From NCBI GenBank assembly GCA_944323785.1, contig CALUTU010000008.1, positions 41,212 through 105,211 of the forward strand: 64,000 nt of DNA. Reading direction: 5' to 3'. Of the stretch, positions 1 through 64,000 are shown piece after piece. Under the pieces are notes generated by a model that was given only the letters and a program-made list of their open reading frames with translations, was not told the DNA's origin and did not search any database. Numbering within the stretch: the stretch's first letter is position 1; each line of letters starts with the position of its first letter. A program made the position numbers and the translations under genes. The stretch is from an uncultured Bacteroidales bacterium (GTDB lineage: Bacteria > Bacteroidota > Bacteroidia > Bacteroidales > UBA932).

Positions 1-717
1 ATGGAGAGAAGGGACAACATGCTGTATCGTTCTGTTTTCGGCATGGAGACTATTCCGGATGACATACGCAATGCCGGATACGGTGGAGTAGACAGGTATG
101 CGGATATAAGCAGTCTTGATTATACAGGTGTCCTCACTTCTACAGTAATGCGCTCCGAGATATTGTTGAAAAAAGCTTATATACAGTCCAAATCTTTCGA
201 TCAGGTAGCTCTGATATCCGATAGAGCAGCCGAGATGGCCCAGTGTGCACCGACTATTCCTCCTGTCAACTATTCACATGTGCGGCAGGCTTCAGGGTTT
301 GGAATGCGCGTGGATCCTATACTGAAGAACCGCCGTAGAAGTCATCAGGGCGTGGATCTGGCACCTAAGTCCGGAAAGGAAGGCGAGCCGGTGTATGTGA
401 CCGGTAACGGAGTAGTCAAGGCTGTAGGTTATGATGCCGGAGGTTATGGCAGATATGTTCTGGTTGATCACGGATTCGGTTATCAGACCCGTTACGCTCA
501 TCTTAAGAAGGCCCTGGTCGAGCAGGGGCAGGAGGTGCTGCGGGGACAACAGATAGCTGAGATGGGAAATACCGGACGTTCTACAGGTACGCATCTTCAT
601 TATGAGGTGATATATATGGGCAAGCATGTCAATCCGGTCAATTATTACAACAAGGACATCCTTCCGGAGGATTATGCGGCGATAATAGCTTCCTCCAACG
701 AGAAGCCTATGAGCTGA
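1..717 (+). CDS. M23 family metallopeptidase, 5'-partial
   Basis: Cell-wall metalloendopeptidase of the M23 (LytM) family, expected to act on peptidoglycan cross-links in the periplasm. The zinc ligands are visible: H115 and D119 in HQGVD, H167 in YAHL, H198 and H200 in HLHYE; the catalytic domain covers roughly residues 92-215. The frame begins at base 1 in what is normally an internal region. Related Bacteroidales proteins carry a short cytoplasmic tail, one membrane segment and a coiled coil first, so the real start almost certainly lies upstream of the window. It ends 4 bases before a second M23 gene, suggesting co-transcription. Confidence 0.9.
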   Translation: MERRDNMLYRSVFGMETIPDDIRNAGYGGVDRYADISSLDYTGVLTSTVMRSEILLKKAYIQSKSFDQVALISDRAAEMAQCAPTIPPVNYSHVRQASGFGMRVDPILKNRRRSHQGVDLAPKSGKEGEPVYVTGNGVVKAVGYDAGGYGRYVLVDHGFGYQTRYAHLKKALVEQGQEVLRGQQIAEMGNTGRSTGTHLHYEVIYMGKHVNPVNYYNKDILPEDYAAIIASSNEKPMS

Positions 718-721
718 CGGT

Positions 722-1651
722 ATGGGCAGGCTGAAGTACGATAAAGATCTTCTGGACTACGTTGAGGACAAGCATCCGGTGATATATCATGTTCTCCGGG
801 TTCTCAAGTTCCTGGGCTATACATTGGCTCTGGTGTTTCTGTATTATCTGATATTCACCTTGTTCTTTTCTTCAGATGAAGAACGGCGTATGATATCCGA
901 GAGCAGGCTCATAGAGAGAGAGTACGAAGAACTGGCCTACCAGACAGAACTGCTTGAGGGTGTGGTGGAGGAACTGGAGTTTAAGGATGAGAATATATAC
1001 CGGGAACTGTTTAATACTAATTTCCCCAATTATTCATTTTCTCCAGATACGATGTCCGACGGATATATCCGGTATACATCCAGGAAGATAGACAGGTTGT
1101 GGTCGGAAATAGATCACTGCAGCACTATGCTCGAATCCGTGACGGATTCACTTATGGTCATCGGCGGGGACGAGCTCAGGGATATTCCGTCCATTATGCC
1201 TATAGCAGACTTTCCTTTGGGCAATGTCGGGGCCTCGCTGGGACGGAAGATGCACCCTTTTTATAAGCAGATGGTGTTTCACGGAGGGCTGGATCTGGTG
1301 TCTCCGGCAGGAATAGAAGTGGTGGCTACGGCCGACGGCAGGGTCGCCTCGGTGGAGAGGGCTATGAAATTGCAGGGGACCAGGATAATACTTGATCACG
1401 GAAATGGCTACGAGACTGTCTACGCGCATCTTTCTGACGTGTTGGTGCGTAAAGGCCAGAAGGTAAGCCGTGGGGATGTGATCGCGCGTACCGGCAATAC
1501 CGGGACTTCCTTTGCGCCTCATCTGCACTATGAGGTGATACGGAACGGGCGTCAGTTGGATCCGCTGTGTTTCCTCAACGGGGAACTTGACATTGATAGA
1601 TATGGGGAACTGCTTAGGTATGCGGTCAATACCGGGCAGTCTCTGGATTAA
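722..1651 (+). CDS. M23 family metallopeptidase, membrane-anchored
   Basis: Second M23 endopeptidase, 309 residues, here complete. It has a cytoplasmic N-terminus, one membrane segment at about residues 30-50, a coiled-coil stretch (about 55-95), and a C-terminal LytM domain with all ligands: H187 and D191 in HGGLD, H236 in YAHL, H267 and H269 in HLHYE. It is a paralogue of the preceding gene and 4 bases away from it. The pair probably remodels peptidoglycan during growth or division; which step is not shown by sequence. Confidence 0.9.
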   Translation: MGRLKYDKDLLDYVEDKHPVIYHVLRVLKFLGYTLALVFLYYLIFTLFFSSDEERRMISESRLIEREYEELAYQTELLEGVVEELEFKDENIYRELFNTNFPNYSFSPDTMSDGYIRYTSRKIDRLWSEIDHCSTMLESVTDSLMVIGGDELRDIPSIMPIADFPLGNVGASLGRKMHPFYKQMVFHGGLDLVSPAGIEVVATADGRVASVERAMKLQGTRIILDHGNGYETVYAHLSDVLVRKGQKVSRGDVIARTGNTGTSFAPHLHYEVIRNGRQLDPLCFLNGELDIDRYGELLRYAVNTGQSLD

Positions 1652-1661
1652 AACATAATTT

Positions 1662-2012
1662 ATGCCTTATAAGGAATATAAACCGGAAAAACTGTACTAC
1701 AGTATCGGAGAAGTGGCTGAGATACTGGGGGAGAGCACTTCTCTGGTGCGTTTCTGGTCGGACTCGTTCCCGGAGTTCGTAAGACCGGAGAGAAATAAAA
1801 AGGGCAACAGGAAGTTCACTCCCGCCGATGTGGAGAATCTCAGGATCATCCATCATCTGGTAAAGGACCAGAGGATGACTCTGGAGGGAGCGGCGGCCAG
1901 GATGAAGGTCAATAAGGAGGGCCTGGACCATCGGACCGAGGCGGTGGAGCGTCTGCGCGGCATAAAAGAGTCCCTTATGGAGATATCACAGTTATTGAAC
2001 AGCAGGTTTTAG
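1662..2012 (+). CDS. MerR family transcriptional regulator
   Basis: Small (116 residues) MerR-type DNA-binding protein. The winged helix-turn-helix occupies about residues 12-85, with the typical SIGEVAEILG opening helix, the VRFWSDSFPEF recognition region and an NRKFTPADVENL wing. Only a short helical tail follows, with no cysteine cluster or drug-binding domain, so no ligand can be named. It lies 10 bases after the M23 pair and 3 bases before the Nif3-like gene. This MerR/Nif3/zinc-ribbon grouping looks like a housekeeping operon. Confidence 0.85.
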   Translation: MPYKEYKPEKLYYSIGEVAEILGESTSLVRFWSDSFPEFVRPERNKKGNRKFTPADVENLRIIHHLVKDQRMTLEGAAARMKVNKEGLDHRTEAVERLRGIKESLMEISQLLNSRF

Positions 2013-2015
2013 GAT

Positions 2016-2792
2016 ATGAAAGCAGCGGAAATAGCATCGGTCATAGAGGCGATGGCTCCTCTGGGTATTCAGGAGTCCTGGGACAATTCCGGATTCTGTA
2101 TAGGCAACGGTGAAAGTGAGGTTCACAAGGCTCTGATAGGCTTTGACTGTACTCCGGCTCTCATAGCGGAGGCTGTGGAGGTGGGTGCGGACATGGTGAT
2201 AACCCATCATCCTCTGATTTTCAGAGGCATCAGTAAGATCTCCATGGCTACTGACACCGGCAGGACTGTCATGGAGGCCATCCGTCACGGGATAACGGTA
2301 TATGCCTGTCACACCAACATGGACAAGGTCCTGTGCGGAGTCAGCGGACATACGGCCTCGATGATGGGGCTGCGCAATGTGCGCGTGCTGGACAGTGACG
2401 CTGACGGTAACGGACTGGGTGTGATCGGCGAGCTGCCTTCGCCGGTGAGTGCGGAGGATTTTCTCAAGGCGATGAAGTCAGCTTTGGGCCTGAGCGTAGT
2501 ACGCCATTCCAGACTGCCGGATGCTCCGGTATTCAGAGTCGCGCTCTGCGGAGGCAGCGGACATTCACTGATCGGCCGGGCTCATGAGGCTGGTGCGGAT
2601 GTATATGTGAGCGCGGATATATCCTACCATGATTTTTACGCTCCTGACGGCATGATGATTGCTGACATAGGGCATTTTGAGAGCGAGTCAGGGATTGTGG
2701 GCGTAATATATGATACCGTTAGGGAAAAAATTCCTAACTTTGCGGTTCAGATTGCAGAGAAAAGTATTGTTAATCCGGTATATTATTTTTAG
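2016..2792 (+). CDS. Nif3-like dinuclear metal centre protein
   Basis: Member of the Nif3/YbgI (DUF34) family, 258 residues, a usual length for the short form without the inserted PII-like domain. The metal-binding THHPLIFRG motif (about residues 67-75), the CHTNMD motif (about 98-103) and a C-terminal GHFESE motif (about 215-220) are intact. The family forms toroidal hexamers with two metal ions per subunit; GTP cyclohydrolase activity has been proposed but the cellular role is unsettled. It is 3 bases after the MerR gene and 6 before the zinc-ribbon protein. Confidence 0.9.
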   Translation: MKAAEIASVIEAMAPLGIQESWDNSGFCIGNGESEVHKALIGFDCTPALIAEAVEVGADMVITHHPLIFRGISKISMATDTGRTVMEAIRHGITVYACHTNMDKVLCGVSGHTASMMGLRNVRVLDSDADGNGLGVIGELPSPVSAEDFLKAMKSALGLSVVRHSRLPDAPVFRVALCGGSGHSLIGRAHEAGADVYVSADISYHDFYAPDGMMIADIGHFESESGIVGVIYDTVREKIPNFAVQIAEKSIVNPVYYF

Positions 2793-2798
2793 ACAGAT

Positions 2799-3635
2799 AT
2801 GGCTACAACAAGACAGAAAAATTTGGTGGACACTCCCATCGACAGGCGTGAGACATTCGTTTCTCTTTCCAAGAGCATCAATGACACCGATGCCGGGATG
2901 GAGCACAAGCTTCACACATTGTACATGATTCAGCAGAAGGACTCGAAGATAGATGAGATTCATATGTTGTTGGGAGAGCTTCCCGATGAGATCAGGGATC
3001 TGGAGGACGAGATAGCAGGTCTGAAGACCCGTGTGGGCAAGCTTCGCGAGGAAATAGTCGAGGCTGAGAAATATATAACCCAGAAGAAGATAGAGGCTGA
3101 CAACAACAGGGCTTCGATAGCCAAGTATCAGGAGCAGCAGGCCAATGTCAAGAACAACAGGGAGTATGTGTCCATCTCCCGTGAGCTGGAGTACCAGCAG
3201 CTTGAGCTGGAACTGGCCGCCAAGCGCATCAATGAGAAGAAGGCCCGTGTGGACGAGCTTAAGGCCGCTGTGACGGCGACACAGAATGCCATCAGCCAGA
3301 AGGAGTCGGATCTGGAGGAGAAGAAGAAGGAGTGCGAGTCCATCACCGAGGAGACTGCCAGGGAGGAGGAGAGGCTTACAAAGGAGATTGCCGAGCTCAA
3401 GGCATCCATCGATGCCAGGACACTGGCTGCTTATGAGAAAGTGAGGGCCAATGCCCACAACGGACTGGCCGTCGTGACTGTCAAGAGGGATGCCTGTGGC
3501 GGATGCTTCAACAAGATACCCCCTCAGAGGCAGCTGGATATAGCACAGAACAAGAAGATAATCGTATGCGAGTACTGCGGCAGGATTCTGGTGAGTCCCG
3601 ATTTTGAAGAGGACAGCTCGTCCGCAGAAAAGTAA
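2799..3635 (+). CDS. Coiled-coil protein with C4 zinc ribbon
   Basis: A 278-residue protein with a long antiparallel coiled coil (about residues 45-215, rich in Glu, Lys, Leu and Gln) and a C-terminal zinc ribbon made by CGGC (about 229-232) and CEYC (about 253-256). This is the architecture of the CdsZ/HP0958-like zinc-ribbon family, thought to bind nucleic acid or act as an adaptor. It typically sits beside Nif3-like genes, as here. Its stop codon overlaps the start of the aminotransferase gene (TAATG). Confidence 0.85.
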   Translation: MATTRQKNLVDTPIDRRETFVSLSKSINDTDAGMEHKLHTLYMIQQKDSKIDEIHMLLGELPDEIRDLEDEIAGLKTRVGKLREEIVEAEKYITQKKIEADNNRASIAKYQEQQANVKNNREYVSISRELEYQQLELELAAKRINEKKARVDELKAAVTATQNAISQKESDLEEKKKECESITEETAREEERLTKEIAELKASIDARTLAAYEKVRANAHNGLAVVTVKRDACGGCFNKIPPQRQLDIAQNKKIIVCEYCGRILVSPDFEEDSSSAEK

Positions 3636-4810
3636 TGATACGCACGTTTTTCCAGCACTTAGGACAGACATCACCATCCCCTTTGGCTATTGAGGTAGAC
3701 AGGGCGGATGGTGTTTTTATCTATTCCGGAGACCGCAGGTATCTGGATATGGTATCCGGCGTGTGTGTCAGCAATATAGGTCATCATCATCCCGATGTGA
3801 CAGCCGCTGTACGTGCACAGGCTGAGAACTATTTTCACCTGATGGTCTACGGGGAGATGATACAGGCCCCGCAGGTGCTGCACGCATCTCTGCTCACATC
3901 CATTCTGCCGCCGTCGCTGGACTGCATCTACTATGTCAATTCCGGCTCGGAGGCCGTGGATGCGGCCTTGAAACTGGCCAAGCGGCTTACAGGCCGCCGG
4001 CGCATAGCTTCGTTCGTACACTGTTACCACGGGTCTTCCCATACTTCGCTGAGCCTTATGACGGATCCGGAGCGTCAGAGCGTGTTCGGACCGCTGCTGC
4101 CTGATGTGGATCATCTGCGCTTCAACGTGGTGGAGGATCTGGCCCGGATAACGGAGCAGACGGCGTGCGTGATAGTGGAGCCGGTACAGGGTGAGGCGGG
4201 GGTGATCGTACCAGAGGACGGTTTCCTGCAGGCCCTGCGCTTACGTTGCGACGAGACAGGCGCGCTGCTGGTCTTTGACGAGGTGCAGACCGGATTCGGC
4301 CGCACCGGCCGGATGTTTGCCTTTGAGAAATACGGAACTGTGCCGGACATTCTGGTGCTGGCCAAGGCCCTCGGCGGAGGGATGCCTCTGGGAGGAGTAG
4401 TCTCTTCCAAACGGAGGTTGGACGCATTTACCTGCAATCCGGTTCTCGGGCATATCACTACATTCGGAGGACATCCGGTGTGCTGTGCCGCCGCGCTTGC
4501 CTCGCTCAAGGTGCTGCTGCGGGAGGACTGGGTGGCTCAGGCCGAGACCAAGGGGCAGTATATAGAGGAGGCGCTCCGCTCTCATCCGGCTGTCAGGGAG
4601 ATACGCCGTTCCGGTCTGCTGCTGGCAGTGGATCTGGGCCGGGAGGACTATGCCTCGCGGATGCTGGGCCTGCTGCTGGACGAGGGTGCGGTGAGCGATT
4701 ATTTCCTCTACAATCCCACATCTTTCCGTATCGCGCCCCCGCTGTGCATAAGCATGGAGGAGGCGGATATGGCCGTGAACGCCGTAACCAGGGCGTTGGA
4801 TAAACTCTAA
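3635..4810 (+). CDS. Class III pyridoxal-phosphate aminotransferase
   Basis: Fold-type I, class III aminotransferase (ornithine/acetylornithine/GABA-type), 391 residues. Visible are the phosphate-binding NSGSEAVDAALKLA region, the cofactor-ring FDEVQTGFGRTG motif and the Schiff-base lysine in AKALGGGMP (about K244). The amino donor cannot be settled from sequence and no neighbouring arginine, lysine or GABA genes help. Translation is probably coupled to the preceding gene through the 1-base TAATG overlap. Confidence 0.85.
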   Translation: MIRTFFQHLGQTSPSPLAIEVDRADGVFIYSGDRRYLDMVSGVCVSNIGHHHPDVTAAVRAQAENYFHLMVYGEMIQAPQVLHASLLTSILPPSLDCIYYVNSGSEAVDAALKLAKRLTGRRRIASFVHCYHGSSHTSLSLMTDPERQSVFGPLLPDVDHLRFNVVEDLARITEQTACVIVEPVQGEAGVIVPEDGFLQALRLRCDETGALLVFDEVQTGFGRTGRMFAFEKYGTVPDILVLAKALGGGMPLGGVVSSKRRLDAFTCNPVLGHITTFGGHPVCCAAALASLKVLLREDWVAQAETKGQYIEEALRSHPAVREIRRSGLLLAVDLGREDYASRMLGLLLDEGAVSDYFLYNPTSFRIAPPLCISMEEADMAVNAVTRALDKL

Positions 4811-4822
4811 TCATTGAAGACC

Positions 4823-6298
4823 ATGCCTGTTAAAACTACCAAACCTAAAAGTAAGAAAGAAGTCTCCCTGGATGCTGTCGGTCTGGAGGCCGGTAAGAAG
4901 CCGCCTCAGGCCCTGGATGTCGAGGAGGCTGTGCTGGGAGCCATGCTCATCGAACCCAATGCGGTGCCGGATGTGCTTGATTCTCTGACGGCTGACTGTT
5001 TTTATAAGGATGCGCACCGGAAGATATTCTCTGCAATATCCAGCCTTTCGCTGGCGCATGATCCGGTGGATATATACACAGTGGCGGAGCAGTTGAAGAA
5101 GGACGGCTCGCTGGATGAGATAGGCGGACCGTATTATCTGAGTCTGCTGTCGTCAAAGGTGGGTGCGGCCGCTCATGTGGATTATCACGTGAAGATACTG
5201 CTTCAGAAATACATACAGAGAGAACTGATAACCATATCGGCCCAGGTGCAGAGAGACTCGTTCGATGACGGCATCCCTGTGGACGACCTGCTGGACGGAG
5301 CCCAGCAGAAGTTGTTCAACCTGGCGGAGAAGAACATGAAGCGGGAGACCCAGCCTGTGCAGGATGTCATCAAGGAGGCAGTGATGGAGATAGAGGCCAA
5401 CCAGGAGCGGACTGACGGTCTGAGCGGTGTGGCTTCCGGCTATACCGGGATAGACAGGATCACCCTCGGCTGGCAGGCTTCGGACCTGGTGATCATAGCG
5501 GCACGTCCCGCCATGGGTAAGACAGCCTTCGTGCTGACTATGGCCCGCAATATGACGGTTGACCATAGGATACCGGTCGCGTTCTTCTCGCTTGAGATGT
5601 CATCCAAGCAGCTGGTCAAGAGACTTCTGGTCTCCGAGACCGGACTCTCTTCGGAGAAGATACGCGGAGGAAAGAAACTGCAGGAGTACGAGCTGGTCCA
5701 GCTTCACGAGCGGATAAAGGATCTGGCTTCGGCTCCGCTTTACATTGACGACACTCCGTCGCTTTCGATATATGAGCTGCGCTCCAAGGCCCGCCGCCTG
5801 GTGCGCAACGCCGGAGTCAAGCTCATCATCATAGACTATCTTCAGCTTATGACCGGTCCTCCGGAGCTGCGCGGCATGAGGGAGCAGGAGGTGTCCAATA
5901 TCTCGCGCTCGCTCAAGGCCATAGCCAAGGAACTGGACATACCGGTGATAGCCCTTTCCCAGCTCAGCCGTGCCGTCGAGACCCGCGGTGGCAACAAGCG
6001 TCCCCAGCTCAGCGACCTCCGCGAGTCGGGAGCCATAGAGCAGGATGCCGACATAGTGATGTTCATCCACCGTCCGGAGTATTACGGAACCGAAAGTGAG
6101 TCTGCCGTGCCGGGAGAGGCCCAGATCATCATAGCCAAGCACCGTAACGGCTCCACGGCTGACGTACCCATGCGCTTCCGTGCCTCCGAGGCCCGTTTCG
6201 TGGATGCCAACGAGGGCGGATTCGGGGATCTGGAACCGGCATCGGACGCTTATATTGAGTCCAGCATGAACAACTCCGAGTTCGATGAGGACTTTTAG
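4823..6298 (+). CDS. dnaB: Replicative DNA helicase DnaB
   Basis: Hexameric helicase that unwinds DNA ahead of the replisome; 491 residues from the ATG at 4823. A TTG nine bases earlier opens the same frame but the ATG is preferred. After a Lys-rich N-terminal tail come the DnaB N-terminal helical domain (about residues 25-130) and a RecA-like domain with Walker A ARPAMGKT, Walker B LIIIDYLQL and the DLRESGAIEQDADI segment. No intein is present. The 3' end overlaps the next gene by 14 bases. Confidence 0.95.
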   Translation: MPVKTTKPKSKKEVSLDAVGLEAGKKPPQALDVEEAVLGAMLIEPNAVPDVLDSLTADCFYKDAHRKIFSAISSLSLAHDPVDIYTVAEQLKKDGSLDEIGGPYYLSLLSSKVGAAAHVDYHVKILLQKYIQRELITISAQVQRDSFDDGIPVDDLLDGAQQKLFNLAEKNMKRETQPVQDVIKEAVMEIEANQERTDGLSGVASGYTGIDRITLGWQASDLVIIAARPAMGKTAFVLTMARNMTVDHRIPVAFFSLEMSSKQLVKRLLVSETGLSSEKIRGGKKLQEYELVQLHERIKDLASAPLYIDDTPSLSIYELRSKARRLVRNAGVKLIIIDYLQLMTGPPELRGMREQEVSNISRSLKAIAKELDIPVIALSQLSRAVETRGGNKRPQLSDLRESGAIEQDADIVMFIHRPEYYGTESESAVPGEAQIIIAKHRNGSTADVPMRFRASEARFVDANEGGFGDLEPASDAYIESSMNNSEFDEDF

Positions 6299-7136
6299 GC
6301 ATATCCTCGTACTGCTGCTCGCAGTGACATCATCCGTCTCCCTTTGGGGACAGTGCTTCCCGGTCCACCCGGATCTGGCGGAGGAACATGCGTTCAGGCA
6401 GGACGAGAGGCTGACATATATTATCCATTACAAATGGCTGGGCATCAGGACTGACGTGGGTTCGGCCACGGTGACGCTCCATGACGGAGGGGAGAGAGGC
6501 GGCAGACATCTGCTGCACCCGGTGGCTACCGGCAGCACCTACCGTTTCTGGGATGTGTTCTTCAAGGTCAGGGATACCTACGAGTCCGTTTTCTACGAGG
6601 ACAGTGTCCGTCCGGTGTATTTCCACAGGGACATACACGAGGGCAAGTACACCATAAAGAACACCTACAGCTGGGATGACAGCACCCATGCCATAGATGC
6701 CAGGATAGAGTGGGCGGAGCGGTCGCTGGATACCCTGCTGCCTGGAAACAGATGCACGTTCGACATCCTTACCCTGTTCTACAACGCCAGGAACATGGAT
6801 TTCGAGGCACTGGAGCAGGGAGTCAACAATCCCGTCTCCTTCGCCATAGACGAGGAGATATTCGACATATATTTCCGCTATATCGGCCGGGAGGAGAAGC
6901 GCGTGCCGGGACTCGGAGTCTACAGAACGATGAAATTCGCGGCCAAAGTAGTGGCCGGGGAGGTGTTCACCGGGGAACAGGAGATGTATATCTGGGTCTC
7001 GGACGACATGAACCGGGTGCCCCTGCTGTTCGAGTCTCCTATCATCGTCGGTTCGGTCTTCGGACGGCTGGCGGACTGGGAGGGACTCCGATATCCGTTG
7101 GAAGATTGCAAAGTGGTTAAAAATAAAAAGAAATGA
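6285..7136 (+). CDS. DUF3108 domain protein, exported
   Basis: A 283-residue protein with a cleavable-looking signal peptide (residues 1-22, hydrophobic core LVLLLAVTSSVSLWG) followed by a DUF3108 domain, common in Bacteroidetes envelopes and of unknown function. The mature part begins with a segment asking for a beta-rich fold (FRQDERLTYIIHYKWLG) and is acidic and aromatic. It starts inside the end of dnaB and its stop overlaps the next start by 4 bases, so it belongs to a continuous transcription unit running into the rnf genes. Confidence 0.8.
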   Translation: MRTFRHILVLLLAVTSSVSLWGQCFPVHPDLAEEHAFRQDERLTYIIHYKWLGIRTDVGSATVTLHDGGERGGRHLLHPVATGSTYRFWDVFFKVRDTYESVFYEDSVRPVYFHRDIHEGKYTIKNTYSWDDSTHAIDARIEWAERSLDTLLPGNRCTFDILTLFYNARNMDFEALEQGVNNPVSFAIDEEIFDIYFRYIGREEKRVPGLGVYRTMKFAAKVVAGEVFTGEQEMYIWVSDDMNRVPLLFESPIIVGSVFGRLADWEGLRYPLEDCKVVKNKKK

Positions 7137-7561
7137 AACAGACAGATGCAGAGATAAGACATGTCGGCAGGGTGGTGGGCGTGTCCGGCTCACAGATAAA
7201 GGTTCAGATCCTGACGCAGACAGCCTGCTCGGGATGTCAGGCCAAGGCGGTATGCGGAGCTTCGGACGGAAAGACCCGCATAATCCCGGTCCGCCGTCCC
7301 GATGACGGAAGCATCGCCGTAGGCGACGAGGTCAATGTGATAATACGACAGGGTCAGGGCTTCAAGGCAGTTTTGATAGCTTATCTGATTCCGCTGTTCA
7401 TTTTATTGGTTTTATTATTAACTTTGCCTATGTTTTTTGAAAATGAGCTGGTGACCGGACTCGGAGCCCTGGGATTCGTGGCTCTGTACTATCTGGTGCT
7501 GGCTCAGTTCAGGGACAAGCTCAACTCAGGATTCATATTTACTGTAGAAAAGATAAAATAA
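7133..7561 (+). CDS. RseC/MucC-like SoxR-reducing system protein
   Basis: A 142-residue RseC-family membrane protein. The N-terminal half has the CSGCQAKAVCG cysteine cluster (about residues 32-42) typical of the family, and two membrane segments follow (about 80-100 and 107-125). RseC-like proteins are commonly encoded at the head of rnf operons and are linked to the reducing system that resets SoxR in proteobacteria; no SoxR is seen here, so a helper role for Rnf assembly or redox is inferred. It overlaps the upstream gene by 4 bases and precedes rnfB by 6. Confidence 0.8.
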   Translation: MKQTDAEIRHVGRVVGVSGSQIKVQILTQTACSGCQAKAVCGASDGKTRIIPVRRPDDGSIAVGDEVNVIIRQGQGFKAVLIAYLIPLFILLVLLLTLPMFFENELVTGLGALGFVALYYLVLAQFRDKLNSGFIFTVEKIK

Positions 7562-7567
7562 CAGCAG

Positions 7568-8434
7568 ATGGGTACAACATTTATTTTTACAGTCATCACT
7601 CTCAGCGTATTGGGCCTGTTGCTCGCGGTGGTGCTCTTTCTCGTCGCCAAGAAATTCAACGTGGAGGAGGACCCGCTCATCGATGTTGTCGAGGCCACGA
7701 TGCCCGGAGCCAACTGCGGAGGCTGCGGCTTTGCCGGCTGCAGGGCCTTTGCCGAGGCATGTGTGAAGTCCCGCTCGCTTGACGGCAAGTTCTGTCCCGT
7801 TGGCGGCAATGCCGTCATGCAGAAGGTGGCGGCCGCGATGGGTGTGCAGGCCGAGGAGAAGGCTCCTATGGTGGCCGTGGTAAGGTGCAACGGCACATGT
7901 CAGAACAGAGTGCGTGTCAATGAGTATGACGGCTCGGTTTCATGCCGCATCATCAGTTCGCTTTATGCGGGTGACACAGGTTGCCGTTTCGGCTGCCTTG
8001 GAGGAGGGGACTGTGAGCGTGCCTGTCCGTTCGGAGCCATAAAGGTCAACCCCGAGACTCTTATCCCTGAGGTGGACGAGGAAAAGTGTACTGCCTGCGG
8101 TGCCTGTGTAAGAGCCTGCCCCAAGGGTGTCATCGAACTGCGCAACAAGGGACCTAAGAACCGCCGCGTATATGTGTCCTGCATGAGCCAGGACAAGGGA
8201 GCCGTGGCCCGCAAGGCCTGCTCCGCTGCCTGCATCGGCTGCCGCAAGTGCGAGAAGGTCTGCCCGTTCGGAGCCATTACCGTCGAGAACAATCTGGCTT
8301 ATATAGATTTCAATAAATGCAAGCTCTGCCGCAAGTGTGTGGCCGAGTGTCCTACAGGAGCCATCCATGCCGTCAATTTCCCTCCCAAACCGGCTGCCGC
8401 TCCCGCGGAAGAACCAAAAACTGACAAGCAATGA
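7568..8434 (+). CDS. rnfB: Rnf complex subunit B
   Basis: Iron-sulfur subunit of the Rnf ferredoxin:NAD+ oxidoreductase; accepts electrons from ferredoxin. It has an N-terminal membrane anchor (about residues 5-27), a four-cysteine [4Fe-4S] domain (CGGCGFAGC near 50-58, with a further cysteine near 76), and then repeated ferredoxin-type motifs (CERACP, CTACGACVRACP, CIGCRKCEKVCP, CKLCRKCVAECP). Length 288 fits RnfB. The stop overlaps the rnfC start (ATGA). Confidence 0.95.
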   Translation: MGTTFIFTVITLSVLGLLLAVVLFLVAKKFNVEEDPLIDVVEATMPGANCGGCGFAGCRAFAEACVKSRSLDGKFCPVGGNAVMQKVAAAMGVQAEEKAPMVAVVRCNGTCQNRVRVNEYDGSVSCRIISSLYAGDTGCRFGCLGGGDCERACPFGAIKVNPETLIPEVDEEKCTACGACVRACPKGVIELRNKGPKNRRVYVSCMSQDKGAVARKACSAACIGCRKCEKVCPFGAITVENNLAYIDFNKCKLCRKCVAECPTGAIHAVNFPPKPAAAPAEEPKTDKQ

Positions 8435-9768
8435 GACGTACATTTTCAATGGGTGGCGTTCACCCGCATGACTGCAAGATATCCGCAGACTCAGCGATAG
8501 AGACATTCCCTCTGCCTCAGAGGATGTACATATCCATGTCCCAGCATCTGGGAGCTCCCGCCAAGCCTCTCGTACAGAAGGGTGACAAGGTCAGGACAGG
8601 ACAGCTGATAGGGGCTTCCGCAGGATTTATTTCCGCCAATATTCACAGTTCCGTGTCGGGTACCGTCGCTGCCGTCGAGCCATACACCGACCTGGCCGGC
8701 AATCCGGTGATGCACGTGATCATAGACGTGGAAGGTGACGAGTGGGAGGAGTCCATAGACCGTACACCGGACATCGTCAGGGATATAACCCTGTCTCCGG
8801 CCGAGATTATAAAGAGGATAGCGGACTGCGGAGTCGTAGGTCTGGGAGGTGCGTCCTTCCCGACTCACGTGAAGCTGTCTCCTCCTCCGGGAAAGAAAGC
8901 GGAGTTCCTTATCATCAATGGTGCCGAATGCGAGCCGTATCTGACCTCCGACTACCGTCTGATGATCGAACATGCCGAGGAAGTGCTGCTCGGAGCCCGT
9001 ATCATGATGAAGGCCCTGGGTGTTGTTGAAGGCTACATCGGTATAGAGGACAACAAACCCGAGGCCATAAAGAAGATGAGAGAGCTGACAGCTTCCTCGT
9101 ATCCGGAGATAAAAGTGGTCTCCCTGCGCAAGAAATATCCGCAGGGCGGCGAAAAGCAGCTCATCGATGCCGTGACCGGCCGCAGGGTGCCCTCTATGGG
9201 GCTGCCTATAGACGCAGGCGTGGTGGTTCAGAACGTGGGCACCTCGTTCGCTGTTTACGAGGCGGTCCAGAAGAACAAGCCGCTTTTCGAGGGCGTGATG
9301 ACGGTTACCGGAGAGTGTCTGGACTCCCAGCACAATTTCCTGCTCAGGGTGGGAACTCCTTTTGAGAAGATTCTCGAGGCTGTCGGAGGCGTACCTCAGA
9401 AGACGGCCAAGATAATCAGCGGCGGCCCTATGATGGGCAAGGCCGTGGCCAATCTCTCCGCTGCTTCCGTCAAGAGCACCTCGTCCCTGCTGCTGCTTAC
9501 AGAGAAGCAGACCAAGCGCATGGAGGAGAGTGAGTGTATCCGCTGCGGCAAGTGCGTGCAGGCCTGTCCGATGGGACTGGAGCCTTATCTGCTCAACAAG
9601 CTCGCCCGTGCAGGCCGTATGGAGGATCTGGAGCACAACAAAGTCTACGACTGCATCGAGTGCGGATGCTGTATGTTCACCTGCCCGGCCTATATCCCCC
9701 TGCTGGACTACATCCGGACCGCGAAGGCCGATGTCATGCGCATCATGCGGAGCCGTCCCAAGAAGTAA
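8431..9768 (+). CDS. rnfC: Rnf complex subunit C
   Basis: Soluble subunit of the Rnf complex that binds NAD(H) and FMN and two [4Fe-4S] clusters. The 445-residue protein has the N-terminal barrel-sandwich region, the Complex I 51-kDa-like flavin/NADH domain (GLGGASFPTHVK and NGAECEPYLTSD motifs) and two cluster motifs, CIRCGKCVQACP at about 370 and CIECGCCMFTCP at about 408. It is the compact form without the long repetitive tail seen in some proteobacteria. It lies between rnfB and rnfD. Confidence 0.95.
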   Translation: MRRTFSMGGVHPHDCKISADSAIETFPLPQRMYISMSQHLGAPAKPLVQKGDKVRTGQLIGASAGFISANIHSSVSGTVAAVEPYTDLAGNPVMHVIIDVEGDEWEESIDRTPDIVRDITLSPAEIIKRIADCGVVGLGGASFPTHVKLSPPPGKKAEFLIINGAECEPYLTSDYRLMIEHAEEVLLGARIMMKALGVVEGYIGIEDNKPEAIKKMRELTASSYPEIKVVSLRKKYPQGGEKQLIDAVTGRRVPSMGLPIDAGVVVQNVGTSFAVYEAVQKNKPLFEGVMTVTGECLDSQHNFLLRVGTPFEKILEAVGGVPQKTAKIISGGPMMGKAVANLSAASVKSTSSLLLLTEKQTKRMEESECIRCGKCVQACPMGLEPYLLNKLARAGRMEDLEHNKVYDCIECGCCMFTCPAYIPLLDYIRTAKADVMRIMRSRPKK

Positions 9769-9790
9769 CTGATTAAACCATTATAAGAAT

Positions 9791-10795
9791 ATGAGAAAAC
9801 TGATAGTATCTCCCGCACCCCATGTTCATGGAGATGAGAGCACGAGGATGATCATGAAGGACGTGCTTATCGCCCTTGCTCCCTCGATGCTGGTGGCCGT
9901 GTACTTCTACGGTCTCTCCGCCATAAAGCTGCTGCTGGTGGGTGTGATAGCATGTATGGGTGTGGAGTTCCTCATTCAGAAATATCTGATGCGGACCAAG
10001 GTGACCGTCACCGACCTGTCCGCAGCCGTGACCGGAGTCCTGCTGGCTCTCAACCTGCCTCCGACAGCGCCCTGGTGGGTGATAGTGATCGGAGCCGTAG
10101 TGGCTATAGGTGTGGCCAAGATGACATTCGGCGGACTGGGTCACAATATCTTCAACCCCGCGCTGGTGGGCCGTGTCTTCCTGCTGATATCCTTCCCTGT
10201 GATCATGACGGACTGGACCGTGCCCGCTTCCTGGTTCCGCCCCGGAGTGGATGCCGTCACCGGTGCGACTCCGCTGGCTTTGGTCAAGGAGGGACTTGCA
10301 CAGGGCATGACAGTGGACCAGATTATCTCCGCCAACCCTGACCTGACCTACGGGCAGATGCTCTTTGCCAGGGCAGGCGGCTCGGCAGGAGAGGCCTCCG
10401 CGCTGGCCATCATCCTCGGTTTCATATATCTGCTGGTACGCAGGGTCATCCGTCCCCACATCCCCGTTACTATCATCCTGACCGTGGCCGTGATGACCGG
10501 TATCTTCTGGCTGATCGATCCGTCCCAGTACACCGACCCTCTGTTCAATATCCTGACAGGAGGCGTTCTGCTCGGTTCGGTATTCATGGCCACCGACTAC
10601 GTGACCTCGCCCATGGCGGTCAAGGGAATGGTCATCTACGGTATCGGCATCGGAGTGCTCACGGTGCTTATCCGTTACTTCGGTTCGTATCCCGAGGGAG
10701 TCTCGTTTGCGATACTCATTATGAACTCGATAGTACCCTTACTCAACAAATACATCAAGCCCGCAAGGTTCGGGAAGGAGGTGAGTCATGCCTAA
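9791..10795 (+). CDS. rnfD: Rnf complex subunit D
   Basis: Integral membrane subunit of Rnf, 334 residues, with about eight to ten hydrophobic segments. The VTGATPLA segment (about residues 156-163) matches the site where FMN is attached covalently to a threonine in RnfD/NqrB proteins. It lies 22 bases after rnfC and overlaps the rnfG start by 8 bases. Confidence 0.93.
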   Translation: MRKLIVSPAPHVHGDESTRMIMKDVLIALAPSMLVAVYFYGLSAIKLLLVGVIACMGVEFLIQKYLMRTKVTVTDLSAAVTGVLLALNLPPTAPWWVIVIGAVVAIGVAKMTFGGLGHNIFNPALVGRVFLLISFPVIMTDWTVPASWFRPGVDAVTGATPLALVKEGLAQGMTVDQIISANPDLTYGQMLFARAGGSAGEASALAIILGFIYLLVRRVIRPHIPVTIILTVAVMTGIFWLIDPSQYTDPLFNILTGGVLLGSVFMATDYVTSPMAVKGMVIYGIGIGVLTVLIRYFGSYPEGVSFAILIMNSIVPLLNKYIKPARFGKEVSHA

Positions 10796-11366
10796 GGAAT
10801 CCACACTTCGCAGCATGGTCCTCTGCCTGTCTCTGGTATGTCTGGTGTGCTCCGCCCTGCTCGGAGGAGTGTACGTGATGACTAAAGGCAAGATAGACCA
10901 GGAGCAGATCAAGAAGACCAACAACGCCATCGCTCTGGTGACACCGGAGTTTGACAACGCGCCGTCATCCGAGAAGATGACGGTGGAGATAGACGGAAAG
11001 GAAGTCGCGGTATATCCGGCCCGTAAGGACGGCCAGGCTGTGGGCTATGCGGTAGAGTCCTTTACATCCAAGGGATTCAGCGGCACGATCAACATCATGG
11101 TCGGCTTTGACATGGACGGCAACATCGTGGGTACTTCCGTCATATCCCATGCCGAGACCCCCGGCCTGGGCGCGAAGATGACGGAACCTGCCTTCTACTC
11201 CCAGTTTGTAGGCAAGAATCCGGCTTCTTTCAGGCTCAGCGTGGCCAAGGACGGCGGGGACGTGGACGCCATCACGGCCTCCACCATTACCTCCAGGGCT
11301 TACTGCGATGCGGTGGACAGAGCCTGGAGGGTATTTCAGAAGATTATGGACAACAACTCAAAATAG
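10788..11366 (+). CDS. rnfG: Rnf complex subunit G
   Basis: Periplasm-facing flavoprotein subunit of Rnf, 192 residues: one N-terminal membrane segment (about residues 9-29) and an FMN-binding domain. The covalent FMN site reads DAITASTITS near the C-terminus, in place of the more common SGATITS; the flavin-bearing threonine is retained while the Gly-Ala pair is Ala-Ser. Overlaps rnfD by 8 bases and precedes rnfE by 6. Confidence 0.92.
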   Translation: MPKESTLRSMVLCLSLVCLVCSALLGGVYVMTKGKIDQEQIKKTNNAIALVTPEFDNAPSSEKMTVEIDGKEVAVYPARKDGQAVGYAVESFTSKGFSGTINIMVGFDMDGNIVGTSVISHAETPGLGAKMTEPAFYSQFVGKNPASFRLSVAKDGGDVDAITASTITSRAYCDAVDRAWRVFQKIMDNNSK

Positions 11367-11372
11367 CGGAAT

Positions 11373-11963
11373 ATGAGTAAACTGAGAATTATAGCCAACG
11401 GCATCATCAAGGATAATCCTACGTTTATCCTCGTGCTCGGTATGTGTCCCACCATCGGTACCACTACCTCCGCGATAAACGGTATGGGAATGGGTCTCGC
11501 CACTACTTTCGTCCTCATTCTCTCCAACGTATTCATCTCGCTTCTGGCCAAGATGATCCCCGACAAGGTCCGTATCCCGGCCTACATCGTCATCATAGCC
11601 TCGTTCGTTACGGTCCTGGAGCTCCTGATGCAGGCCTATGTGCCTGACCTGTATGCGGCCCTGGGTCTGTTCATCCCGCTGATCGTGGTCAACTGCATCA
11701 TCCTCGGCAGGGCGGAGGCGTTCGCCAACAAGAATACTCCCCTGGACTCGGCCTGTGACGGTATCGGTATCGGACTCGGTTTCACGCTGGCCCTGACAGT
11801 CATCGGTATGGTGCGCGAGCTGCTTGGCAATCTGTCGTTCTTCGGCATGAAGCTCGCCGAGGGCGGAGACGGTATGCTGGCTTTCGTCCTGGCACCCGGA
11901 GGATTCATCGTGCTGGGCTACCTCATGGTGGTATTTAGAAAACTTACTCAAAAAAAGGCTTAA
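11373..11963 (+). CDS. rnfE: Rnf complex subunit E
   Basis: Integral membrane Rnf subunit, 196 residues with about six membrane segments. The GMCPTIGTTTSAING opening and the VNCIILGRAEAFA motif identify it as the RnfE/NqrD member of the RnfA/RnfE pair, which share an inverted-repeat fold and coordinate an iron-sulfur site through half-membrane cysteines. Six bases separate it from both neighbours. Confidence 0.93.
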   Translation: MSKLRIIANGIIKDNPTFILVLGMCPTIGTTTSAINGMGMGLATTFVLILSNVFISLLAKMIPDKVRIPAYIVIIASFVTVLELLMQAYVPDLYAALGLFIPLIVVNCIILGRAEAFANKNTPLDSACDGIGIGLGFTLALTVIGMVRELLGNLSFFGMKLAEGGDGMLAFVLAPGGFIVLGYLMVVFRKLTQKKA

Positions 11964-11969
11964 TACATT

Positions 11970-12569
11970 ATGGAATATCTGATAATAATCATATCGGCGG
12001 TATTTGTCAACAATATCGTACTGGCCCAGTTCCTCGGTATCTGCCCGTTCCTGGGTGTCTCCAATAAGGTCAGTACGGCCACAGGTATGTCCGCAGCAGT
12101 GGTGTTCGTCATCACCCTGTCTACTTTGGTCACATATCTCATAGACCATTATATACTGGCCAGCCTGGACATCACGTTCATGAGGACGATAGTCTTCATC
12201 CTGGTGATTGCAGCCCTCGTGCAGATGGTCGAGATCATCCTCAAGAAGATATCTCCCTCGCTGTATCAGGCCCTGGGCATCTTCCTGCCCCTGATTACCA
12301 CCAACTGTACTGTGCTCGGAGTGGCTATCAGCGTGGTGACCAAGGAGTTCACCTTCGGCGGTGAGGCTCATCTGCTCAATCTGGGCGAGACCGTAGTCTA
12401 CGCCGCATCCAGCGCGCTGGGCTTCGGAGTGGCGATGGTGCTTTTCGCCGGTATCCGCGAGCAGCTGGACCTGGTATCCGTTCCCAAGGCATTCAAAGGT
12501 ACTCCCATCGCACTGGTCACGGCCGGTATCCTGGCCATGGCGTTCATGGGATTCAGCGGACTGGTATAG
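11970..12569 (+). CDS. rnfA: Rnf complex subunit A
   Basis: Integral membrane Rnf subunit, 199 residues, homologous to RnfE. The NNIVLAQFLGICPFLGVS opening and the TTNCTVLGVA motif, each with one of the cysteines that hold the intramembrane cluster, are present. It completes the order rnfB-C-D-G-E-A. A small TPR gene starts 3 bases later, so it is probably read on the same transcript. Confidence 0.94.
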   Translation: MEYLIIIISAVFVNNIVLAQFLGICPFLGVSNKVSTATGMSAAVVFVITLSTLVTYLIDHYILASLDITFMRTIVFILVIAALVQMVEIILKKISPSLYQALGIFLPLITTNCTVLGVAISVVTKEFTFGGEAHLLNLGETVVYAASSALGFGVAMVLFAGIREQLDLVSVPKAFKGTPIALVTAGILAMAFMGFSGLV

Positions 12570-12572
12570 AGT

Positions 12573-12845
12573 ATGGCTACTATAACTGAGATAGAGAAAC
12601 TGATAGCCGCCGGCCGTCTGGACGATGCCAGGGACGAGATAGAACGGCTTCTGGAGGCGGAGCCTCAGAATCCCCAGGCGTGGTTCCTGTTGGGAGGTAT
12701 CTACCGCCGACATGAGCTGTGGGGGGACGCCATCAATGCCTACAACAAGGCCAAGCTGATAGAGCCGGAGGGACCCGCAGCCGCTGCGATAGAGTCCATC
12801 TACGACATTATCCGCTTTGTCAATACTGACTTGATGAATCCTTAG
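12573..12845 (+). CDS. Small tetratricopeptide-repeat protein
   Basis: A 90-residue protein made of about two TPR units (residues 1-70; WFLLGGIYRRHELWGDAINAY has the TPR residue pattern). There is no signal peptide or membrane segment, so it is cytoplasmic. It follows rnfA by 3 bases and could assist the Rnf complex, but this is only inferred from position. Its 3' end overlaps the convergent methyltransferase gene by 4 bases. Confidence 0.75.
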   Translation: MATITEIEKLIAAGRLDDARDEIERLLEAEPQNPQAWFLLGGIYRRHELWGDAINAYNKAKLIEPEGPAAAAIESIYDIIRFVNTDLMNP

Positions 12846-13387
12846 TGCAGCCCGCGTCCGAGGACATAGAGGACTATGCCTATGGCCACGGATACGTTGA
12901 GCGAGTGCTTGGTACCGTACTGGGGAATCTCCAGAGTGAAGTCGCACTGGTCCACTGCCTCCTGAGAGATGCCGTGGACTTCGTTACCGAAGATTACTGC
13001 GTATCTTCCGGCAGGGTCAAGTTCCCTTCTTCCGTAGAGGAAATCATCGGTGGATATTGAGTCTTCGGTCTGTTCCACTCCTATGACGGTGTATCCCTGC
13101 GCCTTCAGTTCCCTGACTGCCTCCACTGTGTCCTGCCGCCAGACCCAGTCCACAGAGAACTCGGCCCCCAGGGCGGATTTGTGAATCTCAGGGGCGGGAG
13201 ATGTGGAGCTTATCCCGCACAGCACTATCCCCGAGGCGCGGAAAGCGTCGCAGGTGCGGAAGGCCGAACCGATATTGTGTCGGCTCCTCACATTGTCCAG
13301 AACTACGGTTATAGGGCTTTTAGACAAGGTTTTATATTCCTCGACGTCCGGTCTTCCCAGCTCGCTGTTCAATAATTTCCTAAACAT
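12842..13387 (-). CDS. TrmH-family RNA 2'-O-methyltransferase
   Basis: SpoU/TrmH-class methyltransferase, 181 residues, using S-adenosylmethionine through a trefoil knot. The three family motifs are visible: NVRSRHNIGSAFRT, the FGNEVHGIS loop and IPQYGTKHSLNVSVA near the C-terminus. The short length without an N-terminal substrate domain resembles TrmH/TrmL-type tRNA enzymes, but the RNA target cannot be read from sequence. It is divergent from glyA, with its own promoter box at 13419-13426. Confidence 0.88.
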   Translation of the reverse strand: MFRKLLNSELGRPDVEEYKTLSKSPITVVLDNVRSRHNIGSAFRTCDAFRASGIVLCGISSTSPAPEIHKSALGAEFSVDWVWRQDTVEAVRELKAQGYTVIGVEQTEDSISTDDFLYGRRELDPAGRYAVIFGNEVHGISQEAVDQCDFTLEIPQYGTKHSLNVSVAIGIVLYVLGRGLH

Positions 13388-13418
13388 TTTGTCAAACGGT
13401 AAATTTTTGCGTACTTTG

Positions 13419-13426
13419 CAAAGTTA
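13419..13426 (-). promoter_or_regulatory. -7 box TAACTTTG for the methyltransferase gene
   Basis: Perfect match to the Bacteroidetes TAnnTTTG element, 31 bases before the start at 13387. No equally good box was found for divergent glyA in the same 68-base gap. Confidence 0.55.
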
Positions 13427-13455
13427 AAATGAAAAAATCAGTTTAACCAAACAAT

Positions 13456-14736
13456 ATGAAACAGGATCTGCAAATATCAGAACTTATCAAGAAAGAGGAG
13501 AGCAGACAGCTTCACGGAATAGAGCTGATCGCCTCTGAAAACTTTGTCAGTGACAACGTTCTGGCCGCACTCGGCTCTTGCCTGACAAACAAATATGCTG
13601 AAGGTTATCCCGCAGCCCGTTATTATGGCGGATGCGAGGTGGTGGACCAGGTCGAGCAGCTTGCGATTGATCGTCTTAAAGAGCTTTATGGAGCCGAGTT
13701 TGCCAATGTACAGCCTCACTCCGGCGCTCAGGCCAATATGGCGGTGTTCATGGCATGTCTCAAGCCCGGTGACACTTTCATGGGTCTGGACCTGGCTCAC
13801 GGCGGACACCTTACTCATGGCTCGCCCGTCAATATGTCCGGTATCAACTATCATCCCGTAGCGTACAAGCTGAACGAGGAGACAGGCCGCGTGGATTACG
13901 ACCAGATGGAGAAGACAGCCCTCGAGTGCAGGCCCAAACTGATAGTGGGAGGTGCCTCTGCTTATTCCCGCGAGTGGGACTGGAAGAGGATGCGCGAGAT
14001 AGCCGACAAGGTAGGTGCCATCTTCATGGTCGATATGGCTCATCCTGCAGGACTTATCGCAGCAGGTCTGCTGGACAATCCTGTCAAGTATGCCCACATC
14101 GTGACCACTACCACACACAAGACTCTCCGCGGACCTCGTGGCGGTGCCATCATCATCGGCAAGGACTTTGAGAATCCTTGGGGCCTGAAGACTCCTAAGG
14201 GTCAGATCAAGATGATGTCCCAGCTTATCAACTCGGCTGTATTCCCCGGTGTGCAGGGCGGTCCCCTCGAGCACTGCATCGCAGCCAAGGCCGTGGCATT
14301 CTACGAGGCTCTCCAGCCTGAGTTCAAGGAGTATCAGATGCAGGTTAAGAAGAATGCCGCCGCTATGGCCAAGGCTTTCATTGACAGAGGTTACAAGATC
14401 GTATCCGGCGGTACTGACAACCACCTGATGCTGATTGACCTCCGCACCAAGTTCCCCGACCTGACAGGAAAGGTGGCCGAGAAGACCCTCGTGCGTGCCG
14501 ACATCACTGTCAATAAGAACATGGTGCCTTTCGACAGCCGTACTCCGTTCACTACTTCGGGTATCCGTGTAGGTACACCCGCCATCACATCCAGAGGTCT
14601 GGTGGAGAAGGATATGGAGGCTATCGTCGAACTTATCGATGAGGTGCTTTCAGATGTTGAGAACGAGGCAGTTATCGAGAAGGTCAAGAATGCCGCGCAT
14701 TCTCTCGTTGCCGGCCGTCCTCTGAACGTCTGGTAG
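13456..14736 (+). CDS. glyA: Serine hydroxymethyltransferase
   Basis: Converts serine and tetrahydrofolate into glycine and 5,10-methylenetetrahydrofolate, the main source of one-carbon units. The 426-residue protein shows the [10 protein letters not shown] opening, [12 protein letters not shown], and the PLP-lysine motif [14 protein letters not shown] (about K222). It is a single gene with a strong terminator 54 bases downstream. Confidence 0.97.
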
Positions 14737-14737
14737 T

Positions 14738-14753
14738 AAAATGTACACATTTT
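14738..14753. repeat. Short inverted repeat after glyA
   Basis: AAAATGT and ACATTTT form a 7-bp inverted repeat with a 2-base centre directly after the glyA stop. It has no U-tract of its own; the real terminator is further on. Its role is unknown. Confidence 0.3.
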
Positions 14754-14790
14754 GATACATTTTACGAACTTAAGCAGATAGAATTTAACG

Positions 14791-14819
14791 GGGGTGGATT
14801 GACAGTCCGCCCCTTTTTT
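14791..14819 (+). terminator. Rho-independent terminator of glyA
   Basis: A 9-bp stem (14791-14799 with 14805-14813, two G-U pairs), a 5-base loop and a run of six T. Well formed for the plus strand. Confidence 0.85.
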
Positions 14820-14822
14820 GTG

Positions 14823-14930
14823 TCAGTCCCGCAGGCAGCCGACAGGCACTATCAGCACGGCTCCGCTGGTCCTCAACTTTTTCTGCAGGAGAGTATCGCA
14901 GATTCTAGGTCTGTAGTGCTTATTATCCAT
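14823..14930 (-). pseudogene. Remnant of a DUF4143-type AAA ATPase gene
   Basis: The 35-codon frame from the ATG at 14930 begins MDNKHYRPRICDTLLQKKL and continues into SGAVLIV, which matches the opening of Bacteroidetes AAA ATPases of the DUF4143 family, where this is followed by GPKWCGKT. Here the Walker A motif is absent: the reading diverges after VLIV and stops at 14823, next to the glyA terminator. The start still has a good -7 box upstream (14953-14960). I read it as the 5' stub of a deleted gene; a real 35-residue peptide is less likely. Confidence 0.55.
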
Positions 14931-14952
14931 TGTCCAATTCTTTATCCTTTTG

Positions 14953-14960
14953 CAAAAATA
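14953..14960 (-). promoter_or_regulatory. -7 box TATTTTTG before the ATPase remnant
   Basis: Perfect TAnnTTTG match 22 bases upstream of the ATG at 14930, indicating that the promoter of the decayed gene survives. Confidence 0.45.
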
Positions 14961-15013
14961 AGCAATTCCGAACTTTTCTGAAAAAATGAAGCGGCATTTT
15001 CCTGAATCAGCCG

Positions 15014-15021
15014 TATCTTTG
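15014..15021 (+). promoter_or_regulatory. -7 box TATCTTTG for thiD
   Basis: Perfect TAnnTTTG element only 4 bases before the thiD ATG at 15026, so the message should have almost no 5' leader. Confidence 0.6.
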
Positions 15022-15025
15022 TAGT

Positions 15026-15910
15026 ATGAAAGATTACCCGATAGTATTGTCAATAGCCGGTTCCGACCCCTCTGGTGGAGCCGGAATCCAGGCTGATATC
15101 AAGGCCATATCGGCCTGCGGCGGTTATGCTGCTGCGGCAGTGACAGCTGTGACTGTGCAGAATACGCAGGGAGTGTCATCTGTGGAGTATCTCTCCGGAG
15201 ATGTAGTGGCAGCTCAGGTGGATGCTGTTATGTCTGACCTTGCTGTAGATGCAGTGAAGATAGGGATGACCGGAACAGTGCCGATAGTTGAGGCCATAGC
15301 GTCGCAGTTGGAGGCCCATCCGGTGCTGTATGTAGTTACCGATCCCGTAATGGTCTCTACCAGCAAAGATTCCCTTACTCTTCCTGATGCTGTCGAGGCC
15401 TTGTGTGACAAGGTGTTTCCGCACTCACATCTGATAACCCCCAATATCGACGAGGCTTCTAAGCTGGCCGGATTCCGGATACGTTCCCTCGAGGACATGG
15501 ACCGGGCGGCTGTGTTTCTGAGAGACCGGTACGACTGTGCATTTCTGGTCAAGGGCGGAGACCTGCCTGCCGCTGTCACAGACTCTTCCACGGCATTGGG
15601 CTCCGCAGAGGAGGAATCAGAAAAGACAAAAGGCAGAGCAGCATTGTCGATGATTGTCTCGGAGTCCACCGATGTTCTCTGCGATATGGACGGACTTGTG
15701 CATATCACTTCCAAACGTGTGCTGACAAACAACTTGCACGGTACGGGCTGTACTCTCTCGTCGGCTATTGCAACGTTTCTAGGCGCCGGATATCCTTTGC
15801 GGGATGCTGTACAGTCCGCTGTGGTGTATGTCCATAATGCGATAGAGGCCGCTGCATCTCTCCGCATAGGACACGGGCACGGGCCTCTGCGGCATTTTTA
15901 CAATGTGTGA
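15026..15910 (+). CDS. thiD: Hydroxymethylpyrimidine/phosphomethylpyrimidine kinase
   Basis: Phosphorylates HMP and HMP-phosphate to HMP-pyrophosphate for thiamine synthesis. Ribokinase-like fold: SIAGSDPSGGAGIQADIKA at the N-terminus, VTDPVMVSTS in the middle, and the anion-hole motif HGTGCTLSSAIA near the C-terminus. At 294 residues it is longer than most ThiD proteins (about 265-275) because of a Glu/Lys/Ser-rich stretch at about residues 185-212. It is not fused to ThiE and carries no TPP riboswitch, unlike the thi operon 7 kb away on the other strand. Confidence 0.93.
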   Translation: MKDYPIVLSIAGSDPSGGAGIQADIKAISACGGYAAAAVTAVTVQNTQGVSSVEYLSGDVVAAQVDAVMSDLAVDAVKIGMTGTVPIVEAIASQLEAHPVLYVVTDPVMVSTSKDSLTLPDAVEALCDKVFPHSHLITPNIDEASKLAGFRIRSLEDMDRAAVFLRDRYDCAFLVKGGDLPAAVTDSSTALGSAEEESEKTKGRAALSMIVSESTDVLCDMDGLVHITSKRVLTNNLHGTGCTLSSAIATFLGAGYPLRDAVQSAVVYVHNAIEAAASLRIGHGHGPLRHFYNV

Positions 15911-15937
15911 CGCGCCGGTATGGCAGATTTGTGTATG

Positions 15938-15972
15938 ATCACCCCGTACGGTATTCGCTGCGGGGTGATTTT
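15938..15972. terminator. Terminator between convergent thiD and lipoprotein gene
   Basis: Perfect 9-bp stem (15938-15946 with 15961-15969), a 14-base loop and a short T run on the plus strand. It lies between two convergent genes and may serve both, but the T run favours thiD. Confidence 0.65.
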
Positions 15973-16000
15973 GGTAAGGGAATAACGTGTGAGAGTCTGG

Positions 16001-17272
16001 TTATATTATGAATCCGCATTGAGCGTATGACGGAGCGGAACCGTCGGAAATGTCTATAATCTCACCGTTCATGGAGCATTTGACAGTTGTGTTTCCTGCC
16101 TCGTTCTGTTCGAAATATATGATTATAGTCTCTCCGTCCAGTACGAACATCTCTCCTATGCATGCGTTGGCGTATTCTGTTATGGCGGTCATTTCTCCGT
16201 TTTTCCAGTAGGCTGCCCTACGATCAAGTCCGGGACCTTCACTTCCACCCAGATATACATCTCCGTTGCTGTCCACGCTTATGGAGTAGATTTGCGAGTT
16301 GATGTCTGTAGGAATAGGGTAAGCTTTGCCATTAATCCAGTAGGCAGGGCAGAATCTGTCAGTATTCAGATAATAACCTCCAACGTACACGTCTCCGTTG
16401 TGGACAGTCATGCATGAGGGGTAATTGCCGTCACCGATGATTTCAAGCTCTGTTTTTTCGTCATTGATTTTGTAATATCCGTCATACATTACATATACTT
16501 TTCCATCTTCGACATAAATGTCTCCTGCGCTCATGCTCTCAGGTTCGTCTTTCGGTTCCATATTGGTCCAGAGAGCTGCCTGGTATGTCTGTGTGCCGTC
16601 TGAGTTTGTCCAACCTTCGTGTGTTGTGAAGTAGATATTGGAATTCTCCTCATCCACGAATACATCGAATGCACTTCCTGAGCCTTCGTCGACTCTGTTT
16701 GTATACACTGTCCCGCTGCTGTTGCTCCAGTAGAAACCAAGGGATTTCGCTCCGTAAGTTGTTCCGGTGAGATGTACTGTTCCGTCTTTAGTGACATGAA
16801 TGCCGTTAATGGTATTGCCTCCTGTTTCGGTCATGATATGTTTCTCGTTGTTGAACCAGTATGCTGCTACACTGTTTTCACTGCCGCCAGTATATACCTG
16901 AAGCGGATCCTGCGTGGCTGTAATCTGGAACATCGTACTGTCATCAGCAGTGATTGTCACTGTGGCACCGGAACGTTCCTCAAAACTGAGGTTGGGGCGT
17001 GCAGAGATAATGAGTCGGCTACTGGAAGTGTCTATTGTAAGCCATTCTGCATCTGACTCGGCTTTCCATGATTGGGCATTTGTGGAAATCTCGTATGTGC
17101 AGGATTCAGGATACGCCGCCGTGAAGGAAATCTCCCGGCTCTGGGGAGTGATGAGGAATTCGACGGGTTCTTTGGTCTCGGGGTCTTCACTGCAGGATGT
17201 CAGTGCTATGGAGGCGAGCATAAGTATGGCTGCGCTTCCGAAAATGGATCTGGGTGAAATAGTGCTTCTCAT
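16001..17272 (-). CDS. BACON-domain lipoprotein with YWxNG repeats
   Basis: A 423-residue surface or periplasmic lipoprotein: signal peptide with lipobox ending at C27 (ALTSC), then a BACON-type domain at about residues 36-123, then a region of seven loosely repeated units whose cores read AAYWFNN, FYWSNSS, ALWTNME, YYKINDE, AYWINGK, AAYWKNG and CSMNGE at 32-53-residue intervals. Between cores, short VYLGG-like strands suggest a seven-bladed beta-propeller. BACON domains are often glycan- or mucin-binding, but no ligand is evident. It lies downstream of, and on the same strand as, a membrane-bound TPR/AraC regulator, with its own promoter box. Confidence 0.75.
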   Translation of the reverse strand: MRSTISPRSIFGSAAILMLASIALTSCSEDPETKEPVEFLITPQSREISFTAAYPESCTYEISTNAQSWKAESDAEWLTIDTSSSRLIISARPNLSFEERSGATVTITADDSTMFQITATQDPLQVYTGGSENSVAAYWFNNEKHIMTETGGNTINGIHVTKDGTVHLTGTTYGAKSLGFYWSNSSGTVYTNRVDEGSGSAFDVFVDEENSNIYFTTHEGWTNSDGTQTYQAALWTNMEPKDEPESMSAGDIYVEDGKVYVMYDGYYKINDEKTELEIIGDGNYPSCMTVHNGDVYVGGYYLNTDRFCPAYWINGKAYPIPTDINSQIYSISVDSNGDVYLGGSEGPGLDRRAAYWKNGEMTAITEYANACIGEMFVLDGETIIIYFEQNEAGNTTVKCSMNGEIIDISDGSAPSYAQCGFII

Positions 17273-17321
17273 AAATGTTGTAATTAATTAAGTTGAAATT
17301 CTGATTCTGAAATTCGTAATG

Positions 17322-17329
17322 CAAATGTA
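17322..17329 (-). promoter_or_regulatory. -7 box TACATTTG for the BACON lipoprotein gene
   Basis: Perfect TAnnTTTG match 49 bases before the start at 17272, in the 92-base gap after the regulator gene. It shows that the lipoprotein can be transcribed on its own. Confidence 0.55.
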
Positions 17330-17364
17330 TTTATGAGATGCGGAAAATGAAAGAGTTATTTATC

Positions 17365-19089
17365 TCAATCCGGGCAATTGCTCCGATTGGAAATCTCTAT
17401 AATCTTTTCCCTGTACTTGGCCGGGGTCATGCCCACTTTGTTCTGGAACAGCTTGTAGAATGTCGTGCTGCTGTTGAATCCCAGATCCGAGCAGAGGGCT
17501 TTTAGCGGAATGTCGTTGGCGGGGTCGGACAGGATGGTGATAGCTTCGTTGATGCGGTAGGAGTTGATGTAGGCCAGGAGAGTCTGGCCGCTGTTCTCGT
17601 GTATGACCTGTGTAAGATAGGTACGGTTGCTTCCTAACTGCTCGGCTATGCGTTCCCGGGTGAGGTTCTTCTCGCGGTATAGCTTGTCATGCTTCATAAG
17701 ATGCTCGAGCCGTGAGTAAAGTTCGCGTCCGTTGTCAGTGGTCAGGGAGCTGTTGGAGTATTTGGAAGTATCTGGAGCAGGGGCTGAGGCGGCCTCAAGT
17801 TTCGAGGCAAGCTGTTCTATCTGTTTTTCCATAGCCTGCTCTTTCGTTACGGATTCCTTGTACTGCCGGGCTATGCGGGTGTACATCCTGTTTTTGTTGC
17901 GGTACATTATCCAAGTAATCACCAGTCCGGCGGCTACCACCATGATGATGATGCCCGCGATGCGGCGGACCTGCTGGATTTCCCTCAGGTGTTTTTCTTT
18001 CTCGAACTGGCTTTTGAGACTGCCTATGGTGCGTTCCTGTTCTATTGCGTCCAGGTCCGAGGATTCCTGATGGAAGTCCTTATAATACTTCAGGGCTTCG
18101 GGATAATTCCCCATTGTCTCCTCCAGCTGTGAGGCGGTAGCGTAGAGCTCCGCTGTGAATATGCGGTTGCCTCTGCTGCGGGACAGGCTTATGCCTTTGT
18201 CTATGTACCTCATGGCTTCTCCGGGCTGTCCCTGCTCTTTCAGGAAACAGGCGTAGGAGAGGTATACCGATATGGCTGTGATGGTGGACTCATCGTTGAT
18301 ACTGGCGATAGCGTTACGGTATGCTGCCCGGGCCTCGTCTGTTTTCCCTTCGGCGGTCAGGATCGCGGCGTTCAGGCGGTATGCCTCGGCCTTGTCGTAG
18401 TAGTCCTCTATCCCCATCATGGTCTCGTCCATGTATTTTCTGGCCTGGGGAATGTCGTCTCTTAAAAAATACATATTGGCGCAGACTGATGCTCCTATGT
18501 GCTTGATATACGGGTCATCCAGTCTTGTCCCCAGTCCGTAGATCTCCTTGGCGTACCGCAGTCCTGAGGTGTCCCGGCGCAGGACAAAGGCCCGTGTGAG
18601 ATTTGAACCCAGTACGGCGTAGTTGCTGTAGTCACCGTGGCTGAGGGCTGTACGCATCCCGTTCAGGAAGTGTGCGATGGCTTTCTCGTAGTTGAGCCCT
18701 GTGGATATCTCGTAGATTCCAAGACAGGAATATATGCTGTAGATGGTGAAGTAGTCATTGTGTGAGCGGTCTGTTGAGTCCATGCTGTTCCAGAGACGGA
18801 GACCGTGGTCTAAGAAAATGTATGCGGAATCGAAAGTGTCCATTGCTATATAAGCCTGTCCAAGGCAGCTGCAGGCCAGCATGAGGCGGTGGATATCCTC
18901 TGTGCTGTCAGCTTCCTTTAGCATGTTGCGGGAATATCTCAAGGCATCATGGTAGCGTCCAGAGAACATCAGGCTGCTGTATGTGTCACGGTCGCTACGT
19001 ATGTTTTGGTCATTTAACTCTGATGCTTGTGATATTGCTGTATATAAGGTCAGTATAATCAGGATGGGAAGAGATGTCAGTCGCTTCAT
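17365..19089 (-). CDS. Membrane-bound TPR regulator with AraC-type DNA-binding domain
   Basis: A 574-residue one-component regulator: signal sequence (1-22), periplasmic TPR-like helical repeats (about 35-345), a membrane segment (about 376-396), a cytoplasmic coiled coil (about 400-435) and a C-terminal AraC-type double helix-turn-helix (about 470-562; RIAEQLGSNRTYLTQVI and LGFNSSTTFYKLF). The layout implies sensing outside the inner membrane and DNA binding inside. A paralogue of the same design occurs at 48917-50584, and both adjoin genes for surface lipoproteins, their likely targets (inference). The signal is unknown. Confidence 0.85.
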   Translation of the reverse strand: MKRLTSLPILIILTLYTAISQASELNDQNIRSDRDTYSSLMFSGRYHDALRYSRNMLKEADSTEDIHRLMLACSCLGQAYIAMDTFDSAYIFLDHGLRLWNSMDSTDRSHNDYFTIYSIYSCLGIYEISTGLNYEKAIAHFLNGMRTALSHGDYSNYAVLGSNLTRAFVLRRDTSGLRYAKEIYGLGTRLDDPYIKHIGASVCANMYFLRDDIPQARKYMDETMMGIEDYYDKAEAYRLNAAILTAEGKTDEARAAYRNAIASINDESTITAISVYLSYACFLKEQGQPGEAMRYIDKGISLSRSRGNRIFTAELYATASQLEETMGNYPEALKYYKDFHQESSDLDAIEQERTIGSLKSQFEKEKHLREIQQVRRIAGIIIMVVAAGLVITWIMYRNKNRMYTRIARQYKESVTKEQAMEKQIEQLASKLEAASAPAPDTSKYSNSSLTTDNGRELYSRLEHLMKHDKLYREKNLTRERIAEQLGSNRTYLTQVIHENSGQTLLAYINSYRINEAITILSDPANDIPLKALCSDLGFNSSTTFYKLFQNKVGMTPAKYREKIIEISNRSNCPD

Positions 19090-19113
19090 CTGTCAAGTGC
19101 TGTTGCGTTTACG

Positions 19114-19121
19114 CAAAAATA
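19114..19121 (-). promoter_or_regulatory. -7 box TATTTTTG for the TPR/AraC regulator
   Basis: Perfect TAnnTTTG match 24 bases before the start at 19089, in the 128-base gap shared with the divergent ThiE-like gene. Confidence 0.55.
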
Positions 19122-19217
19122 GCAAAATTCTTGAAATGACAGGATATGCGAATGCAGTCTGACTGTGCTTGGAATAGCGGAAAATTGTGGATATTTGCAG
19201 GCAGATAATGGTAGGCG

Positions 19218-19871
19218 ATGAGAATTATAGTGATATCCGCTCCTGATTTTCTGCCCGGAGAGGCGGAGGCTGTTACGGCTCTGCTGGAAGCAGGGGCATG
19301 GAGAGTGCATGTGAGAAAGCCGGCTGCCGGGTCGGACAGTATCGCCCGTCTGCTGGAGCATATTCCTGCAGCGCTGTACAGTCGTATCTCCCTGCATGAC
19401 CATCATGAACTGGCTGCCCGGTTCGGTGTGGGAGGCGTGCATCTGAACAGCAGGAATCCGTCGGTTCCGGACGGGTTCGGCGGTATGGTCAGCCGCTCGT
19501 GCCATAGTATCGCGGAACTGTCGCAGTACAGTTCTGTCTGTGACTACATGTTTTTGAGCCCGATATTCGACAGTATTTCCAAGAGTGGCTACGTTTCCCG
19601 GTTTTCGCTGGAAGAGATACGCCGGAGGATTGTCGCGGGTTCTGACGTGGCAACCGCTCGGATGGACGTAATGTCTTCTGACGGGAATTGCCGGTCTGTT
19701 GACTGGGGACGGGTCTTCGCCTTGGGCGGAGTATGCCCTGACAATATCAGGCTGCTCGAGGAGACCGGCTTCGGAGGTGCTGCTGTCCTGGGCTATCTAT
19801 GGGAGCCTTTCAGGCAGGACCATGACATCGCGGCCTTGTCGGCCAGATTCCGGCGGTTGGCAATATGCTGA
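19218..19871 (+). CDS. ThiE/TenI-like thiamine phosphate synthase family protein
   Basis: A 217-residue TIM-barrel protein of the ThiE/TenI superfamily. Recognisable pieces are VHVRKP, LHDHHELAARFGVGGVHLN, SRSCHSIAEL, CDYMFLSPIFDSISK and FALGGVCPDN. It differs from the riboswitch-controlled thiE copy in the window: several ThiE substrate residues are replaced, and the serine-rich SPIFDSISK motif marks a separate clade common in Bacteroidales. It may be a second thiamine phosphate synthase or a TenI-like protein; sequence alone does not decide. It is a single gene, without a riboswitch. Confidence 0.75.
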   Translation: MRIIVISAPDFLPGEAEAVTALLEAGAWRVHVRKPAAGSDSIARLLEHIPAALYSRISLHDHHELAARFGVGGVHLNSRNPSVPDGFGGMVSRSCHSIAELSQYSSVCDYMFLSPIFDSISKSGYVSRFSLEEIRRRIVAGSDVATARMDVMSSDGNCRSVDWGRVFALGGVCPDNIRLLEETGFGGAAVLGYLWEPFRQDHDIAALSARFRRLAIC

Positions 19872-19953
19872 TTGTAAGTTCTTAGGCGCAACTATTGGTT
19901 CTCGCTCCGGAGGAAATTGCGGCTCTCAAGTAATGTGGATGTAAGATGTAACT

Positions 19954-19997
19954 ATAAGGAGGTGTGCCAAAATCTTCATTTCGACACACCTCCTTAT
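19954..19997. terminator. Perfect 13-bp hairpin between ThiE-like gene and thi4
   Basis: Arms 19954-19966 and 19985-19997 are perfectly complementary, with an 18-base loop, between two convergent genes. The ends are AT-rich rather than a clean T run, so it is a probable bidirectional terminator. The plus arm contains AGGAGG, which is chance in a gene-free spot. Confidence 0.6.
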
Positions 19998-20016
19998 CTG
20001 TATGAAAAATTCTAAA

Positions 20017-20790
20017 TTACTTCTTAAGGCGGGCGATGATCTCGTCGGCGACTTTCTTGCCTGAGAGGAGCATACCGCCGAATATGGGCCCCATGCGGGG
20101 GGTGCCGGAAACGGCTGAGGCGGCCATGCCGCAGACGTAGAGGCCGGGATAGATTTCCTTTGTGCCGTTTACCACTTCCTGCTCGCCTGAAGCTACGTCG
20201 AGGGAGCGCTCGCCGATGACTCCGCCGGTCTCGGTGGCCAGACGGATGCCGTTCTTGCGGGCGACGGTGGCTGCTATCTCGCTGTCATGTCCCGTGCCGT
20301 CCACTACGACCTTGGCCAGGATGTTCAGCGGGTCCACGTGCAGCCCCTCGCGGAGGACGGGAGTCCAGTTGACCACCACTCCGCTGACTTTATTGTCCTT
20401 GAATATCACGTCCTCGACCGAGTAGCAGTTGAAGATGCGGGCTCCGGCGTGTACGGCGTGATAGAGCAGGGAAGAGGTGCTCTCGACAGAGTCCATGGTG
20501 TAGAGGCCGTCTCCGTAGGGAGTGTGATTGATCTCGAAGTCGCGCACGATGTGCATGGCTTCTTCCTGGATTACGATCTGGTTGAACATCATGGCACCTC
20601 CCCACATTCCTCCGCCGGGGGCCAGCTTGCGGTCGAATTGGGCTACCTTGAGCCCGGCCTTGGCCATATAGTATGCGGCTACAATTCCCGAGGGACCTCC
20701 GCCCACGATGGCGGCGTCCAGCTCGAGGCAGTCCTGGAGTTTGTCGAAATAGGTACTGATGATACCTCTGGATACTTTTGTCTCAATCAT
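20017..20790 (-). CDS. thi4: Sulfide-dependent adenosine diphosphate thiazole synthase (Thi4 type)
   Basis: Makes the adenylated thiazole half of thiamine from NAD+ and glycine. FAD/NAD-fold protein of 257 residues: dinucleotide motif GGGPSGIVAAYYMAKAG near the N-terminus, PGGGMWGGAMMFN, and a C-terminal GLYVCGM...RMGPIFGGMLLSGK region. At the position of the sacrificial cysteine of yeast THI4, it has H168 in GTGHD, as in archaeal enzymes that use free sulfide catalytically. This explains the absence of thiS/thiG/thiH/thiF around it. It is the last gene of the TPP-riboswitch operon, 12 bases after thiC. Confidence 0.9.
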   Translation of the reverse strand: MIETKVSRGIISTYFDKLQDCLELDAAIVGGGPSGIVAAYYMAKAGLKVAQFDRKLAPGGGMWGGAMMFNQIVIQEEAMHIVRDFEINHTPYGDGLYTMDSVESTSSLLYHAVHAGARIFNCYSVEDVIFKDNKVSGVVVNWTPVLREGLHVDPLNILAKVVVDGTGHDSEIAATVARKNGIRLATETGGVIGERSLDVASGEQEVVNGTKEIYPGLYVCGMAASAVSGTPRMGPIFGGMLLSGKKVADEIIARLKK

Positions 20791-20802
20791 TGTTTTATGG
20801 AT

Positions 20803-22548
<1,746 letters not shown>

Positions 22549-22570
22549 TTATTTTCTTTCAGATGTGCTC

Positions 22571-23218
22571 TCATTCCAATGTCACCGAGGCGGCGGCAGC
22601 CATGACCCTCATCATCTCCTCTACGGGGTTGTCTGCCCGCAGGATGCTGCCGCTCAGGGCAATGCCGCTCAGCCCGGCTCTGGCCAGCGCGGGGATGTCC
22701 TCCACCGTGACGCCTCCGATGCCCACCACCGGCAGGGTTATGCCCTCCAGCCGCATCCCGTCCATCAGCCTACGGTAGCCGTCTATGCCCAAGACGGGGG
22801 CCAGTTTGTCCCTGTCTTTCGTCGTGGTGAAGCGCAGCGGGCCGCAGCCGATGTAGTCCGCTCCCGCCCGGGCGTGCAGGCGGATGTCATCGAGGGTATT
22901 CGCGGTGCCTCCTATTATATATTGTTCCTTGGGTAAAATCTTCCTGGCCTCGGCCACCGGCATGTCGGTCAGTCCTAAGTGTACCCCGTCGGCTCCGGTC
23001 TCCCGGACCAGCTCCACGTGGTCGTCCAGGATAAGCGTCGCGCCGTACTGCCTGCAGAGAGGCAGGGCCTTCCCGGCGGTTTCCCTCACTTCCGCTTCCG
23101 TCGCGTGTTTCATGCGCAGCTGTATCCAGCGGCAGCCTCCCTCAAGAGCGATGCGCGCAGAGTCCAGATAGGAGATGTGCTCCGTAAAATGGGTGATAAA
23201 CTGTACTTGAAAGCTCAT
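22571..23218 (-). CDS. thiE: Thiamine phosphate synthase
   Basis: Joins HMP-pyrophosphate to the thiazole phosphate to give thiamine phosphate; 215 residues, TIM barrel. Visible: IQLRMK, ILDDHVELVRETGADGVHLG, the IIGGTANTLDD segment, GADYIGCGPLRFTTTK and VVGIGGV. The GGTANT and FTTTK forms are typical for Bacteroidales ThiE. It is the first gene of the operon under the TPP riboswitch; the start at 23218 is about 70 bases from the aptamer end. Confidence 0.92.
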   Translation of the reverse strand: MSFQVQFITHFTEHISYLDSARIALEGGCRWIQLRMKHATEAEVRETAGKALPLCRQYGATLILDDHVELVRETGADGVHLGLTDMPVAEARKILPKEQYIIGGTANTLDDIRLHARAGADYIGCGPLRFTTTKDRDKLAPVLGIDGYRRLMDGMRLEGITLPVVGIGGVTVEDIPALARAGLSGIALSGSILRADNPVEEMMRVMAAAASVTLE

Positions 23219-23287
23219 ATCTCAAAAATATATCCGGAATGGAGAGATGCCGCTGATGTGCGGTGGAAGAGCAAAGCACTCGAAAAG

Positions 23288-23365
23288 TCCCTACGACGGT
23301 ACTGACCGTATCAGGTTCGACGGGTGTAATCTCAGCCTCCGGGCAACGCCTCGTGAGGCACCCCT
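23288..23365 (-). promoter_or_regulatory. TPP riboswitch (THI element)
   Basis: Read on the minus strand, the region has the thiamine pyrophosphate aptamer consensus: a GGGGTGCC opening (23365 downward), GGCTGAGATTACACCC with the invariant CTGAGA at 23330-23335, GAACCTGAT at about 23310-23318, and the closing GTAGGGAC near 23288. It sits between the operon promoter and thiE and should turn off the thiE-thiC-thi4 operon when TPP is high. No clean terminator hairpin was found between aptamer and start, so control may be at translation. Confidence 0.93.
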
Positions 23366-23378
23366 CTTTTCCTGCCTG

Positions 23379-23386
23379 CAAAGATA
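23379..23386 (-). promoter_or_regulatory. -7 box TATCTTTG for the thiE-thiC-thi4 operon
   Basis: Perfect TAnnTTTG element 13 bases upstream of the riboswitch aptamer on the same strand, placing the transcription start just before the aptamer. Confidence 0.7.
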
Positions 23387-23392
23387 AGCGAT

Positions 23393-23441
23393 ATTTGTTT
23401 TGTTAAATTTGTTTTGTTAAATTTGTTTTGTTAAATTTGTT
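23393..23441 (+). repeat. 14-bp minisatellite carrying tandem promoter boxes
   Basis: Three perfect units of ATTTGTTTTGTTAA (23393-23406, 23407-23420, 23421-23434) and a half unit. On the plus strand each junction makes TAAATTTG, a perfect -7 box (23404-23411, 23418-23425, 23432-23439), and each unit also supplies a TTTG 20 bases upstream of a -7 box two units later, the right spacing for the -33 element. The array ends 24 bases before the outer-membrane protein gene at 23466. Confidence 0.75.
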
Positions 23442-23465
23442 GAAGTTTATTAACCTTAAGAATGT

Positions 23466-24152
23466 ATGAAAAAATTGTATGCGCTTCTTTTTCTGGTAGT
23501 ATCAGCCACTTTCCCTCTGTTCTCGCAGTCTGAGTCAGATCATCATCCCAAGTGGGTCGATTATACCGGTACGCATGAGGTGGATGTCAGTGTGGGTTTC
23601 CCTACTGCACGTATTATGGTCTCTATCATGGAGATGGGAAGGGGATTTATGTGGCTGAACAATCTGGCCGGGGACATACTGGACGACATCGAGGGGAATC
23701 CTCCTGCCAATCGGGTTAATGCGGCGTCGTCCGGAGATATCTGCGCGGTTCCCAATCTTCGGGCTGAGTACGGGTACAATATCCTGAGCTGGCTCAATCT
23801 GGGTCTGGCTGTCAACTATTCAAGCTGTTCCAATCCCATGCAGGATATGGACACCGGGATGTATCTGTGGACTGAGAACAGTCATATGACATCGGTAACA
23901 GTAAAGGTGAGATTCTACTGGCTGAACCGCAAGTGGGTGAGGATGTACTCCAGTTTGGGCGCAGGAGTGGGAGTGTTTAATACAAATATGATGTCGTATG
24001 ACCTGGAGGATTCCCAGTCTTATGTTACGAGTGCCTTTTTTGCCCCTGATGTATGTCTGGTCGGTCTGACAGTGGGCCGGAAGGTCTATGGACGTATAGA
24101 GTGGGGGAGCATTTTCGGCGGACTTACTGCCGGTATCGGCTGCCGTTTCTGA
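23466..24152 (+). CDS. Predicted outer-membrane beta-barrel protein
   Basis: A 228-residue protein with a signal peptide (1-20, ending LFSQ) and a mature part with alternating hydrophobic strands, aromatic girdles and a final ITAGIGCRF-like strand ending in F, consistent with a small outer-membrane barrel. I do not recognise a named family. Its only promoter candidate is the tandem-repeat array just upstream. It is followed by a convergent metallopeptidase gene. Confidence 0.6.
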   Translation: MKKLYALLFLVVSATFPLFSQSESDHHPKWVDYTGTHEVDVSVGFPTARIMVSIMEMGRGFMWLNNLAGDILDDIEGNPPANRVNAASSGDICAVPNLRAEYGYNILSWLNLGLAVNYSSCSNPMQDMDTGMYLWTENSHMTSVTVKVRFYWLNRKWVRMYSSLGAGVGVFNTNMMSYDLEDSQSYVTSAFFAPDVCLVGLTVGRKVYGRIEWGSIFGGLTAGIGCRF

Positions 24153-24206
24153 TTCCGCTTCACTCTCCATTGAGGCATGAAAATCCAGCGAGGAGAAAAG
24201 ACTGGT

Positions 24207-24812
24207 TCAGCGGATTTTCCATTCGTGAAGCTCCCGTTGCAGCTCTTTCTCCTTGCCTCCGAGCAGGGAGTCCAGCAGGGCGTGGAACGCCGGACCGTGG
24301 TTCTGGTGGCGGAGGTGGCAGAGCTCGTGCAGTATAACGTAGTCCTGCAGATGCTCCGGGAGGAGAATCAGGCGCATGTTGAGGTTGATATTGCCCTTCG
24401 AGGAGCAGGACCCCCAGTTGGACACGTTGTTCTTTATGGCGACCCGGCCCTTGAAGGGAAATCCGTACCTTGCTGCGGCCGACAGCAGTTTGGGAACGAG
24501 TGCGGCACGGGCCGCTTCACGCATTCTTTCCAGTTCTGCAGGATCGTCAGGTGCGGTGGCTGTCCTTCCGCTCTCAGCGGCTCTGTGCATCTGTCCGGCC
24601 TGTCGTTCCAAAGCATCCGCGACCCACTGCCGCTTGGACAGAAGGAACTTTTCTGCGATAGCGTACGGCAGCATCCACGGCATCGAGACCACGACTCCAC
24701 GGCGCGGCGACACGCTTATGCGCAGCCTCGCTGTGCCAGGCCGCTTGACCAGCAGCACTTCCCCTATTTCGGGAACCTGAATTATCTTCTTCCGGGCCGC
24801 ATCCGCCATCAT
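24207..24812 (-). CDS. YgjP/SprT-like zinc metallopeptidase (DUF45)
   Basis: A 201-residue protein of the DUF45/M48-like family. The zinc motif HELCH lies at about residues 162-166, followed by HQNHGPAFH with the third ligand; KNNVSNWGSCSSKGNINLN precedes it, as in YgjP. No membrane segment is present, so it is cytoplasmic; substrates are unknown. The longest frame opens with TTG at 24842, but that codon lies inside the -7 box, so the ATG at 24812 is chosen. Confidence 0.85.
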   Translation of the reverse strand: MMADAARKKIIQVPEIGEVLLVKRPGTARLRISVSPRRGVVVSMPWMLPYAIAEKFLLSKRQWVADALERQAGQMHRAAESGRTATAPDDPAELERMREAARAALVPKLLSAAARYGFPFKGRVAIKNNVSNWGSCSSKGNINLNMRLILLPEHLQDYVILHELCHLRHQNHGPAFHALLDSLLGGKEKELQRELHEWKIR

Positions 24813-24839
24813 CGTAAAATCTTGAAATAAAATTGTCTG

Positions 24840-24847
24840 CAAAAGTA
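24840..24847 (-). promoter_or_regulatory. -7 box TACTTTTG for the metallopeptidase gene
   Basis: Perfect TAnnTTTG match 27 bases before the ATG at 24812. Its TTG had opened a longer reading frame and would be mistaken for the start. Confidence 0.6.
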
Positions 24848-24869
24848 GCGGAATTTGATTTTAATTACA

Positions 24870-24877
24870 TATCTTTG
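24870..24877 (+). promoter_or_regulatory. -7 box TATCTTTG for rpsO
   Basis: Perfect TAnnTTTG match, back to back with the divergent metallopeptidase promoter, leaving a leader of about 50 bases before rpsO. S15 often represses its own translation through such a leader; no structure was proved here. Confidence 0.65.
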
Positions 24878-24933
24878 CAGTCCCGATTTTCGGGGTAAAT
24901 GTAATTTTTAATTTTTAAACACTTTAAAGGTTT

Positions 24934-25209
24934 ATGGCAGAGTATCTTGCAGCAGACAAGAAGCAAGAGATTTTCGCTAAATACGGGAAGTCTAATACGG
25001 ACACCGGCTCGGCAGAGAGTCAGATTGCTCTATTTTCCTACCGTATCGCTCACCTGACAGAACACCTTCGCAACAACAAGAAGGACTTCGGCACCCAGCG
25101 CGCCCTGCTCCGTCTTGTAGGTAAGAGGCGCCGCCTCCTGGATTACCTGAAGGAAAAGGATATTGAGAGATACAGGGAAATCGTCAAAGCGCTCAATTTG
25201 CGTAAATAA
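24934..25209 (+). CDS. rpsO: 30S ribosomal protein S15
   Basis: Primary 16S rRNA-binding protein of the small subunit platform. The 91 residues show the conserved DTGSAESQIALFSYRIAHLTEHL and GKRRRLLDYL segments. It precedes pnp, the classic rpsO-pnp neighbourhood, but a strong terminator lies between them. Confidence 0.97.
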   Translation: MAEYLAADKKQEIFAKYGKSNTDTGSAESQIALFSYRIAHLTEHLRNNKKDFGTQRALLRLVGKRRRLLDYLKEKDIERYREIVKALNLRK

Positions 25210-25230
25210 GCTTTGGCGTTCGGAAGAAAC

Positions 25231-25265
25231 GGGGTTGTCTTTTAAGATACGGCAGCCCCTTTTTT
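25231..25265 (+). terminator. Rho-independent terminator of rpsO
   Basis: A 9-bp stem (25231-25239 with 25251-25259, two G-U pairs), an 11-base loop and six T. Confidence 0.85.
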
Positions 25266-25314
25266 CTTAGATGCAGACAGCTCTCATAACGGCAGACATC
25301 ATTAAGAAGGAATT

Positions 25315-27561
25315 ATGAATATAATCAAGAAGACCATCACAATGGGTGATGGAACGATCGTTGAGATCGAGACCGGTAAGCTGGCCAAGCAGGCCGCCGG
25401 TTCTGTAGTCGTTAAGGTCGGCGGCATGATGCTGCTGGCCACAGTCACATGTGCCAAGGACGCGAAGGAGGACGTGGACTTCATGCCTCTGTCAGTGGAG
25501 TACAAGGAGAAATATGCCGCAGCAGGCCGTTATCCCGGCGGTTTCCTCAAGAGGGAGGGACGCGCCTCGGATTCCGAGATTCTGGTGGCACGTCTGGTGG
25601 ACAGGGCATTGCGTCCGCTGTTCCCCGATGACTTCCATGCCGAGGTGTTCGTCAATGTCATCATGATTTCGGCAGACAAGGTCAATATGCCGGACAGCTA
25701 TGCCGGTCTTGCGGCTTCCGCAGCTCTGGCAGTGAGCGATATCCCCTGGCACGGACCTATCTCCGAGGTAAGGGTTGCCCGTATCGACGGACAGTTTGTG
25801 ATCAACCCTACGTTTGACGTGGTGGACAAGGCCGACATGGAGCTGATAGTCGCTGCTACAGAGGAAAATATAATGATGGTCGAGGGAGAGATGAAGGAGG
25901 TGAGCGAGAAGGAGATGCTCGACGCTATCAAGTTTGCCCACGAGGCTATCAAGGAGCAGTGCCGTGTGCAGAAGGAGATGATGGTGGAGACCGGAAAGGT
26001 GGAGAAGAAGGCTTACTGCCACGAGGAGAACGACGAGGATCTCCGCAAGGCGGTTCACGACTACTGCTACGACAAATGCTACGCCATCGCCAAGAGCGGT
26101 CTGGCAAAGCACGAGCGTGAGGATGCTTTCGATGCTCTGAAAGAGGAGTTCATGGAGACCATTCCCGAGGAGGAGAGGGAGGACAAGACCATGATGGTCA
26201 ACAGATATTACGGTGCGGTGGAGAAAGAGGCCATGCGCCGCATGATTATCGATGAGGGTGTTCGTCTGGACGGCCGTAGCACTACTCAGATCCGCCCGAT
26301 ATGGTGCGAGGTGGGCTATCTGCCCGGAGCGCACGGCTCGGCCATTTTCACCCGAGGCGAGACTCAGTCCCTGTCGACTGTCACCCTCGGAACTAAAATG
26401 GACATGAAAGAACTGGACGAGGTACTGGTACAGGGTACGCAGCAGTTTGTCCTTCACTATAACTTCCCTCCTTTCGCAACGGGAGAGGCCAAGCCTCAGA
26501 GAGGTGTGGGCCGCCGCGAGATTGGTCACGGCAACCTGGCCTGGAGGGCTTTGAAGCCTGTAGTGCCTGTAGGAGACGAGAATCCCTACGCTGTCCGCGT
26601 GGTGTCCGATATCCTCGAGTCCAACGGTTCGTCATCCATGGCTACAGTCTGCGCGGGTACCCTCGCCCTTATGGACTGCGGTGTCAAGATTAAGAAGCCG
26701 GTGTCCGGTATTGCAATGGGTCTTATCTCCGACGAGAAGACCGGCAAGTTCGTGGTGCTCTCCGATATCCTCGGAGATGAGGACCACCTCGGCGACATGG
26801 ACTTCAAGGTGACCGGAACCAAGGACGGTATCACAGCCACCCAGATGGATATCAAGGTGGACGGACTTCCCTACGAGGTGCTGGAGCAGGCTCTGGCCCA
26901 GGCTAAGGAGGGACGCGCGCATATCATGGGTGAGATGATGAAGACCATCTCCGAGCCCCGTGCCGAGTATCGCCCCAATGTACCCCGTATCGTTCAGATT
27001 ATCATCCCCGGAGAGTTTATCGGAGCTGTTATCGGTACTGGTGGAAAGGTTATTCAGGATATTCAGAAGACAACCGGCACCACTATTACTATCACTGAGG
27101 AGGGAGACAAGGGTATCGTGGACATCTTCGGCGAAAACAAGGATGCTATGGATGCCGCACTGGCCCGCATCAAAGCCATCACAACCGTTCCCGAGGTAGG
27201 TGAGGTTTATCACGGTAAGGTGGTGTCCATCCTTGAGTTCGGTGCATTCGTAGAGATACTGCCCGGCAAGGAAGGCCTTCTGCATATTTCCGAGCTTGAC
27301 TACAAGAAAGTAGACAAGGTTGAGGACGTGCTTCAGGTCGGCGACGAGGTGGATGTCAAGCTCCTCGAGATCGATGAGAAGACCGGTAAGATGAGACTGT
27401 CCCGCAGAGCTCTTCTGCCCGCTCCCGAGGGCTGGGTGGAGCACGAGCGCAAACCCAGGCTCAACGGCGGTAACGGAGGCGGACGCGGTGGACGCGACCG
27501 TGACCGTGGTGACCGCGGAAGAGGTCCCCGCCGTGACGGCGACAAAGGCCCCCGCCGCTAA
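25315..27561 (+). CDS. pnp: Polyribonucleotide nucleotidyltransferase
   Basis: 3'-5' phosphorolytic exoribonuclease of the RNA degradation machinery, 748 residues. In order: first RNase PH domain (about 10-145), helical linker, second catalytic RNase PH domain (about 325-530; [17 protein letters not shown]), KH domain (about 560-620; [13 protein letters not shown] as [11 protein letters not shown]), S1 domain (about 630-700) and a Gly/Arg/Asp-rich tail (about 720-748). The basic tail is likely an RNA-binding extension. It ends with its own terminator. Confidence 0.97.
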
Positions 27562-27593
27562 CTTAGGAAAAGCCAATTCATTACATAGAACGG

Positions 27594-27625
27594 AGCTGAT
27601 TCACGATTTAGTGAGTCAGCTTTTT
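27594..27625 (+). terminator. Rho-independent terminator of pnp
   Basis: An 11-bp stem (27594-27604 with 27611-27621, one G-U pair), a 6-base loop and a T5 tract. Confidence 0.85.
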
Positions 27626-27632
27626 CATTTAT

Positions 27633-27796
27633 GAGGGTCTGGGAGGGGGTGGTGAAAGCGGAGCGGCACCTTTCAGGGGCGGTAGAGGCGGCCCTGATTC
27701 GGAACGGAGTGACGGAGCCCTTCCTGTCGGGGAGGGTCTGGGAGGGGGTGGTGAAAGCGGAGCGGCACCTTTCAGGGGCGGTAGAGGCGGCCCTGA
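27633..27796. repeat. 99-bp tandem repeat, 1.66 copies
   Basis: Bases 27633-27697 and 27732-27796 are identical over 65 bp, offset by 99 bp; the 34 bases between them complete one period. The sequence is GC-rich with a purine-rich plus strand (GGGTCTGGGAGGGGGTGG). The second copy covers the last codons and the stop of the radical SAM gene (27772 onward). It looks like a lineage-specific intergenic repeat that has spread here. Confidence 0.85.
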
Positions 27797-28698
27797 AAGG
27801 TGTTGCGGGCTTCGAGACGCTGCTCGAGGAGGCGGATGAGTTCGGTGTTGCGGATCAGGCCCCAGGGGGTGGAGTTGACAAAGCGCGGAGGGACTTCGCC
27901 GGCGAAGCGCTCGATGTAGAGGTCGGGCCGCAGGCGTTCCAGCAGGTCGGCGATAAAGTCCAGGTATCCGTCCAGGCTGAATGTGACGAAGTCCGACGGG
28001 CACGAGGCGAACTCGCGCTCCATGGCCGTGCCGCGCACGATCTGGAGCTGGTGGAACTTGACCGAGTGCAGCGGCAGCTTATTAATAATAGGTGCGTAGG
28101 CCAGCATGTCCTCTGTCGATTCTCCGGGAAGGCCGAAGATGAAATGTGCTCCCTGAGTGAGTCCGCGCGAGGCAGTCATCTCCACAGCCCTGACAGCGTC
28201 AGCGAATGTGTGCCCCCGGTTGATGCGCCGTAAAGTGCGGTCATAGCAGGATTCGATGCCGTATTCGATGATGACGATGTGCCCACGGCCGGCCAGAGAG
28301 GCTAGGTAGTCCAGTTTCTCAGCATCCACACAGTCAGGCCGTGTGCCGATGACTATGCCGGCCACAAGCGGATGCGACAACGCTTCTTCGTATACGGAGC
28401 GCAGTCTGTCCAGCGGAGCATAGGTGTTGGAGTAAGGCTGGAAGTAAGCGAGGAACTTCTCCGCTTTCCGGTAACGGACCCGGTGGAACTTGATGCCCTC
28501 GTCGATCTGCTCGTGGATAGGTATACCGGCGGTGCTGTATCCGGGATGAAAGGCGGCATTGTCACAGTAGGTGCAGCCGCCGGTGCCGGTCAGTCCGTCG
28601 CGGTTGGGGCATGTGAAGCCGGCATCCACCACGACTTTCTGCAGCCGCTCTCCGTAGGTCTTCTTGAAATATCCTATGTACGAGTTATATCTGCCCAC
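27772..28698 (-). CDS. TIGR01212 family radical SAM protein (YhcC-like)
   Basis: Radical SAM enzyme of 308 residues. The cluster cysteines are C30, C42 and C45 (the CPNRDG and GGCTYC segments, the wider-spaced form typical of this family). The middle contains GIVIGTRPDCV, IIEYGIES and HFIFGLPGES; a C-terminal domain follows. The substrate is not established from sequence. The start is GTG at 28698. The last eight codons and the stop lie inside the downstream 65-bp repeat copy, so the native C-terminus may have been replaced. It lies 3 bases after the YhcH-like gene. Confidence 0.88.
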   Translation of the reverse strand: MGRYNSYIGYFKKTYGERLQKVVVDAGFTCPNRDGLTGTGGCTYCDNAAFHPGYSTAGIPIHEQIDEGIKFHRVRYRKAEKFLAYFQPYSNTYAPLDRLRSVYEEALSHPLVAGIVIGTRPDCVDAEKLDYLASLAGRGHIVIIEYGIESCYDRTLRRINRGHTFADAVRAVEMTASRGLTQGAHFIFGLPGESTEDMLAYAPIINKLPLHSVKFHQLQIVRGTAMEREFASCPSDFVTFSLDGYLDFIADLLERLRPDLYIERFAGEVPPRFVNSTPWGLIRNTELIRLLEQRLEARNTFQGRLYRP

Positions 28699-28701
28699 TG
28701 T

Positions 28702-29142
28702 CTACAGGCGTACTTTGAAGACGGCCTTGCGGACGGTGCCGCTGCCCAGAAGCGGTGCGTGGGAGTCCTGGGGAAAGCAGATGACGAAGTTGTCACCGGA
28801 ATAGCTTATGTAGGCTTCGGGGCTTTCTTTCATGAGGGCGGTGTCGGAAGCCTCGTCGTAGCTGACTCCGACACCGAGGCATCCGGACCTGTCCCGGAAT
28901 CCCATGATCTCAGTGCCTTCAAGGACGATGTGGATGTCTATGAACGAGTCATGTACTTCCAGCGGTGCGTCTTCCCGGGCTTCGGAAGTCGAGACGGTAC
29001 ACCAGATGTTGTCTTCCTCTATGACGTGCTTGCCGTCCTCGAGAGAGTGCAGGTCGTGACTTTTTATGAATTCGTATACCTTGCCGAATCTCTCGTGCAG
29101 GGTGATGTATCTTTCAAAGCTTTTGAGCGAATCGAGTATCAT
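28702..29142 (-). CDS. YhcH/YjgK/YiaL family protein
   Basis: A 146-residue DUF386 cupin-like protein. The family motifs GKHVIEEDNIWCTVS, EVHDSFIDIHIVLEG and FVICFPQDSHAPLLG are visible, including the metal-binding His and Glu residues. Relatives include the NanQ anomerase and proteins in sugar catabolism; no sugar genes adjoin it here, so the substrate is open. Probable two-gene unit with the radical SAM gene. Confidence 0.85.
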   Translation of the reverse strand: MILDSLKSFERYITLHERFGKVYEFIKSHDLHSLEDGKHVIEEDNIWCTVSTSEAREDAPLEVHDSFIDIHIVLEGTEIMGFRDRSGCLGVGVSYDEASDTALMKESPEAYISYSGDNFVICFPQDSHAPLLGSGTVRKAVFKVRL

Positions 29143-29154
29143 ATGTCGTTAGTT

Positions 29155-30303
29155 TCAATATTTTCTGTAGATGGACCGGCGGCTTAGCGCGATAAGCGCC
29201 AGCAGCAGGATGATGACGGTCACGGCGGGGTGGAAGGTCTGGGGAATAATCCAGGAGAATATCAGCCCGAGGACGGCGACTGCGGTGAGCAGGTCCACGC
29301 TCAGGTTCTTGACGACTCCGTCCGGCAGTACTGCGGGGATGAGCAGCAGCGGATTCATCCAGATGAGATTCCAGTTGTTCTCAGTCCAGATGTGGTTGGT
29401 GGCCAGCCACATGAGGGTGAGGATTATACCTCCTGTGCCGAGTATTGCATAAAGTACGGTGGAGAAGATGTTTATGAATCTCCACTTGTGCCCGGTCTTT
29501 AGGAAAAATATCAGATAGAACAGCAGCAGCAGGGTGAATGCCGTGAACGGACTTGTGGCCTTGGACAGTATGGTCATGAATCTCCCCGGACCCGGTGCCG
29601 GCTCTACGAGGGTTGCACACTCTGTCATGAGCCGGGTGTCTTCCAGTGAGCCGTTGGTGTAGCGGGCCAGGTTCTCCGATAGTCTGTCAGGCAGGAACAT
29701 GGACTCCCGGGCGGTAATCTCCCGGTCCACCCTGGCTCCCAGCAGCAGGTCTATGCCGAACATCATCCAGCGTTTGTCCCCGACCATTCGGGTCAGCTCG
29801 TCCCGGTAGGTCTCTCCGGTCAGGGTGTCACGGAAAGAAAATTCCCCTTTTTCAAATATATCCCGGATACGGGTTGCGCAATTGTCCTGCAGGAAGTCGT
29901 AGCGGTAGTAGCGGTTCTCCTCCCGGGCATTGTCCATCAGAAATATCCACAATCGGTTTTTTTGTTCCTGAGTGAGATTCATCGGCTGCTCGATGATGCC
30001 TCGTCCAGCCCTTTCGTAGGATTGCTTGAAGTTCTGGAAATAATTGATGGACAGGCAGTAGTTGAGGTCTCCGCGGAGAAATTTCAGGAGAAAATGCGGT
30101 TCCTCGAAACTGTAGGTTCCGTAGTTGAATACCAGGTCGCGTCCGGATGAGTGATCCTTGATGCGGATGGCAGAATGTCCGAATGCGGAGGCGGGGTCAT
30201 TGCCCGGAGAGCAGGTCAGCAACGAGACTGAAAGGGAGTCCCGTGCCTGCATGCAGGCAGTCATCATGACTGTCAGAATCGTCAGTATAAGCCGTTTCAT
30301 CAT
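29155..30303 (-). CDS. DUF4105 domain protein, inner-membrane
   Basis: A 382-residue envelope protein. From the ATG at 30303 it has a signal sequence (about 1-20), a large DUF4105 domain (about 25-240) with the cysteine and histidine motifs LLTCSPGNDPASAFGHSAIR and FLQDNCATRIRD that resemble a papain-like (NlpC-type) arrangement, and four or five C-terminal membrane segments (about 255-378). The longest frame starts 147 bases upstream but has no signal peptide and crosses the divergent promoters, so it is rejected. Function unknown; a peptidase-like role is only suggested. Confidence 0.75.
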   Translation of the reverse strand: MMKRLILTILTVMMTACMQARDSLSVSLLTCSPGNDPASAFGHSAIRIKDHSSGRDLVFNYGTYSFEEPHFLLKFLRGDLNYCLSINYFQNFKQSYERAGRGIIEQPMNLTQEQKNRLWIFLMDNAREENRYYRYDFLQDNCATRIRDIFEKGEFSFRDTLTGETYRDELTRMVGDKRWMMFGIDLLLGARVDREITARESMFLPDRLSENLARYTNGSLEDTRLMTECATLVEPAPGPGRFMTILSKATSPFTAFTLLLLFYLIFFLKTGHKWRFINIFSTVLYAILGTGGIILTLMWLATNHIWTENNWNLIWMNPLLLIPAVLPDGVVKNLSVDLLTAVAVLGLIFSWIIPQTFHPAVTVIILLLALIALSRRSIYRKY

Positions 30304-30312
30304 AATTAATTT

Positions 30313-30320
30313 CAAAAATA
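30313..30320 (-). promoter_or_regulatory. -7 box TATTTTTG for the DUF4105 gene
   Basis: Perfect TAnnTTTG match 9 bases before the ATG at 30303, divergent from the NlpC/P60 promoter. Confidence 0.55.
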
Positions 30321-30333
30321 TAAAAATCTCGTT

Positions 30334-30341
30334 TATATTTG
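30334..30341 (+). promoter_or_regulatory. -7 box TATATTTG for the NlpC/P60 gene
   Basis: Perfect TAnnTTTG match 5 bases before the ATG at 30347. It decides the start: the longer frame opening at 30158 runs through the promoter. Confidence 0.65.
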
Positions 30342-30346
30342 CAGGA

Positions 30347-31324
30347 ATGAATAAACTTTTGTGTACAATCATGCTTTTTGTCCTATGCGCTGTGTCAAGT
30401 GCTGCGGCGGAAAAAAGCATGGCCCTGATCTCCGTATCTGTGACGGACATGAAATCGGCCCCTGATTATCAGTCAGAGACGATTTCACAGGCCCTTATGG
30501 GGACTCCTGTCGAGGTGACTGGAAAAGAAGGCTACTGGTATTCGATAGTCACGCCAGAAGGCTACAGGGGCTGGACGACCGAGCTCAATCTGGCTCTTGT
30601 GTCAGAGGAACGTTTTAATCAATGGAAATCGACGGTCAGAGTCATCGTTACGGATTATTTCGCGGTGGTCAGGGAAGTCCCGCATGACTCAGCCCAGGTT
30701 ATTTCGGACTGTGTGATGGGCGATATCATGGAACTGGGAGAGCCGGGGATGTACGATACACCGTATGTGCCGGTAAAGCTGCCTGACGACAGGTTGGGCT
30801 ATGTGCCGGCGGCAAGTGTCGAGATGCTGGAGATGTGGATGAGGTCGGTGGATAGTTCCTCCGGGGAGGATATCGTAAGGACGGCAAGGATGTTCCTGGG
30901 CTTCCCGTATCTCTGGGGCGGTCTGTCTCCGAAAGGGCTGGACTGCAGCGGACTTGTGAGGATGAGCTACTTCATGAACGGCCTGATCCTGCTCAGGGAT
31001 GCACGTCAGCAGATAGATACCGGCGTTACATTGGACTACAGTGATATAAAAGCTAATCTCAGAGCCGGAGACCTGGTCTTTTTCGGGAGGCCTGCCGACG
31101 GACAGAGACCCCGCAGTGTGACCCATGTGGGCATATATATGGAGGACGGCATGATGATACACTCGTCTCTGCGGGTGAGGATCAACAGTCTGCTTCCGGG
31201 CCGGGATGATTCCTATACGGGCAAACGGATAGTGGGAGCGGTGAGGATTCTCGGCAGCCAGGATACGGAGCCGGGGATAGTCTCCGTTTTATGCCATCCG
31301 TGGTATTTTAACCAGAATCGATAA
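30347..31324 (+). CDS. C40 family (NlpC/P60) peptidase with SH3-like domains
   Basis: Exported gamma-D-glutamyl-diamino-acid endopeptidase that trims peptidoglycan stem peptides. The 325 residues comprise a signal peptide (1-21), two bacterial SH3-like domains (about 25-160) and an NlpC/P60 domain (about 173-300) with catalytic C200 in GLDCSGLV, H260 in VTHVGIYM and H272 as the third polar residue. Found with a promoter box abutting its ATG. A conserved small hypothetical gene follows 19 bases later. Confidence 0.88.
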   Translation: MNKLLCTIMLFVLCAVSSAAAEKSMALISVSVTDMKSAPDYQSETISQALMGTPVEVTGKEGYWYSIVTPEGYRGWTTELNLALVSEERFNQWKSTVRVIVTDYFAVVREVPHDSAQVISDCVMGDIMELGEPGMYDTPYVPVKLPDDRLGYVPAASVEMLEMWMRSVDSSSGEDIVRTARMFLGFPYLWGGLSPKGLDCSGLVRMSYFMNGLILLRDARQQIDTGVTLDYSDIKANLRAGDLVFFGRPADGQRPRSVTHVGIYMEDGMMIHSSLRVRINSLLPGRDDSYTGKRIVGAVRILGSQDTEPGIVSVLCHPWYFNQNR

Positions 31325-31343
31325 CAAATAAAATATAAGCGCT

Positions 31344-31628
31344 ATGAATTTAAGAGTTATTAAGAAGGATGTCAATTATCTGATAGATGAATTTCTCTCA
31401 GACGCATTTATCAGCATGAGCTTTACAGACGACGAGGAAAAGTCGGAGAAGATAGTGGGTCTTGCCAATGACGCCCTGGATCTCCGCGACGAGACTCTTA
31501 CAAAGATAAACCATCCCGAAGGGGACAGGAGGACTTACTACCGCAATCTTACAGAGGGTCTTCTGAGCTCCCTGGATGTTATGTACGACAAGTTGAGCGA
31601 GGCTGTCTCCAAGAAGTCAGACAAATAA
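31344..31628 (+). CDS. Conserved small helical protein
   Basis: A 94-residue acidic, all-helical cytoplasmic protein with no cysteines, signal peptide or known catalytic motif. Similar short proteins are widespread in Bacteroidales next to unrelated genes; I cannot assign a function. It is 12 bases before guaB and may share its transcript. Confidence 0.65.
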   Translation: MNLRVIKKDVNYLIDEFLSDAFISMSFTDDEEKSEKIVGLANDALDLRDETLTKINHPEGDRRTYYRNLTEGLLSSLDVMYDKLSEAVSKKSDK

Positions 31629-31640
31629 GGAGACAGGGAT

Positions 31641-33110
31641 ATGCAGATTTATACCAATTCGCCGATCATCGAGGGACTGACGTTCGATGACGTGCTCCTC
31701 ATACCCGCACACTCCGATGTCCTTCCGCGTGAAGTGGATGTTACCACTAAACTGACAAGGGAGATAACCCTGCACACGCCTATCGTATCCGCCGCCATGG
31801 ATACGGTGACTGAGGCCGACCTGGCCATAGCCATTGCCCGTGAGGGAGGTATCGGAGTGATACACAAGAATATGCCCATCAATGTGCAGATGGAGCAGGT
31901 GCGCAAGGTCAAGAGGGCCGAGAACGGCATGATCTACGATCCCGTGACCATCCGCGACAACGCTACCGTGGGAGACGCTCTTAAGATAATGAGCGAGAAC
32001 CATATCGGCGGCATACCGGTAGTGGATGCCCAGGGAATGCTCTGCGGTATCGTCACCAACAGGGATCTCCGTTTCCAGGACAATCCCAAGACCCCCATCA
32101 GTGAAGTGATGACCAAGGAGAACCTGATCACCACTACTGACGGCAGCAATCTTAAGGAGGCCACTGATCTTTTGAGAAGATACAAGATCGAGAAACTGCT
32201 TGTGGTGGACAAGAACGGCAAGCTGGCCGGCCTGATTACCTACAAGGACATCATGAAGATCAAGGACAATCCTATCGCCAGCAAGGACTCCAAGGGCCGT
32301 CTGCTCGTGGCGGCTGCCGTAGGCATCAATTCGGAGACGATAGACAAGGTGGAGATGCTGATGAGCGTGGAGCCGGACGCACTTGTGTTCGATACGGCTC
32401 ACGGTCATTCGGAGGGTGTGCTGAGGGTGCTGAGGACTCTCCGTCAGAAATTCCCCGACCTGCAGATCATAGCCGGAAATATCGCTACCGGCGAGGCTGC
32501 CGCAGCGTTGAAAGAGTGCGGAGTGGATGCCGTCAAGGTAGGTATCGGCCCGGGCTCCATCTGTACGACCCGTATCATCGCCGGAGTGGGTGTGCCCCAG
32601 CTTTCGGCTGTCATGATGGCCGCCGAGGCCCTCAAGGGTTCGGGTATTCCGATTATCGCCGACGGAGGTATCCGCTATTCGGGTGATATCGTCAAGGCTC
32701 TGGCCGCTGGCGCGGACACCATCATGGCCGGCTCGCTCTTCGCCGGAGTGGAGGAGTCACCTGGAGAGACCATCATCCTCAACGGCCGTAAGTTCAAGTC
32801 CTACCGCGGTATGGGCTCTCTCGAAGCCATGCAGCTCGGTTCCAAGGACCGCTATTTCCAGGATATGGAGGAGGATATCAAGAAACTCGTACCTGAGGGT
32901 ATAGTGGCCCAGGTTCCCTACAAGGGGACTCTGTCCGAGGTGGTGTACCAGCTCATAGGCGGTCTCCGCGCAGGTATGGGTTATTGCGGAGCGCACAATC
33001 TTGCGGAGCTCAAGAAAGCCCGCTTCGTGCGCATCACGGCTGCGGGTATGGCCGAGAGCCATCCTCATGACGTGACCATCACACGCGAGGCTCCCAACTA
33101 CAGCAGATAA
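31641..33110 (+). CDS. guaB: Inosine-5'-monophosphate dehydrogenase
   Basis: Oxidises IMP to XMP with NAD+, the committed step of GMP synthesis. The 489 residues hold a TIM barrel interrupted by a CBS-domain pair (about 93-205). The catalytic loop [12 protein letters not shown] places the active cysteine at about residue 310, and the flap motif [10 protein letters not shown] is present. Three envelope-assembly genes follow with short gaps, the first 18 bases later. Confidence 0.96.
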
Positions 33111-33128
33111 GGTTTACGCGGAAGTACA

Positions 33129-33977
33129 ATGAGAAAGGCACTCCTGATAGTACCGTTTCTTGCAGTTATATCATCCTGCCGGCTTTACGATGGTCTCTTT
33201 AAAGGAGATGTAGTCGCGAGGGCCGGCAGGGATGTTCTGTATGAGAGCGAAGTGGAGGCCTTGAATATCACCGGATTCTCTCCCGAAGACAGTGTCCGGA
33301 TAGTAGAGCGTTACATCATGTCCTGGGCCAAGAACAGGTTGCTGCTGGACATGGCCCAGAGTCAGCTGTCCAAGGCGGACAGGGATGTGGAGGCGCAGCT
33401 GGAGGAATACCGTCAGCAGCTTCTGGTTTACAGATATGAGCAGCAGTATGTCGAGCAGCGTTTGGATACTGCCGTCACAGAGCAGGAATACAGAGTGTTC
33501 TATGAGGCCCATCCGGCCAGTTTTACCACTCATGTCCCGCTTATGAAGGGCCGGTATATCAAGATGAGCGACAATTCGCCGAATCTCAATCCCGTAAAGT
33601 CTATTTACAGATCGCGGACCGAGGAAGATCTGGACAGACTGAAGCAGCTTTGCTATATGTCGGCTGAGAAGTATTATTTTTTCGATGACTGGGTGGGGCT
33701 TGACGCAGTCGTGGAAGGAACAGGCCTTGATGTGCAGGAGCTGGCCAGAGTCTTGGAGGACAGGTCTTATCTGGAGAAAGATTTTCTGGGTTATACCTAC
33801 CTTATATCAGTGGATGACTATGTCCCTGCGGGAAGTCTGGCACCTTACGAATACTGCAGGAAGCGTATAAGAAATCACATCCTTAATAGAAGAAAGCAGG
33901 AGCTCATAACCAGTTTGGAACGAAATCTGCTTAATGATGCAATAGTTTCCGAGAAGTTTGTTATTTATACCAGATAG
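33129..33977 (+). CDS. Peptidylprolyl-isomerase-like lipoprotein
   Basis: A 282-residue exported protein with a lipobox ending in C16 (AVISSC), then a SurA-N-like helical region (about 20-120, with VVARAGRDVLYESEVEAL) and a degenerate C-terminal half with no clear parvulin active site. It precedes a full SurA-like isomerase by 3 bases, so it is probably a companion chaperone for outer-membrane protein precursors (inference). Confidence 0.7.
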   Translation: MRKALLIVPFLAVISSCRLYDGLFKGDVVARAGRDVLYESEVEALNITGFSPEDSVRIVERYIMSWAKNRLLLDMAQSQLSKADRDVEAQLEEYRQQLLVYRYEQQYVEQRLDTAVTEQEYRVFYEAHPASFTTHVPLMKGRYIKMSDNSPNLNPVKSIYRSRTEEDLDRLKQLCYMSAEKYYFFDDWVGLDAVVEGTGLDVQELARVLEDRSYLEKDFLGYTYLISVDDYVPAGSLAPYEYCRKRIRNHILNRRKQELITSLERNLLNDAIVSEKFVIYTR

Positions 33978-33980
33978 AAT

Positions 33981-35366
33981 ATGAAGATAAAGGAGATATT
34001 GGCGACGGCCCTGTTGGCGGTGACAGTCCAGATGCTGCCCGCGGTAAATATGTCGGCCCAGAAATATGAAGGGATTGTCGATAAGACAGTGGCGTTGGTG
34101 GGCAACAATGTCGTTCTGCTTTCTCAGGTGGAATCTGCAGCTATATATATGCAGGGAATGGGGTATGTCTCTGACCGTAATCTTAGATGCGAGGCGCTTG
34201 AGAATATAATGGTGACTAAGCTGTTCTATACGCAAGCGGTGCTGGACAGTCTTGCGGTCAATCCGGATATGGTGAATGCCATGCTTGAGCAGAAGGTGGA
34301 TGATGTTCTTACAAAACTTGGAGGAGAGAAAGCGACGGAGGCTTTCTTTCAAAAACCTCTGCACGTATTGCGGGAAGAGTGGAGAAGTGAGATTCTGGAA
34401 CAGAGTCTCGCAGGAGAGATGAGGAGGACTATAGCCGGTAAGGTTATGGATGTGACGCCTAAAGAGGTTGAGCGTTTTTACAGACGTACTCCGAAAGACA
34501 GTCTGCCGATCTTACCTGCTCAATACAAGTTCAGTGAGATTACAATATATCCCAATGTGGAGAAGGCTGAGCTGGCGGTGAGGGAGAGACTGCTGGAGTT
34601 CCGTCAGAGAGTAATGGATGGGGAGAAATTCTCCTTGCTGGCTACGTTTTATTCCGAGGATCCCGGAAGTGCCATGCACGGTGGAGAACTGGGTATGTCT
34701 TCCAAGTCATCATTCTGGCCTGAATTCAGCGATGCTGCCATGTCTTTGAAACCAGGACAGGTCTCCCCGATAGTCAAGACTCCCAACGGCTACCACCTCA
34801 TTCAGTTGATAGACAGAGAAGGAGATATGTTCAATGCCAGGCATATTCTATTGAGACCGAGATATACAGCCGAGGACAGGGATTCAGCTTTTATCCGGCT
34901 GGACTCCATACGTAATGCAATTCTGATGGACAGTATTACCTTTGAGCAGGCAGCCAAGAAGTTTTCCCAGGATCCGCTGACCCGGACCAACGGTGGACTT
35001 GTTCCTGATGTGGAGACGGGAGCACCGTTTATAGACATAGACAAACTCAAAAAGGAGGAATACAATGTCCTTAAGGATATGCAGCCCGGAGAGATCTCCC
35101 GTCCGATAGAGTCTACGGACAATGAGAGCAGAGCGGGAATGGCTGCGGGCAACACGGCGTATAAGATAATTCGTCTGGACGAGATCAGGGAGGCTCATAC
35201 TCCTACTTTCAATCAGGATTTTGATATCTTGCTGAATATGGCCACGAATCAAAAGGCAGAGGAGGCGGTGGAAGCGTTTATCAAGGATAAGATGAATACG
35301 ATATACATCGTGATAGATCCTCTTTTCCAGAAATGTGATTTTCAACGTGACGGATGGGTGAAATGA
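33981..35366 (+). CDS. SurA-like periplasmic peptidylprolyl isomerase
   Basis: A 461-residue chaperone for outer-membrane proteins: signal peptide (about 1-27), N-terminal SurA-type chaperone domain (about 30-165) and two parvulin (PpiC) domains, the first at about 172-275 (GGELGMSSKSSFWPEFSDAA, PNGYHLIQL) and the second at about 280-400 (ARHILLRPRY, GGLVPDVETGA). Order and length fit SurA. It overlaps the OstA-like gene by the 4-base ATGA. Confidence 0.88.
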   Translation: MKIKEILATALLAVTVQMLPAVNMSAQKYEGIVDKTVALVGNNVVLLSQVESAAIYMQGMGYVSDRNLRCEALENIMVTKLFYTQAVLDSLAVNPDMVNAMLEQKVDDVLTKLGGEKATEAFFQKPLHVLREEWRSEILEQSLAGEMRRTIAGKVMDVTPKEVERFYRRTPKDSLPILPAQYKFSEITIYPNVEKAELAVRERLLEFRQRVMDGEKFSLLATFYSEDPGSAMHGGELGMSSKSSFWPEFSDAAMSLKPGQVSPIVKTPNGYHLIQLIDREGDMFNARHILLRPRYTAEDRDSAFIRLDSIRNAILMDSITFEQAAKKFSQDPLTRTNGGLVPDVETGAPFIDIDKLKKEEYNVLKDMQPGEISRPIESTDNESRAGMAAGNTAYKIIRLDEIREAHTPTFNQDFDILLNMATNQKAEEAVEAFIKDKMNTIYIVIDPLFQKCDFQRDGWVK

Positions 35367-37525
35367 GACGTATTCTTAGTTTTGCTTTTTCCCTGCTGTT
35401 GTGTGTGGTTGTATCTCATGCCCAGGAGGAGGACAGAGATAGTCTGGTACGTCTGCTGTCAGCAGACAAGGCCCGCCTTGTGGAACTTAACGGCAAGGCT
35501 TACCGTAAGGTCGTGGGTGATGCGGTGTTTTTTCACAACAACACCTATCTGAAATGTGACAGTGCATACTGGAATGTAGATGACGAATATATTGACGCGA
35601 TCGGTTCCATCAGGATAGAGCAGGAGAATACAGTCCTTACGGGGGACAGTATCCGTTATGTGATTGCTGAAAATACGGCAAAGTTCCGCGGTCATCTGGT
35701 GGAACTGGTGGACAGAGACAGCAACGTTCTTAGGACCAATTATTTGGATTACAATACAAAAGACAGTGTCGCGTTCTTTTATCGCGGTGGGGCGATGAAG
35801 GATGAGGACGGCAATGTGATAGAGAGTCTTACGGGACGCTATCAGTCCAGGATAGAGCAGTTTGATTTCATCGGTCAGGTGGAGATGTTCTCGGATTCGC
35901 TGTTTTTTGTCTGCGATACTCTTTATTATTATGCCGACAGGGATCTGGCTGAGTTCTTCGGCCATACGGCGGGGTGGTATGATCTCAATCATATATCCTC
36001 CGGGTCCGGTTGGTACGACAGGACTTCGGAAAAATTCTTCTTTACGCGGGATGTGTACGGCCTTACCGAGGAGTACGAGCTTTGGTGCGATTCTCTCAAT
36101 TATGACAGGTATGCCGAGTATGCCAGACTGCTGGGTAATGTACAGCTGCTGGATACAGTGGACAATGCCATAACCCTTGCCGGGGAATTGCGTTACTGGA
36201 ATGAACCGCGGAGGGCTGAACTTTACAGAGAGCCGGCGGTGGTCATGATAAATGAGGAGGGTGGAGTCAGGGACTCTATCTTCCTGGCATCCGATACGTT
36301 GATTTACTATACCAGGCGTATGTGTGACCTGGATAGTGCGTTGGTTGCCTCGGCCAAAGAAAGATATACAGCTGCACTGGTAGACCCGTTGGCGAAGAGT
36401 ACTCCTCAGCAGGGAGGTGCCGGACCGGGTCAGGCAGCAGATGCGCAGTCCGGTGCTGCAGGTGCGGCAAAGGCCGGTGCCTCTGATACTACCGGCAGAA
36501 AAACTCAGCAGCCTGCCGTAAGTGCTGCGGCAGACCCGGAAGCAGATACATTGGCAGTAACGGACTCGACGAGCCGGACGGACACTGTGTCCGTTGACTC
36601 AGTCATGGCAGTGTCTCCTCCGGATACGGTGTCAGCTGCGGATTCCCTTGTGGTGCCAGACTCTCTCGCTGTGCCGGCAGTGTCTGATTCCCTTGTCCTT
36701 GCAGTGCCCGACTCTGTAGTGGCAGCAGACTCTCTTGCTGCACCTGATTCCCTTGCGCTGACAGATTCTTTAGCTGTGATTGACTCTCTTGCCATGGTTC
36801 CGCCCGATACCACTCAGGTGGATTTCGTGGAGGCTTATCATCGTGTCAAGATATATAAGAGTGACGTGCAGGTGCTTTGCGATTCGCTGCTGTTCAATTC
36901 GATAGATTCCATCGCCAGACTCTTTACAGACCCTGTACTATGGTATGAAGTAGAAAGTCAGATAACGGCGGACAGTATGCAGTTCCTTATGCGGAACGGA
37001 ACTCTGGACAAGGGACTGCTTTTCGCGAACTGTTTTGTAATCTCGGAAGAAGAGCCGGGGCAGTATTATCATCAGATAAAGTCTCCGGAGATGATAGGTT
37101 ATTTTAAAGACGGGCAGATATCGCGCTTTGATGCATTGGGGGGAGTGACGGCTATGTTCTATGTGGCGGAGGATTCAGTGGTGACTACCATGAACCAGAA
37201 GGAGTGCCGTATTATGACCGGCAGGATGAAGGACGGTCAGGTGCAGAGAATACTGTATACCGAAAATATAACCAGTGACGCATATCCTGTCAGGGACCTT
37301 ACACCGGAGATGATGACTTTAAGGGATTTCAACTGGATGCCGGACAAACGGCCGGCCACAAGATTCAGCGTGACGGACAGATATATACATCCGTCAGCCA
37401 GGAAAGATGCCGCGCCGTCACCGGATTTCCCGCGCTTTAAATATGCTGAAAAGTATTTTGAGGGCTATATGAAGCGTATAATGACGGAGATAGACTCGCG
37501 TAAGCCGCTTATCTGGATAGAGTAA
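35363..37525 (+). CDS. OstA/LptA-like protein with low-complexity insertion
   Basis: An exported 720-residue protein related to the OstA/LptA-fold proteins of lipopolysaccharide transport. It has a signal peptide (1-21), a beta-jellyroll region (about 25-335) and a second beta-rich region (about 490-690). Between them, about residues 345-485 form a repetitive Ala/Ser/Asp/Pro/Thr stretch with many xDSL(A/V) units, likely a flexible linker. The ATG at 35363 overlaps the SurA stop and is preferred to the ATG at 35354. Together with SurA it forms an outer-membrane assembly unit. Confidence 0.8.
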   Translation: MRRILSFAFSLLLCVVVSHAQEEDRDSLVRLLSADKARLVELNGKAYRKVVGDAVFFHNNTYLKCDSAYWNVDDEYIDAIGSIRIEQENTVLTGDSIRYVIAENTAKFRGHLVELVDRDSNVLRTNYLDYNTKDSVAFFYRGGAMKDEDGNVIESLTGRYQSRIEQFDFIGQVEMFSDSLFFVCDTLYYYADRDLAEFFGHTAGWYDLNHISSGSGWYDRTSEKFFFTRDVYGLTEEYELWCDSLNYDRYAEYARLLGNVQLLDTVDNAITLAGELRYWNEPRRAELYREPAVVMINEEGGVRDSIFLASDTLIYYTRRMCDLDSALVASAKERYTAALVDPLAKSTPQQGGAGPGQAADAQSGAAGAAKAGASDTTGRKTQQPAVSAAADPEADTLAVTDSTSRTDTVSVDSVMAVSPPDTVSAADSLVVPDSLAVPAVSDSLVLAVPDSVVAADSLAAPDSLALTDSLAVIDSLAMVPPDTTQVDFVEAYHRVKIYKSDVQVLCDSLLFNSIDSIARLFTDPVLWYEVESQITADSMQFLMRNGTLDKGLLFANCFVISEEEPGQYYHQIKSPEMIGYFKDGQISRFDALGGVTAMFYVAEDSVVTTMNQKECRIMTGRMKDGQVQRILYTENITSDAYPVRDLTPEMMTLRDFNWMPDKRPATRFSVTDRYIHPSARKDAAPSPDFPRFKYAEKYFEGYMKRIMTEIDSRKPLIWIE

Positions 37526-37541
37526 TCCACTTTTGGGACAA

Positions 37542-37988
37542 CTATTCGGGAGAGTAGCGGCGCAGGTCCTTTTCCTTGATAGACTGCCGCTTGTCGTACT
37601 CTTTCTTGCCCCGCGCCAGGGCGATGTCCAGCTTGGCGTAGCCGTTTTCGGAGATAAACAGGCGGCGGGTGACGATGGTCAGGCCTTTTTCCTTGACGGA
37701 CCTGGCCAGTTTGCGCAGCTCTTTTTTAGTCAGCAGCAGCTTGCGGTCCCGCTTGGGATCGTGGCGGTTGAAGGTACCCCACCAGTATTCGGCTATGTGC
37801 ATGTTCTTGACATAAAGCTCTCCGCCGGAGAAATAACAGTAACTGTCCACAAGCGATGCCTTGCCGGCCCTGATGGACTTGATCTCGGTGCCGGTGAGGA
37901 CTATGCCCGCTGTGTAGTTCTCCAGAAACTCGTATTCGAACGAGGCCTTCTTGTTGCGGATTTCTATCTTGCTTTTTGCCTTTGCCAT
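37542..37988 (-). CDS. smpB: SsrA-binding protein
   Basis: Binds tmRNA and brings it to stalled ribosomes in trans-translation. The 148 residues show the family features [32 protein letters not shown], and the basic tail after [14 protein letters not shown]. The tmRNA gene itself was not seen in the window. Its 3' end converges with the OstA-like gene, 16 bases apart. Confidence 0.96.
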
Positions 37989-37994
37989 AAATTA

Positions 37995-38002
37995 CAAAGA
38001 TA
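37995..38002 (-). promoter_or_regulatory. -7 box TATCTTTG for smpB
   Basis: Perfect TAnnTTTG match 6 bases before the smpB ATG at 37988. Confidence 0.6.
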
Positions 38003-38145
38003 GTGATTATATGCCATTATGTGCGAAAAGTTTTATGTAGTTCTGTTTTTGATAGGAAGAGTACCGATAAAGGTATAAAATAAATGTGATTTAAACGGCT
38101 TTTGGCACAATATTCGGAGAGTCCCACTGTGAAAAAATTTTTTGA

Positions 38146-39690
<1,545 letters not shown>

Positions 39691-39694
39691 TATT

Positions 39695-39943
39695 ATGGAA
39701 CTGTTGATAGTCTCGCCTGTCAGAACCGTGTGTGAAACGGAGGTGACCAAGGTCTTCTTCCCCGGTGCGGCCGGAGGCTTTGAGGTCTTCCCCGGCCACG
39801 CACCTCTGCTTACATCCCTTAAGTCCGGCAATATCGTCTATACGCTTCCGGACGGGAAAGAGGAGACAGTGGCCGTACGCACCGGCTGTGTACGTCTGCT
39901 GGATGACAGGATAGAGGCATGTGTGGAGACAGTAGAGCCATGA
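39695..39943 (+). CDS. atpC: ATP synthase F1 epsilon subunit
   Basis: Central-stalk subunit, 82 residues. Only the N-terminal beta-sandwich is present (VFFPGAAGGFEVFPGHAPLLTSLKSG); the C-terminal helical hairpin that inhibits ATP hydrolysis in other bacteria is missing, as usual for this phylum. It overlaps atpB by ATGA. Confidence 0.93.
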   Translation: MELLIVSPVRTVCETEVTKVFFPGAAGGFEVFPGHAPLLTSLKSGNIVYTLPDGKEETVAVRTGCVRLLDDRIEACVETVEP

Positions 39944-41019
39944 GAGCGTGGAAATATATAATATCGGTCATGTCAGCAGTGCTGGTCTCAGTGCTGCCGG
40001 TGTCTGCCGCCGGTGGCGGAGATGCCGGTCAGGAAGAGGGTTTCAGCGCCAAGGAGCTGGTACTGGGCCATTTTGAGGACAGTTACTGGTGGCATATCGG
40101 GACATTCGGACAGAAGGAGGTCAGTCTGTACCTCCCGGTGATACTGCACAGTCCGGCTACCGGATGGCATTGTTTCTCTTCCAGAAAACTCTACGAAGGA
40201 GCCTCTTATCTTGGATTCAGCATAGCTCCGGAAGGAAAATACGAGGGGAAAGTAGTGGAGACTCTTTCCGACGGCAGCGTGGTCAGGCCCTTTGACCTGT
40301 CCCTGACCCGGACTGCGGCCGCACTCCTGCTCAACAGCGCGATAGTGCTGGCCCTGGTGCTGGGTGCCGCACGCTGGTACCGCAGACGTAAGATTACCGA
40401 GACTCCGCGCGGGCTGGCGGCCTTGATGGAATGGGCTGTGGAGACAGTGGAGGAGGACCTGATAAAGCCGACTGTTGGAGAAAACTGGCGCAGGTTCGCG
40501 CCCTTCCTCCTGACGGTGTTTTTCTTTATCCTGATCAACAACTTCATGAGTCTCATACCGTTCTTCCCGGGAGGAGTCAATGTGACCGGCAATATCGCCG
40601 TGACTTTTGTCCTGGCCCTTGCTTCCTTTATCGTAATCAACCTTTTCGGAGGACGGGCTTACTGGAAGGATATCTTCTGGCCGGAGGTTCCGGCATGGCT
40701 CAAAGTGCCGGTGCCGCTCATACCTCTGATAGAGTTTGTGGGTATTTTCACCAAGCCGTTTGCACTGATGATCCGACTCTTCGCCAATATGCTGGCCGGA
40801 CATGCCGCGATTATCTGTCTGATATGTGTGATATTCATTACGGCAGGCATGGGGGTGGTCATGAGTACCTCCATGACGGTAGTGTCGCTGCTCTTTGCCG
40901 TCTTTATGAATGCGCTGGAGGTGCTGGTGGCTTTTCTTCAGGCATATGTGTTCACGATGCTTTCTGGTGTGTTCATAGGTCTGGCGCAGGAGGACGCTGG
41001 TAAAAAGGTAAAATCATAA
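39940..41019 (+). CDS. atpB: ATP synthase F0 a subunit
   Basis: Stator subunit that forms the ion half-channels. From the ATG at 39940 it has 359 residues: a signal-like N-terminus and an extra exported domain of about 100 residues before the usual membrane domain, typical for Bacteroidetes. The essential arginine is in MIRLFANMLAGH (about residue 276). A longer frame starts 21 bases upstream inside atpC; the ATGA overlap favours the shorter start. Confidence 0.94.
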   Translation: MRAWKYIISVMSAVLVSVLPVSAAGGGDAGQEEGFSAKELVLGHFEDSYWWHIGTFGQKEVSLYLPVILHSPATGWHCFSSRKLYEGASYLGFSIAPEGKYEGKVVETLSDGSVVRPFDLSLTRTAAALLLNSAIVLALVLGAARWYRRRKITETPRGLAALMEWAVETVEEDLIKPTVGENWRRFAPFLLTVFFFILINNFMSLIPFFPGGVNVTGNIAVTFVLALASFIVINLFGGRAYWKDIFWPEVPAWLKVPVPLIPLIEFVGIFTKPFALMIRLFANMLAGHAAIICLICVIFITAGMGVVMSTSMTVVSLLFAVFMNALEVLVAFLQAYVFTMLSGVFIGLAQEDAGKKVKS

Positions 41020-41046
41020 AAAGCAAAAAACTTAAAGGAAACATAA

Positions 41047-41280
<234 letters not shown>

Positions 41281-41295
41281 CGAGGAGGACTGGCT

Positions 41296-41814
41296 ATGGG
41301 ACTTTTGCAACCGGAACCGGGACTGCTTATATGGATGACCATAGCGTTCCTCATCGTCTTCGGACTGCTGGCAAGGTTCGGCTTTCCGGCCATACAGAAG
41401 ACCTTGGATGAGCGGAAGAAGTATATTGCCTCGTCATTGGAGGAGGCCGGGGAGGCTCAGCGCAGGCTGGAGGGGCTTCAGGCGGAGATGGACGTGGTAC
41501 GTCAGGATGCCCAGAGGCAGAAGGCCGAGATTCTCAAGTCCGCGGCTGACGCGCGGGAGAAGATTCTTTCCGAGGCCCGTTTGCGGGCAGGGGAAGAGAG
41601 CGAGCGTATCATCGCCGCGGCCAGAGCCAGTGCCCAGAGTGAGAGTGAGGCTATAATAAGAGATGCCAGGCATCAGGTGGCTCTTCTGTCAATAGCTATC
41701 AGCGAGAAACTTCTGCGCTCCAAACTTGAAGATTCTCAGGCTCAGACAGTTTTGGCTGAGAGGCTGCTTTCCGAGATGGAAAGGAAAAACGACGGGATGA
41801 ATAAGGAGGCTTAA
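41296..41814 (+). CDS. atpF: ATP synthase F0 b subunit
   Basis: Peripheral stalk subunit, 172 residues: one N-terminal membrane segment (about 10-29) followed by a long polar coiled coil to the C-terminus. Length and layout are normal. Fifteen bases after atpE and 2 before atpH. Confidence 0.94.
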   Translation: MGLLQPEPGLLIWMTIAFLIVFGLLARFGFPAIQKTLDERKKYIASSLEEAGEAQRRLEGLQAEMDVVRQDAQRQKAEILKSAADAREKILSEARLRAGEESERIIAAARASAQSESEAIIRDARHQVALLSIAISEKLLRSKLEDSQAQTVLAERLLSEMERKNDGMNKEA

Positions 41815-41816
41815 AG

Positions 41817-42377
41817 ATGACAGGCATAGGATTGATATCCAGACGTTATGCGAGGGCTTTGGCGGAGTATTCCGCGGGGCTGGGGGAGGAGACTATGGTG
41901 TATGACCAGTTGCTCCCCCTGTCAGAGCATTATGACTATGTGCCCTTGTTGCGTGAGACTGTATTGTCACCACTGGTCTCTTCCGGAGAGAAAGCCGCTG
42001 CGATATCCGCCCTGTTCGGAGAGGAGGGACCATGCCGGTCATTGCGGGATTTTATCAGGATGCTTCTCCGGCATCGCCGTGAGGCCTATTTTTATTTCAT
42101 TCTGCATTCCTTTATTGAACTGTACAGGGAAAGGCATCATCTAAAGGAAGCGGTGCTGACAACCGCAGTCCCACTGGGGGACAGTGTAAGGGAAATGATC
42201 CGGAAACAGATGCAGGACAGCTGTGGATGTACTGTCGATGTCTCTGTCAGGATTGATCCTGGCATTATCGGAGGTTTTGTGTTCCGTATGGAGGACACAT
42301 TCATAGACGCAAGTGTGGCATCCCAGCTCAGAACGCTGCGTCAAAGGCTGGGCAGCAACCCTTCAAAAAAGATTTAA
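41817..42377 (+). CDS. atpH: ATP synthase F1 delta subunit
   Basis: Connects the peripheral stalk to the top of F1; 186 residues with the N-terminal ISRRYARALAEY helix bundle and a C-terminal region ending DIDPGIIGGFVFRMED-like (VRIDPGIIGGFVFRMED) followed by ASVASQLRTLRQRL. Normal for the family. Confidence 0.92.
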   Translation: MTGIGLISRRYARALAEYSAGLGEETMVYDQLLPLSEHYDYVPLLRETVLSPLVSSGEKAAAISALFGEEGPCRSLRDFIRMLLRHRREAYFYFILHSFIELYRERHHLKEAVLTTAVPLGDSVREMIRKQMQDSCGCTVDVSVRIDPGIIGGFVFRMEDTFIDASVASQLRTLRQRLGSNPSKKI

Positions 42378-42397
42378 TATTGCTTAAATGATAGAAA

Positions 42398-43984
42398 ATG
42401 AGTGAGAATATAGATAAGATAAAACCGTCGGAAGTCTCCGGTGCGCTGCTGGCCGAGCTTCAGGGAATAGACTTGGAGGCCAAGTATGCAGAGGTCGGTA
42501 CGGTACTTCAGGTAAGTGACGGCGTGGTGCGTATCTTCGGACTGCGCAACGCCGAGGCCAGCGAACTGCTCGAGTTTGACGGCGGCATGAAGGCCGTGGT
42601 GATGAACCTTGAGGAGGACAATGTCGGAGCCGTACTGCTCGGTCCCACGGACCATATCAAGGAAGGCGACATGGTCCGCAGAACAGGCCGTACCGCGTCC
42701 ATAGATGTCGGAGAAGGGCTTCTGGGACGAGTGATCAATCCTCTCGGTGAGCCGATAGACGGAGCCGGAGAGATAGCCGGGGAAAGGGTGGAGATGCCGC
42801 TGGACCGCAAGGCTCCGGGAGTCATATTCCGTCAGCCGGTCAACCAGCCGCTTCAGACGGGTATCAAGGCCATCGACGCCATGATCCCTATCGGTCGCGG
42901 ACAGAGGGAGCTTATCATCGGAGACCGTCAGACCGGCAAGACCGCGATAGCAGTCGATACGATTATCAACCAGAGGGCCAATTACGAGGCCGGAGATCCG
43001 GTGTACTGTATCTATGTGGCTGTGGGCCAGAAGGCCTCCACGGTAGCCAATCTCGTGGAGACGCTGCACAGATACGGAGCTATGGACTATACGGTAGTGG
43101 TGGCCGCCACTGCTTCGGATCCCGCTGCGGTACAGTATTTCGCCCCGTTTGCCGGAGCCGCTATCGGCGAGTATTTCCGGGATACCGGACGGCATGCCCT
43201 GGTGGTGTACGATGACCTCTCTAAGCAGGCCGTGGCCTACCGCGAGGTCTCTCTGATACTCCGCCGTCCTTCGGGACGTGAGGCCTATCCGGGGGATATC
43301 TTCTACCTGCATTCCCGTCTGCTGGAGAGGGCGGCCAAGATCATCGCCCAGGAGGAAGTGGCCAGGGAGATGAACGATCTTCCGGTGTCTCTGAAAGGCA
43401 AGGTGCGCGGCGGCGGCTCGCTTACGGCCCTTCCTATCATCGAGACTCAGGCAGGAGACGTATCGGCCTATATCCCGACCAATGTGATATCTATTACGGA
43501 CGGCCAGATATTCCTCGACACGGACCTGTTCAATGAGGGCAATATGCCTGCGATAGATGTCGGTATATCCGTTTCCCGTGTCGGCGGCAACGCCCAGGTC
43601 AAGGCCATGAAGAAGGTGGCCGGAACTCTTAAGATAGACCAGGCGCAGTTCCGCGAGCTGGAGTCTTTCTCCAAGTTCAGCAGCGATATGGATCCTGTGA
43701 CAGCCGCCGTCCTGGACCGCGGCCGCAAGAATACCCGTCTGCTCGTGCAGCCCCAGTACAGCCCCATGCCTGTGGGCCGGCAGATAGCCGTGCTTTACTG
43801 CGGCACGCACGGCCTGCTCAGGGATGTGCCGATAGAGCATGTGGCGGACTTTGAGAGACTGCTTATAGAGACCCTGAAGCCTACCGGTGTGTTCGATACT
43901 CTGGCAGCCGAGGGACTGACTGACGAGGCCTGCCGGACAATAGAAAAAGCCGCTGCCGAGGTGGCCGCTACATTAAAGGGATGA
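42398..43984 (+). CDS. atpA: ATP synthase F1 alpha subunit
   Basis: Regulatory nucleotide-binding subunit of F1, 528 residues. Walker A GDRQTGKT at about 173-180, the conserved [22 protein letters not shown] segment and the C-terminal helical domain are intact. Confidence 0.97.
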
Positions 43985-43988
43985 TGTC

Positions 43989-44885
43989 ATGGCTGCACTG
44001 AAAGAGCTGAAAGGACGTATAAACTCCGTGGAGAGTACGCTGAAGATCACTTCCGCCATGAAGATGGTCTCCTCGGCTAAGCTCCACCGTGTCCAGGCCT
44101 CCATGGAGGCGCTTGCCCGGTACGAGAACCGTTTCACGGAGACGGTGGCGGCTCTGTGCAGTGACCCGGATGTGGTGACGGCATCCCCCCTGTATCTGCA
44201 GCACAAGGAACTGCGTCATGCCGTGGTCATTGCCCTGGCCTCGGACAGTTCGCTCTGCGGGGCTTTCAATGCCAATGCCGTGCGTCAGCTGATATCCGCC
44301 CTGTCGGCTCTGCAGTCAGAAGGATTTACGCGGATAACAGTCTATCCGATAGGGGAGAAGATGGTGCAGGCTGTCACACGCCCCGCATTTCAGGACCGTT
44401 TCGCACCGGTATTGAAGGTCTGTGGTGACTACAGGCACATGGCAGGAAAATATTCGTTTGACGGGATAGCTCCGTTGGCCACGCAGCTGATGGAGGACTA
44501 TGTCGCGGGCCGCAATGACAGGGTCTGCATGGTCTACAATCATTTTCACTCGATGGGCCGTCAGACTCCGATGACAGACCAGCTGCTGCCGTTCATAGAG
44601 GAGAGTGTGGACAATATCGGCCGTGAGGCGGTGCGGGATTATATCCTGGAGCCTGACTCAGACGCTCTGCTGGCCGCTCTGCTGCCCTCAGCCACCCGCA
44701 TCCGTCTGTACCGCGTGCTGCTCGACAGTGTTACAGCTGAAAATGCCGCCCGCATGATAGCCATGCAGACGGCAACAGATAATGCTCAGGAGCTCATAGA
44801 CGACCTATCTCTCGAATACAACAAGCGCCGTCAGCAGGCCATCACCGCTGAGCTCGCCGATATCACCTCATCAGCTGAGGCTTAG
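43989..44885 (+). CDS. atpG: ATP synthase F1 gamma subunit
   Basis: Rotor shaft of F1, 298 residues. The N-terminal helix LKELKGRINSVESTLKIT with SAMKMVSSAKL and the C-terminal helix ARMIAMQTATDNAQELIDDL are characteristic. It closes the operon; a convergent lipoprotein gene ends 9 bases later with no clear terminator between. Confidence 0.95.
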   Translation: MAALKELKGRINSVESTLKITSAMKMVSSAKLHRVQASMEALARYENRFTETVAALCSDPDVVTASPLYLQHKELRHAVVIALASDSSLCGAFNANAVRQLISALSALQSEGFTRITVYPIGEKMVQAVTRPAFQDRFAPVLKVCGDYRHMAGKYSFDGIAPLATQLMEDYVAGRNDRVCMVYNHFHSMGRQTPMTDQLLPFIEESVDNIGREAVRDYILEPDSDALLAALLPSATRIRLYRVLLDSVTAENAARMIAMQTATDNAQELIDDLSLEYNKRRQQAITAELADITSSAEA

Positions 44886-44894
44886 TCTCCGCAT

Positions 44895-46046
44895 TTATTC
44901 TGAATACTGGTAAGTTACTTCTCCATTGATGTCGCAGGATACGGCATTGTTCACGATGAAGCTCTCGGAACCTTCGGCCTCCGGTGCTGTGATGAACAGA
45001 GCCAGGTGGCAGTTCTCAGCGACCCATCCTTCTTCAATGTTTATGACAAATGCGTACTCAGCCGTTTCTCCGGCCTCGATTGTGCCGAGGGAGTGTCCGG
45101 TGAAGTTGGTATTTGACAGGCGGCTGTCAGCAACGCGGATACAGTTGTCATGAGTGTTGTAGTCACCTGTCCATGAAGCGGCGTTGTAGTTGGCCTGCTG
45201 GCCTTCAATGCCGTCCTCAAGCAGCCAGGCTCCTATGCGGAACTCTGAGGTCTCGGCGGCTTTGACAGAGGCTATGACTACCAGTGTGTTTCCGTCCAGT
45301 TCTGCGCGGGCGGATATTCCGGCCCTGGCCGGAGCACTGTCATAAGCCGCATCTATGGTGCTCTTCAGTCCGGCCTCGTTATTGTAGTTGTTGTAGGAAA
45401 GCGACATGTCGGCGATTACCATAGGATATCCCATTACTCCCAGAGCCATGTCCAGACCGCCTGAGTAAAAGGCCGGATCATTGGAATTGTATGAGTGGCA
45501 GGCTGTAAGCACTGTCCTGGAAGAATAATCCTCATCGGCCATGACGCTGCGCAGGAGCTCGATCATACCGGGGCAGTATCCGCAGCCGGTGCCGGTGAAC
45601 TGTGTCAGAAGGACTCTGCGTGCAAAGGATGTGTTCTCAGGCTCGGGATCTTCCGGCAGTTCCGGTACGGGGAAGCCTATCGCGGTAATCGTTACGATAT
45701 CCGTGTGTGAGGTCCCGTATGCGGCCCAGAACGAATAAGTGCCTGGTTCTGTGGTCGTGAATTTCATATCCGGAAGCTCAATCTGCTTGCTGGAACCGTC
45801 ATAGAAGCGGACGTTTTCCGTTACAGGCTCGCCGTTGCTCAGTACGGTGAATTCCACGGCATCCTCTCCGTTGGCATGGATGATCATTTCCGAAGCGAGC
45901 AGGACCAGTTCGGTCGAACCTACCGGATCATTGCCGTCGTCACCATTGTCATTTCCATTATCGTTGTTCTCATCAGGCAATTCCGTGCAGGAGAAGAACA
46001 TCATGGCTCCTGCGGCAAACAATGCTAAAAGTTTTAAGATCTTCAT
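44895..46046 (-). CDS. Omp28-related lipoprotein with thioredoxin-like domain
   Basis: A 383-residue exported lipoprotein (lipobox ending at C20, MFFSC) with an acidic Asn/Asp/Gly-rich linker, an N-terminal Ig-like part (about 45-125) and an Omp28-type domain of thioredoxin fold (about 135-375) carrying a CGYC redox pair in TQFTGTGCGYCPGM. The family is widespread on Bacteroidetes surfaces. A TTG at 46052 opens a slightly longer frame but overlaps the promoter box, so ATG 46046 is used. Lies downstream of the Fn3-like lipoprotein, same strand. Confidence 0.85.
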   Translation of the reverse strand: MKILKLLALFAAGAMMFFSCTELPDENNDNGNDNGDDGNDPVGSTELVLLASEMIIHANGEDAVEFTVLSNGEPVTENVRFYDGSSKQIELPDMKFTTTEPGTYSFWAAYGTSHTDIVTITAIGFPVPELPEDPEPENTSFARRVLLTQFTGTGCGYCPGMIELLRSVMADEDYSSRTVLTACHSYNSNDPAFYSGGLDMALGVMGYPMVIADMSLSYNNYNNEAGLKSTIDAAYDSAPARAGISARAELDGNTLVVIASVKAAETSEFRIGAWLLEDGIEGQQANYNAASWTGDYNTHDNCIRVADSRLSNTNFTGHSLGTIEAGETAEYAFVINIEEGWVAENCHLALFITAPEAEGSESFIVNNAVSCDINGEVTYQYSE

Positions 46047-46049
46047 TTT

Positions 46050-46057
46050 CAAAAGTA
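46050..46057 (-). promoter_or_regulatory. -7 box TACTTTTG for the Omp28-like gene
   Basis: Perfect TAnnTTTG match only 3 bases before the ATG at 46046. Confidence 0.5.
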
Positions 46058-46073
46058 TTTTCTTGTCTGCTAA

Positions 46074-46124
46074 ACCGCACCGAACGGGTGGCCCGGCAAA
46101 CTGTCAGGCCACCCGTCATGCGGT
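46074..46124. other. Strong hairpin between two lipoprotein genes
   Basis: A 10-bp perfect inner stem (46084-46093 with 46107-46116) is extended by a 6-bp outer stem (46074-46079 with 46119-46124). There is no U-tract on the minus strand beyond a TTT, so it may be a weak terminator or a processing or stability element between the two genes. Confidence 0.55.
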
Positions 46125-46139
46125 AGGTAAATAGTTTAT

Positions 46140-48752
46140 TTATCTTGCAAGGCTCTGCTGATAGTTCCTGAGGTTCTCCTGGAATTCCTCAGCTGAGACA
46201 ATCTTGAAGTCTGTTACCTTCTTGTACGCTTTGGCTGTGCGGAAAGAAGTCCTGGACATAGTCCTTGCCTCAGGTCTCAGGGAGACTCCGTTGGCGGACT
46301 GAATCCTGGCAGTGCTGTGACTGCCGTTGGAGGCAGGTGCATAGGCGGCGCTTTCTGTCCAGCCTCTTGTGAGGGTCAGTTCGGAATTGATCCGTTTGCC
46401 TCCCAGGTAAGCCCATGTGTAGTTGAGATATATTGCGTTGGGGTACATCTCCGCACCGTCCAGGATATAGGGATTGACTGTTATGGTATTCCTGTCGGAG
46501 GCAATGTCAACGGTAAACTCCTCGTTGCTGTCGTTCTCACCCACAGATACGTATCCATTGTCGCTTAATGCGGCCAGGTAGTAGATGTTGTCCGTCCATG
46601 CCTGGAGAGGATACATCCTGTTGGAGTTGAAAGGAGCGGTCACGGAACCGTCTTCGGCTATCTGGAGATACCACTTCGGACCGAAGTCATAGAACAGGGA
46701 AGCGACATCGTATGAGCTGTATTCCGGGTTGCAGAAGAGCTCATAGGGAGTGATGCTCGGGAACTGCGGTGTATCTGCATCGTCAGTGTCATATCCGAAT
46801 CCCAGGCAGAGCAGGCGGTTCTGTCCGCGGACTCTGGCGTTGAAAGCCTCGGCCTCCATCTTGAACTCGTCATAGAGGGCGTCCACTTCCTCCTTTGTCA
46901 TGCCGGTATAGTAGTCGTACACTTCGGAAGGCAGGGTCTCGGGGTAGTCATTGATGCCGTCATATACGGTTACTTTGATGGACTTGGGACCTTCGCTGAC
47001 ATATCCTCCCTCATAGTAGTCGTAGTGTGCGACATCGGCAGTCATGGTCCATTCACCCTCAAGGGCAGAGAACAGCTCGGACTCTACTCTCTCAGCATCT
47101 GGCATGAAGTCAGCGGTGTTGTCAGCTATGGCGGGACCGCCCTCTTCCAGTACATTGGGCGTCTGCTCAATATTGTATGCCAGAACAGCCAGTCTGGTAG
47201 TCATACCGTCTATAGTGGAGAAGCTGAGATTGAGACCTTCGGCAGTGTTGATCTGTGCCACTTGTTCGTCAGTCAGTGCATTGCCTGATGCGGTTACGTC
47301 GGCGTATGTCATATATTGAAGAGCCGCAGCCCAGTCTCTTTCATAGTTGGCGGCATAGATAGCCGATGCTACATCTACGTTTCCGGTGTTCTTTACGTTG
47401 AACCATACCTCGAACGGATCATTGGGGCCGTTAGGATTGTCGATGGCGGTAACCGTCACTTCCGGTGCCTCCATGGTCTTTTCAGTAGTGGAGAACTCAA
47501 TATGCTGGAATGACTGGCTGGTTCCCTCCTTGTTGCCCATCGCTGTAACCAGTATATGATAATTGGTCTGTTCCTGGAGGTAGAGATACTCCGTGAGGTC
47601 AATTTCCACATTGCCCTCGAATGTCCTCATACCGAGCATGAACGATGCGTAGTATGATGTGGTGAACCACTGGAGATAATCCTCGTTATTGCCAAGGAGT
47701 TCCAGTATCTGTGCATAACTGTACTCGTCTACAATCACCACGCAGTACTGGAATACGTCCGGATCGGGCGTGAATTTGATGGATCCTGTGACAGCCTGTA
47801 CGTTTGAGCAGTCTACGTCAACAGTGGCGTTGAGGACCTGCGGCTCGCGGGCTCTGATCTGAGTCTTGTAAAAGTATCCGGTCCAGTACTCCTCTTCATT
47901 TACGTCTCCGGTACCGTTCAAGAGAGCATCCTGATAGGCTGTTTCGTCAAAGAGGGCCTGATACCATCCCTCGCCCCAGCCGTACATCGATTCACCCCAT
48001 GCGAACTCACCTACGAGGAACATTATAGGCTCGCCGGGAACTATAGGGTCGTGGAGGACAATCTCGTCACCGTATTCATCGATATATACTTCGTTTTCGG
48101 GGCCGTAGTAGATAGTGCTGTCGTTAGTTATAAAGAACCCTCCGTTGGCTTCCAGCGTCTGTGCATCGGATGAGGCCATCCAGCCGGACTTGTTGGAGTT
48201 GTACATTACCAGGTTGCCGTAGGAGAAACGCAGTACGTTTCCGTTTTCCTTTACGGATTCAGGTACCTTCACGTGGACAGTAAAGCTATTGTAGCCTATG
48301 TCTACCATAGTGACGTCCTCCTCGTAGTCGCCGGTGGAGAAATCCTGGGTCACGACTTCACCGTAATATTCATCATCGACGGTCGTGGCAGCTACATAGA
48401 GGGTGTAGTTGGTGTTGGGCTCGAGGCCGGAAACGGTTATGGAGTTGTCTCCGTCAGTACACTCGGCCGTGGTTCCGTTCATGAAAAGAACGTCTTCAGT
48501 CTGCTCGGCCTCAGGCGTGCCGGCAAAAGCCGCGTAGGCGATCTCAGTGATGTCGTTGGTCTTTACAGTAAAGACCGCACTGTTGGCATCAGAGGATACG
48601 AAATTGATTTCTACTGAAGGCTCTGTTACCTCGTCATCGATGACAGGCTCTTCCTCTTGGTCCTGTTCAGGTGTTTTGCATCCGTTAAGTCCTGCGAAGG
48701 CCAACAGGAAAAGACCTGCAAGAAGGATAAGAAAATAGTTTGAGAGTTTCAT
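46140..48752 (-). CDS. Large surface lipoprotein with fibronectin-III-like modules
   Basis: An 870-residue lipoprotein: lipobox ending at C25 (GLNGC), a short Glu/Asp-rich linker and at least two Fn3-like modules (about 45-145 and about 315-430; LEPNTNYTLYVAAT and QEQTNYHILVTAM are the typical F-G strand patterns). The C-terminal half (about 560-800) has no family I recognise, and an Arg/Ser-rich stretch precedes a helical tail. It is divergent from the membrane-bound TPR/AraC regulator 164 bases away, its probable controller (inference). Function unknown; a surface-binding role is plausible. Confidence 0.75.
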   Translation of the reverse strand: MKLSNYFLILLAGLFLLAFAGLNGCKTPEQDQEEEPVIDDEVTEPSVEINFVSSDANSAVFTVKTNDITEIAYAAFAGTPEAEQTEDVLFMNGTTAECTDGDNSITVSGLEPNTNYTLYVAATTVDDEYYGEVVTQDFSTGDYEEDVTMVDIGYNSFTVHVKVPESVKENGNVLRFSYGNLVMYNSNKSGWMASSDAQTLEANGGFFITNDSTIYYGPENEVYIDEYGDEIVLHDPIVPGEPIMFLVGEFAWGESMYGWGEGWYQALFDETAYQDALLNGTGDVNEEEYWTGYFYKTQIRAREPQVLNATVDVDCSNVQAVTGSIKFTPDPDVFQYCVVIVDEYSYAQILELLGNNEDYLQWFTTSYYASFMLGMRTFEGNVEIDLTEYLYLQEQTNYHILVTAMGNKEGTSQSFQHIEFSTTEKTMEAPEVTVTAIDNPNGPNDPFEVWFNVKNTGNVDVASAIYAANYERDWAAALQYMTYADVTASGNALTDEQVAQINTAEGLNLSFSTIDGMTTRLAVLAYNIEQTPNVLEEGGPAIADNTADFMPDAERVESELFSALEGEWTMTADVAHYDYYEGGYVSEGPKSIKVTVYDGINDYPETLPSEVYDYYTGMTKEEVDALYDEFKMEAEAFNARVRGQNRLLCLGFGYDTDDADTPQFPSITPYELFCNPEYSSYDVASLFYDFGPKWYLQIAEDGSVTAPFNSNRMYPLQAWTDNIYYLAALSDNGYVSVGENDSNEEFTVDIASDRNTITVNPYILDGAEMYPNAIYLNYTWAYLGGKRINSELTLTRGWTESAAYAPASNGSHSTARIQSANGVSLRPEARTMSRTSFRTAKAYKKVTDFKIVSAEEFQENLRNYQQSLAR

Positions 48753-48802
48753 AATAGGTTTTATTAATTATGCGATAAGTGTCCGGATGTGTTTTCCTGA
48801 TT

Positions 48803-48810
48803 CAAAATTA
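48803..48810 (-). promoter_or_regulatory. -7 box TAATTTTG for the large lipoprotein gene
   Basis: Perfect TAnnTTTG match 50 bases before the start at 48752, in the gap with the divergent regulator. Confidence 0.5.
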
Positions 48811-48903
48811 TGCAATCCTGCCCTAAAATCGTTTTCTGTCCGTTTTTAAATGGTGACATTACATATATTTTACATTTTGTAATGCCGTTTTACGAAAAAT
48901 AAC

Positions 48904-48911
48904 TACCTTTG
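48904..48911 (+). promoter_or_regulatory. -7 box TACCTTTG for the second TPR/AraC regulator
   Basis: Perfect TAnnTTTG match 5 bases before the ATG at 48917. Confidence 0.6.
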
Positions 48912-48916
48912 AAAGT

Positions 48917-50584
48917 ATGAATAAGACGCATTTAATCATTTATATAGCAGTTTTTCTGGCAATGATTCTTCCTGTGCAGTCGTGTTCGGACAGGGGAAAG
49001 CAGTCCGAGTTGCAGAAGTACTCGGATCTGTATGTCCACTATTGCAGGAAGGGCCTTTTCGACAGTCTGGCAATAGATGCCGGGAAGGTGTTTGCGGCAA
49101 GGAACAGTGATCTCGACCGTCGGCTGGTCCTGCTGTCCGGGCTGCATTCAGCGCAGGCTGCGATCTTTCAGGACGATTATCCGGGTGCAAAAGCATATCT
49201 TGATACGCTTGCCGGTTTTGATGACTGGGATGAGTATCCGGATCTGACAGCGATGTTCAACGGTATCCGGGCTTCGTATGAGATAAAGGCCGGTTTTGAT
49301 TATCCGGCGGCACTGGCGCATCTGACAGATGCCTTCAACTGGTTCAGGGAGGACGGAGATGCGCTCAATATGTGCAACTCTCTTTACAATATCAGTATGA
49401 TTTATTTCTACAGGAGGGATACGGTAGGCTTGAAATATGCGAGGCAGGCCATGTCGATAAGTTCGGACAATCTCGATGACCCTTATATGATGTGCGCGGC
49501 CGATGTGATTATGGCGATGATGCTTCTGGTTAAGGGCGACTATGCCAATGCGGAACGGTATGCGCTGGAAGCAAAGCGGATAGCCGATAAGGAAAGATAT
49601 ACTCTGGTGAAGTCGCGTATTTATATGGTCCTGGGAGAGGTGGCTCTTCACCGCGAGGATATTTCTCTTGCCGAGAACTTGCTGCAGAAGGGATTTGCGG
49701 CAGCTGAGAATACCGACCCTGATTTCTATTTCGAACTGGCGATTCCCTATGGCAGGATGCTTATACAGTCCGGCAGGTATGCTGAGGCTGAGAATTTTCT
49801 CACGGAGACTCTGAGTATAGTTGACAGGAACAGCAATATCCGTTACAGATACAGGGTCCTGGAATTGCTCTCGGACCTTTATGGGGCGCAGGGAAACATA
49901 CCGTTCGCTTATACCTATTATAAGAATGCATCGGCATCCCGGGACAGCATAATGAACATCGACAAGGAGACATCGTTCAACAATCTGCTGGATCTGTATG
50001 AGAAAGCCTCGCTGCAGAATATTATCCGCAAGCGTCAGTACGATATGTATGTGACGCTGTTTATATGCGTGCTGAGTCTTCTGATCTGTGCATTCTTTAT
50101 TTATAGGTATTTACGTCAGAGCAGGCTCAATAAGGAACTGGTGCAGCGTAACCAGGAGTATCTGAAAAGAAGTGAGATGCTGCAGAAATATCTCAGGCCC
50201 GAGCCGGCTCCTTCCGGCAATGATCCTGCAGATGAACAGCTGTTCGGCAAGCTGGAGAGAATCATGCGCGAGGAACATGTGTACCGCTCCAACGACATAT
50301 CTCTGGACAAGCTGGCCGCAATGCTCGGTTCCAACAGGACGTATATTTCCCGTGTAATCAACCGGTATGCGGACAAATCGTTCTGGGGTTACGTCAATAT
50401 GTACAGAATAGCCGAGGCGACAGAGATACTTTCAGATCTGGATAAGGATGTCCAGATAAAGAATATCTATGAGTCGCTCGGCTACAATTCGGCCGCCTCA
50501 TTTTTCCGGGTGTTCCGGGAGGAGACCGGTATCTCTCCTTCCAAGTACAGGGAGGAGGTCCGTAAGATCAAGCCTAGAGCATAA
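48917..50584 (+). CDS. Membrane-bound TPR regulator with AraC-type DNA-binding domain
   Basis: A 555-residue paralogue of the regulator at 17365-19089. Signal sequence with a cysteine at position 23 (VQSC, possibly a lipobox), TPR-like repeats (about 35-345), membrane segment (about 377-397), short coiled coil, and AraC-type helix-turn-helix (about 450-550; KLAAMLGSNRTYISRVI and LGYNSAASFFRVF). The two proteins share the LGSNRTY motif and a TEILSD/TILSD segment. Divergent from the large lipoprotein gene. The 3' end overlaps the convergent DJ-1 gene by 11 bases. Confidence 0.85.
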   Translation: MNKTHLIIYIAVFLAMILPVQSCSDRGKQSELQKYSDLYVHYCRKGLFDSLAIDAGKVFAARNSDLDRRLVLLSGLHSAQAAIFQDDYPGAKAYLDTLAGFDDWDEYPDLTAMFNGIRASYEIKAGFDYPAALAHLTDAFNWFREDGDALNMCNSLYNISMIYFYRRDTVGLKYARQAMSISSDNLDDPYMMCAADVIMAMMLLVKGDYANAERYALEAKRIADKERYTLVKSRIYMVLGEVALHREDISLAENLLQKGFAAAENTDPDFYFELAIPYGRMLIQSGRYAEAENFLTETLSIVDRNSNIRYRYRVLELLSDLYGAQGNIPFAYTYYKNASASRDSIMNIDKETSFNNLLDLYEKASLQNIIRKRQYDMYVTLFICVLSLLICAFFIYRYLRQSRLNKELVQRNQEYLKRSEMLQKYLRPEPAPSGNDPADEQLFGKLERIMREEHVYRSNDISLDKLAAMLGSNRTYISRVINRYADKSFWGYVNMYRIAEATEILSDLDKDVQIKNIYESLGYNSAASFFRVFREETGISPSKYREEVRKIKPRA

Positions 50585-51170
50585 GAGCTTTGGCGATAGT
50601 GGAAGCTGCTTCGGCACCGGAGATGCGCTCGAGAATCTTAAGCCCGAACGCTATGGCGTGGCCGGGGCCGCTGGCGGTGATGATGTTGCCGTCCTCGACT
50701 ACACCCTGACGCTGGTCGATGACCGTTACTCCCTTTGCCGTGAGGGCAGGCTCGAAACCTTCGTAACAGGTCATTCTGAGGCTGCCTCGGGCTTCCACCA
50801 CTTTTTCCAGCGGCAGCATTGAAAGAACCAGTCCGGGCGCCGCGCAGATGGCGGCTACCGTGCCTCCTTCTGCAAAATGTCTCTGCATCCGGTTCATCAG
50901 CGGAGCACATTCCGCCAGGTTGGATGTGCCGGGCATTCCTCCGGGGAAGATCATGATGTCCTCCTTGCGGATGTCATTCAGAGGGTATTCGTCCAGGGTC
51001 GATTCGGCATTGACACTTATACGCTGTGCACTTGTCACGGCGTGTGAACTGCCGATGGAGATGATGTTGAGCTCGATGCCGCCTCTTATGAGGATGTCGG
51101 CGGGGGCCATGGCCTCGGTAATCTCGAAGCCTTCGGCCAGAAAGATAAATGCACGTGGTTGAGTGTTCAT
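50574..51170 (-). CDS. DJ-1/PfpI family protein
   Basis: A 198-residue flavodoxin-like protein of the DJ-1 family. The nucleophile elbow AAICAAPG holds the conserved C109, and the N-terminal FLAEGFEITEAM carries the partner glutamate (E16). Family members act as glyoxalases/deglycases or redox chaperones; the exact role is open. It follows the small membrane protein gene by 18 bases on the same strand. Confidence 0.88.
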   Translation of the reverse strand: MNTQPRAFIFLAEGFEITEAMAPADILIRGGIELNIISIGSSHAVTSAQRISVNAESTLDEYPLNDIRKEDIMIFPGGMPGTSNLAECAPLMNRMQRHFAEGGTVAAICAAPGLVLSMLPLEKVVEARGSLRMTCYEGFEPALTAKGVTVIDQRQGVVEDGNIITASGPGHAIAFGLKILERISGAEAASTIAKALML

Positions 51171-51188
51171 GACGTTTATTTTTAGGGG

Positions 51189-51500
51189 TTAAAGCATCGT
51201 GTAAAGGGCAGAGGATGCACCTGCTATGCCAAGTGCGGCTGCTATGACCGCGAACAGGAACAGTATGAGTATGACATCTATCAGCGAGATGATGAATCCG
51301 GCTATGGCCAGTCCCCTCGGCCTCCTGAACATACCGATAAATGAAAAGACGAGTCCAAGAACCCACATTATCCATCCGAAAACGGGCACCCATCCGAAAA
51401 TAAAAGTGATGATAGACAGTACGAAGCCGGCTGTTCCAAGCCCGTTGGTCCGCCTTTCTATGTATACAGGTCCGCGGTAATTGTTGTCGTAAACTTCCAT
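51189..51500 (-). CDS. Small membrane protein, four-helix
   Basis: A 103-residue protein with a short polar N-terminus and two hydrophobic hairpins (about 20-60 and 70-100) separated by RRPRG; the arrangement resembles DUF4190-type membrane proteins. Function unknown. The TTG at 51527 opens a longer frame but lies inside the promoter box, so the ATG at 51500 is used. Confidence 0.7.
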   Translation of the reverse strand: MEVYDNNYRGPVYIERRTNGLGTAGFVLSIITFIFGWVPVFGWIMWVLGLVFSFIGMFRRPRGLAIAGFIISLIDVILILFLFAVIAAALGIAGASSALYTML

Positions 51501-51524
51501 GGTTTTAGTTTTAATGTTGCTCAA

Positions 51525-51532
51525 CAAAGATA
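51525..51532 (-). promoter_or_regulatory. -7 box TATCTTTG for the small membrane protein gene
   Basis: Perfect TAnnTTTG match 24 bases before the ATG at 51500, probably also serving the DJ-1 gene. Confidence 0.6.
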
Positions 51533-51603
51533 CGCAGAAGCAAGGAGCATTGCAAATTTATTTGGCTCAGGAAAACATTCTGCGCTCTTTTTCGGAAAAT
51601 TCT

Positions 51604-51611
51604 TAGATTTG
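51604..51611 (+). promoter_or_regulatory. -7 box TAGATTTG for the AraC regulator
   Basis: Perfect TAnnTTTG match 21 bases before the ATG at 51633. Confidence 0.5.
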
Positions 51612-51632
51612 TAACCAAAACAGAAGGGAAGG

Positions 51633-52487
51633 ATGAGAAAATCATTTTATTCAGATACTCCTGATATACAGTACGGAGAGACGGATATGGCGGAACTGGT
51701 GCGCAACCCGTGCCGTTTCGGTTGCCATATCCAGATCGTGTGTACTCATGGCAGTGCCGTGATATCTACCGGGATACAGAGTTATAGTATGCGGAGGGGA
51801 ACCGGCCTGTTTCTGCTCGGCGGCGGTCTTGTGCAGGCGGTGGAGCCGTCACCGGACTTCATGGTCAGGATGCTGCTGTATCCGAAAGACCTGATGATGA
51901 AAGTATTGATCCCGCTGGATACGGATTTCCTCAATTATCTGCACGAATATCCTTATTTTGACCATTTGGATGCCGGAGCGGAGCCTGATGAATGGAAAGG
52001 AGTCATGTTGTGGATGGATATGGCGGCGATGCTGTTTTCCCGTCCGATGCCCCGCTTCCGCAAGTACATAGAACAGAATTTTCTCCAGAGTATGCTTATG
52101 TGCCTGCACAGCTCCATCCCGCTCAAGCGTATGGCCGAGGCCCGGAGAAATGAACGTAAGAGCTTTATAAGCCACCAGTTTGTGCGGCTTGTCAGGGAGA
52201 ACAGTGCGAAGGAGCATATGCTGCCGTTTTATGCCGGCAAACTCGGAATATCTTCCAGGTATCTGAACGGAATAGTGGCAGAGAATTTTGACGGGAAGAC
52301 TCCCAAGCAGCTGATAGACGCCCAGTTGACTGCGGAGATAAAGGTTCAGCTGGACAACCCGATGCTTACCGTAAGTGAGATAGCCGAGTATTTTAATTTC
52401 CCCGAGCATACTTCCATGAGCCGTTTCTTCAAGCGCAATACCGGTATGTCTCCTAAGGAGTACAGGCTGAAACGTGAACTGCAGTGA
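51633..52487 (+). CDS. AraC family transcriptional regulator
   Basis: A soluble 284-residue regulator with an N-terminal sensing domain of cupin-like character (about 20-165) and a C-terminal AraC DNA-binding domain (about 185-282; YAGKLGISSRYLNGIV and IAEYFNFPEHTSMSRFFKR). No membrane segment, unlike the two TPR regulators. Target genes are not evident. Its end overlaps the first bases upstream of miaA. Confidence 0.85.
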   Translation: MRKSFYSDTPDIQYGETDMAELVRNPCRFGCHIQIVCTHGSAVISTGIQSYSMRRGTGLFLLGGGLVQAVEPSPDFMVRMLLYPKDLMMKVLIPLDTDFLNYLHEYPYFDHLDAGAEPDEWKGVMLWMDMAAMLFSRPMPRFRKYIEQNFLQSMLMCLHSSIPLKRMAEARRNERKSFISHQFVRLVRENSAKEHMLPFYAGKLGISSRYLNGIVAENFDGKTPKQLIDAQLTAEIKVQLDNPMLTVSEIAEYFNFPEHTSMSRFFKRNTGMSPKEYRLKRELQ

Positions 52488-52489
52488 AT

Positions 52490-53386
52490 ATGAACGATGT
52501 GGGAAAATACAGGCTTACAGTAGTGCTGGGACCTACGGCTTCGGGCAAGACCCGCTATGCGGTGCAGTTGGCCGGAAAGACAGGCGCTGAGATTATTTCG
52601 GCCGACTCGCGGCAGATATACCGCGGAATGGATATCGGTACCGGGAAGGACCTCGGCGAGTACGTGTACGAGGGGACACCGGTGCCGTATCATCTGATAG
52701 ACATCGTGGATGCCGGGGTGCGCTACGATATCTTCCGTTACCAGAGAGATTTTGCGGCTGCGTACAATGACATCGTGTCCCGTGGCCGTCCGGTCATACT
52801 CTGCGGAGGCTCGGGATTGTACATCGAGTCTGTGACCCGCAATTACGCCATTCCCGAGGTACCTTCCAATCCGGCTCTCCGCACGGAGCTGGAGCAGTAT
52901 TCCGACGAATATCTGATAGATATGCTCAAGTCCCTGACGACTCCGCACAACACGACGGACTACGACACGCGCAAGCGGCTCATACGGGCCATTGAGATAG
53001 CCGTGTATCAGAAAGGGCATCCGGAGGATACCGGAGTGTTCGGCAAGAGCATGGTGGAGTTCGCTCCGGACGAGGTGCATTATATAGGTCTGTCTGTCAG
53101 CCGGGATGAACGCAATGCCCGTATCGACCGTCGTCTGGATGCCCGTCTTAAGGAGGGAATGGTCGATGAGGTGCGCCGTCTGCTCGAGGGCGGTCTCTCA
53201 CCCGATGATCTTATCTACTACGGTCTGGAATATAAGTTCGTGACCCTGTATCTTACAGGACAGATGAGCTATGACGAGATGCGGACCAAGCTGGCTATTG
53301 CCATCCACCAGTTCGCCAAGCGGCAGATGACATGGTTCCGGGGCATGGAACGCCGCGGCATCCGCATCGACTGGGTATCAGTCTGA
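52490..53386 (+). CDS. miaA: tRNA dimethylallyltransferase
   Basis: Adds the isopentenyl group to A37 of tRNAs reading UNN codons. The 298 residues show the P-loop GPTASGKT (14-21), ADSRQIYRGMDIGTGK, the IDIVDAG segment, the GGSGLYIES loop and the C-terminal FAKRQMTWFRG. A GTG at 52484 and the ATG at 52490 are both possible starts; ATG is used. It is 3 bases after the AraC stop. Confidence 0.95.
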   Translation: MNDVGKYRLTVVLGPTASGKTRYAVQLAGKTGAEIISADSRQIYRGMDIGTGKDLGEYVYEGTPVPYHLIDIVDAGVRYDIFRYQRDFAAAYNDIVSRGRPVILCGGSGLYIESVTRNYAIPEVPSNPALRTELEQYSDEYLIDMLKSLTTPHNTTDYDTRKRLIRAIEIAVYQKGHPEDTGVFGKSMVEFAPDEVHYIGLSVSRDERNARIDRRLDARLKEGMVDEVRRLLEGGLSPDDLIYYGLEYKFVTLYLTGQMSYDEMRTKLAIAIHQFAKRQMTWFRGMERRGIRIDWVSV

Positions 53387-53391
53387 CCTGG

Positions 53392-53892
53392 CTACAACTC
53401 TTCCCACTCGCCGCCCCAGAGCTGGATGAAGCGGTACATGTCGTCGCGGGAGATTTCCAGCGAGGCGGTGTTGTCATTGGGGTGGAAGGTGACCCGCTCG
53501 GCCTGGCGCAGGTCCTTGTCCAGATAGAGCTTGACCTGATGGTCAGGGTCGTTGATCAGCCCGAAGAGGGAGACGGAGCCGGGGACCGTGCCGAGATATT
53601 TTTCCATGCGCTGCTCCGAAGCGAAGGAGAGCTTGCCCTGATGCAGCTGGTGCTCCAGGCCGTGGATGTCCATCTGCTTGTGGCACTCGAGGATGACCAG
53701 ATAGTGCCGGTTGCCCTTGTGGTTTCTGAAAAACAGGTTCTTGCAGTGTGTCGAGTCGAAATCCTTCCAGTATTTCATCGCCTCCTCTATCGTCGGAAGC
53801 GGCGGATGCTCGTGCATGACGTAACTGATGCCCAGTTCCTGCAACTTGTCAAGTACTTTTCTGCGTCTTTCCTCGGCTGTCTTCATATGCAT
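53392..53892 (-). CDS. YbaK/ProX-type prolyl-tRNA editing protein
   Basis: A 166-residue single-domain trans-editing protein of the YbaK/PrdX family, which removes mischarged amino acids (typically alanine) from tRNA-Pro. Visible: the SYVMHEHPPLPTIEEA N-terminus, CKNLFFRN with the conserved lysine, and GLINDPDHQVKLYLD. It converges with miaA, 5 bases apart. Confidence 0.88.
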   Translation of the reverse strand: MHMKTAEERRRKVLDKLQELGISYVMHEHPPLPTIEEAMKYWKDFDSTHCKNLFFRNHKGNRHYLVILECHKQMDIHGLEHQLHQGKLSFASEQRMEKYLGTVPGSVSLFGLINDPDHQVKLYLDKDLRQAERVTFHPNDNTASLEISRDDMYRFIQLWGGEWEEL

Positions 53893-53909
53893 TTGTCTTA
53901 ATCGGTGCG

Positions 53910-53917
53910 CAAATATA
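53910..53917 (-). promoter_or_regulatory. -7 box TATATTTG for the prolyl-tRNA editing gene
   Basis: Perfect TAnnTTTG match 17 bases before the start at 53892. Confidence 0.55.
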
Positions 53918-53940
53918 GTTCATCCTGCCGGTTTCTTGTG

Positions 53941-53948
53941 TATTTTTG
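53941..53948 (+). promoter_or_regulatory. -7 box TATTTTTG for glsA
   Basis: Perfect TAnnTTTG match 18 bases before the glsA ATG at 53967. Confidence 0.55.
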
Positions 53949-53966
53949 CATCCCTAAAATCAGAAT

Positions 53967-54881
53967 ATGGATTATCAAAGTGTGATAGACAAGATTCGCG
54001 ACGAGGTGCGGGAACTGTGGGGACAGGGCAGGGTGGCGGATTATATTCCGGCACTGGCGAAGGTGGATCCGAGGCAGTTCGGGATAGCGGTGGCGACTCT
54101 CGACGGACATGAGTACAGTACGGGGGACGCACAGGTGTGCTTCTCTATCCAGAGTATATCAAAAGTGTTCACCCTGGCGATGGTGACCAGGCATGTGGGT
54201 GACGATATCTGGGATGCCGTGGGACGCGAGCCCTCCGGCAATCCGTTCAACTCGCTGGTGCAGCTCGAGTATGAGCAGGGCAAGCCGCGCAATCCGTTCA
54301 TCAATGCGGGTGCGCTGGTGGTTACTGACCGTCTGATCTCGCTTTATCCTCATCCCAAGGACGCGATGCTGGAGTTTGTCCGCAGTCTGTGCGGCAATGA
54401 CGATATCTATTACGACAAGGAAATAGCCCGTTCCGAGCGGCTCAATGCGGACCGCAATATGTCGCTGGCCTATCTGATGAAAAGTTTCGGCAACATCCGC
54501 AATGATGTGGATACGCTGCTGGATGTATACTGTCATCAGTGTGCCATTTCCATGTCCTGCGTGGATCTGGCCAGAGCATTTCTCTTCCTGAGCAACCGGG
54601 GTGTGAATCCCTTCAGCGGCAAGCAGGTGCTCAGTGTCAGTCAGGCCAAGCGTCTCGGTGCCCTGATGCTCACCTGCGGCTTCTACGACGAATCGGGCGA
54701 CTTCGCCTTCCGCGCCGGTCTCCCCGGCAAGAGCGGTGTGGGCGGCGGCATAGCGGCCTACTTCCCCGGCAACCTCGCTGTCACCGTCTGGAGTCCCGAG
54801 CTCAACCGCCACGGCAACTCCCTGGCCGGTATGGCCGCCCTCGAGCATTTCACCACCGACATCGGCAACTCCATTTTCTAG
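53967..54881 (+). CDS. glsA: Glutaminase
   Basis: Hydrolyses glutamine to glutamate and ammonia. The 304-residue serine-dependent glutaminase has the catalytic SxxK pair S63 and K66 in SIQSISKVFT, the NPFINAGAL motif and GLPGKSGVGGGI near the C-terminus. In enteric bacteria such enzymes aid acid resistance by releasing ammonia; no antiporter gene adjoins it here. Confidence 0.94.
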   Translation: MDYQSVIDKIRDEVRELWGQGRVADYIPALAKVDPRQFGIAVATLDGHEYSTGDAQVCFSIQSISKVFTLAMVTRHVGDDIWDAVGREPSGNPFNSLVQLEYEQGKPRNPFINAGALVVTDRLISLYPHPKDAMLEFVRSLCGNDDIYYDKEIARSERLNADRNMSLAYLMKSFGNIRNDVDTLLDVYCHQCAISMSCVDLARAFLFLSNRGVNPFSGKQVLSVSQAKRLGALMLTCGFYDESGDFAFRAGLPGKSGVGGGIAAYFPGNLAVTVWSPELNRHGNSLAGMAALEHFTTDIGNSIF

Positions 54882-54978
54882 TTATTCGATCAATGTCCAT
54901 TTCAGCAACGGAGTCATACGATGCCGTCGCTTTCCGATTTAGTGCGATGAAATAGTATGTGGGGACGAAGAAATTCTC

Positions 54979-54986
54979 TACCTTTG
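54979..54986 (+). promoter_or_regulatory. -7 box TACCTTTG for the RhuM-like gene
   Basis: Perfect TAnnTTTG match 28 bases before the GTG start at 55015. Confidence 0.5.
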
Positions 54987-55014
54987 TTTTAGGATAACTA
55001 AAGTACATAGAATC

Positions 55015-56034
55015 GTGGCAAGGAAATTTGAAATACGTAACAGCACGGCGGAGTTCTTGACCTTTGTGTCTGATGGAAAGGAGGACGGGATACAGGTGCT
55101 GTATAAGGATGAAACTATTTGGGCGACTCAAAAAGCTATGGCTGAGCTGTTTGAGGTCGGAGTTCCGGCTGTCAGCAAGCATTTGAAGAATATCTTTGAG
55201 AGTGGAGAACTCGATAGAACTGTGACTGTTTCCAAAATGGAAACAGTCGTGAACAGAGGTTTCCGCGGGGAGTCAAAAGAGTATGTTGAATTCTATAATC
55301 TTGACGCAGTCATAGCAGTGGGTTATCGTATCAATTCTGTACGGGCTACTCAGTTTCGTCAATGGTGTACGTATGTACTCCGGCAGTTTGCTATCAGAGG
55401 ATATGTGATAGACCGAAAGCGTATGGAGAACGGTTCGTTTATCGGAGAAGATTATTTCGAGCATCTGCTGGCTGAAATCCGTGAGATTCGACTGAGTGAA
55501 AGGCGTTTTTATCAAAAACTGACAGATATATACGCTACGGCCATAGATTACAATAGAAGTGCACCAATGACACGGCTGTTTTATCAGAAGGTGCAGAATA
55601 AGATGCACTATGCCGTGCACGGGCATACGGCAGCGGAACTTATTGTCAAGCGTGCTGATGCTTCTAAAGAGCATATGGGACTGACTACATGGGAAAATGC
55701 ACCAGATGGTAAAATAGTAAAACCGGATGTCAGTGTTGCGAAGAATTATTTGAAAGGAGAGGAGCTGGAGGATATGAGCCGACTTGTGAATGCCGTGCTG
55801 GATATGGCTGAACGTATGGCAAATCGTCATGTTCCGATGACGATGGAGGACTGGGCAAAGCGCATAGATATGATTCTTGAAGCCGGTGGAGATGCTGTTT
55901 TAGATAATGCAGGGCATATTTCCGCTGAATTTGCAAAGCAGTTTGCAGAAGCGGAGTTTGAGAAATACCGTGTTGTGCAGGATAAGAACTTTACTTCCGA
56001 CTTTGACAGATTTCTCAGTGAGGTTAAAGTTTAA
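55015..56034 (+). CDS. RhuM family protein
   Basis: A 339-residue member of the RhuM (virulence-associated) family, starting with GTG. The typical opening YKDETIWATQKAMAELFEV, the VSKHLKNIFESGEL helix-turn-helix-like part, FRQWCTYVLRQFAIRGYVIDRKR and the VKPDVSVAKNYL segment are present. Function is not established; such genes are found on islands and near mobile or defence genes. The gene is visibly more AT-rich than its neighbours and stands alone, suggesting transfer. It overlaps the convergent oxyR gene by 11 bases. Confidence 0.85.
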   Translation: MARKFEIRNSTAEFLTFVSDGKEDGIQVLYKDETIWATQKAMAELFEVGVPAVSKHLKNIFESGELDRTVTVSKMETVVNRGFRGESKEYVEFYNLDAVIAVGYRINSVRATQFRQWCTYVLRQFAIRGYVIDRKRMENGSFIGEDYFEHLLAEIREIRLSERRFYQKLTDIYATAIDYNRSAPMTRLFYQKVQNKMHYAVHGHTAAELIVKRADASKEHMGLTTWENAPDGKIVKPDVSVAKNYLKGEELEDMSRLVNAVLDMAERMANRHVPMTMEDWAKRIDMILEAGGDAVLDNAGHISAEFAKQFAEAEFEKYRVVQDKNFTSDFDRFLSEVKV

Positions 56035-57037
56035 TGGCGAAGCGCTTGAGCCGCGAGTCGAGCATCCCTTCCGGGACGATGTGCCTGATGCAGCCGGCGA
56101 TGACGTTGAGCAGGCCTTCGCGGACGAAGTCCTCGCGGATGACGAGGGAGATTTCGCGGACGGGGACGCAGGTGGGGCAGTCTGGGGGTGGGATGCTGCC
56201 TGATGTGGCAATGTCAGTGGCCGGTGTCCCGCCGTTCTGCCGGACGATGGGCCTGAGGTTCCCGCGCTGCTCTTCGGTGAGGAATGCGGCGTGCAGCTCG
56301 GGGATGACGGTGTAGCCGCCGTTGGTGTCCACTATCCGCACGAGGGTGTCTATGCTGCCGGCCTGGTATTCGGTGCGGGTCCGGCGGCGGCTGTGGCAGA
56401 AGTTGAAGACCTGGCTGCGGAGGCAGTGGCCCTCCTCGAGTATCCACAGGCGGTCGGAGGCCAGACGGTCGGCCGGCACTTCGCTCATGGCGTACAGCTC
56501 GTCGAACGGGGAGATGTACGCCACGAATTTCTCATAGTACAATGGTATTTCCAGCAGGCCCTTTTGCTCCAGCGGAGTGGCCAGGATAGCCATGTCAATT
56601 TCCGCCGTCAGCAGTTTCTCCACGATGAAGCGGGTGCGCATCTCGGACACGCGCAGATGGATGGACGGGTGCTCTTCGTGCATCCTCCGGAAGAGTCCGG
56701 GGAGGATGTAGGGGGCAATGGTCGGGATGATGCCCATGATGGCCTCTCCGCTCTCGTCGCCCTTCTCGACGGCGACTATCTCCTCGATCTGCGAGGCGTT
56801 GTGCAGGGTCACCCGGGCCTGGGCGATGATCTTCTCTCCGAGGGCGGTGGGTCGGACGGGGTGGGCTCCGCGGTCAAATATGGTCACGTCCAGGGCGGTC
56901 TCGATGCTGCGGATGCCCGCACTGAGGGTCGGCTGGGTGACGCCGCAGGCCTCGGCGGCCCGGACGAAGTTGCGGTGGGTGTCCACTGCGACGATGTAGC
57001 GCAGGGCGGTAAGGCTGAGGTTGGTATCTGTCTTCAT
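56024..57037 (-). CDS. oxyR: Hydrogen-peroxide-sensing LysR regulator OxyR
   Basis: A 337-residue LysR-type regulator: N-terminal winged helix-turn-helix (about 8-67) and a periplasmic-binding-protein-like sensor domain. The redox pair of OxyR is present as C205 and C214 in EEGHCLRSQVFNFC, matching the C199/C208 disulfide of the E. coli protein. It is divergent from a peroxiredoxin and a thioredoxin, its obvious targets. The C-terminus carries an extra tail of about 20 residues. Confidence 0.93.
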   Translation of the reverse strand: MKTDTNLSLTALRYIVAVDTHRNFVRAAEACGVTQPTLSAGIRSIETALDVTIFDRGAHPVRPTALGEKIIAQARVTLHNASQIEEIVAVEKGDESGEAIMGIIPTIAPYILPGLFRRMHEEHPSIHLRVSEMRTRFIVEKLLTAEIDMAILATPLEQKGLLEIPLYYEKFVAYISPFDELYAMSEVPADRLASDRLWILEEGHCLRSQVFNFCHSRRRTRTEYQAGSIDTLVRIVDTNGGYTVIPELHAAFLTEEQRGNLRPIVRQNGGTPATDIATSGSIPPPDCPTCVPVREISLVIREDFVREGLLNVIAGCIRHIVPEGMLDSRLKRFAIKL

Positions 57038-57045
57038 ACTGCCGA

Positions 57046-57053
57046 CAAATATA
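57046..57053 (-). promoter_or_regulatory. -7 box TATATTTG for oxyR
   Basis: Perfect TAnnTTTG match 8 bases before the oxyR ATG at 57037. Confidence 0.55.
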
Positions 57054-57085
57054 GAAAATATCTATGAGGATATAAAAAATATCGA

Positions 57086-57117
57086 TTTGATTTATCAAAA
57101 TCGCCGCCATATCTTTG
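57086..57117 (+). promoter_or_regulatory. Full -33/-7 promoter for the peroxiredoxin operon
   Basis: TTTG at 57086-57089 and TATCTTTG at 57110-57117 with a 20-base spacer, a textbook Bacteroidetes promoter. The AT-rich region upstream, between it and oxyR, contains several ATATC/GATAT half-palindromes, a plausible OxyR site. Confidence 0.75.
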
Positions 57118-57167
57118 CACCGTAAAACAAAAACGAATGGAATATTAATCATTAAAAAGTAATAGTT

Positions 57168-57905
57168 ATGGACAGCAACAACAACATTCAGAATCAGACA
57201 CAGCAGCAGTATTATCCCATGCCCCGCATCGGCGATCAGGCCCCCGCTTTCGAGGCCGTGACCACCCAGGGTAGGATAAAGTTTCCCGAGGATTTCAAGG
57301 GCAAATGGAAGATCCTCTTCAGCCATCCCGCCGACTTCACCCCCGTCTGCACCTCCGAGTTCATGACCTTCGCCTCCCGCGCCGCCGAGTTCGAGGCCCT
57401 GGGTACCCAGCTCATCGGCCTCTCCGTGGACGGACTCTACAGCCACATCGCCTGGCTGCGCACCATCCAGGAGAAGATCCAGTACAAGGGCATGAAGAAC
57501 GTCGAGGTGAAGTTCCCCCTGATTGAGGACATCACGATGGACATCGCCCGCCGCTACGGCATGATCCAGCCCGGCGAAAGTGCCACCCAGGCCGTCCGTG
57601 CCGTTTTCTTCATCGACCCGAAGAATATAATCCGCACCATTATCTACTATCCCCTCTCGCTTGGCAGGAATTTTGATGAACTCAAGAGAGTGCTGGTGGG
57701 CCTGCAGACCGCCGATGAGTTCGGTGTCGCCCTGCCCGCCGACTGGCAGCCCGGAGACGAGGTGATAGTGCCCACGGCCGGTTCCTGCGGAGTGGCCAAG
57801 AGCCGCATGGACGGAGACGACAAGGACTTGAAGTGCTACGACTGGTTCTTCTGCACCCGTCAGCTCCCCAAGGAGAAGATAGAGGACAAAATTTACAGAA
57901 AATAA
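57168..57905 (+). CDS. Prx6-type (archaeal-like) peroxiredoxin
   Basis: Thiol peroxidase, 245 residues. The peroxidatic cysteine is C61 in HPADFTPVCTSE. The C-terminal part carries C223 and C229 in KCYDWFFC, the same six-residue spacing as the two C-terminal cysteines of the archaeal Aeropyrum-type enzyme; a further C207 is present. This is therefore a Prx6-group protein, not a typical 2-Cys AhpC with an AhpF partner. The thioredoxin gene overlaps by 1 base (TAATG) and is the likely reductant. Confidence 0.9.
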   Translation: MDSNNNIQNQTQQQYYPMPRIGDQAPAFEAVTTQGRIKFPEDFKGKWKILFSHPADFTPVCTSEFMTFASRAAEFEALGTQLIGLSVDGLYSHIAWLRTIQEKIQYKGMKNVEVKFPLIEDITMDIARRYGMIQPGESATQAVRAVFFIDPKNIIRTIIYYPLSLGRNFDELKRVLVGLQTADEFGVALPADWQPGDEVIVPTAGSCGVAKSRMDGDDKDLKCYDWFFCTRQLPKEKIEDKIYRK

Positions 57906-58378
57906 TGAAACGGATAGCGACAACACTGCTTATGGCCGGAACCCTGCTTCTGTCCGCCCTGCCTTTAACGGCATACGGACAGGAGAGGGAGTCCGGAAAA
58001 AACGAGGAAAAAATGGAAACAGGAACAATACATCTGACCAAAGCTGAATTTCTGCAGAAAGTGTGGAACTACGAGGCCAATTCCCAGGCCTGGAAATACG
58101 AGGGGACCAAGCCGGCCATCGTGGATTTCTTCGCCACCTGGTGCGGCCCCTGCAAGGCCCTGAGCCCCGTGCTCGAGGAACTTGCCAAGGAGTACGGAGA
58201 CAGGCTCGTAATCTACAAGGTGGACGTGGACCAGGAGCGCGAGCTCGCCGGAGCCTTCGGAATCCGCTCGGTGCCCACCCTGCTCTTCATCCCCGCCGAC
58301 GGGGAGCCGTCGATGAGTCCGGGCGCTCCTTCAAAAGCCCAGCTCAAGCAGATTATCGACGAGCACCTGCTGAAATAG
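57905..58378 (+). CDS. Exported thioredoxin
   Basis: A 157-residue thioredoxin with an N-terminal signal peptide (about 1-25) and a complete thioredoxin domain (about 45-155), with the FFATWCGPC active site and the SVPTLLF cis-proline loop. The signal peptide implies it works in the periplasm, although it is encoded with a cytoplasmic-type peroxiredoxin. Translationally coupled to the peroxiredoxin. Confidence 0.9.
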   Translation: MKRIATTLLMAGTLLLSALPLTAYGQERESGKNEEKMETGTIHLTKAEFLQKVWNYEANSQAWKYEGTKPAIVDFFATWCGPCKALSPVLEELAKEYGDRLVIYKVDVDQERELAGAFGIRSVPTLLFIPADGEPSMSPGAPSKAQLKQIIDEHLLK

Positions 58379-58415
58379 TTGACCCAGCGGGCGATCCGCA
58401 AAAACATGAAGAAAG

Positions 58416-58444
58416 GCCGTGCCGGAATCCCGGTGCGGCTTTTT
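58416..58444 (+). terminator. Rho-independent terminator of the peroxiredoxin operon
   Basis: A 10-bp stem (58416-58425 with 58430-58439, two wobble pairs), a 4-base loop and a T5 tract. The repeat element A begins immediately after the T tract. Confidence 0.85.
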
Positions 58445-58445
58445 C

Positions 58446-58609
58446 CGTAAGTACTGCAGCGGGGGTGTTTTGTAAACGCTCAGTGATCAGTTAGTTACAA
58501 AACAGAGTGTTCTTTCGGGTGGCTCCGAACCCGACTAAAGTTACTCGTTGCTTTTGGAATATCTTAATTTACAGGCTTTTCTGGGAAATGGGTGCTCGCC
58601 TGCTTACCG
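58446..58609 (+). mobile_element. RAYT-associated element, copy A (164 bp)
   Basis: Begins CCGTAAGTACTGCAGC and ends GCCTGCTTACCG; the ends are imperfect inverted repeats. It aligns end to end with copies at 60836-61001 and 62078-62242, sharing the TTTTGTAAACGCTC-like left block, the GTGTTCTTTCGGG centre and the GGGTGC right block. It lies between the convergent ends of thioredoxin and porin genes. Confidence 0.7.
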
Positions 58610-58620
58610 TTGGCCTTACC

Positions 58621-59727
58621 TCAGAAGCCTACCTGAAGCTGCGTGATGATCATGTGCGAGGAGGGGATGCCGCTGAAGACCCCCTGACTGTTACTGGAGC
58701 GCTGCTGATAGACGTACTGCGCCTGGAGGCGGCATTTGCGGTAGAAGTTCCACTGCAGTCCGAAGATGTAGCTGCACTGCCAGTCGCTCAGGGCGATATT
58801 CCGGTCCAGATAATCCACCGATGCCACGATGTCGAGAAAATGAGTGGCGGAGCCCACGAGGGTGGCGTAAGCGCCCCGGCTCCGGACGGATGCGTCGAGA
58901 CCTTCCATGTATTCGCTCCTGAGATACATCGGTCCTGCCTCCATCTCCAGACCTGCGCTCCACCTGTCTCTCCGGTATGTCTCCCCGGCCTTGAATGTCC
59001 CGTAGGGGCTGTCCGCCTTTGCGGTGCCCTCTCCGAAGTAGACGGAGCCGTGCACCTTGAGGAAGCTGACCGGCCTGAGGGCGAGGCTTGCTACTACGTC
59101 CTTCCGGTTGTTGGTCTCGGCCGTATTGGACGGCTCGCCGCTGAAGACGCCGACCCTGTATTCTATCAGATTGCGGTTGTCCTTGCCTATTTTCAGAAAT
59201 GCGCCTCCCACTTCCAGACCCAGGTCCCTGCCGGCTCCCGCTCCGAAGCATACGTCCGAGCCGTCGATACCCGCGAGATACTGGACTGCCTGGGCGCCCT
59301 TTATTATTTCCAGGACGGAGGGAGACATATTGCTCTCAATCGTGAAAGGGGTCTTGTACTGTCCGAGCCTGATGTAGAACGCATCCACCGGGCGGTATCT
59401 GACGAAGAGCTCGTGCAGCTTGAATTTGGACACGTCGGCCATGAAGTAGAGATCCAGATGCCTGATTGGCTTGATGTCGGCGATGATCATTGCCCTGTAC
59501 AGATTGAACTTGTTGAAGGCCCCGTCATGCGCCATGTCGTAGGTGTCGTACAGGTATCCGGCCTGGGCGTAGCCGCTGACGCTTACCTTTTCCGAAAGGA
59601 AACGGATGAGCTTGCTGTCCTTCCGGTCATCTGTTACGGTGCTGAGGGTATCTGTAGCCGCAGAGGAGCTGATGCATGCAGCAGCAGCGGTCAGGATCAG
59701 GGTGAGGATGGTGGCCTTGAGATGCAT
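58621..59727 (-). CDS. Porin, OprO/OprP-like
   Basis: A 368-residue outer-membrane protein: signal peptide (about 1-24), short N-terminal segment, then an 16-strand-type barrel with regularly alternating strands (LDLYFMADVSKFKLHELFVRY, FYIRLGQYKTPFTIES) and a terminal strand ending in phenylalanine (ITQLQVGF), the recognition signal for barrel assembly. The KTPF segment is typical of phosphate-selective porins O and P. The solute is not known. Confidence 0.82.
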   Translation of the reverse strand: MHLKATILTLILTAAAACISSSAATDTLSTVTDDRKDSKLIRFLSEKVSVSGYAQAGYLYDTYDMAHDGAFNKFNLYRAMIIADIKPIRHLDLYFMADVSKFKLHELFVRYRPVDAFYIRLGQYKTPFTIESNMSPSVLEIIKGAQAVQYLAGIDGSDVCFGAGAGRDLGLEVGGAFLKIGKDNRNLIEYRVGVFSGEPSNTAETNNRKDVVASLALRPVSFLKVHGSVYFGEGTAKADSPYGTFKAGETYRRDRWSAGLEMEAGPMYLRSEYMEGLDASVRSRGAYATLVGSATHFLDIVASVDYLDRNIALSDWQCSYIFGLQWNFYRKCRLQAQYVYQQRSSNSQGVFSGIPSSHMIITQLQVGF

Positions 59728-59780
59728 GACTGTAGTGTGTTGTAGCTGAGTTGATGAATCGGTTTCGTGTTTTAGGGCGG

Positions 59781-59788
59781 CAAAAATA
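59781..59788 (-). promoter_or_regulatory. -7 box TATTTTTG for the porin gene
   Basis: Perfect TAnnTTTG match 53 bases before the porin start at 59727. Confidence 0.5.
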
Positions 59789-59882
59789 AGCAGAAGTCTT
59801 GGAAGAACAAATTAATTTGCTCTTCCGGGACAATATCTTGATAAATTTCACAGGCAACGATTATTTTCAATATTTTCGCGTC

Positions 59883-60767
59883 ATGGAAAAAAGAGGTCTG
59901 CTGATATACCCCTCGACGACTCCCCGGGGGAACAATGCTTTCGGCTGGTTCCGGGAGGCGGCTGCCCGTCACGGGATGTCGGTCGAGGTGCTGTTCTACG
60001 ACGCTCCGGCGGCTGAGGCTCCCGCGGGCGCTCCTGCCTGGAAGCCGGATTTTGTCCTGATGCGGGGGTACAATATCGCCCTGTCGCGGTGGTACGGGGC
60101 TCAGGGTGTGCCGGTGCTGAATGCTCCCGAGGCGATGATCCTCTGCCGGGACAAGCTCCGCTGCGGGGAGGTTCTGGCCGCTGCCGGGGTGCCGGTGCCG
60201 GGGGCATTGTCCCCTGAAGAGGCCCGGAGCGGGGACGCATTTCCATTTATTCTCAAGCTCAATTTTGGGTCGAAGGGGGAGAATGTCTTCCTCGTCCGCG
60301 ATGCCCGGGAATACCGTTCCGCGCTGGAGGCGTGCCGGCGGGAGGAGGCTCTGCGCCTGGAGGCATTGTCCCGGGGAATCAGCGAGTTTGGGGAGACTCC
60401 GGAGGAGGTCTGCCGCGGCTGCGAGCCTGTGCTGCAGGAGTTCGTGGCCACGAGCAGCGGACGGGACATCCGGGTGTGGGTGACGGGGGATGAGGTCGCC
60501 GGCCATGTGCTGCGGTACAATCCCTCGAGCTTCAAGTCCAATTTCGCCGCTGGGGGCTCCTTCCGTCAGATTCAGCTGCCTCCCGCCGCTGCCTCTCTCG
60601 CCGTGGCCGCTGCCCGTGCCTGCGGGCTCTTCTTTGCGGGGGTGGACCTGCTGTTCGACGGTCAAAACGGCTTCAAGGTCTGCGAGGTCAATGGCAATGC
60701 CGGCTTCCGTACCGCCTCGGACGACATTCCCGATGCGCTGTTCCGCAATCTGGCCCGCGTCCTATGA
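59883..60767 (+). CDS. ATP-grasp protein, RimK-like
   Basis: A 294-residue ATP-grasp ligase resembling RimK (alpha-L-glutamate ligase) proteins. The NAPEAMILCRDKLRCGEVL motif, the ATP-lysine segment FPFILKLNFGSKGENVFLV, the QEFVATSSGRDIRVWV strand and the metal-binding CEVNGNAGF are present. The substrate cannot be named. The ATG at 59883 is chosen over an upstream TTG. The next small frame begins in the ATGA overlap with its stop. Confidence 0.82.
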   Translation: MEKRGLLIYPSTTPRGNNAFGWFREAAARHGMSVEVLFYDAPAAEAPAGAPAWKPDFVLMRGYNIALSRWYGAQGVPVLNAPEAMILCRDKLRCGEVLAAAGVPVPGALSPEEARSGDAFPFILKLNFGSKGENVFLVRDAREYRSALEACRREEALRLEALSRGISEFGETPEEVCRGCEPVLQEFVATSSGRDIRVWVTGDEVAGHVLRYNPSSFKSNFAAGGSFRQIQLPPAAASLAVAAARACGLFFAGVDLLFDGQNGFKVCEVNGNAGFRTASDDIPDALFRNLARVL

Positions 60768-60841
60768 CCAACCCGTGTGTCCTGAGATGGACGGGAGTAT
60801 TCCTGTTCTGCAGTCTTGCCTACGCCCTCTGGCAATGGTAA
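60764..60841 (+). pseudogene. Short membrane-like frame cut by repeat element B
   Basis: ATGA overlap with the ATP-grasp stop opens a 25-codon frame encoding a hydrophobic peptide (core GVFLFCSLAYALW). It ends exactly at the left edge of element B, whose GGTAAG provides the TAA stop. I suspect the 5' stub of a translationally coupled membrane-protein gene interrupted by the element; it could also be a genuine tiny protein or chance. Confidence 0.35.
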
Positions 60842-61001
60842 GCAGTGCAGCAGGGTGCTTTTGCAAACACTCGGTGATCAGCGTGTTACGGTAAGGGTGT
60901 GATCTTTTCGGGATGTTGTGAGGGGGCGGAAAGATCATGCGTGATTCGCATAGTTTTGAATGTCAATGTTTTGCAAAATAGGGGTGCGTCACAGCTTACC
61001 G
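60836..61001 (+). mobile_element. RAYT-associated element, copy B (166 bp)
   Basis: Begins GGTAAGCAGTGCAGC and ends CACAGCTTACCG. Its two ends are imperfect inverted repeats over about 33 bases, both reaching a TTTTGCAAA core. It aligns over its whole length with copies A and C. It lies 29 bases beyond the 3' end of the transposase gene. Confidence 0.75.
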
Positions 61002-61030
61002 TTATTGAGACTGGGGGCTCGGAGTTGTGC

Positions 61031-62011
61031 TTATTGCAGGTGCTCAGGTAGTGGCTGTTTCTGTCGTAGCCGACCTGATTTGGGCTTCAATCCTTTACGG
61101 TTGCAATCCTGGCCGTTCTGCACCGGACTGTTCTGGCCTGGAGCGCTTTGGCCGGGATGGAAGACTTGTCCGAGCAGACTGATGCTGGTGTGGGTGAGGC
61201 GTGCCAGCTGCTTGATGCCCAGGCCGTATTGTTTCCGGAGGATGTCTGCCAGCTGATACTTCTCGTCTATGCTGAGCGCATCGGGAGAAGACTTGCTGAA
61301 TATTTCGCTGCAGAGGTTCGTGACGGTGGAGGCCATCTCGCTGTCAGTGTAGCGGGCCCGCCGGAGGATTCCGGATGTCAGCTCCATCTCCATACTGTCG
61401 TTGCGCGAGAGGAAGTAGAGCATCCTGACAGGGCTGTGGAATATCTCCTCGACGGCGCGGTAGTCAACGTAGCATTTAGGGCAGATGAGTCCGTCGGCCG
61501 TTACGGTGTAGTGTCCCGGCAGCTGTCCGCGGGTACGGAACAGTTTCTGCTGCCGCCGCTTGCTCATGTGCGCGATATCTGTGACCGACCGATTGACTGT
61601 CAGCGTGTTGCCGTCGTTGAAATACAGAGGACCGGAACTCCATCGGTAATGGGTCGGGAGAACGGCCAGTCCGGCTGCGGGAGGGTTGCGCAAGACGTAG
61701 GCAATCGCCCGTTTAAGGTACTCGGTATCGTCAATTTCTTTCATGCAGATGTCCGCGCTGCTCATGTCCGCCAGGGTGAAAAGTCGCTTCCGGTAGGCCT
61801 TGATGAACTCGCCGCAATCCTCTTCAGTGCCGTGGGCTATGAAATGGACGTGATTGTCCATCAGACAAAAAGCATGCATGGATATGTCTCTGTCAGCCAT
61901 GCATACCGGAATGCTGTTCATCCCGAAAATGTAATCGGCGTCAGTCTTGAAAATGATTTCCTTTTCCAGTCCGGCTGTGCAGATGTGCCGGAAATGTTTC
62001 TCCTGCTCCAT
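61031..62011 (-). CDS. RAYT (REP-associated, Y1/HUH) transposase
   Basis: A 326-residue transposase of the Y1_Tnp superfamily. The metal-binding HUH pair is H54 and H56 in MDNHVHF, and Y73 in AYRKR, about 17 residues later, is the candidate nucleophile. Beyond the catalytic domain (about 1-140) is a C-terminal extension of about 185 residues with a CPKC pair and a helix-turn-helix-like segment (DILRKQYGLGIKQLARLT), ending in a Lys/Arg/Gln-rich tail. Such single-copy transposases mobilise short palindromic elements in trans; copies B and C of a repeat flank it. Confidence 0.85.
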   Translation of the reverse strand: MEQEKHFRHICTAGLEKEIIFKTDADYIFGMNSIPVCMADRDISMHAFCLMDNHVHFIAHGTEEDCGEFIKAYRKRLFTLADMSSADICMKEIDDTEYLKRAIAYVLRNPPAAGLAVLPTHYRWSSGPLYFNDGNTLTVNRSVTDIAHMSKRRQQKLFRTRGQLPGHYTVTADGLICPKCYVDYRAVEEIFHSPVRMLYFLSRNDSMEMELTSGILRRARYTDSEMASTVTNLCSEIFSKSSPDALSIDEKYQLADILRKQYGLGIKQLARLTHTSISLLGQVFHPGQSAPGQNSPVQNGQDCNRKGLKPKSGRLRQKQPLPEHLQ

Positions 62012-62077
62012 AATCTTTCGCTTCTATCGGTTAATCACTGCCTCAAAGTTAGGGATTATATTCTGACTGTGCAACAA

Positions 62078-62242
62078 CGGTAAGCAGGGACGCGGGTACT
62101 TTTTGTAATCGCTCGGAAGTCAGAGGGTTAAGAAAGAGGGGTGTGCTTGCCGGTGGGTTGTGAAGGCGCGAAAGATTCTCGTTGTGTCGGTAATGCTGTG
62201 AAAAATAGTTGATTATGAAAATGGGGTGCGTCAGTACTTACG
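62078..62242 (+). mobile_element. RAYT-associated element, copy C (165 bp)
   Basis: Begins CGGTAAGCAGGGACGC and ends TCAGTACTTACGG. The reverse complement of its right end matches the left end of copy A over 12 bases (CCGTAAGTACTG). It lies upstream of the transposase start, and its right edge contains the stop codon of the PgeF-like gene. Confidence 0.75.
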
Positions 62243-63116
62243 GTAATTCCTTAGAGGGTTCGGGCGAGGGGCAGGGATTGAGCATGATGGTGTTGACGGT
62301 GCGGCCGCAGGAGGGGCCTTCGCGGCGGGCTGAGAAGAAGCCGGGGTGGGTGTAGGTGTCGATGCCGGAGATGAGGATGTTGGCGTCGTGGACACCGGCC
62401 CGGAGGAGGGTCAGACGGACGGCCTGGGGGAGGTCGATGTGGAGGCCGCCGGACATGGAGCCGGGGATACGCGGGCCGCGGTCGGTGATGAGGCGGATTG
62501 TGTGGCTGTCTATTGGTGAAGAGTCTGTGCTGCCGGTGATTTCCAGGGGGAAGTTGTGAACAAGGCAGGATGAATGTGAGCACGTGACAGCTCCCGTTTT
62601 CTCAGAATAGTCAGCACTATGCTTTTTCGAAGGATACCATGTCTCCGGAAATCCGGCGCCGAGGAAGGCTTCGGCGACTTCCGGACCGACCTGGAAGCTT
62701 TCCGGGCCGATGCCGGGACCGATTACCGCCAGAATGTCGGCAGCGCGTGTGCCGTACTTGGAGGCCATCACAGCCAGGGTCTTCGCTGCGATTTTCAGCA
62801 CCGTACCCTTCCAGCCGGAATGTACTGCCGCAACGACCCGCCGTACCGGATCGTACATCAGCACCGGTATGCAGTCAGCCGTCCGGGCCCCTATCGCCAC
62901 ACCCGGCACGTCAGTCACCAGCGCGTCATAGCCCTCCAGCTCTTCCCGAGTAGTACCTGCCGAAGTCACCACGGCCACCCGGTCTCCGTGCACCTGATGC
63001 GCCTGCACCACCCTCATCGGCAGCACGGCGTCCCTCAGCGGGGAAAATGCCGTAACTTCAGGGGCTATGTCATATTTCAGCAGGCCGTCGGAACCGCTCG
63101 GGAAAATCTGTCTCAT
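62238..63116 (-). CDS. pgeF: PgeF/YfiH family protein with internal insertion
   Basis: Peptidoglycan editing factor/multicopper-type family (DUF152), 292 residues; relatives remove wrongly inserted amino acids from peptidoglycan precursors or act as purine nucleoside phosphorylases. Core motifs are present: QAHQVHGDRV, ARTADCIPVLMYD with the metal cysteine, VHSGWKGT and FSARREG. Two oddities: an extra segment of about 55 residues at about 177-235, Ser/His/Cys-rich, between AGFPETW and LHIDLPQAVRL, and a C-terminal tail whose last codon and stop lie in element C. A TTG at 63131 opens a longer frame; the ATG at 63116 is used. Confidence 0.82.
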   Translation of the reverse strand: MRQIFPSGSDGLLKYDIAPEVTAFSPLRDAVLPMRVVQAHQVHGDRVAVVTSAGTTREELEGYDALVTDVPGVAIGARTADCIPVLMYDPVRRVVAAVHSGWKGTVLKIAAKTLAVMASKYGTRAADILAVIGPGIGPESFQVGPEVAEAFLGAGFPETWYPSKKHSADYSEKTGAVTCSHSSCLVHNFPLEITGSTDSSPIDSHTIRLITDRGPRIPGSMSGGLHIDLPQAVRLTLLRAGVHDANILISGIDTYTHPGFFSARREGPSCGRTVNTIMLNPCPSPEPSKELP

Positions 63117-63138
63117 CTCAGGCAAATACAATTTTCAG

Positions 63139-63146
63139 CAAAGTTA
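63139..63146 (-). promoter_or_regulatory. -7 box TAACTTTG for pgeF
   Basis: Perfect TAnnTTTG match 22 bases before the ATG at 63116. Confidence 0.5.
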
Positions 63147-63170
63147 GGATACTTCTTTGAAAAATTTTTC

Positions 63171-63178
63171 TAAATTTG
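63171..63178 (+). promoter_or_regulatory. -7 box TAAATTTG for the metX leader
   Basis: Perfect TAnnTTTG match 8 bases before the ATG of the leader-peptide frame at 63187, so transcripts should begin almost at that codon. Confidence 0.6.
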
Positions 63179-63186
63179 TCTCCGCA

Positions 63187-63267
63187 ATGAGAAAGCACTC
63201 CAACATATCCATGATGTCCATGCGAATGCATCGCTCTTCGATGCATGGCTTTCTCTTTTGCCGGTAA
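63187..63267 (+). CDS. Methionine-rich leader peptide upstream of metX
   Basis: A 26-codon frame with methionine at positions 1, 9, 10, 12, 14 and 19 (core SMMSMRMH), followed by TAA. It follows a -7 box by 8 bases and lies 125 bases before metX, whose product makes the methionine precursor. The density of Met codons, the position and the folding of the frame (a perfect 8-bp long-range stem and an inner 8-bp hairpin) fit a ribosome-stalling attenuator that reads methionyl-tRNA supply. This function is inferred. Confidence 0.65.
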   Translation: MRKHSNISMMSMRMHRSSMHGFLFCR

Positions 63268-63291
63268 GTCAAGCGGGATGCGGGCTCCGGC
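63189..63291 (+). promoter_or_regulatory. Candidate attenuator structures in the metX leader
   Basis: Perfect pairings: 63189-63196 with 63248-63255 (8 bp, followed by TTTTG), enclosing 63226-63233 with 63239-63246 (8 bp, 5-base loop), then 63260-63264 with 63287-63291 (5 bp). The Met codons lie inside the first two. The rest of the gap to 63392 holds small palindromes (63318-63329, 63339-63346) but no clear U-tailed terminator and no SAM riboswitch consensus that I recognise. Confidence 0.5.
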
Positions 63292-63392
63292 GTATTAATC
63301 CGAAAACATATCAGGTTGACTCCACAGTCCCGAATCTGCCCCGGGGCTGAGAATGGATTTGACGTCAGGGCATCAATGGACATCGACAATCA

Positions 63393-64000
63393 ATGATTCA
63401 GGCGGAATATATCCACGAAGAACCGTTCCGGTGCGAGGCCGGAGGTACAATCGACAATCTCAGAATAGTCTATCACATATCAATGCCGGGCGGCGGGCCC
63501 CGCAAGGTCATCTGGATCTGTCATGCGCTGACAGCCAATTCGGACCCGGAGGAATGGTGGCCGGAGATGGTGGGTCCGGGCCGGCTCATAGACACGGACC
63601 GCTACACGGTGGTCTGCGCCAATATGCTCTGCTCGGCCTACGGCTCCTCCGGTCCGGCGCATGGCAGGTTCCTGGATTTCCCGAAGGTGACTGTCAGGGA
63701 CATCGTCCGCACCGAGGCTCTCCTGCGCAGGCATCTGGGCATAGGCCGGATAGACCTGCTGATAGGCAGTTCCATCGGCGGTTTCCAGGCTCTGGAATGG
63801 ACGGTGATGGAGCCGGATGTAATCGCGCGGGCGGCTATCATGGCCTGCGGCCCCCGGGTTACGCCCTGGCTGACAGCATCCAACGAGGCCCAGAGGATGG
63901 CCATCGAGGCCGATCCTACGTTTCGCGAGTGCCGCACCCTGAAAGGCGGAGCGGCAGGACTCCGTACGGCCAGGGCCATAGCCCTCATCTCGTACCGCAG
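63393..64000 (+). CDS. metX: Homoserine O-acetyltransferase, 3'-partial
   Basis: Activates homoserine with acetyl-CoA at the start of the transsulfuration or direct sulfhydrylation route to methionine. The window ends inside the gene after 202 codons. The alpha/beta-hydrolase features are clear: VIWICHALTANSDPEEWW, the CANMLCSAYGSSGP segment and the nucleophile elbow GSSIGGFQALEW with S127. It begins after a long leader with a Met-rich small frame. Confidence 0.92.
   Translation, partial: MIQAEYIHEEPFRCEAGGTIDNLRIVYHISMPGGGPRKVIWICHALTANSDPEEWWPEMVGPGRLIDTDRYTVVCANMLCSAYGSSGPAHGRFLDFPKVTVRDIVRTEALLRRHLGIGRIDLLIGSSIGGFQALEWTVMEPDVIARAAIMACGPRVTPWLTASNEAQRMAIEADPTFRECRTLKGGAAGLRTARAIALISYR

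Follow-up and report, generated by a model that had tools for sequence, protein, structure and literature searches.

A methionine-codon leader upstream of metX and metY in one Bacteroidales family, a candidate ribosome-mediated attenuator

The 64,000-nt stretch of DNA analysed here (the window) ends within metX, and in front of this gene lies a short methionine-rich reading frame whose counterparts precede metX or metY in many members of one Bacteroidales family. We read this leader as a ribosome-mediated attenuator, in which methionine would be sensed through the Met codons of the leader to control metX (metX or metY in the relatives), and from the sequence comparison we give this reading slightly better than even chances. 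The comparison supports the frame, the Met codons, the hairpin, the U-rich tail and the link to metX and metY, the first genes of methionine synthesis; the transcription start site, the stalling of the ribosome, termination at the core hairpin and the direction of the response are what we infer. Methionine genes are generally controlled by SAM riboswitches, T-boxes or repressors, and to our knowledge no natural Met-codon attenuator is known. Among the literature matches listed, a Met-codon attenuator was not described, and the string "MRMHR" appeared as a mass-spectrometry term.

The consensus of the Bacteroidota -7 promoter element is TAnnTTTG, and a box of this type, TAAATTTG, was read from the sequence at 63171-63178 on the forward strand, which also carries the leader features and metX described below. 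Eight bases past the box, at 63187, stands the ATG of the leader frame (63187-63267), comprising 26 codons and a TAA stop and translated as MRKHSNISMMSMRMHRSSMHGFLFCR; its six Met codons are codons 1, 9, 10, 12, 14 and 19, five of them after the start and four within codons 9-14. A gap of 125 bases, beginning at 63268, separates the frame from the metX ATG at 63393. Within the frame, CATATC (63204-63209), 17 nt past the leader start, recurs in the leaders of relatives, and the core ATGCGAATGCATCGC (63220-63234), as delimited by family alignments and codon counts, encodes Met-Arg-Met-His-Arg. The inner hairpin (63226-63246) consists of the 5′ arm ATGCATCG (63226-63233), the loop CTCTT and the 3′ arm CGATGCAT (63239-63246), forming a perfect 8-bp stem whose 5′ arm contains the invariant Met codon. 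An outer stem, likewise 8 bp and perfect, pairs GAGAAAGC (63189-63196) with GCTTTCTC (63248-63255) and is followed by TTTT, and the T-rich tract 3′ of the hairpin, GGCTTTCTCTTTT, extends over 63247-63259. The original prediction, made from this sequence alone, had listed the box, the 8-base spacing, the 26-codon frame with six methionines, the 125-base gap and the nested perfect 8-bp stems with their four T residues; all agree with the sequence base for base. Past the T-rich tract, RNAalifold on 15 related metX leaders together with folding weakly predicts a second hairpin region, GCCGG...CCGGC (63260-63291), and a similar one occurs at metX loci of related genera, with no T run behind it.

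The 5′ part of metX (63393-64000) was assigned as homoserine O-acetyltransferase by NCBIfam TIGR01392 (E 9e-49), and its 166 bits stay under the cut-off of 500, as contig and window stop together within the gene and only 202 residues are present. The divergent upstream neighbour is pgeF (TIGR00726, 143.6 bits; cut-off 141.15). Elsewhere in the window, the sole Rfam match is a TPP riboswitch at 23271-23375 on the reverse strand (66.1 bits; gathering score 54.3); a RhuM family protein is encoded at 55015-56034 on the forward strand (PF13310, E 9.5e-102), and a reverse-strand frame at 61031-62011 resembles by eye an IS200/REP-associated transposase, with no Pfam match at E 0.001.

Taken on its own, the element of the window hardly exceeds chance. 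The fold predicted for 63185-63392 is unexceptional in energy (z -1.0, with 34 of 200 shuffles equally stable), and the region has one terminator-like site, the inner hairpin, where shuffles give 0.3. Such unremarkable folding would suit a methionine-rich frame that arose by accident; this reading is already contradicted by the recurrence of the leader and its link to metX and metY, and we regard its probability as next to negligible. The case for the attenuator rests on the relatives, where it is strong.

Leaders of one Bacteroidales family follow a shared plan, in which a TAnnTTTG box and a nearby start are followed by a short frame rich in Met codons, and in which the core, AUGCGAAUGCAUCG..GAUGC, is almost invariant. 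In 79 of 80 distinct leaders the box precedes the core by 30-160 nt; the start codon stands 4-31 nt past the box. A covariance model trained on 39 hand-chosen leaders found 85 places in 84 of 249 family genomes, spread over 13 of the 25 genera. All 85 were examined; metY lies downstream of 48, metX of 36 and a contig edge of one, with a core-to-gene distance of 91-418 nt (median 126). E-values on the training leaders are not independent because the model was built on them; the 17 places outside the first set are independent, and every one precedes metX (14) or metY (3). In a further search, a 20-base exact signature, which does not match the window's own variant, was run against one genome per species for 84,980 species and gave 62 matches, 57 of which precede metY (43) or metX (14), while three end within 60 nt and two (L219, L220) lie elsewhere. 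Bacteroidota names are carried by 61 of the 62, the other being titled "uncultured bacterium". The organisms include Bacteroidales bacterium CF, Candidatus Cryptobacteroides faecigallinarum, Candidatus Egerieousia excrementavium and Bacteroidales bacterium UBA932, and from these named members we presume that the leader-bearing family is GTDB's UBA932. In these comparisons the link of the leader to metX or metY is near-exclusive, and what had been proposed for the window, a Met-codon leader with a hairpin before a methionine gene, is supported by the recurrence of box, frame, Met codons and hairpin across the 13 genera.

The first set was obtained with a loose core pattern that matched 99 of the 249 family genomes, part of which is background, as the reversed control matched about 19. 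Among 112 distinct pattern rows (six from the order search), 65 were chosen by hand via box, short frame and neighbour, and the 47 left out mostly had CGG, CGT or CAC spellings and lay in different surroundings. The set of 85 was completed with L082, from a contig edge, and two duplicates, L004 and L108. Across the order, the exact 14-base core occurred in 8 of 295 genomes against 3 in the reversed control, and G000 and G027, two of the eight, belong to the family; of the order matches, L028, L029, L032 and L033 are listed without a box, and L030 and L031 were inspected with their surroundings. At E 0.1 the model reached 33 of 247 order genomes, strongly only in G000 and G027, and at 18 weaker places (L139-L156) no leader frame of the family plan was seen by eye. 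As far as searched, the leader is confined to one Bacteroidales family.

Presence of the leader was also compared with that of metX. In the window's genus (19 genomes), the six genomes with metX are the same six that carry the leader, and metX is present in 82 of the 84 leader-bearing family genomes; conversely, 76 of 158 family genomes with metX gave no model match. In an inspection of 19 such loci by eye, the leader of L256 proved divergent, L254 and L255 showed degenerate remnants without the core hairpin before metX, and several others had a box directly upstream of metX. L254 and L255 stand beside relatives with the full leader (L127, L131) and likely represent leader loss. As a separate observation, the MetY enzymes encoded behind leaders are very poor in methionine (0.68% over 47 loci; metX 1.51% over 35), and the metY genes of L043, L044, L049 and L050 have no Met in 423 counted codons; such MetY could remain translatable during methionine shortage.

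Several counts indicate that the leader is read as codons. Between box and core, stop codons number 5 of 1398 codons in the leader frame and 31 of 1372 and 140 of 1352 in the other two (80 distinct leaders, 79 with a box), and ATG triplets 182 in the leader frame (start codons included) against 6 and 2. Outside start and core, Met makes up 139 of 1270 leader codons (75 leaders), compared with 313 of 31,115 (1.0%) for the genes downstream; seven frames nearby in the window have 53 Met among 2234 codons. These frame-specific counts weigh against an untranslated RNA element, either a small new riboswitch or a site for an RNA-binding protein, in which the frame would be incidental. That alternative could draw on the conservation of the core at the level of spelling, and on the CATA[TC] motif near codon 7, which 52 of 66 distinct leaders carry at +15, +17 or +18 counted from the start codon, partly in different reading frames. 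Besides the frame counts, the position of the starts 4-31 nt from the box speaks against it, as do the Rfam scans, which gave no match for 63100-63450 even at E 10 and nothing except a tRNA at the family loci; we consider it quite unlikely.

The second Met of the core is unchanged in all 81 distinct leaders, and the first is replaced by Lys, Ile or Leu in 10 of the 81. Non-Met replacement had been named beforehand as a sign against a Met-sensing leader, and it was found at the first of these positions and never at the second. The other core residues vary as well, with Gln for Arg2, Arg or Gln for His4 and Leu or Gln for Arg5. This variation speaks against nascent-chain arrest, in which an MRMHR ending would stall the ribosome on methionine, SAM or another ligand. 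It is true that roughly half of the leaders end with the core (a stop immediately follows it in 47 of 81), but many frames continue beyond it. Overall, 76 of 81 leaders have their stop 0-12 nt past the core, and the other five, all of the window's genus, have it 30 nt past. Moreover, spelling is conserved beyond the residues: the second core codon (63223-63225 in the window) is CGA in 78 of 81 distinct leaders, a codon that accounts for 3.2% of the Arg codons in downstream genes. We therefore regard an arrest peptide as unlikely.

Between genera, 23 pairs of leaders contain 28 synonymous and 104 non-synonymous changed codons, with differences of 55, 63 and 79 at the three codon positions, so that these pairs hold no synonymous excess; Met sites were kept in 38 of 46 cases and other residues in 247 of 343. 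The alignment check suggested with the original prediction was passed for the most part, with the exception that variation is not synonymous-only. The prediction had also offered the peptide itself as a possible product. Within the window's genus the frame is indeed nearly unchanged (MRKHSNISMMSMRMHRS[ST]MHGFL[FY]CR), but other genera retain only the plan, the residues outside Met drift, and the length ranges from 7 to over 40 codons, depending on the choice of start, which makes a peptide product highly improbable. Since the peptide drifts outside Met, it would be the codons and the hairpin that matter; the drift agrees better with a leader used for sensing than with one made for its peptide.

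The hairpin explains part of the core spelling. The fourth codon is CAT in 78 of 81 leaders and the last base of the fifth is free; the stem accounts for the CAT, and not for the CGA, which lies outside it. Five inner stem pairs are standard in 274 of 275 cells (55 sequences), and the two outer pairs are broken in 14 and 13 sequences, respectively. The covarying stems foreseen earlier do exist in a few changes, one two-sided (L170) and two G-U, a covariation that 14 of 500 shuffles reach and that is thin, given how little the sequence varies. Another reading takes the core as a repressor's operator in the DNA, with ATGCAT as the palindrome; such a site would be short, highly conserved and promoter-proximal as the core is. 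Yet the distance from core to box varies with leader length while the core stays in frame, and the G-U pairs and the two-sided change fit RNA, and we hold an operator to be very unlikely. A stem of at least 7 bp is found in 54 of 85 leaders and in about 4% of shuffles, and the divergent L256, before metY, has a different hairpin instead, again with a Met codon. As to the nested stems, the inner one proved family-wide; the outer 8-bp stem was rejected as a family feature, since by eye it was seen just in leaders of the window's own genus. The minimum-energy fold had also suggested that leader Met codons pair with the metX start region; this was dropped too, as by eye L008 does not keep it.

Behind the hairpin, a T-rich octamer begins within 0-6 nt at 43 of 74 loci (12.0 expected), the remaining 31 failing this rule, and T frequency is 0.49 at 5-15 nt and 0.21-0.30 from 20 nt onward. 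We read the core hairpin itself as the terminator-like part of the attenuator. A possible if doubtful alternative keeps the same Met-codon leader and the same waiting ribosome and moves the exit: the core hairpin would serve for pausing or timing, and the decision would fall at a downstream terminator, at a Rho site, or in translation or decay of the metX/metY mRNA. The 31 loci without a tail by rule agree with this, as do a second structured region behind the core in several genera and another terminator-like site, partly stronger, at 6 of 74 loci (0.2 expected), with good terminators farther down in L099, L102, L104 and L136. Against it, the core hairpin is universal in the set, whereas no downstream feature common across the genera was found; twelve loci folded with the 5′ arm masked showed, by eye, no common alternative structure and no shared antiterminator.

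The attenuator with termination at the core hairpin would operate as follows. Transcription would start near the leader ATG, so that the ribosome initiates almost at the 5′ end. With ample Met-tRNA, the ribosome would clear the Met codons and exit at the stop in or near the hairpin; once it is gone, the hairpin with its U-rich tail could form, and transcription would end or pause before metX. When methionine is short, the ribosome would wait at Met codons located within the 5′ arm or next to it, and with this arm covered no hairpin would form and metX would be transcribed.

A leader that senses methionine through elongation faces a difficulty, since starvation leaves the cell short of initiator Met-tRNA too, and methionine shortage should also slow initiation at the leader; in the trp model, an untranslated leader terminates (PMC1183508). 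The modest hairpin, the tail lacking by rule at 31 of 74 loci, the other terminator-like site at 6 of 74, the differences in tail and downstream features among genera, the thin covariation, the replaceable first core Met, the unexplained CGA and CATATC and the 76 of 158 metX genomes that gave no model match count against the attenuator as well. With somewhat less than even confidence, we suggest a natural Met-codon attenuator of one Bacteroidales family, with its control codon inside the terminator-like stem and a two-state switch instead of a classical antiterminator, working although the leader start itself needs methionine, perhaps tuned by the almost leaderless start and the rare CGA between the core Mets. 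A leader family of this kind makes it testable how shortages of elongation and initiation are distinguished, and it offers a very specific regulatory mark of methionine synthesis in mostly uncultured Bacteroidales. Leader-like small frames have been noted in B. thetaiotaomicron (PMC7366714), and a text of 2010 states that leader peptides were then known only from Proteobacteria, Actinobacteria and, newly, Firmicutes (PMC2965389).

Among known systems, the broad features of leader-peptide attenuators are present, namely a short frame before a synthesis gene that bears codons for the amino acid made, and an RNA hairpin in which the control codons are included. In attenuators of the trp/his/thr/leu/phe type, codons for the regulated amino acid abound in a short leader frame; the present leader resembles them in its codon-rich frame directly before synthesis genes and in the overlap of hairpin and codons. 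It differs in its amino acid, methionine, in having the control codon within the terminator-like stem and in its distribution, which as far as searched is one Bacteroidales family. The mutually exclusive antiterminator and terminator of the trp-type four-segment arrangement were not seen in the 12 masked loci by eye, and for lack of a shared antiterminator we do not file the leader under that type, even though its proposed action is that of a leader-peptide attenuator. In pyrBI attenuation of E. coli, a ribosome over the terminator hairpin blocks termination, triggered by ribosome-polymerase coupling via UTP; physical covering of the hairpin is likewise proposed here, with waiting at Met codons as the trigger instead. 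Cysteine-codon attenuators of actinobacteria and mycobacteria, reportedly described by Lyubetsky in 2014 (cited in PMC4833913), share the near-leaderless short frame and the sensing of a sulfur amino acid by codons; they use Cys codons in other phyla, whereas the window leader has a single Cys codon and no run. The SAM (S-box) riboswitch RF00162 is absent, by Rfam models, from the window and the family loci scanned, and precedes metX in L017, of another family of the order (1 of 7 non-family metX loci scanned). It occupies the same position before the same target gene as an aptamer that needs no translation, unlike the proposed leader attenuator; the same gene is preceded by the leader in one family and by a SAM riboswitch in L017.
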